DNA of 64,000 bases from Liolophura sinensis (Eukaryota; Mollusca; Polyplacophora; Chitonida; Chitonidae): NCBI RefSeq assembly GCF_032854445.1, contig NC_088298.1, forward strand, positions 15,299,504 through 15,363,503, written 5' to 3'. Position numbers and translations under genes: made by a program. Shown here piece by piece: positions 1 through 64,000 of this stretch (position 1 is its first letter; each line of letters starts with the position of its first letter). The notes under the pieces were generated by a model, which was not told the DNA's origin, ran no database searches, and was given only the letters and a program-made list of their open reading frames with translations.

Positions 1-31
1 AACACCAATCAAATAAATAAATAAATAAATC
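1..31 (+). repeat. SINE-A 3' tail cut by window edge
   Basis: The window opens inside the terminal AACACCAATC + (AAAT)n tail of the abundant SINE, called SINE-A here. The body lies upstream of the window. Confidence 0.7.
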
Positions 32-399
32 TTTTGACACCTTATCAGGTGACAGTAATGAGACTCAAACTTGGAGAGCTAATATGGATCAAGTATTTAT
101 TGATTTATTTGATTGTTATTGAATGCCACACTCAAGATGTTTTCGCGTTTAAAAAGTATGTCAGTTCTATGGATGCAGAAAACTAAGGGTAAACCAACGA
201 TCATTGGCAAGTAGCTAATGAACTTTCCCCCCACAGGTGAAATATACAGGTATGCAAACTATATAAGTGAACGACAAGTGGTCTTAAACCAACGTACATG
301 TAACCTGTCACAAAAAGGTATACCAACACTGTCAACAGTTTAACGTCACAAAGGTCCCATCAACACTGAAAGCATAAGAACCCCTATCAATAGGCTGGA

Positions 400-526
400 T
401 GGGCAACCTGCAGATGGTCTTGGGTTTCCCAGCCCGCTTTCCTCCCATCATAATGCTGGCCGCTCTGGTGTAAGTGAATTATTCTTCAGCATGGTGTAAA
501 ACACCAATCTAATCAATAAATAAATA
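400..526 (+). repeat. SINE-A fragment, 5' truncated
   Basis: This matches the 3' half of SINE-A: the CAACCTGCAGATGGTC block, then TTTCCTCCCATCATAATGC, then a diverged GTAAAACACCAAT tail and AATAAATAAAT. The tRNA-like head is absent. It lies in the presumed IRF intron. Confidence 0.7.
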
Positions 527-689
527 TAGGCTGTATCAAACTCAACACCTAAATGCAAAGATCGAAGGACAAATATTGGCTACAACCCACTCCCCTATGG
601 ATGTAGAAGCAGATATTCAGTAGCCTTCATTTATTCACATCCTTCATTTGATGTACAGCTGAATGCTCTTAAGAATGAACATCCCCTGT

Positions 690-1740
690 ATGCTCAACAC
701 CATACCTGTATGGTATGAATGATGTAGTAATCAAAGCTCAAACCTGACCTGTACAGGTGGTGTAGTAATCAAAGCTCAAACCTTACCTGTATGGATGGTG
801 TAGTAATTAAAGCCCTAAATCTTACCTATACAAGTGGTGTAGTGATGGAAATATCAAATCTTACCTGTATGGATGGTGTAGTAATCAAAGCTCAACACCA
901 TACCTGTATGGATGGTGTAGTAATCAAAGCTCAAAATCTTACCTGTATAGGTGGTGTAGTAATCAAAATTCAAAATCTGACCTGTACAGGTGGTGTAGTA
1001 ATCAAGGCTCAAAACTTACCCGTACAAGTGGCGTAGTAATGAAAGTTCAAACCTTACCTCTATGGATGGTATAGTAATTAAAGCCCAAAATTTTACCTGT
1101 TTGGATCAGTAATCAAAGCTCAAAATCTTAACTGTATGGATGGTGTAGTAATCAAAACTCAAAATCTGACCTGTACAGGTGGTGTAGTAATCAAGGCTCA
1201 AAACTTACCCGTACAAGTGGCGTAGTAATGAAAGTTCAAACCTTACCTCTATGGATGGTATAGTAATTAAAGCCCGAAATTTTACCTGTTTGGATCAGTA
1301 ATCAAAGCTCAAAATCTTAACTGTATGGATGGTGTAGTAATCAAAGCTCAAACCTGACCTGTATAGGTGGTGTAGTAATCAAGGCTCAAACCTTACCTGT
1401 ACAGGTTGGCATAGTAATGAAGGTTCAAACCTTGCCTGTATGGATGGTGTAGTAATTAAAGCCCTAAATCTTACCTGTACAAGTGGTGTAGTAATCGAAA
1501 TATAAAATCTTACCTGTATGGATGGTGTAGTAGTTAAAGCTCAAAATCTTACCTGTATGGATGGTGTAGTAATCAAAACTCAAAATCTTACCTGCATAGG
1601 TGGTGTAGTAATCAAAACATAAACCTTACCTGTTTGGATGGTGTCGTAATCAAAGCTCAAAATCTTACCTGTACAGGTGGTGTAGTAATTAAAACTTAAA
1701 ACCTTACCTGTATGGATGGTGTACTAATCAAAGCTCAAAA
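690..1740 (-). repeat. 39-bp minisatellite carrying 5' splice sites
   Basis: About 27 tandem units of 39 bp. Read on the minus strand, which is the IRF coding strand, each unit contains CATCCATACAG followed by GTAAG. This copies the end of the adjacent IRF exon (CATTCATACAG, then GTAAGG). About 15 units keep a consensus CAG/GTAAG, and others are weakened to GTCAG, GTATGG or GTTAAG-like versions. Because 39 is a multiple of 3, the minus strand stays open through many units in the frame of the exon. The unit next to the exon has an in-frame TAG. A five-unit block is duplicated with a 189-bp period (starts near 977 and 1166). The 81-codon plus-strand ORF inside it is a by-product of the repeat. 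Confidence 0.9.
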
Positions 1741-1746
1741 CCTTAC

Positions 1747-2478
1747 CTGTATGAATGGCATATCTCTCAAAAAGGTCAGCATCCTGTCCTTTCCATGTTC
1801 TACCGGAAGCATGTTTCCAGGGAATGGAGAAAATTTTGTCTTCTTGGCTGACCCACTGTAGCCCGGGAACTTCTCCTGAATTCAGAAGCATAAGTAGCCA
1901 AGGGCGCATGCGCAGACGCTGACACTGACGGTACCTGTTCCTCGATTTCGGTTTGGGAATTAAGCATCCACTACCTGATTCCGCTTTGTTTTTGATGTTG
2001 GTGTTTTTGTCTGCTTTCTTGTCCAGGTTGGGTGCGGATAAAATATCTGGTGCCTTGTTCACGACTGCAGCACTAGACGGCACTGTTAGGGTTTCCGACA
2101 CAATGGTGGTAAGTTTGAGAACAGTATCGGGGCAGCTGCCGAAAATGTCAGCTGCGTTGTTGAAACAACACAGTTTGTGGAGGTGACAATCGTGGAAGAT
2201 TTCGCCGTCGATGTCTCAGTTGCAGTTGAAGTTGAGGATGAGGGTACCATGACAACAGGACATTTCGTAACATCTGCGGCGGATGGCTGTGTAGGTGCTG
2301 ATGTCGTTGTTGTCATCGCTGCTGAAGCTAACGTTTTCATTTTGTTGACAAACGCTGGCGGCAGCGGAACACGGACTATTTCTGGCCCACTGTTTCGCTT
2401 CTCTGCGACTTTCATTTTTCCTCCGCCTAAACTTGTCCTTGGGAAGACGGCCATTACTGTACACTGTCGGCACAACCT
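1747..2478 (-). CDS. IRF: Interferon regulatory factor exon: N-terminal half of the IRF DNA-binding domain
   Basis: Minus-strand exon of an IRF-family transcription factor, a nuclear protein that binds GAAA-type elements. The sequence from MRPWLLMLLNS (Met codon 1909-1907) to the exon end matches the start of the IRF helix-turn-helix domain. Four of the five family tryptophans are visible (RPW, LQW, IPWKHA, RTWK), followed by ADLFERYAIHTG. The exon ends ACAG/GTAAGG in phase 1, next to the minisatellite. The fifth Trp and recognition helix must lie in an exon outside the window. The acceptor is TTTTCCTTCAG before 2478. Upstream of MRPW the exon is open in a Ser/Thr-rich frame (2473-2086), then in the DBD frame (from about 2216). 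A one-base shift within 2086-2216 is needed to join them; a CCCC run near 2139 is a candidate site. Either there is a long N-terminal extension with an indel, or the upstream part is leader and translation starts at MRPW. Confidence 0.8.
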
Positions 2479-2599
2479 GAAGGAAAACAACTCATTGATT
2501 GATTGGCAGATTGACTGATCAGTTGATTGACTGATTATCTGGATGTTTTATCCATGATGGAAGGCAGTGTTACCCGAGGAAAGGGCATAGGTATTAAAT

Positions 2600-2672
2600 C
2601 AAATTGGTTTCCACTGTATTTAAGTGAAATATTCTTGAGTACACCCTAAAACTCCAATCAAAGGAATAAATA
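2600..2672 (+). repeat. SINE-A tail fragment in IRF intron
   Basis: AAGTGAAATATTCTTGAGTAC, a degraded AAACTCCAATC and AATAAATAAA mark a SINE-A tail in the roughly 275-bp intron between the two IRF exons. A short GATT/GACT-rich stretch (2495-2540) adjoins it. Confidence 0.65.
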
Positions 2673-2754
2673 AACCATTTTCACTTGGCTCCTGTTGTGG
2701 TGTTAGAGACACAACCTCTTCAGACTAAACGGCAATATGACAAAGAGACCTTAC

Positions 2755-2903
2755 CCCTTTATCTCCCACAATCAGGCGAAATGTCAGACAGCCCGCCTGC
2801 GCTGACGAAACAGTTGGCATCTCTTCTCCCTTGTCTGCCTTGCCTTTTGACTTCAAGGAGAGCATTGTTGTTTGGCATGTTTCAGCAGACATTGTACTGG
2901 TAC
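2755..2903 (-). CDS. Probable upstream coding exon of the IRF gene
   Basis: A minus-strand open block bounded by an acceptor (ATTTTCCGTCAG before 2903) and a strong donor (AAAGGG/GTAAGG, intron from 2754). The first Met codon (2892-2890) begins MSAETCQTTMLSLKSKG. The exon encodes 46 codons to the donor, in phase 0, including CLTFRLIVGDKG. No domain is recognised. It lies in the right orientation and only 275 bp upstream of the IRF DBD exon. Joining it at 2478 reads a frame that stops after about 87 codons. Joining it 13 bases further in, at GCCGACAG/TGTACAG, reads the long Ser/Thr-rich frame. It could instead be part of the 5' leader. Confidence 0.4.
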
Positions 2904-3448
2904 CTGACGGAAAATATAATGCAAATCAAGCTGCATTCGTCTTAGGGTTAAAAAGAAGAGTTAAAATAAACAAGCAAATCTACAGAAAGTATATCCCAAT
3001 CAGATACTGAATCTGTCAAACAAATGCATGGAGCAAACTGGTTTTCAAACTTGACCTAAGAGGCTACAAAATGAATCTGTGGAAATGTGGGATAAAAAGA
3101 TAAGTTGAGATGATTTGAAATCAGATACTATTAGACAAGACAGCTATAGCAGGCATCTTACCTTCAAACCAGCCACAAACTACATGTAAATAAAAAGTCG
3201 ATTACTCCATCTTTGTCTTAGAAGAACACAATTAAAACACTAACATACATGTATGTTACATGTAAAATTAAAATGTATAGGATTGCTTGATATCTTTCTG
3301 AAAATGTAAATTTGTTAAATTCATTATTGCAGATTATGTAGAAGATCCCTCATAGCTTATCACAAATGACAACATTCCAACCACAAACCTCAGCTGAGTA
3401 CAGATACAGTGTATGTACATGTAGGCTTGGGTTGTCCGATTCATTCAT

Positions 3449-3657
3449 GTTAATTATTTGATTGGTAATTTACTCAATAGTCAAGAATAATTCACTTATA
3501 CAATGTTGACCAGCATTATGGTGGGAGGATAGCAGTCAGAGCCTGAGGGTAACCCACGGCCATTCGCAGGTTGCCGCTACACCTTTCCGCCTATGACATG
3601 AGACGGACTTAAACTCACAGCGGCCAAACTGGTGAGCGCACCCCCCCCCCCCCCCAC
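3449..3657 (-). repeat. SINE-A copy, minus orientation, with C-tract at its head
   Basis: The reverse-complement tail (TTTGATTGGTAATTTACTC, AAGAATAATTCACTTATAC), body and B-box region (TTAAACTCACAGCGGCCAAA) are visible. The tRNA-like end runs into a roughly 17-nt C run (about 3640-3656). Confidence 0.7.
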
Positions 3658-3763
3658 CGACTTCATATAGAAGTTGGTGTCTATAAAATCTAATTTAAAA
3701 TGTACACAGATGGTGCTTAAACTTAAGAAACAATGTTCGCGCCAGGGTAGTCTAACAGTAGTT

Positions 3764-4036
3764 TTACATCAAATCGATGTGCAAGAGTTTATATTTTAGG
3801 TCGAAGGCATCAGCAAGAGCTGTGGCTGTCGCAGCCAGAACGCAGTGATTTGTGTACCAGCGGCTAAGTTTTGCATTGCAGGAAATATCAGACATCATGG
3901 ATCCGATTGTTTTGTGACCCAATGGTTGATTGCCATACCATGGTTTGTGGTCAACTAGGACGTTTAGGAGAGGCCGCTGAAAGAAAGACTCGCATGAAGA
4001 ATTATCAGGTCCGTACGTCAAGAAAAAAATTTTCAT
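3764..4036 (-). pseudogene. Fragment of Crypton-type tyrosine recombinase (DUF3504-like)
   Basis: A 90-codon minus-strand ORF containing NQPLGHKTIGSMMSDI and then SRWYTNHCVLAATATALADA. This resembles the C-terminal catalytic part of Crypton/KIAA1958/ZMYM-type tyrosine recombinases, where the motif is QPLGxNxLxxMM ... YTNHSVRATAxTxL. The His of the H-x-x-R motif is kept, but the catalytic Arg position is Leu. The Tyr-bearing end is missing, and no N-terminal half is seen upstream. It looks like a decayed mobile-element remnant rather than a working recombinase. It could be an exon of a domesticated DUF3504 gene, but no splice sites support that. Confidence 0.55.
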
Positions 4037-5337
4037 GAAACGATTGTTATCTCTTATTGTGTAGCATTCAAACGTCCCTATGGGCTTTAAATTATCTGTA
4101 ACCTGATACTTTTCTTCTTTAAAATAAACGCTCGCTCGGCCAGAAAAAAATAGCCATTTTGTTTCTTTGTTTATATTTGTCGTCTGCTTTATTCAATGTA
4201 AACAACAACCTCTATCCACCCATAGAACTACAATAGACTCGTCCAGAAATCAAATGCTTCTGTCTCGTGATCGGGGTATCTAACGACTCAGATAATGTAC
4301 AAAATTTTGAGAATTGAAACATTATGGCTGACATAATTTAGTACTGCATTCTGATCAATGCTGGATGGTTGCATGGTTAATTGTGATCAGTTGAACGGGA
4401 TTCTTCGATCCATCTACCCTCTTTTTGTTATAAAGGACTTCTGATATCAAGCAAATTAATACTTTAATTTTGGCCCAGGGTAGTTGGATCTTTACAACAC
4501 TCAATATAGCACTATTACAGGGCAGTTATATCTGAAAAAACTCAAAACGACCTTGAAAAAAAATCATTATTTCTAATAGGGTATGATGTCTGAACTCGAG
4601 TACATGTGCACTGCTATCCCTCCAGGCCCTGATCCAGCCCTTCTCAGCGACCGATTACCGGACCTCTTTGCGTCAAACAAAAAAAGCAATGGATGCCTTT
4701 CAACTTCATTTTTCTTGGTTTAAAGTTCGTAAATTTACTCAAATTAATGTTGGATCCAAAATCAAGAAGGGATATCTGGCTTCAGTATAAAAGAACTTGG
4801 TTAAGAAAACAATAAAGTTTTTAAAGAGGATTTAAAATAAAAAATGTATGCCCTGAAGCACGTGACGAAAATTGGACCCGCGATAATTCAATTAGCATTC
4901 AGATTATGCGAGGCGGGAATTACTTTCAATTTAGTTTTTAAGAAAAATGCCGACCACCCTACTTAAAAGAAAACAGGGTTTGTTACCCGCAACAAACAAC
5001 GTTTTAATGATGGCCTGGTGTAGCTATGATACAATGTGATGATCAGATGCACATCTCATCTGGGATGGCAGAGTTCTCTATCAGTAAATACAAGCCATTC
5101 TTAGACCTAATTTTCGGCTAGGTACGTGTTGTGGTGTGCACGTGGTTTGGAAGTCAACCGTAGGGACCGAGGCCCTTTAAAATATATGAGAATCGAAATA
5201 TTCAACAATGAGGAGCCCTTCACCGGTCCTTCTGAGGCCAGATTAGGCCCTGGCCCTCCATGTAGGCCTACCAGTGTGAGCTATCAAAACAATAGCCATG
5301 TTGCAGCCCAAAGGAGGACAGAAAGTTTCAATTCAAT
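4037..5337. other. No gene recognised (4037-5337)
   Basis: AT-rich, mostly unique sequence. No convincing ORF, repeat or splice-bounded block was seen. The 71-codon ORF at 5126-5341 has no recognisable domain. Confidence 0.5.
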
Positions 5338-5525
5338 ATGAGAACTTTTAAAAAAAAAAAGTCTGGAAAACTATCCAAATCCAAAATAAAGACAAAAAGT
5401 GCAAAAATTTTGGCGAAAATGGATGACACAGCTCAAAATGAAAACTTCATTACAGACAATGTGTACACCTATAGTCCCCTTGGATACTGGCACGGGAATA
5501 AAAACGCACATGAAAGATACACTAG
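5338..5525 (+). CDS. Possible basic N-terminal exon, unknown product
   Basis: An ATG at 5338 opens a lysine-rich segment (MRTFKKKKSGKLSKSKIKTK, then DDTAQNENFITDN and YSPLGYWHGNKNAHERYT) that runs to a consensus donor, CTA/GTAAGT, at about 5525/5526 in phase 1. The reading frame is also open upstream of the ATG. No family is recognised and no partner exon was found in the window. The poly-A start could make the Lys run fortuitous. Confidence 0.25.
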
Positions 5526-5599
5526 TAAGTAAAATGAACAAAAAAATGTATTTCAATAGAGATTTTAACAACCTTTACGGTATTGGTAAAAGCCATCAG

Positions 5600-5716
5600 A
5601 TAATTGTGGGTTTCACCCAGGCTCTGCTTGGTTTCCTCACACCAAAATGTTGGCCGCAGTTGCATAAGCGAAATATACTAAATTAAGTATCCACAACGCA
5701 AATAAATAAATAAAAG
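5600..5716 (+). repeat. SINE-A fragment, 5' truncated
   Basis: GGGTTTCACCCAGGCTCTGC, TTTCCTCACACC, GGCCGCAGTTGCATAAGCGA and the AATAAATAAATAAA tail match the diverged 3' half of SINE-A. Confidence 0.65.
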
Positions 5717-8639
5717 CCATCCTATATCTCATTTTGTAACTGTCAAAAATTGAGTTAGGTGTGAGATCAGATTTTCACACATGATCCTAGAGATGAGTTT
5801 TAATGAATTAACATACATTGCAAATATAAAACAATGTGCTCTGTTTAGCAGAGAAAAAGTCAATAGTATACTTTACAGCAGTAATTAAACTTTAATACCA
5901 GAGAACGAGATTTATCCATAAAAAAACAAAACTTACTACAGCGACTCAAACATACTCCCCCTCTATGAAAAAGACAAAACCAATCCGAAGACCTTATCAG
6001 TTTACGTTGATTTGTAAATGAACACAACTAGGGCTCACGCAGATTTGAATACATGTATGAAACTGAAAGTAAGTGTACAGCTGCAAACAGGAACAATTTA
6101 GTACTTCCCTTTCTAGGCCAGATCGGTATCAGACAGTGCAATTACACAGTTTATGAACAAAAATAACCACATGTTTCAAAGGTTACTCAGATCCGCTTTT
6201 ATCAGATGAACATTGCGTCAGTCAGTATTCAAGACAAGTTTCTTAAACCCCAAGCTATGATGTACGGACACATGTGAACACGACCACGACAACTGTAAAT
6301 TGTTTACATTTACACACGTATTCTGATGACATATACGATGCGGCGCCACTTTTAATCCTACTTTCTCTTTTTTTTTTTTTGCTTATTTGTGAATTACATG
6401 TATGAACTCAATTTCACTGTCCAAAACAAAAGCAACAGATTCAGAATAGTATCCTTACAATTCATAGCCAAAATAGGTAAAACTGTTTACCTGTTTAATA
6501 TTTTTATCTGTACTGATGTGTATGACAGCTAAGGTATGTGGCAATCATGCAAATGGCCTGTGTGTCACACACTGAATTGGTACCCAAATTCTTCAACCAT
6601 TTTCCACATCAAAGAGCAACTTTCAGTGCAGTTTAAACATTTATTTCAAAGTTGACTCTTGGAGACAAAACTACACTGGTTGGATTGGCCAATTTCAGGG
6701 CTTCAGAAAAAGTGTAATTTTATCAGTGTTCACAGAATAATGCCTTCAAAATATGCTTCAATAAAGATCTTTCAAACATGTGAAAAGGTTTTTAGAATTG
6801 CAGTGGCTGTATGCATACACCTGACATTGCAAAACCTCACTAATATCACTATCTGCAGCTTGAACAGGTACATGAAGGAAGCCTGCACAGCTGACGTGTC
6901 AAATGTCTCTCCCATGTCCTGTTTTCTTAACAATCTGGCCTATATTTTTCACCCCTGATTATTTATATCTTTCTTTTTCCAAGTAAACATCCTTATTAGC
7001 ATACACACAAACATGTTACATTTCTAACAATTTGGGCAACCCACAACATTAACATAATCTCCGATACAAAACAGTCTTGCCTGCCAATGATATGGGGAAG
7101 TAAGCCTTCCTTCACCCACCCAAAGTTCAAAACTATGCCCCGGGGTAGCCACCTGTACATTTATTATCAACAATAATCCTGGAAAACATTTAAAAGTTGT
7201 ACCTGTACTTGTTGACCTAATTTGTTACCAATAAAATAACGTATGTTGATGACAAGTAATTCAAAGGATTTGATCAGAATATTTTTTTTTCCCTGTGTAC
7301 ACACCCACAGATATAGCTAAGGTAATAAATCTTATAAGAAAAAAACCTTATCTGAACGTGTGTGCGTATCTGTTTAAACCCCATGGAAAAAATGAAAGTT
7401 TTGTCAAAATCCACTGTATTATTACACCTAATTCCTTCCTCAATAGCAATAACATAATCAGTGCTATCAGGGTTTGAACCCCTAACACTGCTTACCTTTT
7501 TCACAGGAACCCTTGTTTAGGTGTTGTAGGGTGGGGCTCTCACGTGTAGCCATGACATTGTCGTTACAGAAAATATCCGATTTCGGAGGGGAGCCTGGAA
7601 AACACAAACCATGACAAAAAAATTAAAATAACTTCTAAATGCCACTGAACGACTGTACTTTATCTCATAAAATATACATCTGTCACTTACACACAACTTC
7701 TTTTTTTAACTTCTTAAACTTAGAGAAATGAACATAAAATTATTTCAAAATGCTTATTACACATACATGTAATACAATGAAGAGCTACATGTCTGAATAT
7801 ATTATATCACCTTGGGATTTGTGAACATTAAAATATCCCCCTGGCAATATATCATTAAATACCAGAAAGGAAAATGTACATGTATGATTTTGTCTACTAT
7901 AATTTGCAAAATAAGACTTTCAATTAGCTAAGTATTTCATGTGGGGTGCATTATATGGAACCTTTCCTCGCCCTCTTGACTAAAGCATTGTTACCCTAGA
8001 CAATGAGGTCGCAGTGTCAAATTCACTGATCAGACGTTTGTGAGGGGCTTTAACAACGTTATGGGGTTTGACAAAAACATAAAACTTCCACTTTCAACAA
8101 CCATCTTTGTCAACTGCATCATACATCTCAAAATAGGAAAAATTAAGTGGTGCTTATTGTATCAGTGCTTTATTTACTCAGAATACACAATGATGTACTT
8201 CAGAAATCTCACTGCACATTTATAAATTTAACACAAGGTTAACCTTCAAGAAAGGTTTCCCTCTAACTGTGGGTTAAATCTCAACCGCTTTAATTAGCCT
8301 AGTGAAAAATGATTCCAGGAATTTTCTAAAGTTTAGAACACTTCCACTTCCAGGAAGACTTCAATTACATTTCTGTTATTTACATGTTTACATTTCTGTA
8401 CAAAGCAAAGCGAAGACAAAAATCCTTTCATTAAAACATGCACACCTACATTTGATTTTGAAAACAGTTTTAATTAATGTCATACTACATGAAACTGTAT
8501 TACGATATTGATTCCTTATGGTAAACCTTTGAAATGCTAAAATTTTCACCTCTCGTGACCTAACGGCAGTTATGCCGTGAACAGTAAATAATGACAAGCT
8601 CCCGACTGTGTGAAAACTGAAAGAGAAAGCAGTACCTAG
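5717..8639. other. No gene recognised (5717-8639)
   Basis: AT-rich intergenic or intronic DNA. The small ORFs of 60-99 codons lack domain signatures and splice context. No well-formed repeat was recognised. Confidence 0.5.
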
Positions 8640-9240
8640 TTACAAAAATTCAACAGATCGGGCTTCACCTCGGCGTCTGTTTGCGCACTGAGGATAAAAA
8701 CAAACGTCTTATTCGTGTACATAACGGTGGAAAAACAGGGAAAGATAGAACAGTGACTTATTCATCTTTAACAAACTTATATAGGATCCGGTCTAAAGCG
8801 CAGTAAAATCGCTCCACGCCACGCAGGCCTATCCCTAATTTCTGCGTCGGCCATCTTGTGAGTCCGCTTCGAACTGTCGAAGATCCTTCTCTAAATTTGT
8901 ACGAAAATCTGCCAAAGAACGTGACATCCACACATAAATTCATCTTAGTTACACATGGAAGTAAACAACAATTCGTCTTACATCAAAGGAAAATGGATTT
9001 AACTGACAACATTTCAGCTTTCACTTTCAGTATTACCTGCAAAACTGCAAGTGAAAATCAGTCGCCGTGGCTGCGCTGTGTCAATGACCTTGTGACCAAC
9101 TGTAGACTTATTTACTTTAGGATACCCCGAGGAATTTTACCCCGGGTGAATATGACCTATAGTCATGGTCAAATCTTTCCATGTTACTTTCGATTTGGAC
9201 GTACATGTACATGTGTTTCGACTTAAGGAGCTTGATCTAA
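8640..9240 (-). promoter_or_regulatory. Candidate promoter / 5' region of a minus-strand transcript
   Basis: This stretch is richer in GC and CpG than its flanks. On the minus strand it contains CACAAGATGGCCGACG near 8857-8842, which looks like the YY1-type AAGATGGC element common at promoters and starts, followed by a short ORF of about 25 codons. It lies upstream of the minus-strand IRF exons, so it could be the IRF promoter or first leader exon. The region is also open on the plus strand (8858-9226), without a recognisable domain. Confidence 0.3.
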
Positions 9241-11850
9241 GATAACTATACATTACACTTGAACTTATTTCAGTCAGTTTAGTATATTAAATTGTATATT
9301 ATGGTATAGTATATTATATATTGTTTCAAACATCCATTATTTACTATATATTTTTTTGTAAAAATCTTGTTTCTCTTCGCCTGATCTGTAATATTATTTA
9401 TCAGGTTGCATAAAAAAATTCAAGAATCCAGTATCAATATCACGTGAAAGGTTTACGTCACGCGTGAGAGTGTTCGCACGTGTCTCGCCAAAGATCATGC
9501 TGTGGCTTACTCCGGGCATTCCAGCTTCCAACTCCTACAAAACTGTAGAAGTCAAAATGCTGATGCACAGCACAAAACAACAGTCAAATAAACAAATCAA
9601 AACGCGACATGGCATCCCGCTACTATACGACATGACAACCTGCCAAAAAAAATGCGTCGACAGTGCACGGTGTGGCTGTATGTTTGTATCTACATCGATT
9701 ATCCTCCATTTTATACTTTCTGAAAAATTCATCTGAGAAGTTCAAAAGCCGTTAGATGTAATCTTAATAACGCATATCCAATTAAACGATTAATTATACC
9801 ACTAATTGGCATGCTAGTAGTTAAAACACTTTCAGAACAAACATCAACAGAACTATAAGGTCTATTTAAATGCATGCCATATACACCAACTTTATACACC
9901 AACCCTAATAGCGACGAGTGTATTTAGGCTATACTGTGGTTTACACATACGTACGTTTATATCACAAGAAATAAAATTCGCGTCTATGAATGTACTTTAC
10001 ACAAGGCATATAAACATACCGGCTTTGTATGCGTAGCTGTAACACCTGAGCTACAGATGAAGCCTAAAATCCGCTCCCCTTGTAATTCTGCTACAGAGAG
10101 GTCACTAACAAAGACCAGGCTAGAGGATATAGCTAGTGCACATCATAAATATCTTCATATGCCTACCAACATAGGACTATCCATATTACAGGTTTGATAA
10201 TACACGAGTATGCAAAGCAGCGTTTGTCCCGTTTACGCGGCAAGTAGCAGCTTTGCTCCATTTCGTGATAATCGCAGGGTCGAGTTCCCGGAATCTCATT
10301 GATAAGCTGCTTATGATCTGCACATACACTTTCGTTTTCCGCTGCAGATGGAGTGGTAAAAAATGATTCAAATTACCCCCCCCCCCCCGCCCAAATGCAT
10401 CTCCCCCCCCCACCCCACTCCGACATAGAAAAAAGAAACACCAGTGGTACATAAACAATTTACCATTATTCTTGCTAATATTAAACATTTTTAACTTTAT
10501 AAGTTTATGTGTCTGCAGATCTGTCGGTTGGTCAGTCGGTTAAATTTTTGACACACATCCTTACTTTTAATGATCGAATGGCCTAAATGCCAGGCATGCA
10601 CTATTTGCGTAAATGGTTCATTTCAAAGGTTTCGCCGCATCGTTATGTGCCTTTTTTTCACACATTAGTCCACTTATTCTCTCAAGTATGCAGGGTCCAC
10701 TTTCACAAACCTTTGCAAATCATATTTATCGCAACTTGCCACACGTAATAGGTGTTTTGTTGAACTTATATTCGGATCATGGGATATTTACATCTTGGTG
10801 TGCCCCTTTTAGCCAATTAAATTAAAATTTAAAATTTAATTTAAATATGAATGTTTCTCTTTTCACCCATGCATATTTTGTCGATCTATTGAACAAGAAA
10901 TACATATCCCAATTTTTCCGAAAAAGAACTGAGAGAAATTTTTCTATAATTATTTATTTACTTGATTGATGTTCAACCATTTTTCACTTCTCTCTTTTCG
11001 ATGGCGGAATGCGTTATGAGGGGAGACATCCGTTGTTCGCTGTAAACCAACGATCCTTTTACATTTTCCCGCACCTGACAGTCCGAACTTGCACACCATG
11101 TATATTGATAGAAGACAAATCGTCTTTAACAAATTCAACACGGCGCGAACTCACCCGACAAGCCCCGTGGACTGTTCAGTGCCAAAATATCTACATTCCA
11201 GAAAAAAGTGCGATTAATCAATCAATCAATCAATCAACCAAATTATCAAATCAAACAATCATTGAATGGTTGCTGTGGGGGATATTGGACTAGACGGTAT
11301 ATATAGGCTGATAGAAAATACTGCTGTAAATATCACTATTTTAACTTCCATTTTATGTTCTGCTTGCTGTTATAATAAGGATGACGTCATATCCCAGGGC
11401 GGAAAAATTATGTTTTCCTCTACCACGAAACCGAACACTTCACGCGTGGAAGTCCGACTTTGAGGTATATCGGGTATAATTACAAACAGGGATATTTTCC
11501 TCAGATTATCAGTCTACATGCAAGACGATTTTATGTGCCTCCAAACAACAAAGAGCTCCAAACAAGCCTGATTTACATAAAGCATTTATTCTGTTCAGTC
11601 AGTATTATAACAAATGTTGGAAGAATATTTAAGAGTCAGTATTGTATTTGAGTCGGCAAAGGCTGTAATCGAAAGGAAGCAGAGGGCTGCAAACAACCGA
11701 AATGCTTGTCTCTTGCGAAATTCCTGTGCTTTCTGTTTCAGCAAAGAGCTAATGAAATGGCCAGTTTCAAAATTACGAACGGGTCTCGTACATTTCTTTT
11801 ATGATGCTATCCTGTCATATTGCTTGGGCAATGGACTCGTTTACTTTCAA
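9241..11850. other. No gene recognised (9241-11850)
   Basis: AT-rich DNA, including a TATA/TATT-rich patch (9270-9370), a C-rich patch with runs of 9-12 C (10377-10425), and an (AATC)n stretch at 11216-11235. None of the short ORFs has a domain signature. Confidence 0.5.
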
Positions 11851-12660
11851 CTTTAGTCAGCCAATGAAAAGCGGCGTTTCTTCTCCTGACACACGTGCTT
11901 TTTGCCGGGGATCTGGTTGACGAAGGCGAGCTAATAATTCCCGTAGAATGAAGCGAATCTTTTGCGTTGAAGTTATGCAAAATTCATACTCTTTGTTACT
12001 TTGCATACTTTCAGTTTAACTGCTCCCATAGTCGTCTGCTGCTGTCATTGTCTTGTAATGGCTCATAAACACCCGTTGTTGTTGTTGTCTTGCGTCATGT
12101 TCCTCTTTCAATTTTTCTATTTCCATTCATCAATAAAACAGGTCTAACGAAAAACTAAGTCTGTAGTGCCAGCTAAGGGCGCATGAAGATGAGTGTTATA
12201 AAGTACATGTCAGCTGTCATGCTACCGTACTTGTTCTAGACTGAGTGCTACTGTAATGCTGTGTTACGTTACGTTAGGTTTTACTTTGTAACATCACTTC
12301 TTCCTCCTCGCGTCATTAAATATACATCGAAGTGCCTTTCAGCAAGCCTGGTTCTTTAGATTTTCCAAATCTGTGGTTGCACCAAGCAACGAAACTCTGG
12401 CTTATTATGAAAATTTCCTCCTATTTATAAGTTATCATAATTAATACGCACAACACTGTAACAATGCTCAGCAACACATGCTTTGCAAGTTAAGGTAAGG
12501 TCAGGGGTCAAACAAGATTTGCATGTGCAGGCGTAGTTAATGTCCGCGATCTGCCAGCAACTCCGTGATCTAGTAGTCTTTGTATTCCCTGAGCAGTTAC
12601 CTCAAGGGCCTCTGTCTGTAAAGCCGTTGCAGTGTTGCATCAAGATTATTTACCATGGTG
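11850..12660 (+). promoter_or_regulatory. Probable TSFM upstream/leader region
   Basis: An inverted-free CCAAT box (AGCCAATGAAAAGCG) lies near 11860, in a locally GC-richer segment that ends the AT-rich flank. TSFM coding exon 1 starts with a splice acceptor, so a non-coding first exon must lie upstream. Candidate donors are AAG/GTAAGG near 12492 and ATG/GTGAGG near 12657. Which is used cannot be settled from sequence. Confidence 0.35.
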
Positions 12661-13158
12661 AGGTATCTCTTCACTGTATATTGTCATGAAAATTGTGCCA
12701 GGTGCACTTTGCAACTGTTTTGTAGAACGGGCCTCGGGTCTCTATCACCTCCAAGCAGAAAATTCTACTTGACCTTCCAATTTGATTCCGTCCTACCGTT
12801 TTGGTACACGCATATTCAAGTGTGCATCACATTGAAATGGTTAGGTACCCCTGATGACCGATGATAGATTAACACTTACTTTCACAGTGGCCCGTACCTG
12901 ACACTCACACTTCTGTCTCTCAGTCTATCACATCATTCAATCAAAAAAGTCTGTACAGGTAACTTTCCAGAGCCATAATATTGTTGCATAATGTGTGACA
13001 GGCCCATGCAACAAAATTCAAAATGGTTGACATTCTCTCCTTGTCATATAATATATGTTGAGATATCTAAGTGAAGTTTCAATAGATGAGAGCTCCTTTT
13101 ATGAAACATAATTAAAATAATCTACTGTATGTTTATCTTTCAGATAGTCTGAGGTGTG

Positions 13159-13317
13159 ATGTTTGCAATCCTTCTCAATTCCCGATGTCTACACACCAGT
13201 GTGCGGAGACTGGCTGGAGTGGACAAGGCAACGCTGAGCAAACTGCGGAAAAAAACAGGATTCAGCATAATGCATTGTAAAAATGCCCTTGAGCAGTTCA
13301 ACAATGACCTTGAAAAG
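13159..13317 (+). CDS. TSFM: TSFM coding exon 1
   Basis: Acceptor TTATCTTTCAG precedes 13144, so 15 leader bases come before the ATG. Donor is GAAAAG/GTAACC, phase 0. It encodes residues 1-53: the targeting peptide and the UBA-like EF-Tu-binding start. Confidence 0.92.
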
Positions 13318-16300
13318 GTAACCCTTCCCGTTCATGTTTTTCATTTTGAGTTTCTGAGCGCAGTTCAGATGTTGTTCCAAAAAACCTCAGGCGTGAGGTC
13401 TATTCCAGGTCATACAGAGCTGATAGTTTTCGTTTTTGTTGTCTGATGTTCAGTGTCTTTGTAGTGTAACAATGGGGTATCATTTAAACTAGTCGAGGTG
13501 GTTGGCATGCCAGCATGGCCCAATGACCAAGAACCCTCTCACCAGTACGCTCACAGTGATTTTAACTCCAGCTCATACTGGCCTGTGTGGAAAGGTCTAA
13601 CAGCAACCTGCGAATGGTCACGGGTTTCCCCCTAGTTCAGGCCGGTACAGGGTTTTCATTTGGAATTGGAGACAGAGGTCAGAGTTCAGAAGTAGGTGGC
13701 TGAATTGAAAGTAATTATGTCACAATCACTGTTGATTTAAACAGTAAGAATATTCAAACTAGGCGGCTACAGGGACGGCAGTAGACAGCTGTCTGCAGCC
13801 TGTTACTTGCCCTTTTGTGAACACCTTGCCGGTATTTTCACACCATAATGCACCAACAAAATAATAAATAAATTTAGGGCAAAACCACTGATGTCTTATT
13901 CCAGTTCAGCCGTCATTGGTTCAGCTGCACTCTGTCCAAGGGAGCAAACCATTACCCAAAGCTAAATATGCAAATCCTGATGGACAGTACTCTGCAGTTG
14001 TGTCATATCTCAGAAAAATGAAGAATGCTATAAAAATTCTTAGGCCATGATCATCATTACTGTAATGGTTGTGTATTTGACCCAAGCCCATGATGTGCAT
14101 TTCATTAAAACCTGTCCATGACTTTTGTCGTAACATCACTTAGGTGACACCAGTATTATTTTGTGTTCTACAGGCGAAAAAAAAAAAAAAAAAAATCCAA
14201 AAACTGAAAAAATGTAAACTTGAAATTCACCTTTTTATTCTGTTCGATCTTGATGGGATTTTTTGAGTTTTTTTTTTTTTTGATGTTTTTATGATTTTTC
14301 TGTTTTCAAGGGTTTCCAGTCGTGGCAATATGTCTTCATCAAGAAACATGGCTGTTTCAGTCATTCCACATTTTCCACAAATTTGATAATTTTAAGGCTT
14401 TATTGTTATGCCTTTCTTCAATACTTGAAAAAACTTCTACCCATAAAAGAGGGGCCTCCGTGGCTCAGTTGGTTAGCGCGCTAGCGCAGCGTAGTGACCC
14501 AGGAGTCTCTCACCAATGCGGTCGCTGTGAGTTCAGGTCCATCTCATGCTGGCTTCCTCTCCGGCCGTATGTGAGAAGGTCCGACAGCAACCTGCGGATG
14601 GTCGTGGGTTTCCCCCCGGGCTCTGCAAGGTTTCCACCCAACATAATGCTGGCCGCCGTCGTATAAGTGAAATATTCTTGAGTACGGCGTAAAACACCAA
14701 TCAAAAAAAAAAAAAACAAAACCCATAAAAGAAGATCTTAAATTGCTGTGGCCTTAGAGATGAACAGATGTTTTTTCTGATTTTCAGTCGGTTAACATCA
14801 TTTGACATAGTGCCATATAACATGTGAACTAACATTTAAGAAGCTGTCATGAGTTGAGAAGCTTTTTTCCAGTTACACTTTTGTCAGTGTGAGCAATATT
14901 TTTTGTATAGATTTTTCTTGTTTTTTTCAGGCAGAACACTGGTTGCGAGAGCAGGCCCAGAAAGAGGGATGGGTGCGAGCAACAAAGCTTCAAGGTCGAC
15001 CAATGTCACAAGGACTTGTGGGTATTCTGAAGGACACACACATCGCTACCATGATAGAGGTACAGGAAAGATAACTGATCAATTTGAAAAGAAGAACAGG
15101 AAAAAGATATGAAGCTCAATTTTTGTCAGGAATTATTGCCTAAAAGTAAACCTGTAAAATAAAGTTATCAAATCCTTGCTATGAAGGATTCCAAGGAGCC
15201 AGCTGTTTTGGGTGATGATATACAAAAGTTTTAATGGTCAAGCCGCCTACATGTTCATCTCTACCATGTATTAAACATGTTTGATATGCAATTTAGCTTC
15301 TTTTCTTAGGGTTTTTGACATGCTGTAATAAACACCTATTAGACAATACACCATCGCTGTGAGTTCCAGTCCAGCTCATGCTGGCTTCCTATCCATCTGT
15401 AAGTGGGAAGGTCTGTCAGCAACCTGCGCATGGTGGTGGGTTTCCCCCGGGCTCTGCCCGGTTTCCTCCCACCATTATGCTGGCCGCCGTCGTATAAGCG
15501 AAATACTCTTGAGTATGGCATAGAACATCAATCAAATAAACAAACAATATACCATTACACAACATGTGACATACCATTAGACAACTGGGGCCTCCGTGGC
15601 TCAGTCGGTTAAAGCGCTAGCGCAGCGTAATGACCCAGGAGTCTCTCACCAATGCGGTCGCTGTGAGTTCAAGTCCAGCTCATGCTGGCGGCCGTACGTG
15701 AGAAGGTCTGCCAGCAAACTGCGGATGGTCGTTGGTTTCCCCTGGGCTCTGCCCAGTTTCCACCCACCATAATGCTGGCCACCATCATATAAGTGAAATA
15801 TTCTTGAGTACGGCGTAAAACACCAATCAAGAAAAAAAAAATTAGACAACTCGATATGCTTTGTGTATCAAAAATAAGGCATCACTAGCACTAGGTATAT
15901 GGTATCAAAATTGTGTAAAATATGTTAAGGCCTAGCACATTAAAAGGTATGAAAAACTACCGATGTGATTTAGCATACAGCTGCGATGCAAACAAATGGT
16001 CAGTTCGGGATCCATTGGTAAAGTTCTGTTGACCACACAGCCCTTGAGTTAGCTCCCCTTGTCTATTTGTACCTTGTTTCACTCTCTTTGTTTCAAGGAA
16101 TTACTGATATACCTCTTTCTTGGAATTGAGCCACAGGGATAAATAATTACTCAAATGACCCTTAGCGCAAGGTTCTCAGAAATCTGTAAATAATTTATCC
16201 AAGTATTGTGGAAGAAGAACTTGCAAACAAAGAGAGCTCTGAAGCACTAAGGCTGAACTGTATTTAAATTATCTCCCTTGTTTTATTCTGTTTAGATGTA

Positions 16301-19300
16301 TTCTGTGAAAACAAAATACATAAAATGTATACATGTCCCATTGAATCCAAATAATTATCAAAATATTTCAGTAGTTCAGTTTTTCTGGTCAAAGAAAGGT
16401 TTTTTTTCCTTCTACCAAGCCGGTCTCAATTCTTAAAATTTTTTCTTGTGGTAACCAACAACAACAGTGGTGACCTGATGAACCAGGATTTGTATTACTT
16501 GATGACTAATACACCAGACTCAAAGCGAAGACATGGGGCGTCCATTGTCTAGTAGTTAGCATGCTAGTGCAGCACAGTAACTCGGAAACCTCTCACCAGC
16601 TCATGCTGGCTTCTTCTCAGGCTATACCTGTGAAAAGTTTTGCAGCATCATCGGTCCTCCCATGTTCTACCTGATTTTCTCCCCTATAATACCGGCTACT
16701 GTCGTATAAAATATTTTTAAATATGGCATAAAACACCAATCATATAAATAATATAAAATATAAAAAATATAAATAAAGCAAAATAAAAATTTGAATTCTC
16801 TGTTAGATTTCTCATAGATTTCTAGATCATGTCATCAATCATTACTTTCATTGTTGTAAATTGTTTGACACCAGTAATTTGTGAAAACTTAATAAACTTT
16901 CTGTTTATTTTAACAAACAGGTGAACTGCGAGACTGATTTTGTTGCTAAAAATTCCAAGTTCCATGATCTTGTAGCCAGGTTAACGACAGCGTGCCATGA
17001 AAACTTTGTGAAGTTAAATCAGCCACGAGTGAGTAGTCCATACGGGAAACCATTGTGCTTGTGTAAAGGTGCAGTCTTGCGTGTTTCTGAAAACCACCAC
17101 TTCCATTAAATACGGTGTGTGAATCTGTGCGACAGAGAGATTCTGGAAAAATTTAAATGCTGATGGTGATAAAATACTACAATTGATAATCTCCCACACA
17201 ACATATATGAATTTTGTACGGGTTTGCAGAATCGATCAGAAGTTCATTAACCGTGACTATTTTCTAAATCTTCCCCACACTCATATCTGACAAAATCTAG
17301 CACATCTACACAATTATTCTCCATAAATTCTCCTATAGTTATAGAAGTGTCAAGTAAATACTCTTGATAAATAAGTCTGTTTTCATCCACTTTCACTTTC
17401 TCTTTTGGCACCTCTTCTTCATCACTACCATCAGGGTTGCTTTTACTTTCACTTTCATTATCAGCTTCAGTCTGCCTAGATGCTGTTTCATAATTTGCAT
17501 AATTTAAACAGTCAGCTGTTTATTCTGGGCAATGTAATGTCTTTAGACAGTAAGTTTTAGGCAGCATCGATACCCCCTACTGGTTATGTAACATGAGCTA
17601 GTCCGCCTCCATGGTAACTAGCAGGGAGTCCGCCATCATGTAAAGAAACCTGAATACAGCCGTAATGTGTGCCACCAAACAAACGGTTTTTATTTGTCTA
17701 TGTACAAATAATTAAGACATTATAGCACCCTGGTTTCCTCTTTCAATGAAACTGATTGCAGATGTAGAAGTGAAATATTCTTGAATAGGACACTAAACAC
17801 ACATCAGTACATCTGAAAATAGATCATCATGATATCATAGTTTCTCATATTGTAAGTTATATTTTGCCATTGTGTATAGTTCGTGGTTGTGTCACTTTTT
17901 ATAAGTCCTTGAGTTAGACCTTTGACACGCTGCACCAATCAGACAATCACATAAAAGTCTTGTTGAGATGTTGATTAGAAGTTTTGTAACATGTAAAATG
18001 TTTTAAAAGTGTATGAAGAACATAGGTCAGTTATTAAGGCTATATTTCCTTGTAGTGTGACCTGAACACAGATGCCTTGGCTACAGTTCCTGCGGGCAAT
18101 GGGAAAACTTTGGCAGACATTGTTGCCATGGAAGTGGGGAATATTGGAGAAAATATTGCTACGCGGCGAGCTGTCTGCCTGACCACGGGGAATGACATTC
18201 AGCTGGGGTGTTATGTGCACCTGGCAGGTAAGGAATCTTAATAACCATGGTTACAACAGATGACAAGGACTTTTCTAGTCCTGAAGTTGCCTTGTAGAAC
18301 TGATGTGAATAAACAAGGATGATCATTTTCATCTTATGTTAAGGAAAACCAGGCTTGTCAAAGTACTGCTGGTATCAAATCGTCGATCAAAATCAGTCAT
18401 TTTTCTTGATTTCAGTGGAAGAGATCTTCCCTGAATAAAACCAAATAACATCTTGTTGTTATTGTTAGTGATGAAGTTAGTTGGGGGTGATCTGCAGTTG
18501 CAGGATTGTTAGTTCAGTTGGTGATAACATAACTTAATGAGGATGTCTTTTAAAAACACTGTTTCTTGATAAAATCAGACAGTTTCTGACAGACGGATAT
18601 TTTCATCACATACTGATCTTTTGTAAAGGTACAGTTTTATCTTAAAATCAGGTTATCTCTCCTTAAGCAACAGTTTCACCATAAAATCCTGCAAAGAGGT
18701 GTTTTTATCATAAATTCATGATCTCTCTCCCCCGACCCTGGGGATAATTTTGTGAAAAAAGATGGCGACGCCCCGCCAACGCCAAGATCTGTTGCAAACA
18801 CACAGTCCTTTCCTAAAAGCATATGATGTCTGACAAAGCGACATTTTAGTAAGAGAAATCATGCGGTCTCTTTCACTTGAGGGACAATTAACTGGTAGAA
18901 TGAGATAATCTCTTGCTAAAGTATTGTTTCATCCTAAAATCAGATATCTGCCGAATGGAAGGTTCTTTCGTAAAGCCAGATGACCTCTCAAAATCAGACA
19001 CCTTCTTCATACTATGGTTTTGTGCTACATTTGTTAAATCGAAGGAGAAAAGGTGATCATGTTCTTTTATTTATTTTTAGGGCCACAGATTCAGACAAAC
19101 AGTGATTGCATTATGGGTAAATATGGCGCCATGTTAACCTTGAAACAGGTCAGCAGTGAAGTTAATCCAGAGCTCTCATTGGATGAAACTACTCATTTGA
19201 TCTGCCAACACATTGTTGGCATGAACCCTAAGGTGATTGGGGAGCGAGGGGAGGAACCAACCAGTGAGAAAGTATCTAGGCCGACTGAAGCTGATAATGA

Positions 19301-19508
19301 AAGTGAAAGTAAAAGCAACCCTGATGGTAGTGATGAAGAAGAGGTGCCAAAAGAGAAAGTGAAAGTGGAAGAAAACAGACTTATTTATCAAGAGTATTTA
19401 CTTGACACTTCTATAACTATGGGAGAATTTATGGAGAATAATTGTGTAGATGTGCTAGATTTTGTCAGATATGAGTGTGGTGAAGATTTAGAAAACAGTC
19501 ACAGTTAA
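13159..19508 (+). CDS. TSFM: Elongation factor Ts, mitochondrial (complete, five coding exons)
   Basis: Guanine-nucleotide exchange factor for mitochondrial EF-Tu, acting in the matrix. The coding segments are 13159-13317, 14931-15059, 16921-17028, 18056-18227 and 19081-19508. All have GT-AG junctions and together make 996 nt, or 331 aa plus stop, close to the human protein (about 325 aa). The N-terminus is Arg-rich without acidic residues (MFAILLNSRCLHTSVRRLAG), as in a matrix-targeting peptide. EF-Ts signature 1 is LRKKTGFSIMHCKNAL (residues 29-44). Signature 2, EVNCETDFVAK, spans the exon 2/3 junction (from residue 96). Core domains follow, and then a C-terminal YLLDxSITMGEF...VLDFVRYECGE block as in animal TSFM. 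A Ser/Glu/Lys-rich insert (about residues 244-287) is longer than in human. An in-frame TGA nine bases upstream fixes the start. Intron 3 carries an inverted copy of the gene's own 3' end. Confidence 0.93.
13496..13875 (+). repeat. Diverged SINE-A copy in TSFM intron 1
   Basis: Recognisable pieces are CAATGACCAAGAACCCTCTC, CTCATACTGGC, CAGCAACCTGCGAATGGTCA and GGGTTTCC. About 180 bp of unrelated sequence separates them from a degenerate CACCATAATGC...AATAAATAAAT end. Confidence 0.55.
14451..14720 (+). repeat. Full-length SINE-A with target-site duplication (TSFM intron 1)
   Basis: The tRNA-like head GGGGCCTCCGTGGCTCAGTT carries an A-box (TGGCTCAGTTGG) and a B-box-like GTGAGTTCAGGTCC. The body follows, then the GTACGGCGTAAAACACCAAT tail and poly-A. 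CCCATAAAAGA occurs directly before (14440-14450) and after (14722-14732), a perfect 11-bp duplication that marks retroposition. Confidence 0.92.
14931..15059 (+). CDS. TSFM: TSFM coding exon 2
   Basis: Acceptor TTTTTTTCAG and donor ATAGAG/GTACAG, phase 0 at both ends. 43 codons, AEHWLREQAQKEGW to HIATMIE. Two same-orientation SINE-A copies flank it. Confidence 0.92.
15352..15545 (+). repeat. SINE-A copy, 5' truncated (TSFM intron 2)
   Basis: Starts at the B-box region (CATCGCTGTGAGTTCCAGTC) and runs through body and tail to ATCAATCAAATAAACAAACA. The A-box is missing. Confidence 0.85.
15587..15840 (+). repeat. Full-length SINE-A with target-site duplication (TSFM intron 2)
   Basis: Complete head, body and tail. 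A short segment that follows CTCATGCTGG in other copies is missing. ATTAGACAACT is duplicated at 15576-15586 and 15841-15851, showing a retroposed insertion. Confidence 0.92.
16535..16770 (+). repeat. Diverged SINE-A (TSFM intron 2)
   Basis: GGGGCGTCCATTGTCTAGTA, GTTAGCATGCTAGTGCAGCA, CTCATGCTGGCTTCTTCTC and GGCATAAAACACCAATCATA align along the SINE-A consensus with many changes. The tail decays into AT repeats. Confidence 0.75.
16921..17028 (+). CDS. TSFM: TSFM coding exon 3
   Basis: Acceptor TTTTAACAAACAG and donor CCACGA/GTGAGT, phase 0. 36 codons beginning VNCETDFVAKNSKF, the EF-Ts signature 2 block. Confidence 0.92.
17143..17481 (-). pseudogene. Inverted 339-bp copy of the TSFM last exon and 3' UTR start
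   Basis: The reverse complement of this intron-3 block aligns without net indels to 19274-19612, with about 15 differences by eye (about 96% identity). It holds the last 77 codons of TSFM in an intact frame with the stop, plus about 107 bp of 3' UTR. Six differences fall in the coding part (P/Q, E/D, M/I and S/G replacements and two silent) and nine in the UTR part. Homology stops abruptly at both ends. There is no poly-A or tRNA feature, so this is not a normal retrocopy. It lies antisense to TSFM transcription and has no start or splice signal of its own that I can see. Confidence 0.93.
17755..17810 (+). repeat. Short SINE-A tail remnant
   Basis: GAAGTGAAATATTCTTGAAT and a degenerate ACACTAAACACACATCA match the end of SINE-A. 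Confidence 0.5.
18056..18227 (+). CDS. TSFM: TSFM coding exon 4
   Basis: Acceptor TTTCCTTGTAG and donor CTGGCAG/GTAAGG. Phase 0 in, phase 1 out. 57 codons including LADIVAMEVGNIGENIATRR. It lies in the loop between the two inverted arms. Confidence 0.92.
18560..19010 (+). repeat. Old, degenerate tandem repeat in TSFM intron 4
   Basis: Variants of TCATAAAATCAGATGATCTCT separated by AAGGACAGTTTC-like spacers recur six or more times at about 50-65 bp. The copies are strongly diverged, and two unrelated inserts break the series. Confidence 0.5.
19081..19508 (+). CDS. TSFM: TSFM coding exon 5 (last)
   Basis: Acceptor TTATTTATTTTTAG; the first two bases complete a split Gly codon. 142 residues to TAA at 19506-19508. 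Its 3' part (from 19274) is the parent of the inverted copy in intron 3. Confidence 0.93.
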
Positions 19509-19670
19509 TGAACTTCTGATCGATTTTGCTAACCCATACAAAATTCATGTATGTTGTGCGGGAGATTATCGATTTTAGCATTTTATCACCATCAGCATTT
19601 AAATTTTTCTAGTACTTCATCGCTTGTGACATAACAATGGTGCGAACAGTCTATTTGACCACCCTTACAA

Positions 19671-19676
19671 AATAAA
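19671..19676 (+). terminator. TSFM polyadenylation signal
   Basis: A canonical AATAAA 163 bases after the stop codon. Another AATAAA (about 19915) is a weaker candidate. Confidence 0.65.
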
Positions 19677-20689
19677 CACAGAATATTTCATTCTTCCCAA
19701 GAGGAATTTGGAATCTGTCTGTCAACCATTGCTGTAGTCCTTTAAACCAGCATTTTTAATCTTAGTTGCAGCTTGCACTTTTCTCTACAAGATATCTAAA
19801 ACATCAGCCTAGCATGACGTCCATTTTTTTTTACCTGTGGTTGCTGAAAGTGAAGTCATAGCATTTTGTTGCCTTGGTAACCTACAGGGGTGGGTCAAAT
19901 TTCTTTTCTGTGAAAATAAATTCAGCAGAAATGGAAACTTACCCTGTTTTATTCTTGAGATGCAACAATGGTTGTCATTAGAAACTAAAATTGACCACCT
20001 CTCCTCACCTGCACGAAAGTTATGTAAGAATTGCTAACCCTACCCCCATTTGTACCTGTAGACATGTTCAGTAAAGTGACATTTCTGTATTAACGTTGCA
20101 CACACAAAGCGCATTTATCCCAATTTCATCAAACATAAGAAGCAGATCAACTTTCATACCTATTTTAAAACACACACCAATTTATTGGTTTTTAAAGTCA
20201 CTTTGCATGCAACAAAATGTCAATACACAATTGCGCAGTGCTATGGTAAATCTCGTATGTGGAGGCTTTGCGAATAATGGGGTAAAATAATTTTCTGAGT
20301 TATGCGCCCTAAAACAGTTTTGGTCAAATAATTGCAGTCTTACAAGTTGAAAATTCAAGCCTGACAAGGAGAATGTTGGAATTTTCCTTGAAAAAAAAAA
20401 GCAAGGGGGTGAGGTGGGGTGGGGGTGGGGTCAGCCATGGTAAATACAAAGTAGTCGATGATCATTTTAAAGCAATTACAACTTGAGCTTTTTGGTCATC
20501 CCGCTTATGTATGGAGTTGGGTTTTTTTTTGTTTGTTTGTTTGTTTTGTTTTTGTTTCTTTGTCTGGATTAGTTTGTCGTTAGATTGTCTGGGTTTGACG
20601 TGAAGTTTGAAGCACTATATATAAGAGTATGTGATTGTCGACGATGATGTATATCTATAGCATCAGATGTTCCACGACGAGCTGTACCG

Positions 20690-20785
20690 CCGTTTCCTCC
20701 CGTCATAATACTGACCATGGATTGTCGTTTAAGTGCACGTGTTCTTGAGTACTCCGTGAAACACGAATCCAGTAAATAAAAAAAA
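20690..20785 (+). repeat. Diverged SINE-A tail
   Basis: CCGTTTCCTCCCGTCATAAT, GTTCTTGAGTACTCCGTGAA, ACACGAATCC and the A-rich end match the SINE-A 3' part. Confidence 0.65.
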
Positions 20786-20879
20786 ATTAAACACCTCGAT
20801 ACACCTATATAAGGAATTTTGTACAGCGCTTCCAAAGAACATTGTCACCTTGGTCATCTACACGTAATGGGAGTTGTAT

Positions 20880-21085
20880 AGCATTAGCACTATGATTTGA
20901 GAGTTCAAGTCCAGTTTTTGCTGCCGTCCTCTGGTGGCGGGTGGGAATGTCTGCCAGTAACCTGCGGATGGTCATCGGTTTCCCCTGGGCTCTGCCAGGG
21001 TTCCTCCCACCGTAATACTGGCCCCCGTCGTATATTGTGAAATATTCTTGAGCGTCGTGTAAAACACCAATCAAATAAACATGTG
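20880..21085 (+). repeat. SINE-A copy, 5' truncated
   Basis: Begins in the B-box region (GAGAGTTCAAGTCC) and runs through the body to GTAAAACACCAATCAAATAA. Confidence 0.85.
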
Positions 21086-21235
21086 AATACATGTTCGGCT
21101 GAAACCGTGTGTCAGGAAGTTTGTCTGGAAACTAAGCTCAAGGAGCGGTTGCGTTACATTACCCATAATCCTGCACACCGCCATCATAACTATGGTGAAT
21201 TATTCTCGGTGACAATAAGCAATCAACGACGCTCA

Positions 21236-21330
21236 TTTATTTTTTATTTATTTATTTGATTGGTGTTTTACGCCGTACTCAAGAATATTTCAATTATACG
21301 ACGGCCATCCGCAGGTTGCTGGGAGACCAA
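21236..21330 (-). repeat. SINE-A tail, minus orientation
   Basis: TTTATTTATTTGATTGGTGT, TTTACGCCGTACTCAAGAAT and CATCCGCAGGTTGCTGG are the reverse complement of the SINE-A end. Confidence 0.85.
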
Positions 21331-21748
21331 CGTTTATTGAAGACCACTTTCCACCCACCAATATGTAGCCTATATTTGTATGTCACAAAACTTCGTTAGT
21401 CAGTTGGTGGCTAAGCTCGGGTATTCCGTTTTTTTTGTTTTTTTTTTTTTTCCTATTATCGAACTTGCCGCCATCGTGTTCGTGAAGAATCCGAAAACTA
21501 TTGCGTCAAATATAACGATAAAATAAGAAAAATGAACATAAGAATTAAAAGTCCCGTGCATAAATAATATTTCAACCTGCGTGAGGCTTACCTACCGCGG
21601 ATTCAGTTACATGTAGCACAGGTTAAAAACAACCATTCCAAAAACAATGGTGTATGCATTGTATTAGAAGGAAAAGGGAACGATATGTCGGGGACGCGGT
21701 TCGATCTCTTGACGTCCACAAGTGGACTGTTCAATTAGTAACGTGGCC

Positions 21749-22171
21749 ATGGGTTCATCGAGCTACTTAAAACCACGCAAGTCTTGGGATTGTCGATCAA
21801 GAAAGAAGAAATTAACAAATCTGTCCAATATAGTCAAGGCTTCATGCCGAAAGATAGAATCTGTCTTGAAAAACGCAAGTCAAATTAAGTGTGACACTTC
21901 TATCGATTTGTCGAGACANNNNNNNNNNNNNNNNNNNNNNNNNNNNNNNNNNNNNNNNNNNNNNNNNNNNNNNNNNNNNNNNNNNNNNNNNNNNNNNNNN
22001 NNNNNNNNNNNNNNNNNNNNNNNNNNNNNNNNNNNNNNNNNNNNNNNNNNNNNNNNNNNNNNNNNNNNNNNNNNNNNNNNNNNNNNNNNNNNNNNNNNNN
22101 NNNNNNNNNNNNNNNNNNCGAGACAGTTAGCAGAACTAACTAGCGCTCAAATTCTTGATTTATATCTTGGA
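21749..22171 (+). CDS. Small ORF interrupted by an N gap, unknown product
   Basis: An ATG in strong context (GTGGCCATGG) opens a basic segment, MGSSSYLKPRKSWDCRSRKK, followed by NIVKASCRKIESVLKNAS. It enters a run of 200 N, and beyond it the frame resumes as RQLAELTSAQILDLYLG and a stop. The seven bases CGAGACA occur on both sides of the gap. If they are the same bases, the ORF closes in frame to about 77 codons. No family is recognised. It sits at the edge of a CpG-richer stretch (21450-22780), so it may be a first exon or a leader ORF. Confidence 0.35.
21919..22118. other. Assembly gap (200 N)
   Basis: Exactly 200 ambiguous bases. The round number suggests a fixed-size placeholder, and the 7-bp identical flanks suggest the contigs may really overlap. 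Confidence 0.95.
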
Positions 22172-22895
22172 TGACTCGATCTGTCGTCAACCGCATGAGT
22201 AAGGCTTTCTGGCTCTCTCTTAGGCTCTATATGTGTGTTCAGTCGGGTAGAGCGCCATTCGTGTCCGTACGTGCAAATTCGCCCTAATTTACCCCAGCAA
22301 TTTGAAAGGCTGGGCGTGTTGTTTTATTGGATTATAGCGAAAGACGTCATAAATTGTTGTTAATTGAATACACTCGTGACATCCAATCAGAAGTAATTGG
22401 TCATAACGCTCGTCGAAATGTCGTGTTTTCCCGCGAGAATGCCCGTTAGGAAGAGTCGTAAAAATTCCCCGTTGTTACGTGACGAGGGTTAGGAAATCAT
22501 TGCGACGGGATTGAGGTTTCTGGAGACGGAAAGATAAAAAAGAAAAAAATTAAAATAATGATAGAAGGGTATAAGATAGAGAAAACTTGTGCAGTCACGC
22601 GCAAGGAAGTTAGCTCATTCTGGATGGGCGCAATCATTTTGATTTAGTCTAATTCCGCGCGAGCCCTAACGCGCAAGTGCGTCGTATATCACTGTTACAC
22701 AATATGGACACGTGTCGATCTGTAATGCATGATGGCGTCAGCTTAGGTTTCAAGAATTGCGTTGGAAATCGTTGTAACTATAAATTATTCAAGCACCGAT
22801 TCAATTTTATTTTACAAACGGCAAGAAGATGCATCCAATCCGACTCCCACTCCTAGGACAGTGTCCAGAAAATGATATCCCGCGACTGAACCTAT
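22172..22895. other. CpG-richer non-coding stretch
   Basis: Contains many CpG, CCAATCA-like boxes (near 22383) and CGTCA/TGACG half-sites. There is no coding evidence. It may be a promoter region linked to the small ORF just upstream. Confidence 0.3.
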
Positions 22896-23158
22896 ACACT
22901 AAAAAAAATAATCCGTTAATTTTCAGAGAAAATCTGTTAAATGAGTGATGCCGGAATGTAATATATTACTATAACATAATATCCTGTTAAACTAGTACAA
23001 TCTTCGTGTTGAATTATTAAAATATGTGTGCCATATTTAACAGAAAACTCTGCTGGAATGTGAATAATCGGATTTCATATAGCAAAATACAAGTACATTC
23101 TAGCATCACCCAGACAAAGGATGTTCTGTAACATTTAAAATTTATATTTTTTGGGGAG
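22896..23158. mobile_element. MITE-1 copy with long terminal inverted repeats
   Basis: The left end ACACTAAAAAAAATAATCCG runs to GAGTGATGCCGGAATGTA. The right end is its imperfect reverse complement (TACATTCTAGCATCACCCAG to TATATTTTTTGGGG). The TIRs are about 65 bp around an AT-rich core without an ORF. Related copies occur near 25800, 39925, 43472 and 53500. The superfamily is not identified. Confidence 0.7.
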
Positions 23159-24884
23159 CATAGCTAAGTGGCTATAATCTCTGGCTGGTCAGAAAATAAT
23201 TTTCTCCCATCACAGGACGAAGAATGCGTGGTATCCGACAACATTGGATAAACGGTCTAGGCTGACTCAGCCCCGCTTACTTTTTGACTAATGCATGCGA
23301 TTGTTGTGAACGTCATGAGGTTCGTCAGCTTCCTGCAGGGCCCGACTCCATGCAGAAACTTATTTCTGATAAGTCAAAATCTGATTTAGAATCTACTGTT
23401 TTAGAGCCCCTCTTTGTTTTTTCACTCAATTGACATTACAATTTTCACCATCTTATAAATCTTATCTTAAGAGAAATGTTTATCTTTTAATTCTTGTTGG
23501 GGTTAGAAATTACATAACTGAATAGGTATGTAGCTGTATGGTGATGAGACCCATGCTTTACCATGTAAGCGGAAACAGCGGGACTATTTAATCAGCATTG
23601 AGCAATAAAATTGGTTTAGGTGTTGTTGAGAATCATGTACAAAATGTGGAAAAAGAGAATGCTGCGTATAAAGTATTAGCAGAAACAGGTTGGCACGAAG
23701 TTTTTGTCTTTTCTAACATCACTTCGCTCCTCTTCACGGTGACCTCGGCGTTGTTCAAGATTTGTGTACAAATTTTACTAGTGGTGGCAGTGATCTAATT
23801 TAAGAGAAAGTAGCGAGCGGAGGATGGGGAGCATGGACAAATTGTGTGTTCCTTACCCTCCACAGCCTATCAGCAATAAATGTCAGATCACGTGATCGTT
23901 CGATCCTATGCATTGTGTCATGCTCAGGGCAAACAATACAATCACGTGATACTGTGCTCTGAATTCACTTAAATGCAAAAAAATGGCCGTGTTTGGAATT
24001 ATTTTTCTTCCATGTCATGCACTGACATAAACTGTATCGTCAACACAAACTGATGGATTGGTGGTTTGTTGTTTAACACCATATACTCATCAACGACCTC
24101 TGGCAAGTTACTGACGAACTTTCTCAAGTGTCCAAAAGTGGGATCGAACGCACCTATTGTGTAAGCTAGCGGGAGTCATTTTGTGCTCCGCTGTAAATAT
24201 TGTTTGACTTTGTCTTGCGGACTTTCGCTGTACAAATAATAACCAGGGCAAGCTGGATACCACAGCGATGAGCTTTAGTCATCACAATATCAACAAGCTA
24301 CCGTTACAGCCACTTTCTCCATCTTCATGGTATTTGAATCGTTGTGTCATTTTGACGGATGTTTCGCGCGTCAACGAAAAGGCGGAAAAGCGTTTTGTCC
24401 CTCGATGTGCATGTAGGGCTATGATCTTTTCGTATATTGGATTTGAACTAGGCAGTGCTACTGTTGGCAGATTTTTTGGACTCGGTAAAAGAGTGGTATA
24501 TGCCTGTTGTTTATGTGTATTAACTGGCTCAGATGTATATAGCTATATTCTATATGACTTCATGAAATTCTACATCTGGTGTCCGAGTACTGTAACTTTG
24601 TGGAATTTCAAGTTTGGTGTCCACGCGCTGTAACTCTGCAGAATGTCTTGTGTGAACTGGTGTTACAGCTTTGCGTGACAGGTGTCATACCTGAGTGTCG
24701 ATATTTCACGACACTGTAACTGGAAAACCTTACAGACACGTAAATGTGTAATAAGACCACTGGATCGAACTTTGACCACAATGGGAATATTATTGTTCCC
24801 GTAACAATAGGACATAATAAGCTGTAATAACGCTTTAAGTTATAACAACCATAACCTAGTAAAGTGTGATGGTGCCCCCCCCCC
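23159..24884. other. No gene recognised (23159-24884)
   Basis: Several ORFs of 60-121 codons without domains. Notable are two ATCACGTGAT palindromic E-boxes (about 23887 and 23942) and a patch at 24050-24175 that looks like another dispersed repeat (GTTTAACACC ... GGGATCGAACGCACC). Confidence 0.4.
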
Positions 24885-25160
24885 CCACTGGTTTCCACTC
24901 GGTCTCTCTCATGTGGTTCCTTCTGGTCTATCTCCGATGATTTCTATTCGGGCTTTATTTCCTTCCGAATTCCTTCCTTTCGGTTTTCTCGGGCTCTCTC
25001 CGATGGTTTCCTGACGAGTCATCTTATTTGGTTTGCTCCTGGGTTCTCTATGTTGGTTTCTCCCCGGGCTCTTTCCAATGTTTTCCTCCTAGGTTCACTC
25101 CAGTGGTTTCCTCTCGGAATCTCTCAAGTGGTTTCCTCCAGGTCTCCTTCCGGTTATTCT
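24885..25160 (+). repeat. Degenerate pyrimidine-rich minisatellite, about 25-28 bp
   Basis: About ten diverged copies of a GGTTTCCTCTCGGGCTCTCT-like unit with ATG/GTG spacers. It is preceded by a C run (about 24877-24886). Confidence 0.7.
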
Positions 25161-25467
25161 CCACCCATGATATATTATCATTGGATTTATAAATAAAACA
25201 TATGTAGAAGACGTAGCATGTATATCGCAAGCGAAATAATAATGGATTTGTTTGTTTATTAATTGTTTACTTGGGCTCTAACGTCACTTTCAATAGCATT
25301 GTGGTCTCTACATAACAGTAAAGCTGAGTAATGTCTTATATACATGCAATTAAAGAAAGATAATTTTGAGCCTGGTGTTTAGCAGTAATCCAAACAAACC
25401 AATCAACCAGCAATGTATATTCATTTATTATTTATTTCTTTTTTTTATTTGTATATAAATACAAATA

Positions 25468-25715
25468 TATTTTTTTTATTATTTACTTGAGTGGTGTTTC
25501 ATGCCTTACTCAACAATATTTCACTCATACGACGGCGGCCCGCGGGAAACCCACGACCATCCGCAGCTTGCTGGCAGATCTTCCCACGTACGACCGGACA
25601 GGAAGCCAGCATAAGTTGAATTTGAACTCACAGCAACCGCATTGGTATATGGGCCCCTGGGTCATTTCACCGCGCTAGCACGCCTAGCACGTCGGCCACA
25701 GATGCCCCGCCGTGT
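25468..25715 (-). repeat. SINE-A copy, minus orientation
   Basis: Reverse-complement tail (GAGTGGTGTTTCATGCC), body (AAACCCACGACCATCCGCAG, CCCACGTACGACCGGA), B-box (TTGAACTCACAGCAACCGC) and head (GCGCTAGCACG ... GGCCACAGATGCCCC) are all present. Confidence 0.85.
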
Positions 25716-25799
25716 ATGTATTACATATGAAGACAATGTCTCCTCGTACAACATATAAGCTTGTCTCAGTACTCTCAAAACACATCTGTCGATTTTATA

Positions 25800-25995
25800 G
25801 GAAGTCTGTTGTCCACGTCGTGCCATAATGCAGTCTATAATTTTAAGTTGTCATATTCAACGTAATATCGTGTTGGTGTAATAAAAATATTTTGTGTTGA
25901 ATTAATAAAAAAATAATGTGCTGCGTTAAACAAGAATAGATTACACTCTAATATGACTTAGGCTACAGACTTTCTGTTAAACGGAATATTGTTTG
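25800..25995. mobile_element. MITE-1 copy, left end truncated
   Basis: GGAAGTCTGTTGTCC on the left and GACTTTCTGTTAAACGGAAT ... GTTTGAGTG on the right are the MITE-1 TIRs. The right end abuts the SINE-B end exactly. Confidence 0.6.
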
Positions 25996-26335
25996 AGTGA
26001 GTGAGTGTGTGAGTGCTTGGGGCTTAACGTCGTACTTAACAATTTTTCAGTAATATGACGACGAAGGAGTCCTTAGGGTGCATGCACGTGTAATGTGCCT
26101 CCTTGCTGCAGGAGGGATTTCCACCGCTCGTTTACCTAGTGAGCCGACCCACCCGAGCCATTATACCTATTAAAGGTCAACCAGTCGCTGCACTGTCACC
26201 TTAATGCTGAAGGCCAAGCGATGAAGTTACAACTTCCTCTTTTAATGTCTTAAGTGCGACCAGACCCAGGGTTGACCCTGGATCTACCGTTGCCGAAGCG
26301 GACGCTCTACCAACGGTGGATTATTGGTTGAGAGT
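25996..26335 (-). repeat. SINE-B, a second tRNA-derived family
   Basis: On the minus strand the element starts with a tRNA-like head (GTTGGTAGAGCGTCCGCTTC as A-box region, GGGTCAACCCTGG as B-box). It ends in a block reading, on the plus strand, TGAGTGCTTGGGGCTTAACG TCGTACTTAACAATTTTTCAG and CGACGAAGGAGTCCTTAGGG. The body is unlike SINE-A. Confidence 0.7.
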
Positions 26336-26559
26336 ACCAACTTATTTATTGGGGTGCCACGCTAGAAAAAGCCCAACAAATGTCACCCTATATATAGGCC
26401 TATATATACAACAACGTTTTTGTCGCCAGCATGTGTGATTGCACTGCGGCATGCAGTACCATATGCACGGTATAATTAAGATGGTACAGTTATACTGGAA
26501 TAAAAACCCAGTATATACGGCTCAAACAATGTTGAAAGCGACGTTTAAGTAAAGGAAGC

Positions 26560-27345
26560 GAACAATTACTGAAATGTACCATGCGGAAAATCACACAGGA
26601 TCAAACAGTTTCCAGAATACCATAATAACACACTAGTAACCACATCAAAGAGTCTGAATGGTGGATAATAAAACGTCGTATAATCATAACGCCCCGATCC
26701 CCCGCTCTGAGATAGGGTGCTCAACCCTCGGCAAACTGGGTTCACAGCGTGCCGACACAGGACTCTAACACTACGCACCACATGGCTGCCGATAATGCAA
26801 TCAGCATAATGTGACCGTGGTGTTCGTGTATTAATTGGGCTGTTGTCGGTAACTACTGGTGGTGTAATCTAAACTATCCCCTTGCCCTATCTCCTGGGGG
26901 AAAGGGACAAGGGGAGGGGGTGCGGCCGAAATCAAGCCCCGTGTTAGCTCGGCAGTGGTCAGTGCGGTATAGATAACACACAGGCCGACGTTTTATGCTC
27001 TCTCTCTCTTTTACGACCAAGGCCACGGTCATAAAACATTCGGACCGTCTCTGCGGGTCCAATTCTCATCTTTCAAACAGAGTCATTAGCTTTCGTTCGA
27101 GTCCGTGCTGGACAGACCATAACCATAAATTAGTCATTTACTGCCCGGCTGCCGAGACCGTGGAGCTAAGCGGGCTGTTGGGAGCGGTCGTAAATAAGGC
27201 AACAGCTCGGGGGGGTCGGAGCGACCACGGCACGGACAGACAGCAGATGATCATGCAGTGTCCACTAGCGTGCCGAGAGAGCATTTCGGCCACATCACAG
27301 TCGGTTACTGATACACTACACTGATACACCTAAAACTAAACCGGG
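26560..27345. promoter_or_regulatory. Repeat-free, GC-richer island: candidate conserved non-coding element
   Basis: No SINE, MITE or tandem repeat is visible, and base composition is more balanced than in the flanks. It contains palindromic and homeodomain-like motifs (GTATTAATTGGG, CATAAATTAGTCATTTA) and no coding pattern. The regulatory role is inferred only from this contrast. Confidence 0.3.
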
Positions 27346-27574
27346 CAGATCCCTGTCCTGTAAAACAAACAAACAAAATAAAAAAAACCGCAGTCAAACT
27401 TGTATAATACATATTTCAGACTCTCCGGTCGAATTTGTCGTTGCGCGATCTCACGGAGGTATAAAAATACTACATATATACCTCCAGGTTCAAACCTAGG
27501 GGTATGATATGTACATGAAAGTACGTGTTGAAACAGACTCCCTTATATACAGCAATGGTAATTAACATTGGTCA

Positions 27575-27632
27575 TATATAGGGAAAGTCGCATATATAGG
27601 GAAAGTGGAATATATAGGGAAAGTCGCCACGA
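27575..27632 (+). repeat. Three-copy tandem repeat, about 20 bp
   Basis: TATATAGGGAAAGTCGCA is repeated as TATATAGGGAAAGTGGAA and TATATAGGGAAAGTCGCC. Confidence 0.85.
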
Positions 27633-27787
27633 AGTGGATGCAATACAATGCAATTGGCGTTAAGCAATGAACATCCAGTCGTATAATGGAAGACAAAGAA
27701 ATTTGTAAACGAAAAGAGAATCACTGTTGTAGTTTATCACGAGAATGACCATAGCCAATTAATACATACTTTGAGATTTCTTGAAAA

Positions 27788-27820
27788 TTTGATTTATTTA
27801 TTTATTTATTTATTTATTCG
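27788..27820 (+). repeat. (ATTT)n microsatellite
   Basis: About seven ATTT units. It could be the remnant of a minus-oriented SINE tail. Confidence 0.8.
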
Positions 27821-28064
27821 TCTGTAACGCTAGTAGTAATTTGCCATATTTTAGCCCTCCTGCGAAATGGAGAAGTGAAGGGAGATCGAACGGTTTTTCT
27901 CGCGTGATTAATCACCGTGGCTAGCTGAGACTGACTAAACGGCTAGCATGTACACAGAAAGAGGTACTAGTATACTATATATAGTATGCTTATACACACA
28001 GGCTAGCATCGCCACCGTGCATTTTATCCTACAGGCATAAGTTACACAAGAATAGTTATTATTA

Positions 28065-28305
28065 TAGTGCGGCACAATGACAAATGGCCACGATGTGATC
28101 GCTGCGAGTTCAAGTCCAGCCCATGCCGGCTCCCTCTCCGGTCGTCCGTGAGAAGGTATTCCAGCAATCCTCGTATGGTCGTGGATTTTTCCAGATTTCC
28201 CCCCTCCGCCTTCCCCCACACACACCATAATATTGACTGCCGTCGTATTAGTGAACTATTTTTGATTGCCTCGTAAAACACCAATCGAATACAAATAAAT
28301 AAAAA
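28065..28305 (+). repeat. SINE-A copy, 5' truncated and diverged
   Basis: GATCGCTGCGAGTTCAAGTC, GGTCGTCCGTGAGAAGGT and a long CT-rich replacement of the middle precede the tail GTAAAACACCAATCGAATAC. Confidence 0.8.
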
Positions 28306-28806
28306 CATGAAAATAAATAGTTACGATTAACATTTAGTTTCATCATTCTGCAGGTAAAGGATAATACAACGGCCCTTCACCGCATACAATGGTACCTCAC
28401 TTATATCCCTTATCTTGAACTCTAAGGGATGCAGTAGTAAAATTGCCAATTTTCTAAAGCCTGTCTAGACAAAGAATTGAACCCGAGTCCCCTCGCTTAC
28501 GAGAAGAGCCATATTATAGACCGGAAGCTCATTTTCTCTGTGGACAATTTTTGTCGGCGTTATACATACATGTATCTGTATAACTTTACAATATTTCTGA
28601 GAATCGGATAGAATAATATAATCGATTTTTTAAAAAAAGCAGATCGTGACGAAATCCAGGAACATACTAAACAGGTAACAGTCTACAGCTGGTGATTTTG
28701 TGCAAACGGTACGCCATTTCGTTTGGTATAAGGAAGAATTTAGTGGTAAAGTTTTATGCTTATATATTTACATTGTTATTTCTTTGCCCATCTCCTTATT
28801 ATGTAT

Positions 28807-29065
28807 GGGGCCTCCGTGGCTCAGCTGGTTAGCGCGCCAGCGCAGCGTAATGACCCACGAGTCTCTCACCTATGCGGTCGCTGTGAGTTCAAATCCAGCT
28901 CATGCTGGCTTCCTCTCCGGTCGTACGTAGGAAGGTCTGCCAGCAACCTGCGGATGGTCGTGAGTTTCCCCAGGGCTCTGCCCGGTTTCCACCCACCATA
29001 ATGTTGGCCGCCGTCGTATAAGTGAAAAATTGTTGAGTACGGCGTAAAACAATAATAACAATAAA
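28807..29065 (+). repeat. Full-length SINE-A
   Basis: Complete head with A-box TGGCTCAGCTGG and B-box GTGAGTTCAAATCC. Body and tail run to GTACGGCGTAAAACAATAAT. No clear target-site duplication was found. Confidence 0.9.
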
Positions 29066-29401
29066 GTAATTAAGTTTTCCAGAGCATTAGATAACAGTAA
29101 CGGTACCATAAGATCACCCGAAACCGACAGAACCAGGAATAAACCTATCAGAAGTATTTGGTGAACACAATACTGGTGTTTTTTCCAACAGAAGTCATAT
29201 CTGAACAACTGTATTTTGTGTTCAATTCATACAAGGCCTTGTTTATGTTTGATTGTTTTGTAAAACAAAACTTGTGCACTTCACATTTGTTTAAGACGTA
29301 TTTGTTTTGGGCTAACAAATTCTTTTGTTGAACGAAGCAACTCAAGTTGATGAGCTAGATTTCAACATAAGTGTTTTTGTGTGTATTTACTGGCTATTGT
29401 A

Positions 29402-29703
29402 GTGACCACTATCCCACTCACCACTATCCCACTCACCACTGTCCCACTCACCACTATCCAACAGACAACTGTCACACACTGACCACTGTCCACTCACCAC
29501 TGTCCCACTCACCACTATCCGACAGACCACTGTCCCACTCACCACTGTCCCACTCACCACTATCCCAGTGACCACTATCCAACTTACCACTGTCCCACTG
29601 ACCACTATCCAGCTTACCACTGTCCCACTGACCACTATCCAGCTTACCACTATCCCACTGACCACTATCCCACTGACCACTGTCCCAATGACCACTATCC
29701 AAT
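29402..29703 (+). repeat. 15-bp minisatellite
   Basis: About 20 units of ACCACTGTCCCACTC and variants (TATCCAACT, TATCCAGCTT). Being five codons long, it gives spurious open frames on both strands. An ACAAT-rich degenerate tract (29705-29805) follows. Confidence 0.9.
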
Positions 29704-30299
29704 CCAGTACAATCCATCACATTACAATACAGTACAACTCAACACAATAGTATACAATAATATACAATGCAATACAATATATGCAATACAATATTATACA
29801 AAAGTTAGGATTCCTGTAATGCGGGTATTATTACAGGTGAAAATTGCCTTTTTTCTTTTCACGGACCTTGTCAAATTATTATCCAATTGTTCAACAAGCA
29901 ATTAAAGCAGCTACTAATTATTACATGTATTATCATTCAACAACTTACTAAGTCAATATCAAGTTAACTGCACTATATGGGGCTGGAACATCCAATCCAT
30001 TGACAAGACTAACAGATCAATTGATAAACGAACCTATAGACTAATCGCGTAATTAACCAATTCATAAATCAATCAAACACTACATTGAATGGCATATACA
30101 CCGAGTATAAATGTATGTATAAAACACATATACTGAGAAAAGAAAACACAAAAAGAAAATTCGTACATAGTATTTCTGGAAAAGAAAAACAAATCTGCTT
30201 TTGGATTTTACCACGTGTTATCTTCCCTTTTTGGGCGGGTAGGGGGGAGAGTGATGTTATGGCACTTTGGTAACTTTCAGACGGTCCCTGTATGTGGGG

Positions 30300-31050
30300 G
30301 CAATTCGGGGGCCGTCTCATGACCCATGCTTAACGATGACCATTTTACCGGATTTGAGCGGATAGTTTATGAGCTTGACTCTGAAGCGACCTTTTGTTGG
30401 CGGTCTGGTACGGGCCGTATTACAAGCTATAGCACTTCCCCAGGCTTAGCCACCAGTCCAGAAAGACGTTAAACTACTTGGGACTGTCGGTCCTGCAGTC
30501 ATTTCTGACATCGTAAACCTCGTGTGTAATGAACGTGTCGCTTTTTTTACAAGATTTAACCAAACTTTCATTTGCAGATATCCCGCCTCTCAAAGCCAGC
30601 GGCTGTGGGCAAACCCCATGTTTAGACGACAAGTTGCACAGCGCCGTCTGCAGTTGTTACGTTCATCTAAAAATCGTTTTCGAATTTCCTCGCAGTTTAA
30701 GTTTTTTTTATCTCCCTCCGCGGGCTCCTGGACCAGTCATAAACCAAAGACGCCAGGACGTTTTAATAGCTCGTGATTTCATCAAGGTTTTTGTTGCCAT
30801 GACATCACGTGCTACGGACCTTAGCCGATTTTGTCTTCGGTTCCCAAGACGAGGATTTCGTTAAGTGGTCGTAAAAAGCGGACATGGTCTATCAGAGAGA
30901 ATGAGATGGAGGGAATAAAAACTTGACGTGGACATTTTTTCTAAGCATCTGTTATGGAGTGGTAATCCAATTGCTAATTAAAGCTTAATTTAATTGCGTC
31001 CGCCATTTTGGATGAGTCGTCAGTTGGCCGTAAAGCTTTCGTGACTTGAA
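30300..31050. promoter_or_regulatory. Repeat-free island: candidate conserved non-coding element
   Basis: Unique, GC-richer sequence without repeats. It includes CTAATTAAAGCTTAATTTAA and CGCCATTTTGG (YY1-like) near 30980-31005. ORFs of 84-111 codons overlap in different frames and show no domain. Confidence 0.3.
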
Positions 31051-31324
31051 GGTTTTTGATAGAAAGGTACAATCAAAAACATGGACTTGATTTATGGGCT
31101 GATCGGACTAGACCATTGGCCCATTGTGTGGTCTGATGACTAAATGAGACAGTTAACACGCAAAATGTTGCTCTGAACCCAGCGCGAATAAGGCTACGAT
31201 ATGCTTTGTACTCTTTCGTGTGTCATCTTCAGTGTAAAGACTTGTCATGAAGGTCTATGGTAGGCCGGTATATCATGAAACTGGGCTCTGTTTAGAATTC
31301 TATTTAGATATAGCCAAACACAGA

Positions 31325-31425
31325 TAGGTCTGTCACCCACCCATAAAATTGACAGACATCATATAAGCGAAACATTCTTGAGCATATATGGCGATAAAAT
31401 TATAACATCAATCAAACAAATAAAA
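31325..31425 (+). repeat. SINE-A tail, diverged
   Basis: CACCCACCCATAAAATTGAC, CATATAAGCGAAACATTCTT and ATCAATCAAACAAATAAAAT match the SINE-A end. Confidence 0.65.
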
Positions 31426-31534
31426 TGAAGTTGGCCGACGCATGCATAGGTCTGTCCGATAAAGCGTGTAAGCTTTTACGTACATTGTACATACAAACGG
31501 GTTTACAGGTATAATGTTATCAGCACGGCAATTT

Positions 31535-31775
31535 GAGGAATGAAGTCAATTTTAGGAGTAAATGTAATTTTTAGGAGTGAAATTCAATTTTATGAGTAAA
31601 GACAGTTTGAGGAGCGAAGTCAATTATAGGAGTAATGGCAATTTTAGGAGAGAAGGCATTCTTAGGGGTGAAATCAATTTTATGAGTAAATTCAATTAGA
31701 TGTGAAGTCAGTTTTAGAGGTGAAGTCAATTTTAGTAGTGAAGACAATTTTAGAAGTGAAGGCAGTGTTCCTCCT
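31535..31775 (+). repeat. 18-bp minisatellite
   Basis: About 12 imperfect units of GTGAAGTCAATTTTAGGA. The minus strand stays open with a six-residue LKLTSP-like repeat, which I take as a repeat by-product. Confidence 0.85.
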
Positions 31776-32044
31776 GTAAACATTGAATTGCTTGATTGAT
31801 TGAGGAACTGGATGATTGCTGTATGATCAACGCCACGTACTCAAGATAACTCTTGTTTTAAGAACATATACATTTTCAGAAGACGTGGATCTTTCTTCAC
31901 ATAGACACAAAAAATAGACACTAAAGTCGATGTTTCTACCACCATATCAGATGAAATTTACCTTTTCTAAATGAATGTCAGGCCGGGAAGTGGACCTTTT
32001 CTCAATTCTACCTCAATTTCAATGACAGTGGATCTTAATTTCAG

Positions 32045-32312
32045 AGGGGGCCTCCGTGGCCGAGGTGATTAGCGTGTCAGCACGGTTCAATGACCCAAAA
32101 GCCTCAAGAGAGTTCAGCTCGGCTTCCTCTCGTATGCTGGAAGGTCCTCCAGTAACCTTCGGATGATTGTGTGTTTCCCTCGGTTTCCGCCCACCATAAT
32201 TCTGGCAGATTTCCCACGTACGACCAGAAAGGAAGCGAGCAAGGGTTGGGCTTGAACCCACAGCGACCGCACAGATCCCGAGTGATTAAGGTGCATTAGC
32301 ACGCCAACTGTT
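32045..32312. repeat. Head-out inverted pair of SINE-A copies
   Basis: A plus-strand head and body (32045-about 32203: GGGGGCCTCCGTGGCCGAGG to CACCATAATTCTGG) passes directly into a minus-strand body and head (about 32204-32312: CCCACGTACGACCAGAAAGG, TTGAACCCACAGCGACCGCA, ATTAGCACGCC). Both tails are missing at the junction. The A-box of the plus copy reads TGGCCGAGGTGATTAGCG, closer to a Ser/Leu-type tRNA. Confidence 0.75.
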
Positions 32313-33654
32313 ACCAAGGCAATGTAAATACCCTTATATTAAATATTCCCTTATATTCATATAAAGGCATATCTTTACAGGAACGCATACGGGCATGTGA
32401 TATAAAAATACATGTGTTTGAAGTGTAGCAATTGTAGTTCACGCCTGGATTAACCGAGTCGATTAAGATATAAGATTGTGGCTAATTGGATGACAAAGGC
32501 AGAGACACGCCATCAGACTACCTGGCGCCAATAGCAGGTATGTTGGGCAAAAATATCACAAACTGGCAAAAACAAACTATTATTATGAGATAAGAAACTT
32601 AACATTTTGCAATTAACATGTTCATGCCTGTGCAATTTACGTATGCGAAAAGCACGGGAGCAATTATTATCAGCATTTGTATTTTGCAGTGATATTTATA
32701 ACAGTGTTATCATGCGCATGCTCATAGTTTTTCAGTGATGTCATAGCTGCTCTGAGCCAGTCATCAGCGCTCTTTGTGGTCACGTGAGGAGATCACTAGC
32801 GCTGGACACAGAGCGAATTAACGCTGGCCAGACAGGCCTTGAATAAATTTTACCGAAAAAAGGGGGAAAAAATCCTTTAGGTGTGAAAATCTTTTTGGAA
32901 AAGTGATCGAAATGGACCAAATATGATAGTGTCAATGCATGCAGTACACAAAACTTTAGAAATCTGCAAAAAAAAGTGATAAGTGATGTTAATTAGACAT
33001 CAGAATACCCAAAATGCTGTGTTGTCATGACATTTAATGCACATAAAAACAGTGTCAACGATCAAAATCCTGGTTTATGTCGAAATACACTATAGTAGAC
33101 TATCACATATAGAGAGTCAATGAGCAGCGACAGCAAAACCGTTTAAACTTTGAAATACAGGTATCTGTACCTGTTTTATAATATTTTTTATGAAATGTGG
33201 AATTCTGGAAGTATTTTTTCGCTTTCCACTAATAAACATCTTTACAGTATGTATGTTTTATGACCTGTCAGATGAGGAAATGACTGTATTAACTTATATC
33301 TCTTATGTTGGCTTACTGAATTTTTTATGCGGCTATATTTTGGTAAAATGCATGATATATATACACACAAGAAAAAAAGCACAGAACACAGAATTTGAAC
33401 TCTATGTCACAAACCTGTAACAGAACCAGAAAGGTTGCTGTCCATACTCAGACATACTCTACAATAATAATGGAAGGTGTCCCCGCTGTCACTAATTGTG
33501 GGGCCTTCGTGACAACATGTGGTTGATGACGCTTGCGTGACATTTTGCGTTGTCTTACCGTTTGTTGAAGACGCCATGTCTCCCATCCACATGATATGCA
33601 AGTCTATAAGTCAGTAATTAACTTGCCAAAGGTTGTATGCTTTACCACCTGCAC

Positions 33655-33815
33655 CGAGTTCATGGAAGGTCTTCCAGCGACCCGCGGATAGTCGTGGGTT
33701 TCCCCGGCCTCTGCCCGGTTTCCTCTCACCATAATGCTGGTCGCCGTCCTATAAGTGAAATATTCTTGAGTACGGCTTAAAACACCTACCAAATATATAA
33801 ATAAATAAATAACCT
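33655..33815 (+). repeat. SINE-A copy, 5' truncated
   Basis: GAAGGTCTTCCAGCGACCCG, GGTTTCCCCGGCCTCTGCCC and the tail GTACGGCTTAAAACACCTAC with AATAAATAAATAA. Confidence 0.85.
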
Positions 33816-34215
33816 GCACCGATACCAAATCACAGTTGCATTGCAACTTCTACTGTTTGCAGCATCATCGTGTATACGTAAAGCCAGCAATGCTTATATA
33901 AAACCCACTCTACTCAGCACATATAAATACCAAATCACAGTTGTGCTTTACTTGTGCATGACCATATACTAATAAGACTGTTAAACTGATTGTATAAAAA
34001 AAATGCCTTAAAAAATCAACATCAAAGAGTATCACTAACACACTGTAGTTTTTGATTAAAACACTCGGTTGAGTGACGTCATCACATACGTCACACCATA
34101 TCACGGCTGTAACTGGCGCAAATAGGCGTGGCAGATCTGGACAAGTGCTGTCCACAACCCTTCAGTGTATTTCTGTATTAGGATGGATTTGGATCAGAAA
34201 GCAACTCTTATAAAT

Positions 34216-34286
34216 CGGATTAATATAAGCGTCAAATACGGCAATTAAAAAAATTCGGATTAATATAAGCGTCAATACGGCAATTC
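34216..34286 (+). repeat. 40-bp tandem duplication
   Basis: CGGATTAATATAAGCGTCAA followed by ATACGGCAATT occurs twice, with one base difference in the core. Confidence 0.9.
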
Positions 34287-34480
34287 CTAGTCGATAATCG
34301 CTAAATTATTTCAAAAGCAAGTTAAGGACAGCAGTAAATGATGGTAGAATGCATTCTTTGGCCTTGTTTTAATATGACTGCGTGTTAAATCTCATGATAT
34401 CACAGCATTTTGAATAATTATAGGCCAGTGAAGTCTAATATATTATAACGAACATCACTGCATTCTTTATCTCTTTCTGC

Positions 34481-35070
34481 TTAAAGGTGCAGAAAGCGTA
34501 AAAATCACATAAAGTTCAGATGAAAGAGTGCGAGAAGTTAGCTGTAAATGTGATCCTCAATATTTTTCTTTTCGATTTTTCTTTAAAGAGAAAAAAAAAG
34601 ACTTGAAAATAATTTTTGTATGAAGGATATTTGGGACCTCCTTTTGTTATATATAGTCTTTGTGTAATGTTGTCATAAAATGAGGATGTAACACATGTTT
34701 AATAAATATATTTTCACTAGAATTTGGTCTTTTCAGCTGATAAATGTAATAAAATATTTATACTTTTAATATATTCATAAATATTACCATAATTCAGATT
34801 AAATTCATATGTTTGGATATAAACAACAAATTTACATTCAAATGTAATTGTTAGACATGCATCACAGCCTTATTTAGAACATTATTGTGTAACGACGATA
34901 CATACCAAAAGGTAGTCCCAAATACCTATCGTACGATCATATTTTGAAATACCCTCTTTTCCTGAAAAGAAAAAAAAATCCAAAAAAATATTAAGCACTA
35001 AATTTGCAATAGGTTTTGACATTGTTTCATCTAATTTGGGCATCAGTTTTTACGTTTTCTTCTCCTTTAA
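34481..35070. mobile_element. Fold-back MITE with TTAA target duplication
   Basis: TTAA at 34481-34484 and 35067-35070 flank an element whose ends are inverted: AGGTGCAGAAAGCGTAAAAA on the left, and on the right AGGAGAAGAAAACGTAAAAA read in reverse complement. Diverged similarity continues about 165 bp inward (both arms share ATATTTTT...TTTTCTTT and TATTTGGGACTxCCTTTT). No ORF is present. A TTAA target is typical of piggyBac and Kolobok groups, which cannot be told apart here. Confidence 0.72.
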
Positions 35071-36130
35071 GCCATGGCGCTAAGGTTGATGTAATTTGCT
35101 ACTCTTTAACTAAAGTGAAAGTCCTAACCGGGGCAAATTGACAAGAGATCATACTGCATGCACTGGTTACACCGGATCATTTGCCAACTATCTTACTGTT
35201 GACGTTGCTCTGGTTTTACTCTCTATGCTGTAGATATAACTTCTTTAATTCTAAGGAGAGAGAGGCCCAGAGTAACATGACGTGTTGCCTCCATTAATTT
35301 GAACGAAAGTGGGCGTCTTGTTTGCTTTCAACGCCTCAGCAATGTAGCATTAACTTCAATTCTTAAAAAAAAAATCATACCAAAACTAGCTGTTGCCACT
35401 CGGTATCACCTTCTGTTCTCCTATATGTATTAGTATTGAAACCTATAAAGTCATCAGAATATCTGAATTTCATGATCTTCGGTTACTTAATGAAATTAAA
35501 AAGGGTTTGTTATGCCTGACTGCTGCACAAATTAGACTTAGATTTTAACCCAGAGCAATGAATGAGGGTGGCGGGTTCGAACCCCCCTCGATCGTTATAA
35601 TCTTTATTATGAATGCAGGTTCCCTGAGTTACGCCAAGAAACATGCCCACCATTGTAAACGGAACGTTGTGTTTCGGTGCTGCATAGGTTTATATCACCA
35701 TTCAAAAAAGATTTTAAAAAAGATCATTAACAATATTTCCTTATCGCTTGAAATGTAATTTGTCCTGTCAAGTTTTATGAACCAAAAAACTTGGATTTAT
35801 AAGTAAATGATCATCGGCTTTGAAAAAAATATTCTATCACTGCTCATAATGATCCCTAGAAGTTGGTATTATTAATTGCCATTATTATATATACGGACGA
35901 CGTTTGATGCTCCGTTTTCGTAATCATGTACCGGTCATATGATAAAGAGTCAGCAGGCGTTTGAATATATAATAAGGGAGAAATGACAGAAAGGAAACTT
36001 TATCGCAAATAAATGTTAAATTATTAAAAACAATGAGGATAACCTTCAATCTCTTATCCATGACAAGTCTCCACTTCCCCTCCTGGAATTCGGGATGTTT
36101 TATTAAAAAGAAGATTATCTGGGTTTGTAT
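35071..36130. other. No gene recognised (35071-36130)
   Basis: AT-rich sequence. GTGGCGGGTTCGAACCC near 35570 looks like an isolated tRNA B-box, possibly from another repeat. No coding pattern was seen. Confidence 0.4.
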
Positions 36131-36178
36131 TGTGGGTGGGCAGGGGGTGGTGGTGGTGGGGGGGGGGGGAGGGGGGAA
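36131..36178 (+). other. G-rich tract, possible G-quadruplex
   Basis: More than four runs of three or more G within 48 bases, with one run of 11. Confidence 0.6.
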
Positions 36179-36449
36179 TGTTCATGGCACCATCAGGGGG
36201 TGTGGCTGGCCACCGCCAGGACCAGTCAAATGAAAGTGCGCACAGGATTGACAGATAAAAACAAACAAACAAACAAAAAAACAAGGAGTTTTGAGTCATT
36301 CACTGCCTCGAGTGCCTCTAGAAGGTTCTTATATTTAAATATTTATGAGAAGATGACTTGAGAGGGTTCATTTGTGCAAAATATTAGACACATTGGAAAT
36401 ATAAGCAGGGGAAGTATTGGGTGCTATCCGTCATTAAGAAGCCTAAATT

Positions 36450-37700
36450 AATAAAACATTGAGATGGTGGTGGATGAAGCAGGGAGGATAATACCACGGG
36501 ATTTCCTCGGGGGTATGCTGGTCATAACGGTCTGTCATATTTTTGTGTCAGTCCTGGCACGTGCGGCTGGCCGCTGTCCAGCGGGTTTATCATTTCCACC
36601 GTTGTTTATGAGACAAATACACGCACAGGGGAGCAGCAAATGTATCAACGCCTTGTTCCCCATAAATAATATAACACGGGGAGCAGCTGACGCCCTTGCT
36701 GTACACCTATTTTACTGAGCACAACTTTGAACCCGTATCTAATTGATAAACCGCTTCGCACCTCTTTTTTTTAACCAAACGAGAAAATTAGAGAGCAGTG
36801 TAACGAACTGAAATCAATCCGACAGTTAATACCCAAGAGCCTGCTGTTTTAATACCTAATATTTTTTTGGCATGCAACAAATTGATTTTCTACTCTGCAC
36901 ACCCTTGATGCTGCATACAGTGACTTTTTGAAGCTCTCCCTCGCTCACGAGCACTTGTCTCCTTACAGACTCGTCTCTTTTATCCGACAGAAAACCCCAT
37001 CAGCAGATTTGAATTAAAGCAGATTTAAATTTCAAAGCGAGTATTAAATGTAATACGTTAATTGCAGTGGGCTGTGGCGATGAGCTTTGAGGCAATGCTC
37101 GGGGAAATCAGCAAAGTTTAATTGAACTTTGTACATCATTACATAAGCGGAAAAGCCTTTTTTTATGTTGCATCAAAGTCTCGGAAAATTGAGTAATTCG
37201 TTTCCCAGCTGCATTTCCCCCCCTATTTATCTGCGCTTTGAAGGAACAGTCGTTGCACGGCCATACGGGCGCGTTTCCTTCCTTTTTTTCCATATTTGTT
37301 TTTCGAGCTTTATCAACCGGTGCGAGAAATATCTAATTTATGATGTCGTGGAAAAGTTGAAAAGTTACCCGAGCAACAGAAAAAAGGCACAGTAGCGGCT
37401 ATTCAAAGCGCTCAGACGCACTCAAGCCTTTTTATACAACTGATTCCGCGGTCGTTACACAACAGTTTGCCGGCAAATGAATAATTTTCCATTTCGCCCG
37501 TTATCCACGCGCAATTTGAGAGCAGCTAATGGGAGGACTTGGCAAATTTTGGCGAACGCTAATTGCGGGTTTACTTAAATCTCGCACTAAACATCTGGAA
37601 CCCGTTGGGGCCGTAAAATGCGGAACGAACGGATCAAAGCGAACGGTAGTGGTAATTAATTGTCAATGCGTTTTGGTGTTTTGGTGAGAAAATTGGAGCG
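36450..37700. promoter_or_regulatory. Repeat-free island: candidate conserved non-coding element
   Basis: 1.2 kb of unique, balanced sequence between repeat-rich flanks. It has many TAAT cores (CAGCTAATGGG, GGTAATTAATTGTCAATG, GAATAATTTTCC) and no consistent coding frame. It lies about 8-9 kb upstream of the NGFR-like gene. The enhancer role is an inference. Confidence 0.35.
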
Positions 37701-39156
37701 GATACTCGAAACGGAGCCATTTAACCTATATCGTGTGTGCAAAATGCATTATACATACGGGTACTTATAGATCACAGCGCGTGGTAGGCCCTATATATGC
37801 TCAACCCGCTCTTTACTGTAACTCTTTCCCTTTAAATCGCTACAGTATATATATTCAGACCCCAATCTTCGTCTGTTGATTGACTTTGCTCGTGGGTATT
37901 TCACGTAAAGCTTTATTTTTCTTTGCATATTTACACAAACATCGAGGTATTGCTTGGGATGCTTCAATGGAAGAAAATTTAAACCAGCACGTGAACAAAC
38001 AAGCGCGACGGAAGTAACTAATTGCGTGAACACTTTCGAAGTGCATGGCCCTTACATTTGCATGGCCGTAAAATGCATGGTGAAACAAACCGAAATTGTA
38101 ACTGAATTTCTGAATTTATACGGCGCATGAGCATGCACACTTTAATATCCCACATAAGTTATCGGACAAATCTTGCAGAAACAGGCATAAAAAACATTTT
38201 GTTATTGTTGATGGTGTTGTTGTTGTATGTATACGTGTTCATTGTATAGTCGTTGCATCGAATTCAGAAGCTAGAAAAATGTCTTGTGTAGTAGGCATAT
38301 TTACACCAAGACGGCTTGTTGTTATTTTAGGGAATTTAAATTTAAATTTTAATACAATTTATATTTAATATGGGCTTTAATATTTTCTGCACCATTCAAG
38401 CGAGGCGATTTGTAGTAGGCCAGATATTGTCGAAGTCGAGAGACCTGGGATTAAACACGGGTCGGTTCATACCAAACACTAAAAATGGTACTAGCTGTCT
38501 CGCTTGGCGCTCAACATTTAGGGGTTAGAGCAATGAAACAGGACTGGTTGGCCCGGTGTAAGTATAATGTGACTGGCTGTGGAGTCATGTCTGGTGTCTC
38601 CGGCATGATATTTCAATGGCGGCAGCACTTTGTTGGCATGGACTCGCCCTGCCACAAGAAGACACGGTACATGTACACACACCTAATGACACTTTCATAC
38701 ATACATACATACCTATTGAACACAAACGTATATGTCAACATTTTATGTGGTCGAATGCTGACGAATCTTGTGGAATATAAACTGTTTTCAAGAGCTAAGT
38801 ACACGTATAATGTCCAACATAGTATATGAAAAAAATAAAAAAGCACAAAAGATAGGCTTTTATAAATGAACGTTAATCTACTTGAGTATGCACATATATT
38901 ATGCAACTATTGTTTTCCTTAAAATAATTAGGAAAATGTTTAATATAGAGTGTTTTATGTTAGTTAATTAATCAGAGATTGTCATGTTTTGTTTATATAT
39001 GTAAAAGATATATGACCTATGCATGCACATTTGTGTTTACCTTACCGTAAATGACATCAGATATGAAATCATGTGAAAATGGCATTCAATGAGTTTAATC
39101 GTGCATGTCTGGCGTACATTTGAAATAAAAATAGGAAACCATTAATGTATAGTATA
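37701..39156. other. No gene recognised (37701-39156)
   Basis: Mixed AT-rich DNA. A block at about 38400-38650 (GAGAGACCTGGGATTAAACA, GGACTGGTTGGCCCGGTGTA, AATGTGACTGGCTGTGG) looks like a diverged dispersed repeat of another family. A CATA microsatellite lies at 38695-38712. Confidence 0.4.
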
Positions 39157-39402
39157 GGGGCCTCCGTGGCTCAGTTGGTTAGCGTGCTAGCGCAGCGTAA
39201 TGACACAGGAGTTTCTCCCCAATGCGGTCGCTGTGAGTTCAAGTCCAGCTTATGCTGGCTTCCTCTCCGGCCGTATGTGGGAAGGTGTGTCAGCAACCTG
39301 CGGATGGTCGTTCCACCAACCATAATGCTGGCCGCCGTCGTATAAGTGAAATAATCTTGAGTACGGCGTAAAACACCAATCAAATAAATAAATAAATAAA
39401 TA
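39157..39402 (+). repeat. Full-length SINE-A with target-site duplication
   Basis: Complete head, body and (AAAT)n tail, with part of the middle missing after GGATGGTCGT. AATGTATAGTATA is repeated immediately before and after, which marks recent retroposition. Confidence 0.92.
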
Positions 39403-39494
39403 AATGTATAGTATATGCCCAGTGTAGACTTCTTCGCAAGTATTATTTGGGACATTTTTTATATACTTGGATCATATATAGTTTATCCTAGACT

Positions 39495-39735
39495 GACTTA
39501 TTTATTTATTTGGTTAGTTTTACGCTGTACTGAAAACAATTTCGCTTGTATATGTCACTCGCCAGGATTGTGGTGGGAGCGAGGAAACTTGGAGGAAACC
39601 CCACAACTATCCGCAAGATCTTCCCACGTACAACGTGAAAAGAATGCCCTGAACTGACAACGACGTCACTGGTGAGAGGCTCATGAGTCATTACTCTGCG
39701 CTAGCATTCTAACTACTGGACCACTGAGACCTCGT
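39495..39735 (-). repeat. Diverged SINE-A, minus orientation
   Basis: TTATTTATTTGGTTAGTTTT, TCTTCCCACGTACAACGTG, CACTGGTGAGAGGCTCATGA and GACCACTGAGACCTCG read as the reverse complement of tail, body and head. Confidence 0.8.
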
Positions 39736-39924
39736 GTTATTGCATTTTTATCTATAAAAATGATGGATATCGAGTCATACATGAGTGCATGATAGGAGGT
39801 GTTTCCCATATGTATTCCTTAATTTCCTGATAACATTCGGCGTCACGGGAAAGTGACCTTCAATAAAATCCAATGGTGTATAATTAGTTATACTTGTAAA
39901 CGTCTAATTTGACACGCACGCTCA

Positions 39925-39990
39925 CACTATAAAAAGTATCTGTTAAATTTAACATAATCTTATGTTTTCTGAGTGATGCGTGTCAGTTTT
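39925..39990. mobile_element. MITE-1 left end
   Basis: CACACTATAAAAAGTATCTG, TTAAATTTAACA and CTGAGTGATGCGTG match the MITE-1 terminal repeat. A minus SINE-A lies just beyond. No convincing right end was found. Confidence 0.45.
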
Positions 39991-40004
39991 TATTTTCCAC
40001 TTCA

Positions 40005-40145
40005 GTATTTATTTATTTATTGATTGGTGTGTCAATAATATTTCACTTTTACAACGGTAGCCAGCATTACGGTGGGAAGAAACCTGGCCGAGCCTAGGGG
40101 AACACACGACCCTCCTCATGTTGCTCGAAGACCTTCAGTACGATA
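40005..40145 (-). repeat. SINE-A, minus orientation, head missing
   Basis: TTTATTTATTTATTGATTGG, AATATTTCACTTTTACAACG, CCAGCATTACGGTGGGAAGA and GAACACACGACC. Confidence 0.8.
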
Positions 40146-42462
40146 TTACATTATGGGCAAAACAACACTCGATATTACACCAACAAAAATATTCTGTTGA
40201 AATACAGAAAAAGTCTTTTTTATGTAAGATATGACTTGTAGTAGTAGCATAAAATCTGTTCTGTTTTTACTCAGAAAACAAATAGTATTCTGCTGGTCAT
40301 TTGGTTGGTTGGCTGGGTTCACCAAACAACTGAAACACAAACAAACAACACAAGGATGTGAATGAAACATTAACAACACGTGCAAAATAACAGAGAAGTA
40401 AACAACAAGTCACAGGAGGTCTACATACATGCTGTAAATAAGGTATATGCATGTTGATACATGGGAACAGGCACAAAATGTTCAGTACATGCAATCAATC
40501 GTGCAAATTTAAAACAATTTTTAAAAAATGCAAAATGCACATTAAGACGTAGCAACAGCTTTGAAACATAGTATTCTGTCGGTTTAACAGATCAGCTTTT
40601 AGAGTGCATAACTGCATTTATATCACGGGATATAGATACATGTATATTGGTTGACGAGGCTGCGGCTTTAAATCAGGCAGTTTGTCACATGACTGGCCAA
40701 GGGCGGTGGCTTAAGCCCATGAACCTGTGACCCGTCTTCCATACGCCTCATTAATACACGTACCAAAGTAATTAAAGTAAAAGAAAACTAAAATATGAAA
40801 AAGGGCTCGTCGTGCAGATAACTGAAAACTACGCGTAAAAATAATTTCGTTTATTTTTTTCAGATTTTTGTCAGAATGTTGAAAAGCAATCAAATATTTG
40901 AAAACTATGGTGGGCTTTATGAGCCATACTGACGGTATCTAGGAACTCTGAAGTCACATCATCTCTTTTCCTGATGTTCACCAGAAGGGAATTTTTGGGA
41001 ATATTATTTTTTGGGAACATTGGGATTTTGGGAACATTATTTCAGTAATCGTTCACTCATGGGTAAAAAAGGTTATTCCAACATGCATTGTCGTGATTAG
41101 AGTTGGATAGACTTCATATAAGGTCAGAGTTTCTAACCTTTTTTCCATAAAGCCCAAATAAGAATTCAAATGTTTGCATGAGAACCTGCAACTCTTTTCA
41201 TAAAAATCTGAAAACATAAATGAAAGTATATTTATGCACAGTTTCAAGTAGTCTATATATAGTGGCTATATCTAATTTTATATATGTACATGAAGAAATT
41301 TTACATGTGTTTAATTCACTAGATACTGTGCGTGGTTTCGTACGCTATCACTTTCGTTTCCTCGCGATTCTTGGTCGTATACATACCTGACTATTGCTGT
41401 TAAGTATTATATGCAGTACAGTGTGCCTTTTCCGCCCATGTCCTGCACTTTGTTTGCATAAATTTTGAGACGATGCACTTATATATAGTGGGCTGTACAT
41501 TCAGAACCTATAACCGGTGTCAAATAAGTGAACACTTCTGCAGCACGGTGCAACACCAACCAAGTATATGAAATAAACAAATAAATCAGTGGGTCTTGGG
41601 ATATACACTCCCATACATGCAAAATTTCAAAATATATCCAATGTATACATTATAAACGTCTATCTTTTCTTCCTATACTCACCTTCATTGCGTTATCATC
41701 CCCTCCCGTAGCATAAGTCATAACCATATCGCTTTACAGTTGATAGCGCCTTACACATGCATATATACACGGTATAAATTTTAACCTAATTTAAGTTAAT
41801 TAATGTCATTAAAACGAGTTCAAGGCAAGAGTGAAACAGATATTTGAAGTCAATTTTTATTGCACTAAGGTCACGAGGTATATATGAAATGTGTTGTGGG
41901 AGGGGGGATATTCTATATGTATTTTATATATTGTTATGGGTGTTGCCATATACAGATCATATGCTTATACACATACAGTTTTCCACACAGAAACTCATTC
42001 GTGAACTTCGTATCGACCATATGCAGCCTTGCATGCCGGGTAAGTTTTATTACCTCATAAATATTCATAGTTTTGGTCAGAGCATTCAGCGTCTGCACTC
42101 ACTCGTTTTATACAGCCCCCATGTGTATTTATGTATATAGAGGAAGTGTAGCGGAAAACTATAAAATACCACTATGAATACGGGCGGTTGAAGGCATATG
42201 GAATTTTTCATCAAAACACCGGTAATAAAAACCAGTATTTTTATTTTCGGGTTTCACACGATACGGTGTGTTGTTGCAAGTTAAATGCGCACATTTGACG
42301 GCCTGTAGAGCCTTGTAAAATATGGTTTATTTGATCGTATCACGTCACATTTGTGTGATTAAAAGCTCTAAACATATAGGTTCATTTACCGTGTAAATGT
42401 AAAGAAATTTACCAAGGCGATTGCTTACCTGACCGGTGTTGACCAGCGTGCCATATACACCG

Positions 42463-42463
<1 letters not shown>
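40146..42463. other. No gene recognised (40146-42463)
   Basis: AT-rich DNA with a faint SINE-A tail near 41515-41590 (GCACGGTGCAACACCAACCA). Short ORFs without domains. Confidence 0.45.

Positions 42464-42528
<65 letters not shown>
42464..42528 (+). repeat. (TA)n microsatellite
   Basis: About 32 uninterrupted TA units. Confidence 0.97.
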
Positions 42529-42530
<2 letters not shown>

Positions 42531-42579
42531 GCACCACACTAATACAACATTATTTATAGAAACCTCGAAAAAGAAAAAT

Positions 42580-42645
42580 GTAATTGCCTCCGCAGGTAGC
42601 TGACAGACCTTCCCACATACGGCCGGAGAGAAAGCCAAGACATTT
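42580..42645 (-). repeat. SINE-A internal fragment, minus orientation
   Basis: CCTCCGCAGGTAGCTGACAG and CCCACATACGGCCGGAGAGA are internal SINE-A sequence in reverse complement. Confidence 0.65.
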
Positions 42646-42984
42646 CTCTTAGATCTGCTGACATAATTGATGGAAAAAGAATGTATACATTTATCAAAGT
42701 TTATTTAATATTGTTCTTTCTAATTTATTTATTGATTGATTGATTGATTCATTCATTCATTCATTGTTGTCTGTAAATCGGTAACCTGAAACTTTTGCTT
42801 TGAAACACCATGCAGAGTGGGAGTATATCAAATTTGCCATCCAAGTGTTTGCTTTGAGTGGAAGTTAAAGCTTTAAGATCGTAATCCAGCCTTGTTCTAT
42901 TGTTTGGGGATTTTTGCACATTGAAAAGCGTCCATTCAATCCACTGCGTGAAATCCAAACATTGCGCAATCTCCATTAAGGACG

Positions 42985-43460
42985 GGTGTCAGACCACCGC
43001 ATAACCTCGGCTGCTCGAACAAGCTAGACAATGGCCACGCCCAACTGTTCACGCTGCGCGAGCTTTTGTTCCACAAGGCGTGGCCGATTGGAAATCTGTT
43101 TTTCACATAGATTGGATTCGTCCGCCAGCTTCCAAGAGCACAAAAGAAACCCTTTTTTTGATACCTTTATTGCACCTAATTTTCACCCTCATTTTATCCC
43201 CTTTCAGTGTCTTATTATACACCCATCGCTTATCTGTAAATCACATTACAAACATGAAACAAATTAGAGGGTTCACCCTGAACCTTCCGCTCAGCACCTG
43301 TTGCACCCTAATAGCCTGACCATTGTTTTAGGGGAAGGTGTCAACCGGATGAAATATGGCCTAAATTAACAGCTTCCGCCCAATTTCTCCATGCCAGAGG
43401 CATTATCAAATTTGTATATTTCTCAAACAGTCGCGGCGTAATTCCATGGATGTTGCGTGT
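42985..43460. promoter_or_regulatory. Repeat-free island with palindromic GGCCACGCC motifs
   Basis: GGCCACGCC (43033-43041) and its reverse complement GGCGTGGCC (43078-43086) are KLF/SP-like GC boxes 36 bp apart. CAGCACCTG (E-box) and CCATTGTTTT (SOX-like) follow. The sequence is unique and has no coding frame. It lies 2.4 kb upstream of the NGFR-like promoter. Confidence 0.35.
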
Positions 43461-43471
43461 AACTTCCTTCT

Positions 43472-43955
43472 CTCAAAAACTAAACTGTTAAATTTAACAG
43501 AAAGTCTGTTGTCCGAGTGATGCTAGAATATATTCTGTTATTGCGGCATGTTAGACTCGATAGACTCTGTTGTAAATATAGCATACATTTTGTTTTAATT
43601 CAACATCTCAAATCTCAAAATCTTTATTTCATATCGATTTATTCATTTATTTTATTGGTGTTTTACACCGCAATCAAGAATATTTCACTTATACGACGGC
43701 GGCCAGCATTATGGTTGGAGGAAACCGAGCAGAGCCCGGGGGAAACACACGACCGTCCGCAGGTTGCTGTAAGACCTATTTAATGTCGATACGATAAGAA
43801 AACAAGTGTGCAAATGACATCCACATTTATTATTCTATATACTAACAGGATACTATGTAAATGACACAGAATTGTGTCATAACACTCGTATCACCACTCG
43901 TGCACACGCACAACAGATTTTCTGTTAAAATGAACAAATTATATTTTTGAGTGTG
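43472..43955. mobile_element. MITE-1 copy containing a nested SINE-A
   Basis: The left TIR (CTCAAAAACTAAACTGTTAA, GAAAGTCTGTTGTCCGAGTG) and right TIR (CAACAGATTTTCTGTTAAAA ... TTTTTGAGTGTG) are inverted repeats. The core is interrupted at about 43637-43785 by a minus-strand, head-truncated SINE-A (TTTTATTGGTGTTTTACACC to CCGTCCGCAGGTTGCTG). The SINE is therefore younger than this MITE copy. Confidence 0.75.
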
Positions 43956-45299
43956 AGGTATGTCTGTGTAACTTTATTCTTCATGTTAATTAGATCTGCT
44001 TTGATCTTCAGAAGCCTGGTCTATAATCGATTTATATAGGTCTCAGTGGGAAATTAGACAAGTCTATACTATTGCCTTTCTCTAGTCCTTTTGTAAATAT
44101 GAATTTATACCATACACGGATATATACAATAACATTAACTGGATTTGGACAGATGTTTTATATCACTGTCAACTTTATTGTAGAGAGTGTTTATAAACAA
44201 ACGAATGCATGAATGTTGTCGATATGCATGGTTGGATATCATATCGCGAGACTGTACGAGATCCTGAAAGTAATTCTGCGGACGAAAAGGGAAAATAACT
44301 TTTGCATTATAGAAAATTTCAGCCATAATAAGTAACAAGTAATAAAGAAAAAAACTCCGAAAACTTTATCAATCTTCAATATGATATATATAGCTGTACA
44401 CGAATAACTGAATAGAAAGTTTTATTGTCTAGAGATATAGTCCAGGGTTTCCAGCTAAAATAATGAATAAATAAATAACACACTAGAACTTCATAGTTTG
44501 TCATCACAAATGAAAATGTAGGTCTACATACACACAGTGCATTGACGGATGTCTTGGTCTCGTGGAATCCTTTTGATGCGCATATCCCTGTACGTCTATA
44601 TAACCTGTTACATAATTAAGTGTTTGTTCAGTTCACTTTGATGATACAAATGGCATAATTACAGCGTCTTGCAACATTAATTATTCTGTGTGGGATCTTA
44701 TTTGTCTTTACTTTAAATACGTTAATTCAAACGGGTTTTATTTTTGTTTGAAAAGTAGAGCGAAATGAACAGAAAATGACAGGAATTACCCCAGCTCTAT
44801 ATAAAAGCTTACTCCTACGTAATAGCTATTTAGCAAAAATCGCAATAACGGAAGGATTAGCGTTCACTTTTGGGCACATCTGTTTAGAAATCCAGACGTT
44901 CATTATTAAAATATTTACTTTTGTGTGCAATTTTTGTACAATCTACAAGGCCCTTTTGACTGTTAAAAAAAAAAAAATAAAAAAATGAAAAAAGGAGGTG
45001 GGGATGGGAGGTGGAAAGAGCGAGTTTAAAATTTCGGACTGTTCTTCAAAGCGAGCATTTCTTTTCACGCTGGCTTACCGCTTCCTTTTTTTCATTACGC
45101 TAGTCCCTTTCATTCGAAGTCGACTACACAAGTCAGGGCGCGTTGTGTCTATGTAGTATAGCGAACGAAAATATATAGATATCTCCATTCAATAGATGAA
45201 AGCGACAAAAGAAAGCTTTCAAGTTAAAGGAATACGGTTAGAGCTACCTTGTTAGGTATGTGTGATACTCTATTCTATTCACCTTGTCACAGTTAAAAT
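43956..45299. other. No gene recognised (43956-45299)
   Basis: AT-rich sequence without visible repeats, apart from an A-rich tract at 44964-44993. Confidence 0.45.
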
Positions 45300-45857
45300 C
45301 CCCTCCCTTTGAAAAAGCTACAATCGACCGCGGCCATTTTCTGGAGGTGTGACCCAACTGAGTTTACTATATAAATCACTGTCAAAGATAGTCTCGACAA
45401 TCAAAACGCAGCTGGCTTTCAGGTCGCTCAGCTTGCCAGCAGACAAGAAAGGATACATAATGCAACCGCTGCCGACGGCCCGTCACTTTCGCTGTGGTTA
45501 TATGATTTCTCTACACGGTGTAACAGGAAGCTGGTCTTCGTGTGGTTTTTCTGTCAGGTCCGTGACTACCTTGTCTTTGAGTTACAAGTTGAGTGATCGT
45601 GTGTTGTTATGTTGGAACGCCTCTACGGTGAGTGAGTACGGGGGGTCACCCACGACGTTTCCTTGGGCGGGCGGACGGAAGGTTCGCTGGGCGAACAACG
45701 CTCGCTGAATCACCGTGCTCCTAACGGCCGGATAGACGCTGTGTGCTGATGAAGCTGGGAGACATAGGAATCTTAACATAAGTGATACAGTGCATATATA
45801 CAAACGTTAACTTCGACCCTTGTTTACAAGGGGGACTTGCTTTCACAGGGGTCCGCG
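45300..45857 (+). promoter_or_regulatory. Putative promoter and 5' leader of the NGFR-like gene
   Basis: TATATAAAT at 45368-45376 is a good TATA box. A CGCGGCCATTTT (YY1-like) element lies about 40 bp upstream. Transcription could start near 45400, giving a leader of about 455 nt to the ATG at 45858. The leader is CpG-rich and holds an upstream ORF from ATG 45459 to TGA 45708 (83 codons), plus other upstream ATGs. An intron in the leader cannot be excluded. Confidence 0.45.
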
Positions 45858-45902
45858 ATGGATATCATTCTTGCACGGACTGTCTTCGTGGTTATCTGCA
45901 CG
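45858..45902 (+). CDS. NGFR: NGFR-like gene, exon 1: signal peptide start
   Basis: ATG opens 15 codons, MDIILARTVFVVICT, ending at a consensus donor (TGCACG/GTAAGC) in phase 0. Joined to the exon at 58610, it gives MDIILARTVFVVICT-AAVAS before LCPEN. That is a typical secretory signal (short charged start, hydrophobic core, small residues before the first Cys), and the receptor exon otherwise lacks one. Same strand, compatible phase and no other exon between support the link across the 12.7-kb intron. The link is an inference, since a 15-codon exon alone is weak evidence. Confidence 0.6.
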
Positions 45903-46156
45903 GTAAGCGATCATATATAGGCGCAACAATATGTTTTTAAATGAACCTACCGGTATCTCTATAATGTATATAAATGTTTACGTACGGTTTGAGCACTAGC
46001 AAGACCCTTTGTTTCACAATGGTTGGATTATTATTTACGTACCGAAATCGATTTTACAGTGAATGACCATTGCTTACTATAGCATGTGTAAAATGAAGTG
46101 GTTGATTACGCAACAATATGACGTTATTTGCATGTACACAATCACCGAATTTGATT

Positions 46157-46282
46157 TTTTTATTTATTTGATTGGTGTTTCACGCTGTACTCAAGAATAT
46201 TTCACTTATACGACAGCGGCAGCATTATGGTGGGTGGTAACCGGGCACAGCCCGGGGGGAAACCCACGACCATCCGCAGGTT
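46157..46282 (-). repeat. SINE-A, minus orientation, head missing
   Basis: TTTATTTGATTGGTGTTTCA, CGCTGTACTCAAGAATATTT and AACCCACGACCATCCGCAGG. Confidence 0.88.
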
Positions 46283-48130
46283 CACAATCATCGTATTATG
46301 CATGCATCTTTATTCAGCACATATAGTCATTTTGAGGAAATATATTTCATACTGACATCAAAACGTAAGCCATGTCGCAGACATGGTATCTAAACATAGG
46401 ATACCTCGTCAGCGTAAAAAATGGCACAACCAAGAATCGAACCCCATTGCAGCTATACAACTGTAAGAACCTTGATCCATAGTATCCATATGTTTTAACT
46501 TCCTGGTGTAAGCCCGTTACAGCAGGGCTTTCAGAGAGCCCAGATTATATACATATGAGTATTGAAGAAAGCTGTCTATTTCCACACCTGCAAACACCTA
46601 CTTTGCACATACAGAGAACCTTTGCCTCATTATATAGTATATTTGTTATCTTACGATACATTCAAATACCTGTTCCGTTTTGATTGTCTTAATTCGGCGT
46701 TATCTCAAAATTAATGAAGACACTGGTGCAAATTATCAAAATATTGGGAGGTATCATATATGCAGTAGTGCCCATACTCCGATGAACAGAAATTGCCTGA
46801 ATGTATACAAGTATTTAGGCCGAAACAACGTTTAACTGATTGATATGGATGAAAGTACTGCCGAAGTGGCGAACTTACATATTCACTCATTCATTCGTTC
46901 ATTCTGTCACTTTTCACTTGGAAGTGTTAAGAATGACTGATGTGCTTTTAGCCAAAGACCTGTCGCTCAGATCAAGCTAAATATCCCTACCCTCACAGTA
47001 GCACCCTTAGTTCCCCAACTTTATACCACATTGATATCTGGAGGTCGGTCTTATATGCCCATGGCCTTCAGTATCTCTGTAATATACAACGAATTGTCTT
47101 ACAGCAGCATTGAACGAAATAGCCTGCAAATGACCAGGGACAGTAAATGTACGAGTCTAAAATATCTTGGCTTTGCAAAGTATCAGGGGGACAGACATAT
47201 CGATTTTACCGTTCCCTTCAAGGAAGTCCAAGATAATGCATGTTATCTATACTTAAACGAAGGGCTATAGATCTCTGCTCCGTTCATCTCTCGAAAGATT
47301 AAAGTGCGTTTCCTCTCATTCGCTGATTATAAGAATCCGGTTTCCTGCTCACATTTCATCCCTATGCATTGTTTCTTTAGTTTCTTCGGTTTCCTTCTTA
47401 TATAAGGTTAATGCACGGAACTGTATATGGTTTTCCCGGGTGTCTGGCCACAAGTCTGTATCTATATATCTTTGTTTTGCCATGTATATCAAGCATGGAA
47501 GTGTGAATGCAAACAGGAATATACGTGGACATGATGTATTTCTTGATCCAAGCTACATTATACACAAAAACAAAATTGCTGCTGTCGTATACGTGAAATA
47601 TTCTTGAGTACGGGCGTAAAACGCCAGTCAGTTAAAACTAAATATAGTATTTATTTTACATATATGTGCACATAGTTGTTATACGTCAGTTAAGACCAAA
47701 AGGTTTGATTCCACCTTTAATTATGCTATCTCTACGAATGACCATAAACCTATAGAACTTCTAATACAAGAGATACTATATAGCAAAAAGGCTATGGTAA
47801 TCTGGCTGACGAATAAAGTTTTAATATGCTTGCGTTGCTTTTTTTTTGTGAAAAAATTCGCGATGCCTATACTTGCGCGCTGTAACCAGGTTCTTCTTCA
47901 CAAGGCAGTTGTTGTACTATACAGAAAACACGCTTGTGATGTTTACAGGACACAACATTCATTTTTTTCTCTTTGTTCCAATTTGTTGTAGACAGTTTTT
48001 TTCTTTCATTGCCACAGACAGCTATAGATGTACATGCAGAATTACAGTTGTCAAACATCATTCCGAAGCCCCGCGAAAGTGCCAACATATTTGTCTTGTT
48101 TATACATACAATTATATACCCGTATGCTAT
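46283..48130. other. Intron 1 of the NGFR-like gene: nothing coding seen
   Basis: AT-rich sequence with one short SINE-A tail (47578-47640, GTACGGGCGTAAAACGCCAG). ORFs of 60-87 codons lack domains. Confidence 0.5.
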
Positions 48131-48134
48131 TATA

Positions 48135-48269
48135 CAGGGTGTCCCAGAAGTCGCGTAGCATCCAGGTTGAGGTTGAATGCTTGAGCTACAGAGCGGTGTG
48201 TTGCCCCATCTCTTCCGAACATAAAAACCAATTCAACTCTTTCTTGTGCACGACTTCTGGGACACCTTG
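48135..48269. mobile_element. Short mariner-type MITE with TA target site
   Basis: Ends CAGGGTGTCCCAGAAGTCGC and, in reverse complement, CAAGGTGTCCCAGAAGTCGT form 20-bp TIRs with one mismatch. TA flanks both sides. The element is about 135 bp with no ORF. GGTGTCCCA-type ends and a TA target are typical of Tc1/mariner-group elements. Confidence 0.75.
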
Positions 48270-48291
48270 TATATGCAGCCATAACATGATG

Positions 48292-48465
48292 CACTGGCTT
48301 CCTCTCCGGTCGTACGTGGGAAGGTCTTCGAGCAACCTGCGGATGGTCGTGGGTTTTCCCCGGGCACTGCCCGGTTCCCTCTCACCATAATGCTGGCGGC
48401 CGTCGTATAAGTGAAATATTCTTGAGTACGGCGTAAAACGCCAATCAAAATAAATAAATAAACAA
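48292..48465 (+). repeat. SINE-A, 5' truncated, with target-site duplication
   Basis: Begins at CACTGGCTTCCTCTCCGG and lacks the tRNA-like head. ATAACATGATG occurs at 48281-48291 and 48466-48476. Clean duplication with a truncated 5' end indicates incomplete reverse transcription at insertion. Confidence 0.9.
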
Positions 48466-48774
48466 ATAACATGATGGACGTGCATGTATTTGTGCTTTGT
48501 TTATATGTTATCACTAAACAAAGACTATTCTATTTTCTATTCGTGGTAACTAGCAGAACCTTTTTGAGTTCAAGGTTCAATCCGACTCTGGTCACGACAA
48601 ACACATTTTGTTTGTTTGTTTTTTTTTTTACCTGTTTGTGCACATGCGGTCTACATACTTCTTCTACAGCGTGTAATCAGCGTTGGGTCGTATCCAGTTA
48701 TAAGCTATAAAATGCCTGAACTTATCTGGTACTTTCTTGTTGAACCATCAGCATATCTACTGTGACTAATTTTA

Positions 48775-49108
48775 ATTTACTTATTTATGATTTATTTGAT
48801 TGGTGCTTACGCCATATTAAAGAATTTTTCAGTTATACGACGGCGATTAGTTTTGTGAGTGGAGGAAACCTGAGTACCCGGGGTATAACCTACAGACTCA
48901 TGGCAGGTTACTTACCAGCTTGCTTAGTGTGACATCGTTAGGCTGCAAACACGGCCTTGTCAACGTCGTCAGTGGCATATTGTCATCAAGGGTGAGCAAA
49001 CAAAGAAATCGGAAAACTCACAAATTCCCTCCCCGGGATTGAACTCCCGCCATGTGTGCACTAGCGATTGAAAGACAAACTACCTTAACCATTCGGTCAC
49101 GGCCTTCT
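48775..49108 (-). repeat. SINE with SINE-A-like tail and a tRNA-Ser-like head
   Basis: The left end (TTTATTTGATTGGTGCTTAC, TTATACGACGGCGA) is the reverse complement of a SINE-A tail. The right end, read on the minus strand, starts GGCCGTGACCGAATGGTTAA and contains GGGAGTTCAATCCCGGG. This resembles the A- and B-box arms of a type-II (Ser) tRNA. It differs from the SINE-A head. Confidence 0.65.
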
Positions 49109-51639
49109 TCAACACTTCTTGTAGATCACTATCTTATCGGTATTACAGATATATGATTACAATGACCTTTGACCTATATATGATACGTTATTCAAATACG
49201 CTGATTTGTCAGTGTATATTACTAACGACCGTCTCGAGCGGCGTACATCTTTGCAAGATTCACACGACCCATATATACCCATGAAACTGGACTGAGCGGG
49301 AGAAATCTGTTAATAACAAATCTTATGAAGTTAGGTATTAAATAAATACATTATTATATTGTATATGCTGTAGTATAAGTATTTGTGTTTAAGCTTATAT
49401 CAGCATAGTGCAAATGCTTAGATAATCCGAAAAAAATATTTGTCGTGTTCAGGAGACGTATTCTGCAGATGACAAATAAAATTTTGTCGAAAAGGTTGAA
49501 ACGTCAAATATGTGACTTCTCAGGTTTTTTCGATGTACCTATGCATGTGCATTACGTTAAGTTTATTGGGTGGATCGACACGTTTTTAGGCTTAAACTAG
49601 TGAGTCGTATACCAAGAATCTCCCGCTATGCATTGGGAGCTATCTAAATGGCCGGAAATGTTGATTTGCGACTTATTCATAAAACGCGATGACACCATGC
49701 ACGGTTAAATCGCCAAGATATGTATGTGTGTACCTATATGATTAGCTGTTGTGTGCCCGAGTTGTACTTTCTTGACGTCAAGTACCAGAAGGGCTAAGAG
49801 AAGACGGGAGAAGCCCAAATAGAATACATCCTGTATGATACAGCGTGATATGCATCTGTCCGGGGACTGTTAGCTTTTTTTAACCGTCTTTCTTTCTCTC
49901 TGGTAAAATTAGTTTTATTATTATAATTTTTTTTTTTGGCACCTTCGCTGTCCCGAGGTTATACGGACGTTGCAGAGCACCCTTGATTGCCCCGGTCCAT
50001 GAGTTCGCCTCAGCGCGGCGGGCCTCCGCGTCAATGCGGTCATAAACACCGAAGAGGTTTTCGATTACCGCCAGACCGTCTTCTGGCTCGCCACAGCACC
50101 GTGATAGCGCGCCAGATGAAATTGACTAGCCATGCTAAAAGGATGCGCAGTTGAAGAGCAGACGATATGGATACATTCCTGCTGTAATACCCTGTCACTC
50201 ATAGCCAGGTATAAAAACGCCACAGAGGGGAGGGTATCACCCGAGGGGGTAGGGTGGTAGGTTGTTAATAGGAAATCGCTATATACACAGGCAATAGGAT
50301 TTCGTTATGTGTATACAGATAGGCTGACTTGGACACAGAATCATACTGTTATGCTGAAGATGTAACGGGTATGGGAAATTAAATCGGCTTATACTGTCTT
50401 GGGTGGGTAAGTGTTGGGGTTGGGGGGAGGATAGATGGTCAAGGACACCCTAGGGGAGGTAGCACTGACCGCACTGTGCGGGTGGGCGAGGAGAGGGTAG
50501 AGAGGTTACAAGGTAGTGTGTTCGTGTCAGTCTGAATCACGAACATGCCAATGATTTCAGTGGCGTCGTAAATTTTGCATTCTTTTTTGCATAGCCAGTA
50601 AACATTGGTTTGTGTTTATTCCAATGGTTTTGTAGGGTTTATTGGTAGAGGAAATCGAGCACAACCCGGAGGAAAAATACCTGAAAACAAAAACAACCAA
50701 ACCAGTTTGTGCTGGGTTTGAATCTGCGACCTTATAGGTCATGGGATATAGTGGACTGTCGACAGGCGCCACTAGAATAGTTGGCCAGCAAGAGCCCTGA
50801 ATAAACGGTTTAAAGTATATATTATCAGCTGATTGGCCAATATATTAGCTGATTGGCCAATCTATTCATTGATTGATTGATTGCTTGCTTGCTTGAACAA
50901 TTGGAATAATTCGTAATATATATTTTCAGTAGGAATATCATATATCTGTCTTTTAAATCTACCGACATTTCCAATATGCGCAGGGTGCTCAAGTATTGCA
51001 TCTGTAGGCTTTACCTAAAATATGATGTGATGTGATATATATGTTTTATTACCAGTCATAAACACGTGTGCACAACGCCACGAAGATTGGAATGTCTAGG
51101 GCATACTGGGCGTACATAACGGTATTTCAACTTCAAAGGGGAGTCCTAAGTACACATCTGGAAAACTGTAAACATTATATTTACGCTCGCCTTCCCCCAC
51201 TATATTTATATACCTACACACCAAAGGTTGGTGGCATATTACTTGACTGTCCCTTCTTTTATACTGACTGGATTGAATTTAACGTTGTTTTCAAATAGGG
51301 CTGTGGAATCGTGTGTTAATGTTTTGACCACGTGATCACCAGCTATATTATATATCCCGCTATTTGGACCTACACAGGGTTATTTGAGATTGACGGAGTA
51401 TCACCCGCACCCATCCAACACTCGCCCAGTGCGCACTTGCACTCTGTGACCTTCACCGTTGCATTTCCCCCCTTGTTTGTCACCCCTTACTTCAAGCATA
51501 CACACTCGGTAATTTACACACGTAATTCAGATAAACTGACTTCCCATGCATGTTATTTGATCGATCGCTTTCAATGTCTTCTCAGTCATATCCAATGCTC
51601 CCATTTTTTGTTATTGCTGCCTCACTAAAATACATGCGT
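49109..51639. other. Intron 1: mostly unique, no exon recognised
   Basis: A GC-rich block (49975-50170: CAGCGCGGCGGGCCTCCGCG and following) stands out as a small unique island. At 50600-50770 a tRNA-like B-box (minus: GCAGATTCAAACCC) suggests another diverged SINE. Short GATT and GCTT runs occur near 50862-50895. Confidence 0.4.
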
Positions 51640-51862
51640 ACAATTTGTACTCATTGATGCAGGGCCGAGCATTAGGCCTACTTGGTCTAGGCCTATATAC
51701 CCTTATGTTTTAGCACCCTGCCTAGAAAGTACAGTATTTGCGAATATTCCCTCCGTACAATATGTACTCATTGATGCAGGGCCGCGCAGTAGGCCTACTT
51801 GGCTAGGCCTATATACCCTTATGCTTAGCACCCTGCCTAGAAAGTACAGTATTTGCGAATAT
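51640..51862 (+). repeat. 115-bp tandem duplication
   Basis: Two copies start GTACAATTTGTACTCATTGA and GTACAATATGTACTCATTGA. They share AGGCCTACTTGG, TAGGCCTATATACCCTTATG and GTACAGTATTTGCGAATAT, with a few differences. Confidence 0.93.
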
Positions 51863-53434
51863 GTGAAGTCCTTGTTAAGACCCCGATTTGGATTTGAATC
51901 CCTGTTTTCCGGTTTATTGTCGTACGAGGCAAATGCTGTAATAGCTCACTTCACACTGAGTCAAAAGATTTATAATCAAACGAAGACGCCCTTTTAGAGC
52001 ATTCTTCTCTGAAAACACCAGTTTTACTGTAATTGAGGTCGGGGACTTTGAACATTTTAGGCAGCATGCATACCTCTTGTCTAGATACCTTTGATTACGT
52101 GAATACTTTGCTTAAATCCACTACCATCGCTAATTTGATTGCTTTAATCCTTGTTGTACACACAGGCCTTTTCATGATTTAATGAATTCGTACTCAAGCC
52201 ACTTGGCTATTATATTTGTGAAGATGTATTGCGCCAGTGTTTGTCAAATGGCTGTTAAACTGCTTTAAGGACATTAAACGCTGATTAAAATGATGTAAAT
52301 TGTTCTTGGCTTCTTTTGAGATGGGGTCAGCAAGTGGCTAAAGTATAAACCGCTGGAGTAGGCCTATATTCACCCCCCCCTTTCCTCCCCCCCCCCCCAC
52401 CTCATAGTTTTACTACACTAACAACTTAGTAATCAGTCGTTAGTTGTCTAAGATGACAGGTAAATTCTTCCTATAAATTACGTAATGTACTGAATGGCCG
52501 TACATCTATATAAAAAAAAAACGCCATTGGGTTTGTAACAGTTTCCATTCTTCAAACGACTGGGTCTTTTGGGTGATGTTTTTAAACCACAGCTCTCTAT
52601 TTTGCTAGGACCACAATAAGTAAAAGGCAAAGCAATTTTGCCTAAACAGTTTTAAAAGGTCTGTGACAATAGCTAAACGCTTAAGAACGCCAGGATACAA
52701 AATTAACCACTTAGCGAAGTATTGTAAACAGCGCGAGCGACAATGAAACGCTGCGATCGCGGTCTTTGAAGTGGCCGTCTTATTCGCGGACCTGAACGAA
52801 AGCTGCTGGGCGTTTGTATCACCGCGAAACTAGATTACACGCAGGCTGTACTGCGTATACCGTCTGTCAATGTAATGTCAACGGGCTTCCGTATACAATA
52901 GACAGCTCTACCACCTTGGGTCGCCTTTTATCATGTCGGAGCGACTTTAAGTTACAATACATTGCGCCATTTAGCACGCACCTACCCCTCACTGGGGGTG
53001 CAAATTGATTATGTACGTTACTTTATATAGCTTCACCATCCCCCTCTTCATGCTTGATGTCACAGCGTCTATATGTGTGTCCCAAGCGGGACGAACAACA
53101 TCTTTATAAATGCCCCTTTTAAACCTTACATTAATTCCGTTTATCGTTTTATACCGTCTTTTCAAGTTGTGCCATCCTTACATACACATCCTTGTACTTC
53201 GAAATCATTACTGTGCATTTCGTGGAGCAACACTGTCAAGTGCGTGTATATAGACGCCGATGTGGTGTTAAACCATAATCATTCATTGTTAAACAATGAG
53301 CACTCACTCACTCACCCACTCACTCATTCATTCGTGTATAAAGGCAAACACTAAGGTGATGGAAAGAAAACAGTAATGCTGGGAGAAGACAAGATTAAAC
53401 CGGAAGCGTATATTTCCATGATTATCTTTTATAA

Positions 53435-53436
<2 letters not shown>
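51863..53436. other. Intron 1: no exon recognised
   Basis: Includes C-rich runs (52373-52402) and a unique, CpG-richer stretch at 52690-53000 that might be regulatory. CACT/CATT short repeats lie at 53303-53332. Confidence 0.4.

Positions 53437-53467
<31 letters not shown>
53437..53467 (+). repeat. (TA)n microsatellite
   Basis: About 14 TA units. Confidence 0.9.
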
Positions 53468-53471
<4 letters not shown>

Positions 53472-53474
53472 CTT

Positions 53475-53647
53475 TGTCACACTCAACGTAATAACCTTTT
53501 AGTCTTATATATATTTATGTTGAATTAATTGAGAATGTGCCACACTTAACACCACAATATGCTGCAATTACAGAACACATTCTAGCAACAACTCAGACAA
53601 CAGGCTTTCTGTTAAAATTAACGGATTATTTTTTTTGAGAGTATAGG
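53475..53647. mobile_element. MITE-1 copy, left end lost
   Basis: The right TIR is well kept (ACACATTCTAGCAACAACTC, GACAACAGGCTTTCTGTTAA, CGGATTATTTTTTTTGAGAG). The core shares ATGTTGAATTAATTGAGAAT with the copy near 25880. The (TA)n tract replaces the left end. Confidence 0.65.
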
Positions 53648-54071
53648 GGACGATTCATTAACAGCAGACTAGTCAACTTCTGAAGCACCTGAAAGACGAT
53701 TAGTCATTTGTTTAGTGATTTATCTGGTTGGTTTTTTACGCCATACTCAAGAATATGCAAGGTGCAATAATAAGTTTTTGTGTATTTTGTGTTTAGTAAC
53801 AGTTGCATTTAAACCGTTATGACATAGTGGCTCCGAGTCCTATATTTATATCGAGGTGTTCTTGTTGTCAAAATGGGCAAATAGCATTCATGCACGATAT
53901 GCATATGTATCTGATATGTGTCAGGACAGATTTGAAATTTGCTTTACGAAAGCAGATATATTAAATACATGCGTCTACAGACCTATACTTAGAATACGCT
54001 TCTCAGAGAAAGGGTCGCTAGATTGATAGATTATATATGTAATTGGCGAGCCTGCGATTTGATAAGGTTTA

Positions 54072-54275
54072 TTTTTTTTTATCTGACTGGTGTTTTACGC
54101 CGTACTGAAGAATATTTCACTTATACGAAGGTGGTGAGCGTTATGGTGGGAGGAAACCGGACAGAGCAACAGAAAAACATACCATACGCAGGTGCATGTT
54201 GCTGACAGACTTTCCCACGTACGGCCGGAGAGGAAGCCAGCATGAGCTGGACTTGAACTCACAGCGAAGGCGGAC
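54072..54275 (-). repeat. SINE-A, minus orientation, head truncated
   Basis: CTGGTGTTTTACGCCGTACT, AATATTTCACTTATACGAAG, CCCACGTACGGCCGGAGAGG and CTTGAACTCACAGCG. Confidence 0.88.
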
Positions 54276-54599
54276 ACAAGTACTGCCGCTTTAATAAGCA
54301 GATCTCTATACACTTCATGTTTCCTAACTATATCAGGCAAAGGCCTTTAGTTTCAACGACAGCACAGGAATTTCCTGTCTTCACAAGAAAGAAAAAAAAA
54401 AAAAAATTTATGGCCTGAAATTGTTTCTTAGATATCCATTAACTCGATCCCCAGGGATCTTGTATACATCACAGATTTTTCTATACACAGTGCTTAAAGA
54501 AATAGCTAAGCTGTGACTGCATCGACTCGCTGAGATATAAGGGAAGACTTTTTTATGTGTGTCTATAGCGTCTTGTTTCTTTAACGTGTTAGGTCTTCA

Positions 54600-55320
54600 T
54601 CATTTTCACAGCACCTCTCTAACTTTCACACCTTCGGTGGATCAAACAGAAACTATCGTCGGGAGTTATTATGATCTAGCCAGAACATCACTGGGTCTAC
54701 CCATTTGGCTGAGTTTATTGCCCTCAAATGCCCCCTTTGAGTTTTGGCTTGTGCCGCCGCACACATACTAGTTAAACACACCGGCGAAAACGTTAAAGGC
54801 GATCGTAAACTGTACGGCTGTTCAATCGCATGGCCTGGCACTATATTAGCTCTCGGTATGGGGAAAAGCAGAGACTCGCGGAGTGCCTCGAGCTAACACG
54901 CCTGTAGCACCGGGGTATGAATTGCTCATCGAAAGGGGCAGTAAAACATGCTTTCTTTTATGAGCTTGGTGAATTAACAACCGTGGATGCATTTCCGAGC
55001 CACCGGTCGTCCCGAGGCTGCCTTCAGAAACCGTTTGGGCCATTAACTTAGGAAAAACGAGGTGAGGTCCCCATTACCTTCGCTAGACACCAGCAGTCTT
55101 CCAGCGCGATATATTCAGCCACGGCCAAGTTTACGACCTACCCGAAAGCACCGCTCTTCTGTCTCGGAGATGAGAAACTCGGGACGGTCATAAACCAAGG
55201 GAAATGGACCGACTCTAACTGTATACATACATACCCAGAAACAACCATTTATATGCGGACGCTGCAAAATAAAAACTTGGCTTCGAACCTGGCGTTTAAT
55301 TGCATTGAGCGAGTTTCGGA
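54600..55320. promoter_or_regulatory. Repeat-free island in intron 1: candidate regulatory element
   Basis: Unique, GC-richer sequence with no repeats or coherent reading frame, bounded by SINE-A and a C-run/CA tract (55330-55358). An intronic enhancer is possible. This is inferred from composition only. Confidence 0.3.
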
Positions 55321-55569
55321 TGGGAACATACCCCCCCCCCCCACACACACGCACACGATGTATGCACGCTACACAACTCCCCATCTCACATATTCCTATA
55401 TAGGGTGATGAACGTATAATCCCCAGATTGCACTTCTTTGTATTTGGGAGTTCGAATCTGATGACCTGTACGGTGAAGGATTGACTCATGATGACTTATC
55501 AGCAGTACGCTACATACGTATATATCAGCCAAATATGTATTGTGGTGGTATGAGATTAAGGACATATGA

Positions 55570-55616
55570 TCCATAAATATATACATATATATACATAATA
55601 TATCTATCTATCTATC

Positions 55617-55682
<66 letters not shown>
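55570..55682 (+). repeat. Compound (TATC)n / (TA)n microsatellite
   Basis: ATAC/TATA variants, then TATCTATCTATC, then about 27 TA units. Confidence 0.95.
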
Positions 55683-55683
<1 letters not shown>

Positions 55684-55859
55684 TATCCTATATAGAAAAG
55701 TCTCTATAAGCATGAGTATATATACATGTATGTATGTAAAGTAGTCATGTGCAGTTAATAGTTATTCAAGTTTCTAAGTTTCAAAGGGTCGCGTTTTTTT
55801 TTCTTTCCAAAGAGAGAAAGCGAGGTTAAACAAAAAAATACGACCTAAAACGAGAGCTT

Positions 55860-56560
55860 TAAGAACGAGCCATGATCTTACTTTTGGTGAATCAAGTGAG
55901 AGAACGCTGGCTCAGACGTTAGGCGATCAAATGTCAACCTGAAGTCCGAGTTGAGTTCCTTATTCAACTTCAAAGAACTATTTCCCTTTTGGCTAAATGG
56001 GGGTTTTCTGTCTTCGGTTTAGGGGACAGATTTCACTCGTAGCCGGTGATTAACTGTGCCCCTTTTGAAGAACTGAAAAAGGTATTAAGGACATAGGGAT
56101 AGACTTGTACGGCGGAGTGTTTGCGAGCACGGAGGTCAATCCGTGATACGATCGCCCGGCGTGCACTTGCTCGTTTCGCCCAGGAAGCTGAGCTGAGCCA
56201 CCCGTACTCGCCTTCCGAAGATCAACGTATATATGTATGTACGACGTTGCTCAACTCTTCTTAAGTCCTCGGTCTGTTTAGAACTGTTTTGATTTATACT
56301 TCAGTTCGGCTAGAGATATAAGGCCTCTTGTACAAGGCGTGTCAACTGGTTTGAAACACGGACGTTGAACGCAGAAGAAAAGCGACGAAAAATTCGTTTA
56401 ATCTTCGACAAACTTCACTCTAAAGCTTTCCCCCTCAACACGGCTCATACCAGATTTCCGCAAACCTCCCTTTGCCCCGTGTTTGTTTTAGCTCCGAGGC
56501 AGCATTTGTTTGGAGACATGGGGCTTTTTGTCTTAGCCTCCTAAACAAAGTTTCAAAAAA
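55860..56560. promoter_or_regulatory. Repeat-free island in intron 1: candidate regulatory element
   Basis: Unique sequence of balanced composition between a microsatellite and a MITE. No open frame of note. Confidence 0.3.
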
Positions 56561-56696
56561 GAAAAAAAAATGTGAAAGAAAAGACAAAGTAGCCAAGAAA
56601 ATATACGTTGTTATATTCTATTTCACTTTCGTCACTATTCAACACTTTTGAATGTTTTTTTTCCCCATTGCATATTGTGAGTATTTGATACATTGG

Positions 56697-56919
56697 GATT
56701 TGGAGCCAATTCCACAAAGCCAATTCTGACGTAAGTCAAAATTTGAAATACGACCTCAAAGCTTATTTTGGGGTTTTAAAACTTAAAATTTTGTACTGCT
56801 CATCAATGTTATCTTAAGACAAATGTGTCCAAATTTCAACTTCCAGTAACAACTAAGCATCATATAGAGTTTTTAAATTTTGACTTAAGCCAGGAAGACC
56901 TTTGTTAAATCGGCCCCAG
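56697..56919. mobile_element. MITE-2 with inverted ends
   Basis: The left end GGAGCCAATTCCACAAAGCC continues to GACGTAAGTCAAAATTT. The right end in reverse complement reads GGGGCCGATTTAACAAAGGT and continues to GGCTTAAGTCAAAATTT. The imperfect TIRs are about 50 bp, in an element of about 220 bp without an ORF. Superfamily unknown. Confidence 0.65.
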
Positions 56920-57589
56920 TTTCTTTAGTGTAACGGTTGTTGCTACAAATATCTATCGTTTTTATTTTGTATAAATTGCGCAATTTTTTTCTTTGTGGAT
57001 ACACAGTTTTAATAACACTACATGTAGTGTTTAAAAGAGAGTAAGAGTATTTCTTCAGTAATTCTGAAGTATCATGTTACAGAAATTCAGAGCTCACCAA
57101 AGAAGCTGATTTTACCTCTGCGTGGTGCTACAAATTTTTTGTTGTTGTGAGAATGAATGCGTGCGACGTGAAGCGCTTAGCCAAGTTTGGTGGGCAGCTT
57201 CTTTGGTGTTGATAACTCACTGATTTTACCTGTGTATGATGGTTGTAACTGGAACACCTCACTAGCCATCAGACTGTCGTTAACATGCAATAAATTTAAG
57301 TGATTTACTGGTCATGTACTATATGGGCCTATGATAATGTTAGACCTAATCTGCATATTCATTATTTCATATTTATTTCCAAAGGGCTATTCATGCCTGC
57401 AACACAAATTAAACACATGATGTCATAGATTTGTGACTGTGTTTTGAAAGTTATCTGGACTTGCCGTGCGTATCTTTTGCACTGATGTCCGGCCATATGT
57501 AACCTATATCGTATAAGAACTCAAATACTCTAGCTGGACAGATTTTCATTGTTAAAATTTCTGAAATACCTCGAGGCCAGAGGAGTACG

Positions 57590-57910
57590 TTTAGAGTAAG
57601 GACATTGGAGAAAGGATTTCGGGCGTTACGGGGTAAAGAGAGCCTTTTCCTAGAGGATTTCTACGGGGCCTCGGTAAAGGAAGCACTCGTATTAAGTTGG
57701 CAGAAGTCTTCAGTTTGTCAATCCAAGACGGAATTCTCCGGGATTCATACGCAGGGGCCATCGGGTGCAAATGGCTGATTCCTTTTTCCGCTGTGTTTGT
57801 GGAGTCGCGCATTGGGACTGTCCGAGCTACTTCCGGTATCGATTCCTCAGAGATACAGGAGTTTACTTGGCCTTGGTCTCGCCATCTTTTCTTTTTATGT
57901 AGTGTTTTTG
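57590..57910. promoter_or_regulatory. Unique GC-richer island near NGFR-like exon 2
   Basis: Repeat-free, with overlapping short ORFs on both strands and no domain. It lies 0.7 kb upstream of the receptor exon. Confidence 0.25.
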
Positions 57911-58129
57911 TATCTTGTTTTAGATTTATGAACCAGTGATATAATGCTCAATGCATGTATATGCTATGCAATCACTTAAAGAAGAATAAAAAAAATAACA
58001 AAAAAACACGAGAACTGAAATTAACATCGGAAACAACACAGAAAACAATACCGGTATCCAAAAATATCTTCATATTATTATTTATGTTTGGATGTAAAGT
58101 AGATTCTATGAACCGTATCAAAATTTATA

Positions 58130-58320
58130 ATGTTGCAACAAATGTTGAAAACTGCCAAAGCATTGATTGAAAAATGGTAAAGCGTTGTCTGAAAAATGCT
58201 GAAGCATTGGATGAAAGCGTTGAAACAAGAAATCTTTGAAACAATGGGAGAATGGCTGAAAGCATGGAAGCAATGGCTGAAAATTGCTGATATATCGGCT
58301 TAAAACTGCTGTAGCATCTT
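58130..58320 (+). repeat. Degenerate tandem repeat, about 24-30 bp
   Basis: Variants of GAAAAATGCTGAAGCATTGG recur about seven times. The minus strand is open in two frames because of the repeat. Confidence 0.7.
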
Positions 58321-58609
58321 TTTTGTTGTGATCCATTATGGTCAATGATCATTCTTATTTATACATAGCTAGACGAGCTGTGACCATTGCAGGCTTTGAC
58401 TCATAAAGTTGCAGGTTCAAATGTAAGTCCTACTGGATTGACTGCATTTGTGTTTTTCAGGATCTTGGTGGGTTTCATGTCTTTCCTGTGGATATATGTC
58501 AGTGAAATCTTCTTAATAAAATTTATACGAATAGACTATTAAGCACCGGTCAAGTGAAATTATTAAACACTGTATTTTTTACCCTTCTATTTTGTTGTTA
58601 TTTTCTCAG

Positions 58610-59105
58610 GCGGCAGTTGCGAGTCTGTGTCCAGAAAATGTGCAATATGGTAGTGGAGATTGCTGTTCGAAATGTGGACCAGGGTATGGTGTGGATACCC
58701 TGTGTTCCAAACAGAACGACACAATTTGTGAGGGTTGCGAGGAGGGAGTGACGTTTTCGACCAGCTGGAGTTACGACAAGGAGTGCTTACCTTGTTCCAG
58801 CTGCATCAAAAATGCACATGTTGTGCAGGCGTGTAACTCCACGCATGACGTTGTTTGTGAGTGCAATCCTAATTTTTTTTACGACCCAGAGAGCGACACG
58901 TGCAAACTGTGCGAACCATGTGCCCCAGGCTCTGGAGCCTCACGGCACTGTAACAGCATGGAGAACACCATTTGTGAAGAGTGCCCTAATGCTACGTTTT
59001 CAGATGTTCTCAGTCCCACGGCAGATTGTCTCCCTTGCTCTATGTGCGAGGAGGATCAAGTGATGCTACAGGCTTGCTCGGCTAAACAGGATGCCATTTG
59101 TCTAG
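58610..59105 (+). CDS. NGFR: NGFR/p75NTR-like TNF receptor, exon with four cysteine-rich domains
   Basis: Extracellular ligand-binding part of a TNF-receptor-superfamily protein on the cell surface. Acceptor TTGTTATTTTCTCAG (phase 0) and donor TGTCTAG/GTGCGT (phase 1) bound 165 codons plus one base. Four six-Cys repeats (24 Cys) follow AAVAS: about residues 7-39, 40-83, 84-122 and 123-165 of the exon. Compared with vertebrate p75NTR, the order, number and spacing of repeats match. Conserved stretches include GVTFS...CLPCSSC, DTCKLCEPCAPGSG, NTICEECPNATFSD and DCLPCSMCEEDQ. Three N-glycosylation sequons occur (NDT, NST, NAT); the first sits where human p75NTR has NQT. Transmembrane and death-domain exons are not in the window. 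The ORF reads past the donor to a stop at 59198-59200, which would give a short soluble form if the intron were retained. Confidence 0.88.
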
Positions 59106-60540
59106 GTGCGTATACAAAGTTATCTTTTTTTCTTGTAATGTGGTATATTTTCAACGATTTTACAGATGCTTTTCTAGGTAACTTAAATTTCAGCAATTGA
59201 AGGGATATTGCAGGTTCTGCCTTGTATGTGACCTTGAACCTTGATCCCACTATGACCTTTAACTAGTTTAACCTAGACCTGGCCATCAGGCGACTTTGAC
59301 CTTTTATTGCTTGTCCACCATTTTTTGTAGTATACAAAAACTGATAGCATGTTACTGCTCAAAGCAGTTTGCCTTGATGTTTTTTTGAAAGATTAGACAG
59401 AATGTTCAAAGCTAAAATATTTAAAAAATGATGACGAAGTAAAAAGGATCTATGCTGTTGGAAAATCAAAGTGAATGTAACACAGTTAAAAAATATAAGG
59501 ATGAAATTATTATTTTTTGTTACAATTTATGAACAGGCTGTTTTAAAATTGTGCTTACATTGTCCATAAGACTTGTAAAGAGACCATCACGTTGACCCCA
59601 AAAATATCAGACCCAGCTTCAAAGTTCAACCTCAAAAGTGCATTTTTTGAATAAATAAAAATGTAATTAAATACTATATTTGTGCTGAGACTTACATTTT
59701 CCCTTAGAATACCATCCTTTGTAAACAAATTAAAAAACACCTTTTTAGAATCAACAGAACTCTCAGAATCGGCATTCATATTTTAGGCTTGTGTGATGGC
59801 TAGGACTAGTCGGCTAATATGAATAGCTATGATACAATTGATAAAATCTGCAAAAGATTTACAAAATTTGCTCACAGTAGTCTGGAAAGTATGTTTTTTT
59901 GGAGCTATGCATCCAAACAGATTGTGTATATAAGCAAAATGGACGTTCCAGGTCGGTACTGCAACCACAGTCTAAAGATTCAGTCGACATCAGAATGATA
60001 GAGGCTTTGTTTTGAAACTGTATCATATGCTGAGAAATTAATATCATCAGCAAATAATTTACCAGTCTACTAAAGAAAAAAAAAGCAGAATTCATTTTGT
60101 CAAAGTAAAAAAAACCTGAATTAGTGAACAAAGATGACCCTGTTAGTGAGAGAGACATTTAATGCGGCATTACATCCATTTGTCGTGTGACCATGTCACT
60201 TAAAACTGAATCACAATCTGTCACAGCACTGACAAACTTCACTTCTCTGGTGTCAAACTAAACAGTTTGCTGTTTGTTCTTAGCATTTGACAGAAAAAAA
60301 ATTTTAAAAATCACTAAAGGACGAAGCACTTTACTCTAATGGTGGATAAATGTGAAATAAGGCTCTAAATGCATCATCGCTCAAAAGTAACAGACTTGGA
60401 AATGTTTCGTCATCGTGAAAGAAACTTTTAAAGCACAAGGAACTAAGTGGTTCCTAAAAGAACTTTCCACTAATACTAATGAGGTTCCTGATAGAATGTT
60501 CCTGTATTTCAATGAGGGTTCCTGATGGAACCTCCAAATG
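59106..60540. other. Intron 2 of the NGFR-like gene, 5' part
   Basis: AT-rich. TGACCTTGAACCTTGATCCC and further TGACCTTT half-sites at 59228-59303 form a small cluster of nuclear-receptor-like half-sites or a short repeat. No further exon was recognised. Confidence 0.45.
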
Positions 60541-61575
60541 TTAGATAAAAAATCCAAAATGATATGCAAGGTGCAAGTAGGTAATATACAAGGTGTAAAT
60601 GTTTTTCTATAGATGATATACAAAGTGCAAGTAATTTTGTATATATGATATATAAAGTGCAAGTAGTTGTCTTGAGGTGATATGCAAGGTGAAAGTACTT
60701 TTCTCCATGTGATATACAAGGTGCAACTAGTTTTGTCTATAATGATATACAAAAACCAGTAGATCCACTGATAAGTTTCAAGTAATACACAAGTCGTGTA
60801 ACTCCGTTTTTCAGAGTTATACTACTTGTGTATTTCATGATTTACATGTACAAAGTGCAAGTAGTTTTTGTTATGTGATATACAAGGTGCAAGTAGTTTT
60901 TGCTATGTGATATACAAGGTGCAAGTAGTTTTCTCTGTGTGATATACAAGGTGCAAGTAGTTTTTGTTATGTGATATACAAGGTGCAAGTAGTTTTCTCT
61001 GTGATATACTATGTGCAAGTAGTTGTTGCTATGTGATATACAAAGTGCAAGTAATTCTCTATGTGATATACAAGGTGTAAGTGGTTTTCTATATGTGATT
61101 TACAAGGTGCAAGTAGTTTTTGCTGTGTGATATACAAGATGCAAGCAATTTTCTCTGTGTGATATTCAAGGTGCGGGTAGTTTTCTCTATGTGATATACA
61201 AGTTGGAAGTAGTTTTCTCAATGTGATATACAAGGTGCAAGTAGTTGTCTCGAGGTGAGATGCAAGGTGCAGTTAGTTTCTCCATGTGATATACAAGGTG
61301 CAAGTAGTTTTTGCTGTGTGATATACAAGGTGCAAGTAGTTCTCTCTGTGCGATATACAAGGTGCAAGTAGTTCTCTCTGTGTGATATACAAGGTGTAAG
61401 TGGTTTTCTCTGTGATGTACAAAGTACAAGTAGTTTTTGCTGTGTGATATACAAGGTGCAAGTAGTTTTCTCTGTGTGATATACAAGGTGCAAGTAGTTT
61501 TCTCTGTGATATACAAGGTGCAAGTAGTTTTCTCTATGTGATATACAAGGTGCAAGTAATTTTCTGTGTATGAAA
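60541..61575 (+). repeat. 32-bp minisatellite
   Basis: About 30 units of GATATACAAGGTGCAAGTAG plus TTTTCTCTGTGT, with unit lengths 30-33 bp. The minus strand is open in several frames (LYITQRKLLAPC-type repeats), which I take as by-products. A 21-bp inverted repeat interrupts the array at 60784-60834. Confidence 0.93.
60784..60834. repeat. Hairpin inside the minisatellite
   Basis: The arms 60784-60804 and 60814-60834 are inverted repeats matching at 19 of 21 positions, with a 9-base loop. The sequence is not a variant of the 32-bp unit. Confidence 0.85.
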
Positions 61576-63854
61576 TGAAGGGGTTTTAGGCACAAACTAG
61601 CCTCAGATAAAGGAAGTATAAGCCACTACCAGACCTCGTCACATTGAAGACCTACTGCAGTGAGAAAAAGAAGGCCAGGGGCGAAAAAACGAGAGAGAAA
61701 AAAAGAAAAACAATTTTCCTTGATGTCAGTGTAAAAGCTGTCATGGCTTATTAATGTCACAAACTTCACAGATGGCGTAAAGATACACCTTTTTTTTTAC
61801 ATCCCTACAAAAAAAACTGGAAAGCTGTATATGCGGTGTGCAGCATGGTGATTACCACGTTTGACTCGTTGCGTTGAGTATGTTAATTATTTGCTAAATT
61901 GTATGTTTTCATTTTTTGCCGAGAACCAGTGCAAGAGCACTCGTGAGAAGAATACTCTGATGAAACGTACACTATCGGTTTTAATTCACTGCAGTATTTT
62001 CACAATTTAGAAAAGCAATTCAGGCTTTCCCAGTCTGTATGAGTTCACCTTGCTTTTAAGACACAGATGTTTTGACACCAATGTAGCTCTTTAAAATAAT
62101 GTCAGGTATTATATAGAAGTCTCTAAAAGTAAAACTGGCTTTTTGTGTGTACATTCACTTTTGAATGTAATATACTACAAAATTCCACTTGAACCATGGG
62201 TCAGTCTGTTTTGATCATTTCACTTTTGATTGTAGTCTAAAGCATTAGAAAGTAGTGGTGTGCTTTTTGGGGTGTCTACTATGCCTTGTCTCTTATCAGC
62301 AGTTTATTAACTATGATTTGTTGGCTGGGTGTTATATAAGATATGTTATGTCAGTGAGCACTTTTTTGATGAAAACGTTTGATGTCACAGCTGGAGATGG
62401 GAAAACGAGTGACCTTGCTAAAACGACCACCTGATCAAACGAAAAATGGCACGCTGAAAGTAATGACCTAAAAAACGGAACACCAGGAAGGCGATCATTA
62501 TTTGTTACCGCACATAAAGAGATGCTGTTTAGCAGTGCACATGGGAGTCATTTCAACATCAAGGGGAGCTTTTCAATGGACAAGGGTAGAGAAGTTAAAA
62601 AGAAACCAGATATTCGGCAGAAAACAAGCGAGACTGTTGCACAAGACACGTTTACTTACGGTTTCCTTGATGTGTAGAAAAAGTGGTATAATGTTGCAGT
62701 ACGGCTCAAAGGAATCGTTTTGCTCGGCAGAAAGTTCTCGTTTGAAGATAAAAAAATGAATACATGTTTAAAAGAAAGGTCTTTTAAACAGCAGTGAATT
62801 AAGTTAAAGTACACTAGGGTAATGTTGGTTATGAAAGCCTACATGCACCACACCTAAGCTTGCACACTTTTTCTTCTTTTATCTGTGAACCAAAGTTATG
62901 TATCATTCGAGTGTTACAAAAGACATTTGCATATTTGTTTATTATGCATTACTAATTTAGAGTAAACACTAGAAAGATAGACATTTATTTGTTGTACATA
63001 ATTTAAAAGTTAATAAAGAAAGATAAATACATGTAGACTTTGCTTGGTTGGTTAGTGAATGGTTACAGAACAAAGGTAATGTTTCTTTCTTTTTACATTA
63101 TTTAAGAGTTACAAAAGATAGACGCAAAGTTATTTGTTTGTTATGCATTATTCAGTGGTTACAACTTTTTTGTTAAATACATTGTTCGAGATTGTTCAAG
63201 AGTTAAAATAACAAAAGACAGATACATGGTTGTTCACTTGACTTCAGTTAGTATATCGCCACAATATGGCTGATATATTGTTGATGTGGTGTTAAGCCAT
63301 AATGATTTAATCAAGAATCATTGAGATATGAGTTCAAATCCCAGTGTAGGCCACAGACTAAATCCATGTTTTACATTGGAACTCATTGATAACCTAATTC
63401 AAAGAGAATTACTAACTCTCAATATTGGAATTTTCACCTCGCTAATTTTATATTTCAGTTTTTATTCAGTTTTTTGTTATCATCATAAGTAATTAGAGTG
63501 TTTTGAGAGGATGTTTTAAAATTTATAGAAAATTTTGTACATACAGATCTGTTCTGGCTACAGTGTGGTATTACAGCAGATAGGAGTGGATTTCCTTCAA
63601 ACCAAAATTTGATCAACCAGTCAAGGGATCAGCTGTCTACAAAAATGATAGAAAAATAGATAGAATAATAGGTAAACACCACGTCAAAGAAGTGAGAATT
63701 GAATATGCTTTTGCAACCCTAGAGTACTTATCTTACTGCTGAAATAGAAAATTAGAAACTCTTTGCTTTCAACGCTTTACATGAAGGATATATGAAAAAA
63801 ATAAAATGCGGACACCATACTCAAATTAAACAGTCTCAGAAGGGCTGTTTGAAC
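61576..63854. other. Intron 2 / downstream: no exon recognised
   Basis: AT-rich sequence. The ORF 62502-62759 has no domain. TTATGCATTA, GTTACAAAAGA and GTTCAAGAGTT variants recur loosely between 62900 and 63240, suggesting an old repeat of about 130 bp. Confidence 0.45.
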
Positions 63855-63869
63855 ATTCTCTTTCTCGTT

Positions 63870-64000
63870 TTCGGCCGTATGTGGGAAGGTCTGTCTGCAA
63901 CCTGCGGATGGTTGTGGGTTTCCCCCGGGCTCTGCCCTGTTTCCTCCCACCATAACACTGGCCACTGTCGTATAAGTGAAATATTCTTGAGTACGGCACA
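63870..64000 (+). repeat. SINE-A, 5' truncated, cut by window end
   Basis: CGGCCGTATGTGGGAAGGTC, CAACCTGCGGATGG, TTTCCTCCCACCATAACAC and GAAATATTCTTGAGTACGGC. Confidence 0.88.

Follow-up and report, generated by a model that had tools for sequence, protein, structure and literature searches.

A partly diverged inverted copy of the last TSFM exon within its own intron in Liolophura sinensis, most likely a tolerated copying accident

In great apes, short-range local template switches create inverted repeats by leaving a reverse-complement copy near its template, and they also remove the remaining mismatches from near-perfect inverted repeats (PMC7954356). Inverted repeats made from gene fragments have been described as well. 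The hairpin hp58 of Drosophila simulans, which lies one gene away from CG17385, arose as an inverted repeat of part of exon 2 of that gene; in dcr-2 mutants, the hp58 primary transcript and the hp58 target are both elevated (PMC10317233). In rice, small RNAs map to the duplex that an inverted pair of pseudogenes is predicted to form, which measures 185 nt and encloses a loop of 1,283 nt (PMC2708354). On the side of editing, a survey which profiled 22 species, including sea hare, oyster and octopus, found editing to fall primarily on dsRNA that young repeats form (PMC9989829).

Here, we describe an inverted repeat in Liolophura sinensis in which the last coding exon of TSFM is paired with a copy in its own intron. 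Judged against the available sections of these reports, it resembles each system in part. Like hp58, it derives from a fragment of one exon and was born near its source gene; unlike hp58, which is a separate hairpin locus, the copy lies in the source gene’s own intron and the exon itself forms the second arm (PMC10317233). The geometry, with arms of 348 nt and a loop of 1,774 nt, is close to that of the rice pair, yet in that plant both arms are pseudogenes, whereas one arm of the TSFM pair is a live coding exon (PMC2708354). As far as the available sections of the two reports extend, a live exon serves as an arm in neither system (PMC10317233; PMC2708354). As with ADAR-edited inverted repeats, the TSFM arms qualify as potential dsRNA under the definition of the editing survey (a reverse-complement match of at least 80% over at least 50 nt within 4,001 nt around a site), but they differ from its main targets, the young repeats, in being a unique exon and its intronic copy with a predicted dsRNA (PMC9989829). 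The copy is the reverse complement of a nearby template, as in great-ape switches, which were established from aligned genomes, whereas the TSFM event is deduced from one (PMC7954356). A limited search of titles and abstract openings returned no exon-to-own-intron inverted copy, which does not prove absence; the locus is a known type of feature in an unusual exon-to-own-intron layout.

The analysis covered a window of 64,000 nucleotides, C4:15299504-15363503 in the 609-Mb assembly of L. sinensis (GCF_032854445.1, 632 contigs). By its sequence, the gene in question is TSFM, encoding mitochondrial EF-Ts. On the plus strand, five coding exons at 13159..13317 (coding part of exon 1), 14931..15059, 16921..17028, 18056..18227 and 19081..19508 (coding part of exon 5 with the stop codon) join into an unbroken frame of 331 aa. 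The EF-Ts N-terminal and EF_TS domains, whose presence within one protein defines membership, are both found above cut-off (PF25025, 81.4 bits; PF00889, 99.8 bits). The closest solved relative is structure 1xb2, listed as mitochondrial EF-Ts (E 2.1e-54), which we take to be the bovine protein. The start of exon 2 at 14931 was picked among four open-frame options because it fits 1xb2 without an insert. Exon 4 is 172 nt long, which is not a multiple of 3, so that skipping it would shift the frame. The first poly(A) signal after the stop codon is an AATAAA at 19671..19676 on the plus strand. No RNA families or tRNAs were found in the 64-kb window at tool thresholds, and of four pattern matches to TSFM relatives among viral contigs none was confirmed.

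The left arm, on the minus strand at 17143..17490 in intron 3, is an inverted copy of the 3′ part of exon 5, comprising coding sequence, stop codon and the first 104 nt of the 3′ UTR. The right arm, on the plus strand at 19265..19612, is the corresponding sequence inside terminal exon 5 (244 nt coding including the stop codon, 104 nt 3′ UTR). Over 348 nt, the two are reverse complements at 330 positions (94.8%) with no gaps, and they are separated by 1,774 nt; self-BLAST of the window recovers the inverted match over 345 nt (E 6.9e-155). The intervening stretch at 17491..19264 on the plus strand, the loop of the predicted hairpin, spans the remainder of intron 3, all of exon 4 and intron 4, and exon 5 as far as its nucleotide 184. 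The right edge of the left arm is soft, since its last nine positions (17482-17490) carry three of the 18 differences. Beyond both arm ends, similarity between the 300-nt flanks falls to shuffle level (scores reached by 53 and 125 of 200 shuffles). At thresholds of at least 80% and at least 50 nt, the arms are the longest of 64 inverted pairs in the window, at least three of which are palindromes, and the longest of the nine whose arms lie within 4 kb. The first-pass annotation had reported a gap-free match of 17143-17481 to 19274-19612 with about 15 differences; exactly 15 were counted there, and the match extends further to the full 348 nt. Its placement of an inverted last-exon copy in TSFM’s own intron, with the arms 1.8 kb apart, likewise holds, as the gene model puts the left arm in intron 3. 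The gene model also supports its view that both arms belong to one transcription unit and agrees with the two ends that it gave for coding exon 4 in the loop, 18056 and 18227.

The direction of copying follows from the protein: residues 287-325, which the right arm encodes, align to the C-terminal end of the bovine EF-Ts structure 1xb2, and the right arm is therefore the original and the left arm the copy. The copied part does not include the acceptor of exon 5, its initial 184 nt or, at the other end, the poly(A) signal at 19671. When exon 5 with its UTR was searched against the 609-Mb assembly, both of the two candidates were scored and proved to be the exon itself and the left-arm copy. Since the assembly holds these two matches alone, no dispersed repeat or mobile carrier of the fragment is seen. 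An inverted pair of 15 nt (17045-17059 and 17724-17738) surrounds the left arm; the idea that it marks a mobile carrier was rejected because such pairs occur at chance level (the pair count was reached by 50 of 60 shuffles of intron 3). A processed retrocopy was also rejected: the copied part ends 59 nt before the AATAAA, and no T-run precedes 17143 on the plus strand. The left arm may still have originated as a truncated retrocopy, and the copied fragment falls inside a single exon, so an exon-exon junction could not show. Furthermore, a minus-strand frame at 17247-17519, open for 90 aa, was discarded as an antisense gene, consisting mostly of copied exon whose acceptor was not copied along.

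The same data bear on whether the inverted copy is an artefact, arising from a chimeric read or from haplotype sequence put in the wrong place. A gap of 200 N at 21919-22118, 2.3 kb beyond the right arm, is what speaks for such an error, but the arms differ by 5%, with more differences in the UTR (9/104) than in the coding part (9/244), which is unlike read error. Moreover, the copy lies within a 25-Mb contig in which exons 3, 4 and 5 follow one another in the correct order, the intron continues past the copy with an LTR and a remnant of a SINE, and the exon has no further copy elsewhere in the assembly. We regard an assembly artefact as very unlikely.

Intron 3 contains two further insertions, which are treated as neighbors of the left arm and lie outside the hairpin arms: a solo-LTR-like element at 17533..17724, 42 nt past the left arm, and a SINE tail remnant at 17754..17823, both on the plus strand. 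A search of the assembly with the right flank gave at least 42 matches (40 of 48 candidates scored), one being the window itself and 11 covering the SINE-tail part alone. At least 30 matches span about 17551-17724, some of them pieces of one copy, and at least eight same-strand pairs are spaced 3.4 to 5.5 kb apart, as retrotransposon LTRs would be. Alignment with three copies places the LTR ends at about 17533 (TGTAATGTCT) and about 17724 (ATTATA). The SINE tail has no exact match among viral contigs. The exon fragment could conceivably have arrived with this LTR element or through repair at it, and it is consistent with such a history that the window copy lacks matching 5-nt flanks (GGCAA and GCACC), while another copy (L028) has the target repeat GAGTA on both sides. 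Against it, the 42 nt between arm and LTR fall outside the matches to other copies and are unlike the three aligned copies, no other place in the assembly has the fragment next to the element, and a carried fragment would hardly be expected to land in its own gene by chance. We consider a retrotransposon-assisted duplication very unlikely.

Local inverted duplication accounts for these observations with good probability, and it is favored because the gap-free match stops at unrelated flanks. Under this explanation, approximately 340-350 bp of the last TSFM exon would have been copied in inverted orientation into the gene’s own intron 3 at a distance of some 1.8 kb, and a local template switch during replication or repair is the most likely mechanism. 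The 8-nt repeat AATTTAAA, present at 17150-17157 just inside the left edge of the left arm and at 17501-17508 beyond its right edge, is compatible with a switch at microhomology, but it is AT-rich and may recur by chance. The left arm would subsequently have drifted as unconstrained intron sequence, tolerated by the gene, perhaps edited in unspliced molecules and with little or no adaptive role. The genome does contain other long inverted pairs: 20 background stretches, each 10 kb long and together offering 199,910 readable bases, yielded 19 entries at thresholds of at least 80% and at least 50 nt with arms within 4 kb, a count which misses pairs crossing stretch ends, includes nine palindromes and has some overlapping entries. 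One of the 19 reaches at least 300 nt (L024, 987 nt, 88%), and none combines at least 300 nt with at least 90%. What is distinctive here is that a coding exon is paired with a copy in its own intron.

The pattern of divergence was compared with that expected under drift and under selection. The higher density of differences in the UTR than in the coding part (Fisher p = 0.066) is what coding selection on one arm would tend to produce. Six of the nine coding differences are non-synonymous and three are synonymous, against a random expectation of 22% synonymous (P(>=3) = 0.32); these differences look unconstrained and compatible with random change, and the copy gives no sign of constraint. All 18 differences together comprise 12 transitions, seven leaving G-U and five A-C, and six transversions that break pairs. 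Based on these small numbers and on two compared sequences, there is no clear sign that pairing-preserving changes are in excess. The observation least favorable to duplication followed by neutral drift is that the differences crowd toward the arm ends, so that the middle 198 nt (17275-17472) carry only two. Within coding and UTR strata this gives p = 0.0021 for a length that was picked post hoc; lengths of 150 and 100 nt give p = 0.13 and 0.43. Later homogenization or selection on both arms could explain the sparse middle, and an overwriting of one arm by the other after the duplication is possible. A more far-reaching proposal takes the intronic copy for a newly born cis-regulator, an exon-long guide for editing or silencing that tunes the TSFM level by the speed of intron 3 splicing and whose middle 198 nt are kept near-identical by repeated conversion or selection; we regard it as highly improbable.

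In a single minimum-energy prediction from exon 3 to position 19700, which is silent on kinetics, 337 of the 348 arm positions pair as expected. The predicted energy is -1097.8 kcal/mol, compared with -685.4 to -689.9 kcal/mol for three folds in which the left arm was shuffled, and the predicted arm-to-arm duplex reaches -563.8 kcal/mol against a mean of -100.7 kcal/mol for 20 shuffles. By the gene model the arms share one transcript, and they thus constitute an intramolecular inverted repeat predicted to be able to form long dsRNA. The pre-mRNA hairpin proposed in the first-pass annotation is borne out at the level of this predicted fold, which arm pairing dominates. Spliced mRNA, according to the gene model, keeps one arm, so that the hairpin is possible solely in the interval between transcription of exon 5 and removal of intron 3; the right arm ends 1,557 nt downstream of the intron 3 acceptor. 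If intron 3 is still present when exon 5 is made, the pre-mRNA could fold into a long duplex.

The same annotation had also suggested that exon 4 may circularize, and arm pairing could in principle promote its back-splicing since exon 4 sits in the loop. This suggestion fits poorly with the layout, because the right arm lies in terminal exon 5 rather than in intron 4 and the loop also takes in the whole of intron 4 together with the acceptor of exon 5, leaving exon 4 without an intron-to-intron bracket. Circularization by intron pairing calls for complementary arms in both flanking introns, which exon 4 does not have: none of the 14 listed inverted pairs of at least 30 nt links intron 3 to intron 4. 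Circles of exon 4 are therefore less likely than originally held, and we think it quite improbable that the arms drive their formation.

As to enzymes that could act on such a duplex, the ADAR-type deaminase domain PF02137 gives 21 matches at six places in the genome; this Pfam family presumably also covers ADAT1-like enzymes. The coding part of the right arm holds 94 adenosines, of which 67 would alter codon meaning if edited. Under the definition of potential dsRNA given above, 12 of 1,200 sites across the window qualify, four of them inside the arms (17401, 17451, 19301 and 19351; PMC9989829). Given the stable predicted fold, the deaminase domains and these qualifying sites, some A-to-I editing of unspliced RNA is plausible, and the expected outcome would be that a fraction of the unspliced molecules is edited, to little or no adaptive effect. 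It has to be weighed whether the hairpin instead does a job, with the intronic arm working as an editing-complementary or silencing sequence, so that TSFM mRNA is edited, retained or reduced in amount via exon 5. The very stable predicted pairing, the deaminase domains, the many recoding adenosines and the few mid-arm differences would all suit such a function. However, pairing-preserving changes are not in clear excess, recoding a conserved C-terminus at random would probably do harm, and intron 3 would have to persist unspliced until exon 5 is made. The analysis found no evidence that the hairpin is used, and a functional role appears unlikely.

The inverted duplication is confirmed; it occupies a single locus, has partly diverged and most likely goes back to a copying accident that is transcribed and tolerated. 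If the RNA does not fold in cells, it would be the harmless scar of a copying error. If it does fold, TSFM of L. sinensis would present a natural long duplex of unique sequence in which the speed of splicing competes with the editing of coding sequence in an exon. This would be a clean case that does not belong to the usual substrates derived from repeats, and a natural test of the effects of RNA folds. It may then also represent the beginnings of a hairpin RNA that is born from the gene it targets.

Intron 3 of TSFM contains a solo-LTR-like element (17533–17724), recognized from its matches elsewhere in the genome and from an alignment of the copies. These matches include eight same-strand pairs spaced 3.4–5.5 kb apart, a distance that would fit the LTRs of a short retrotransposon. 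Aligned with two copies from elsewhere in the genome (L027 and L028), the element in the window shows an insertion of 9 nt close to its start, and no target-site repeat was found at its ends.

Self-comparison of the window also revealed a SINE-like repeat present in many copies, among others at 14451–15847, 20894–21090, 28800–29073, 39148–39400, and 48294–48470. Its tail resembles GAGTACGGCGTAAAACACCAATCAA, and its head, read by eye, appears tRNA-like; ARAGORN called no tRNA in the window. Tandem arrays of short units were identified by shifted self-matches of ~75–89% identity at 692–1758, 29404–29701, and 60578–61573, and an assembly gap of 200 N lies downstream of TSFM (21919–22118). Two reading frames match a partial interferon regulatory factor domain (1724–2215, minus strand; PF00605, E 6.9e-17), where the match covers the first part of the domain (positions 1–58 of 105), and to three TNF-receptor cysteine-rich stretches (58535–59200; PF00020, E 5.4e-30).

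Outside the window, the inverted-pair scan of background stretches from the same genome uncovered a 987-nt pair with 88% identity in one of these stretches (L024:6023–6984 and L024:8407–9369).
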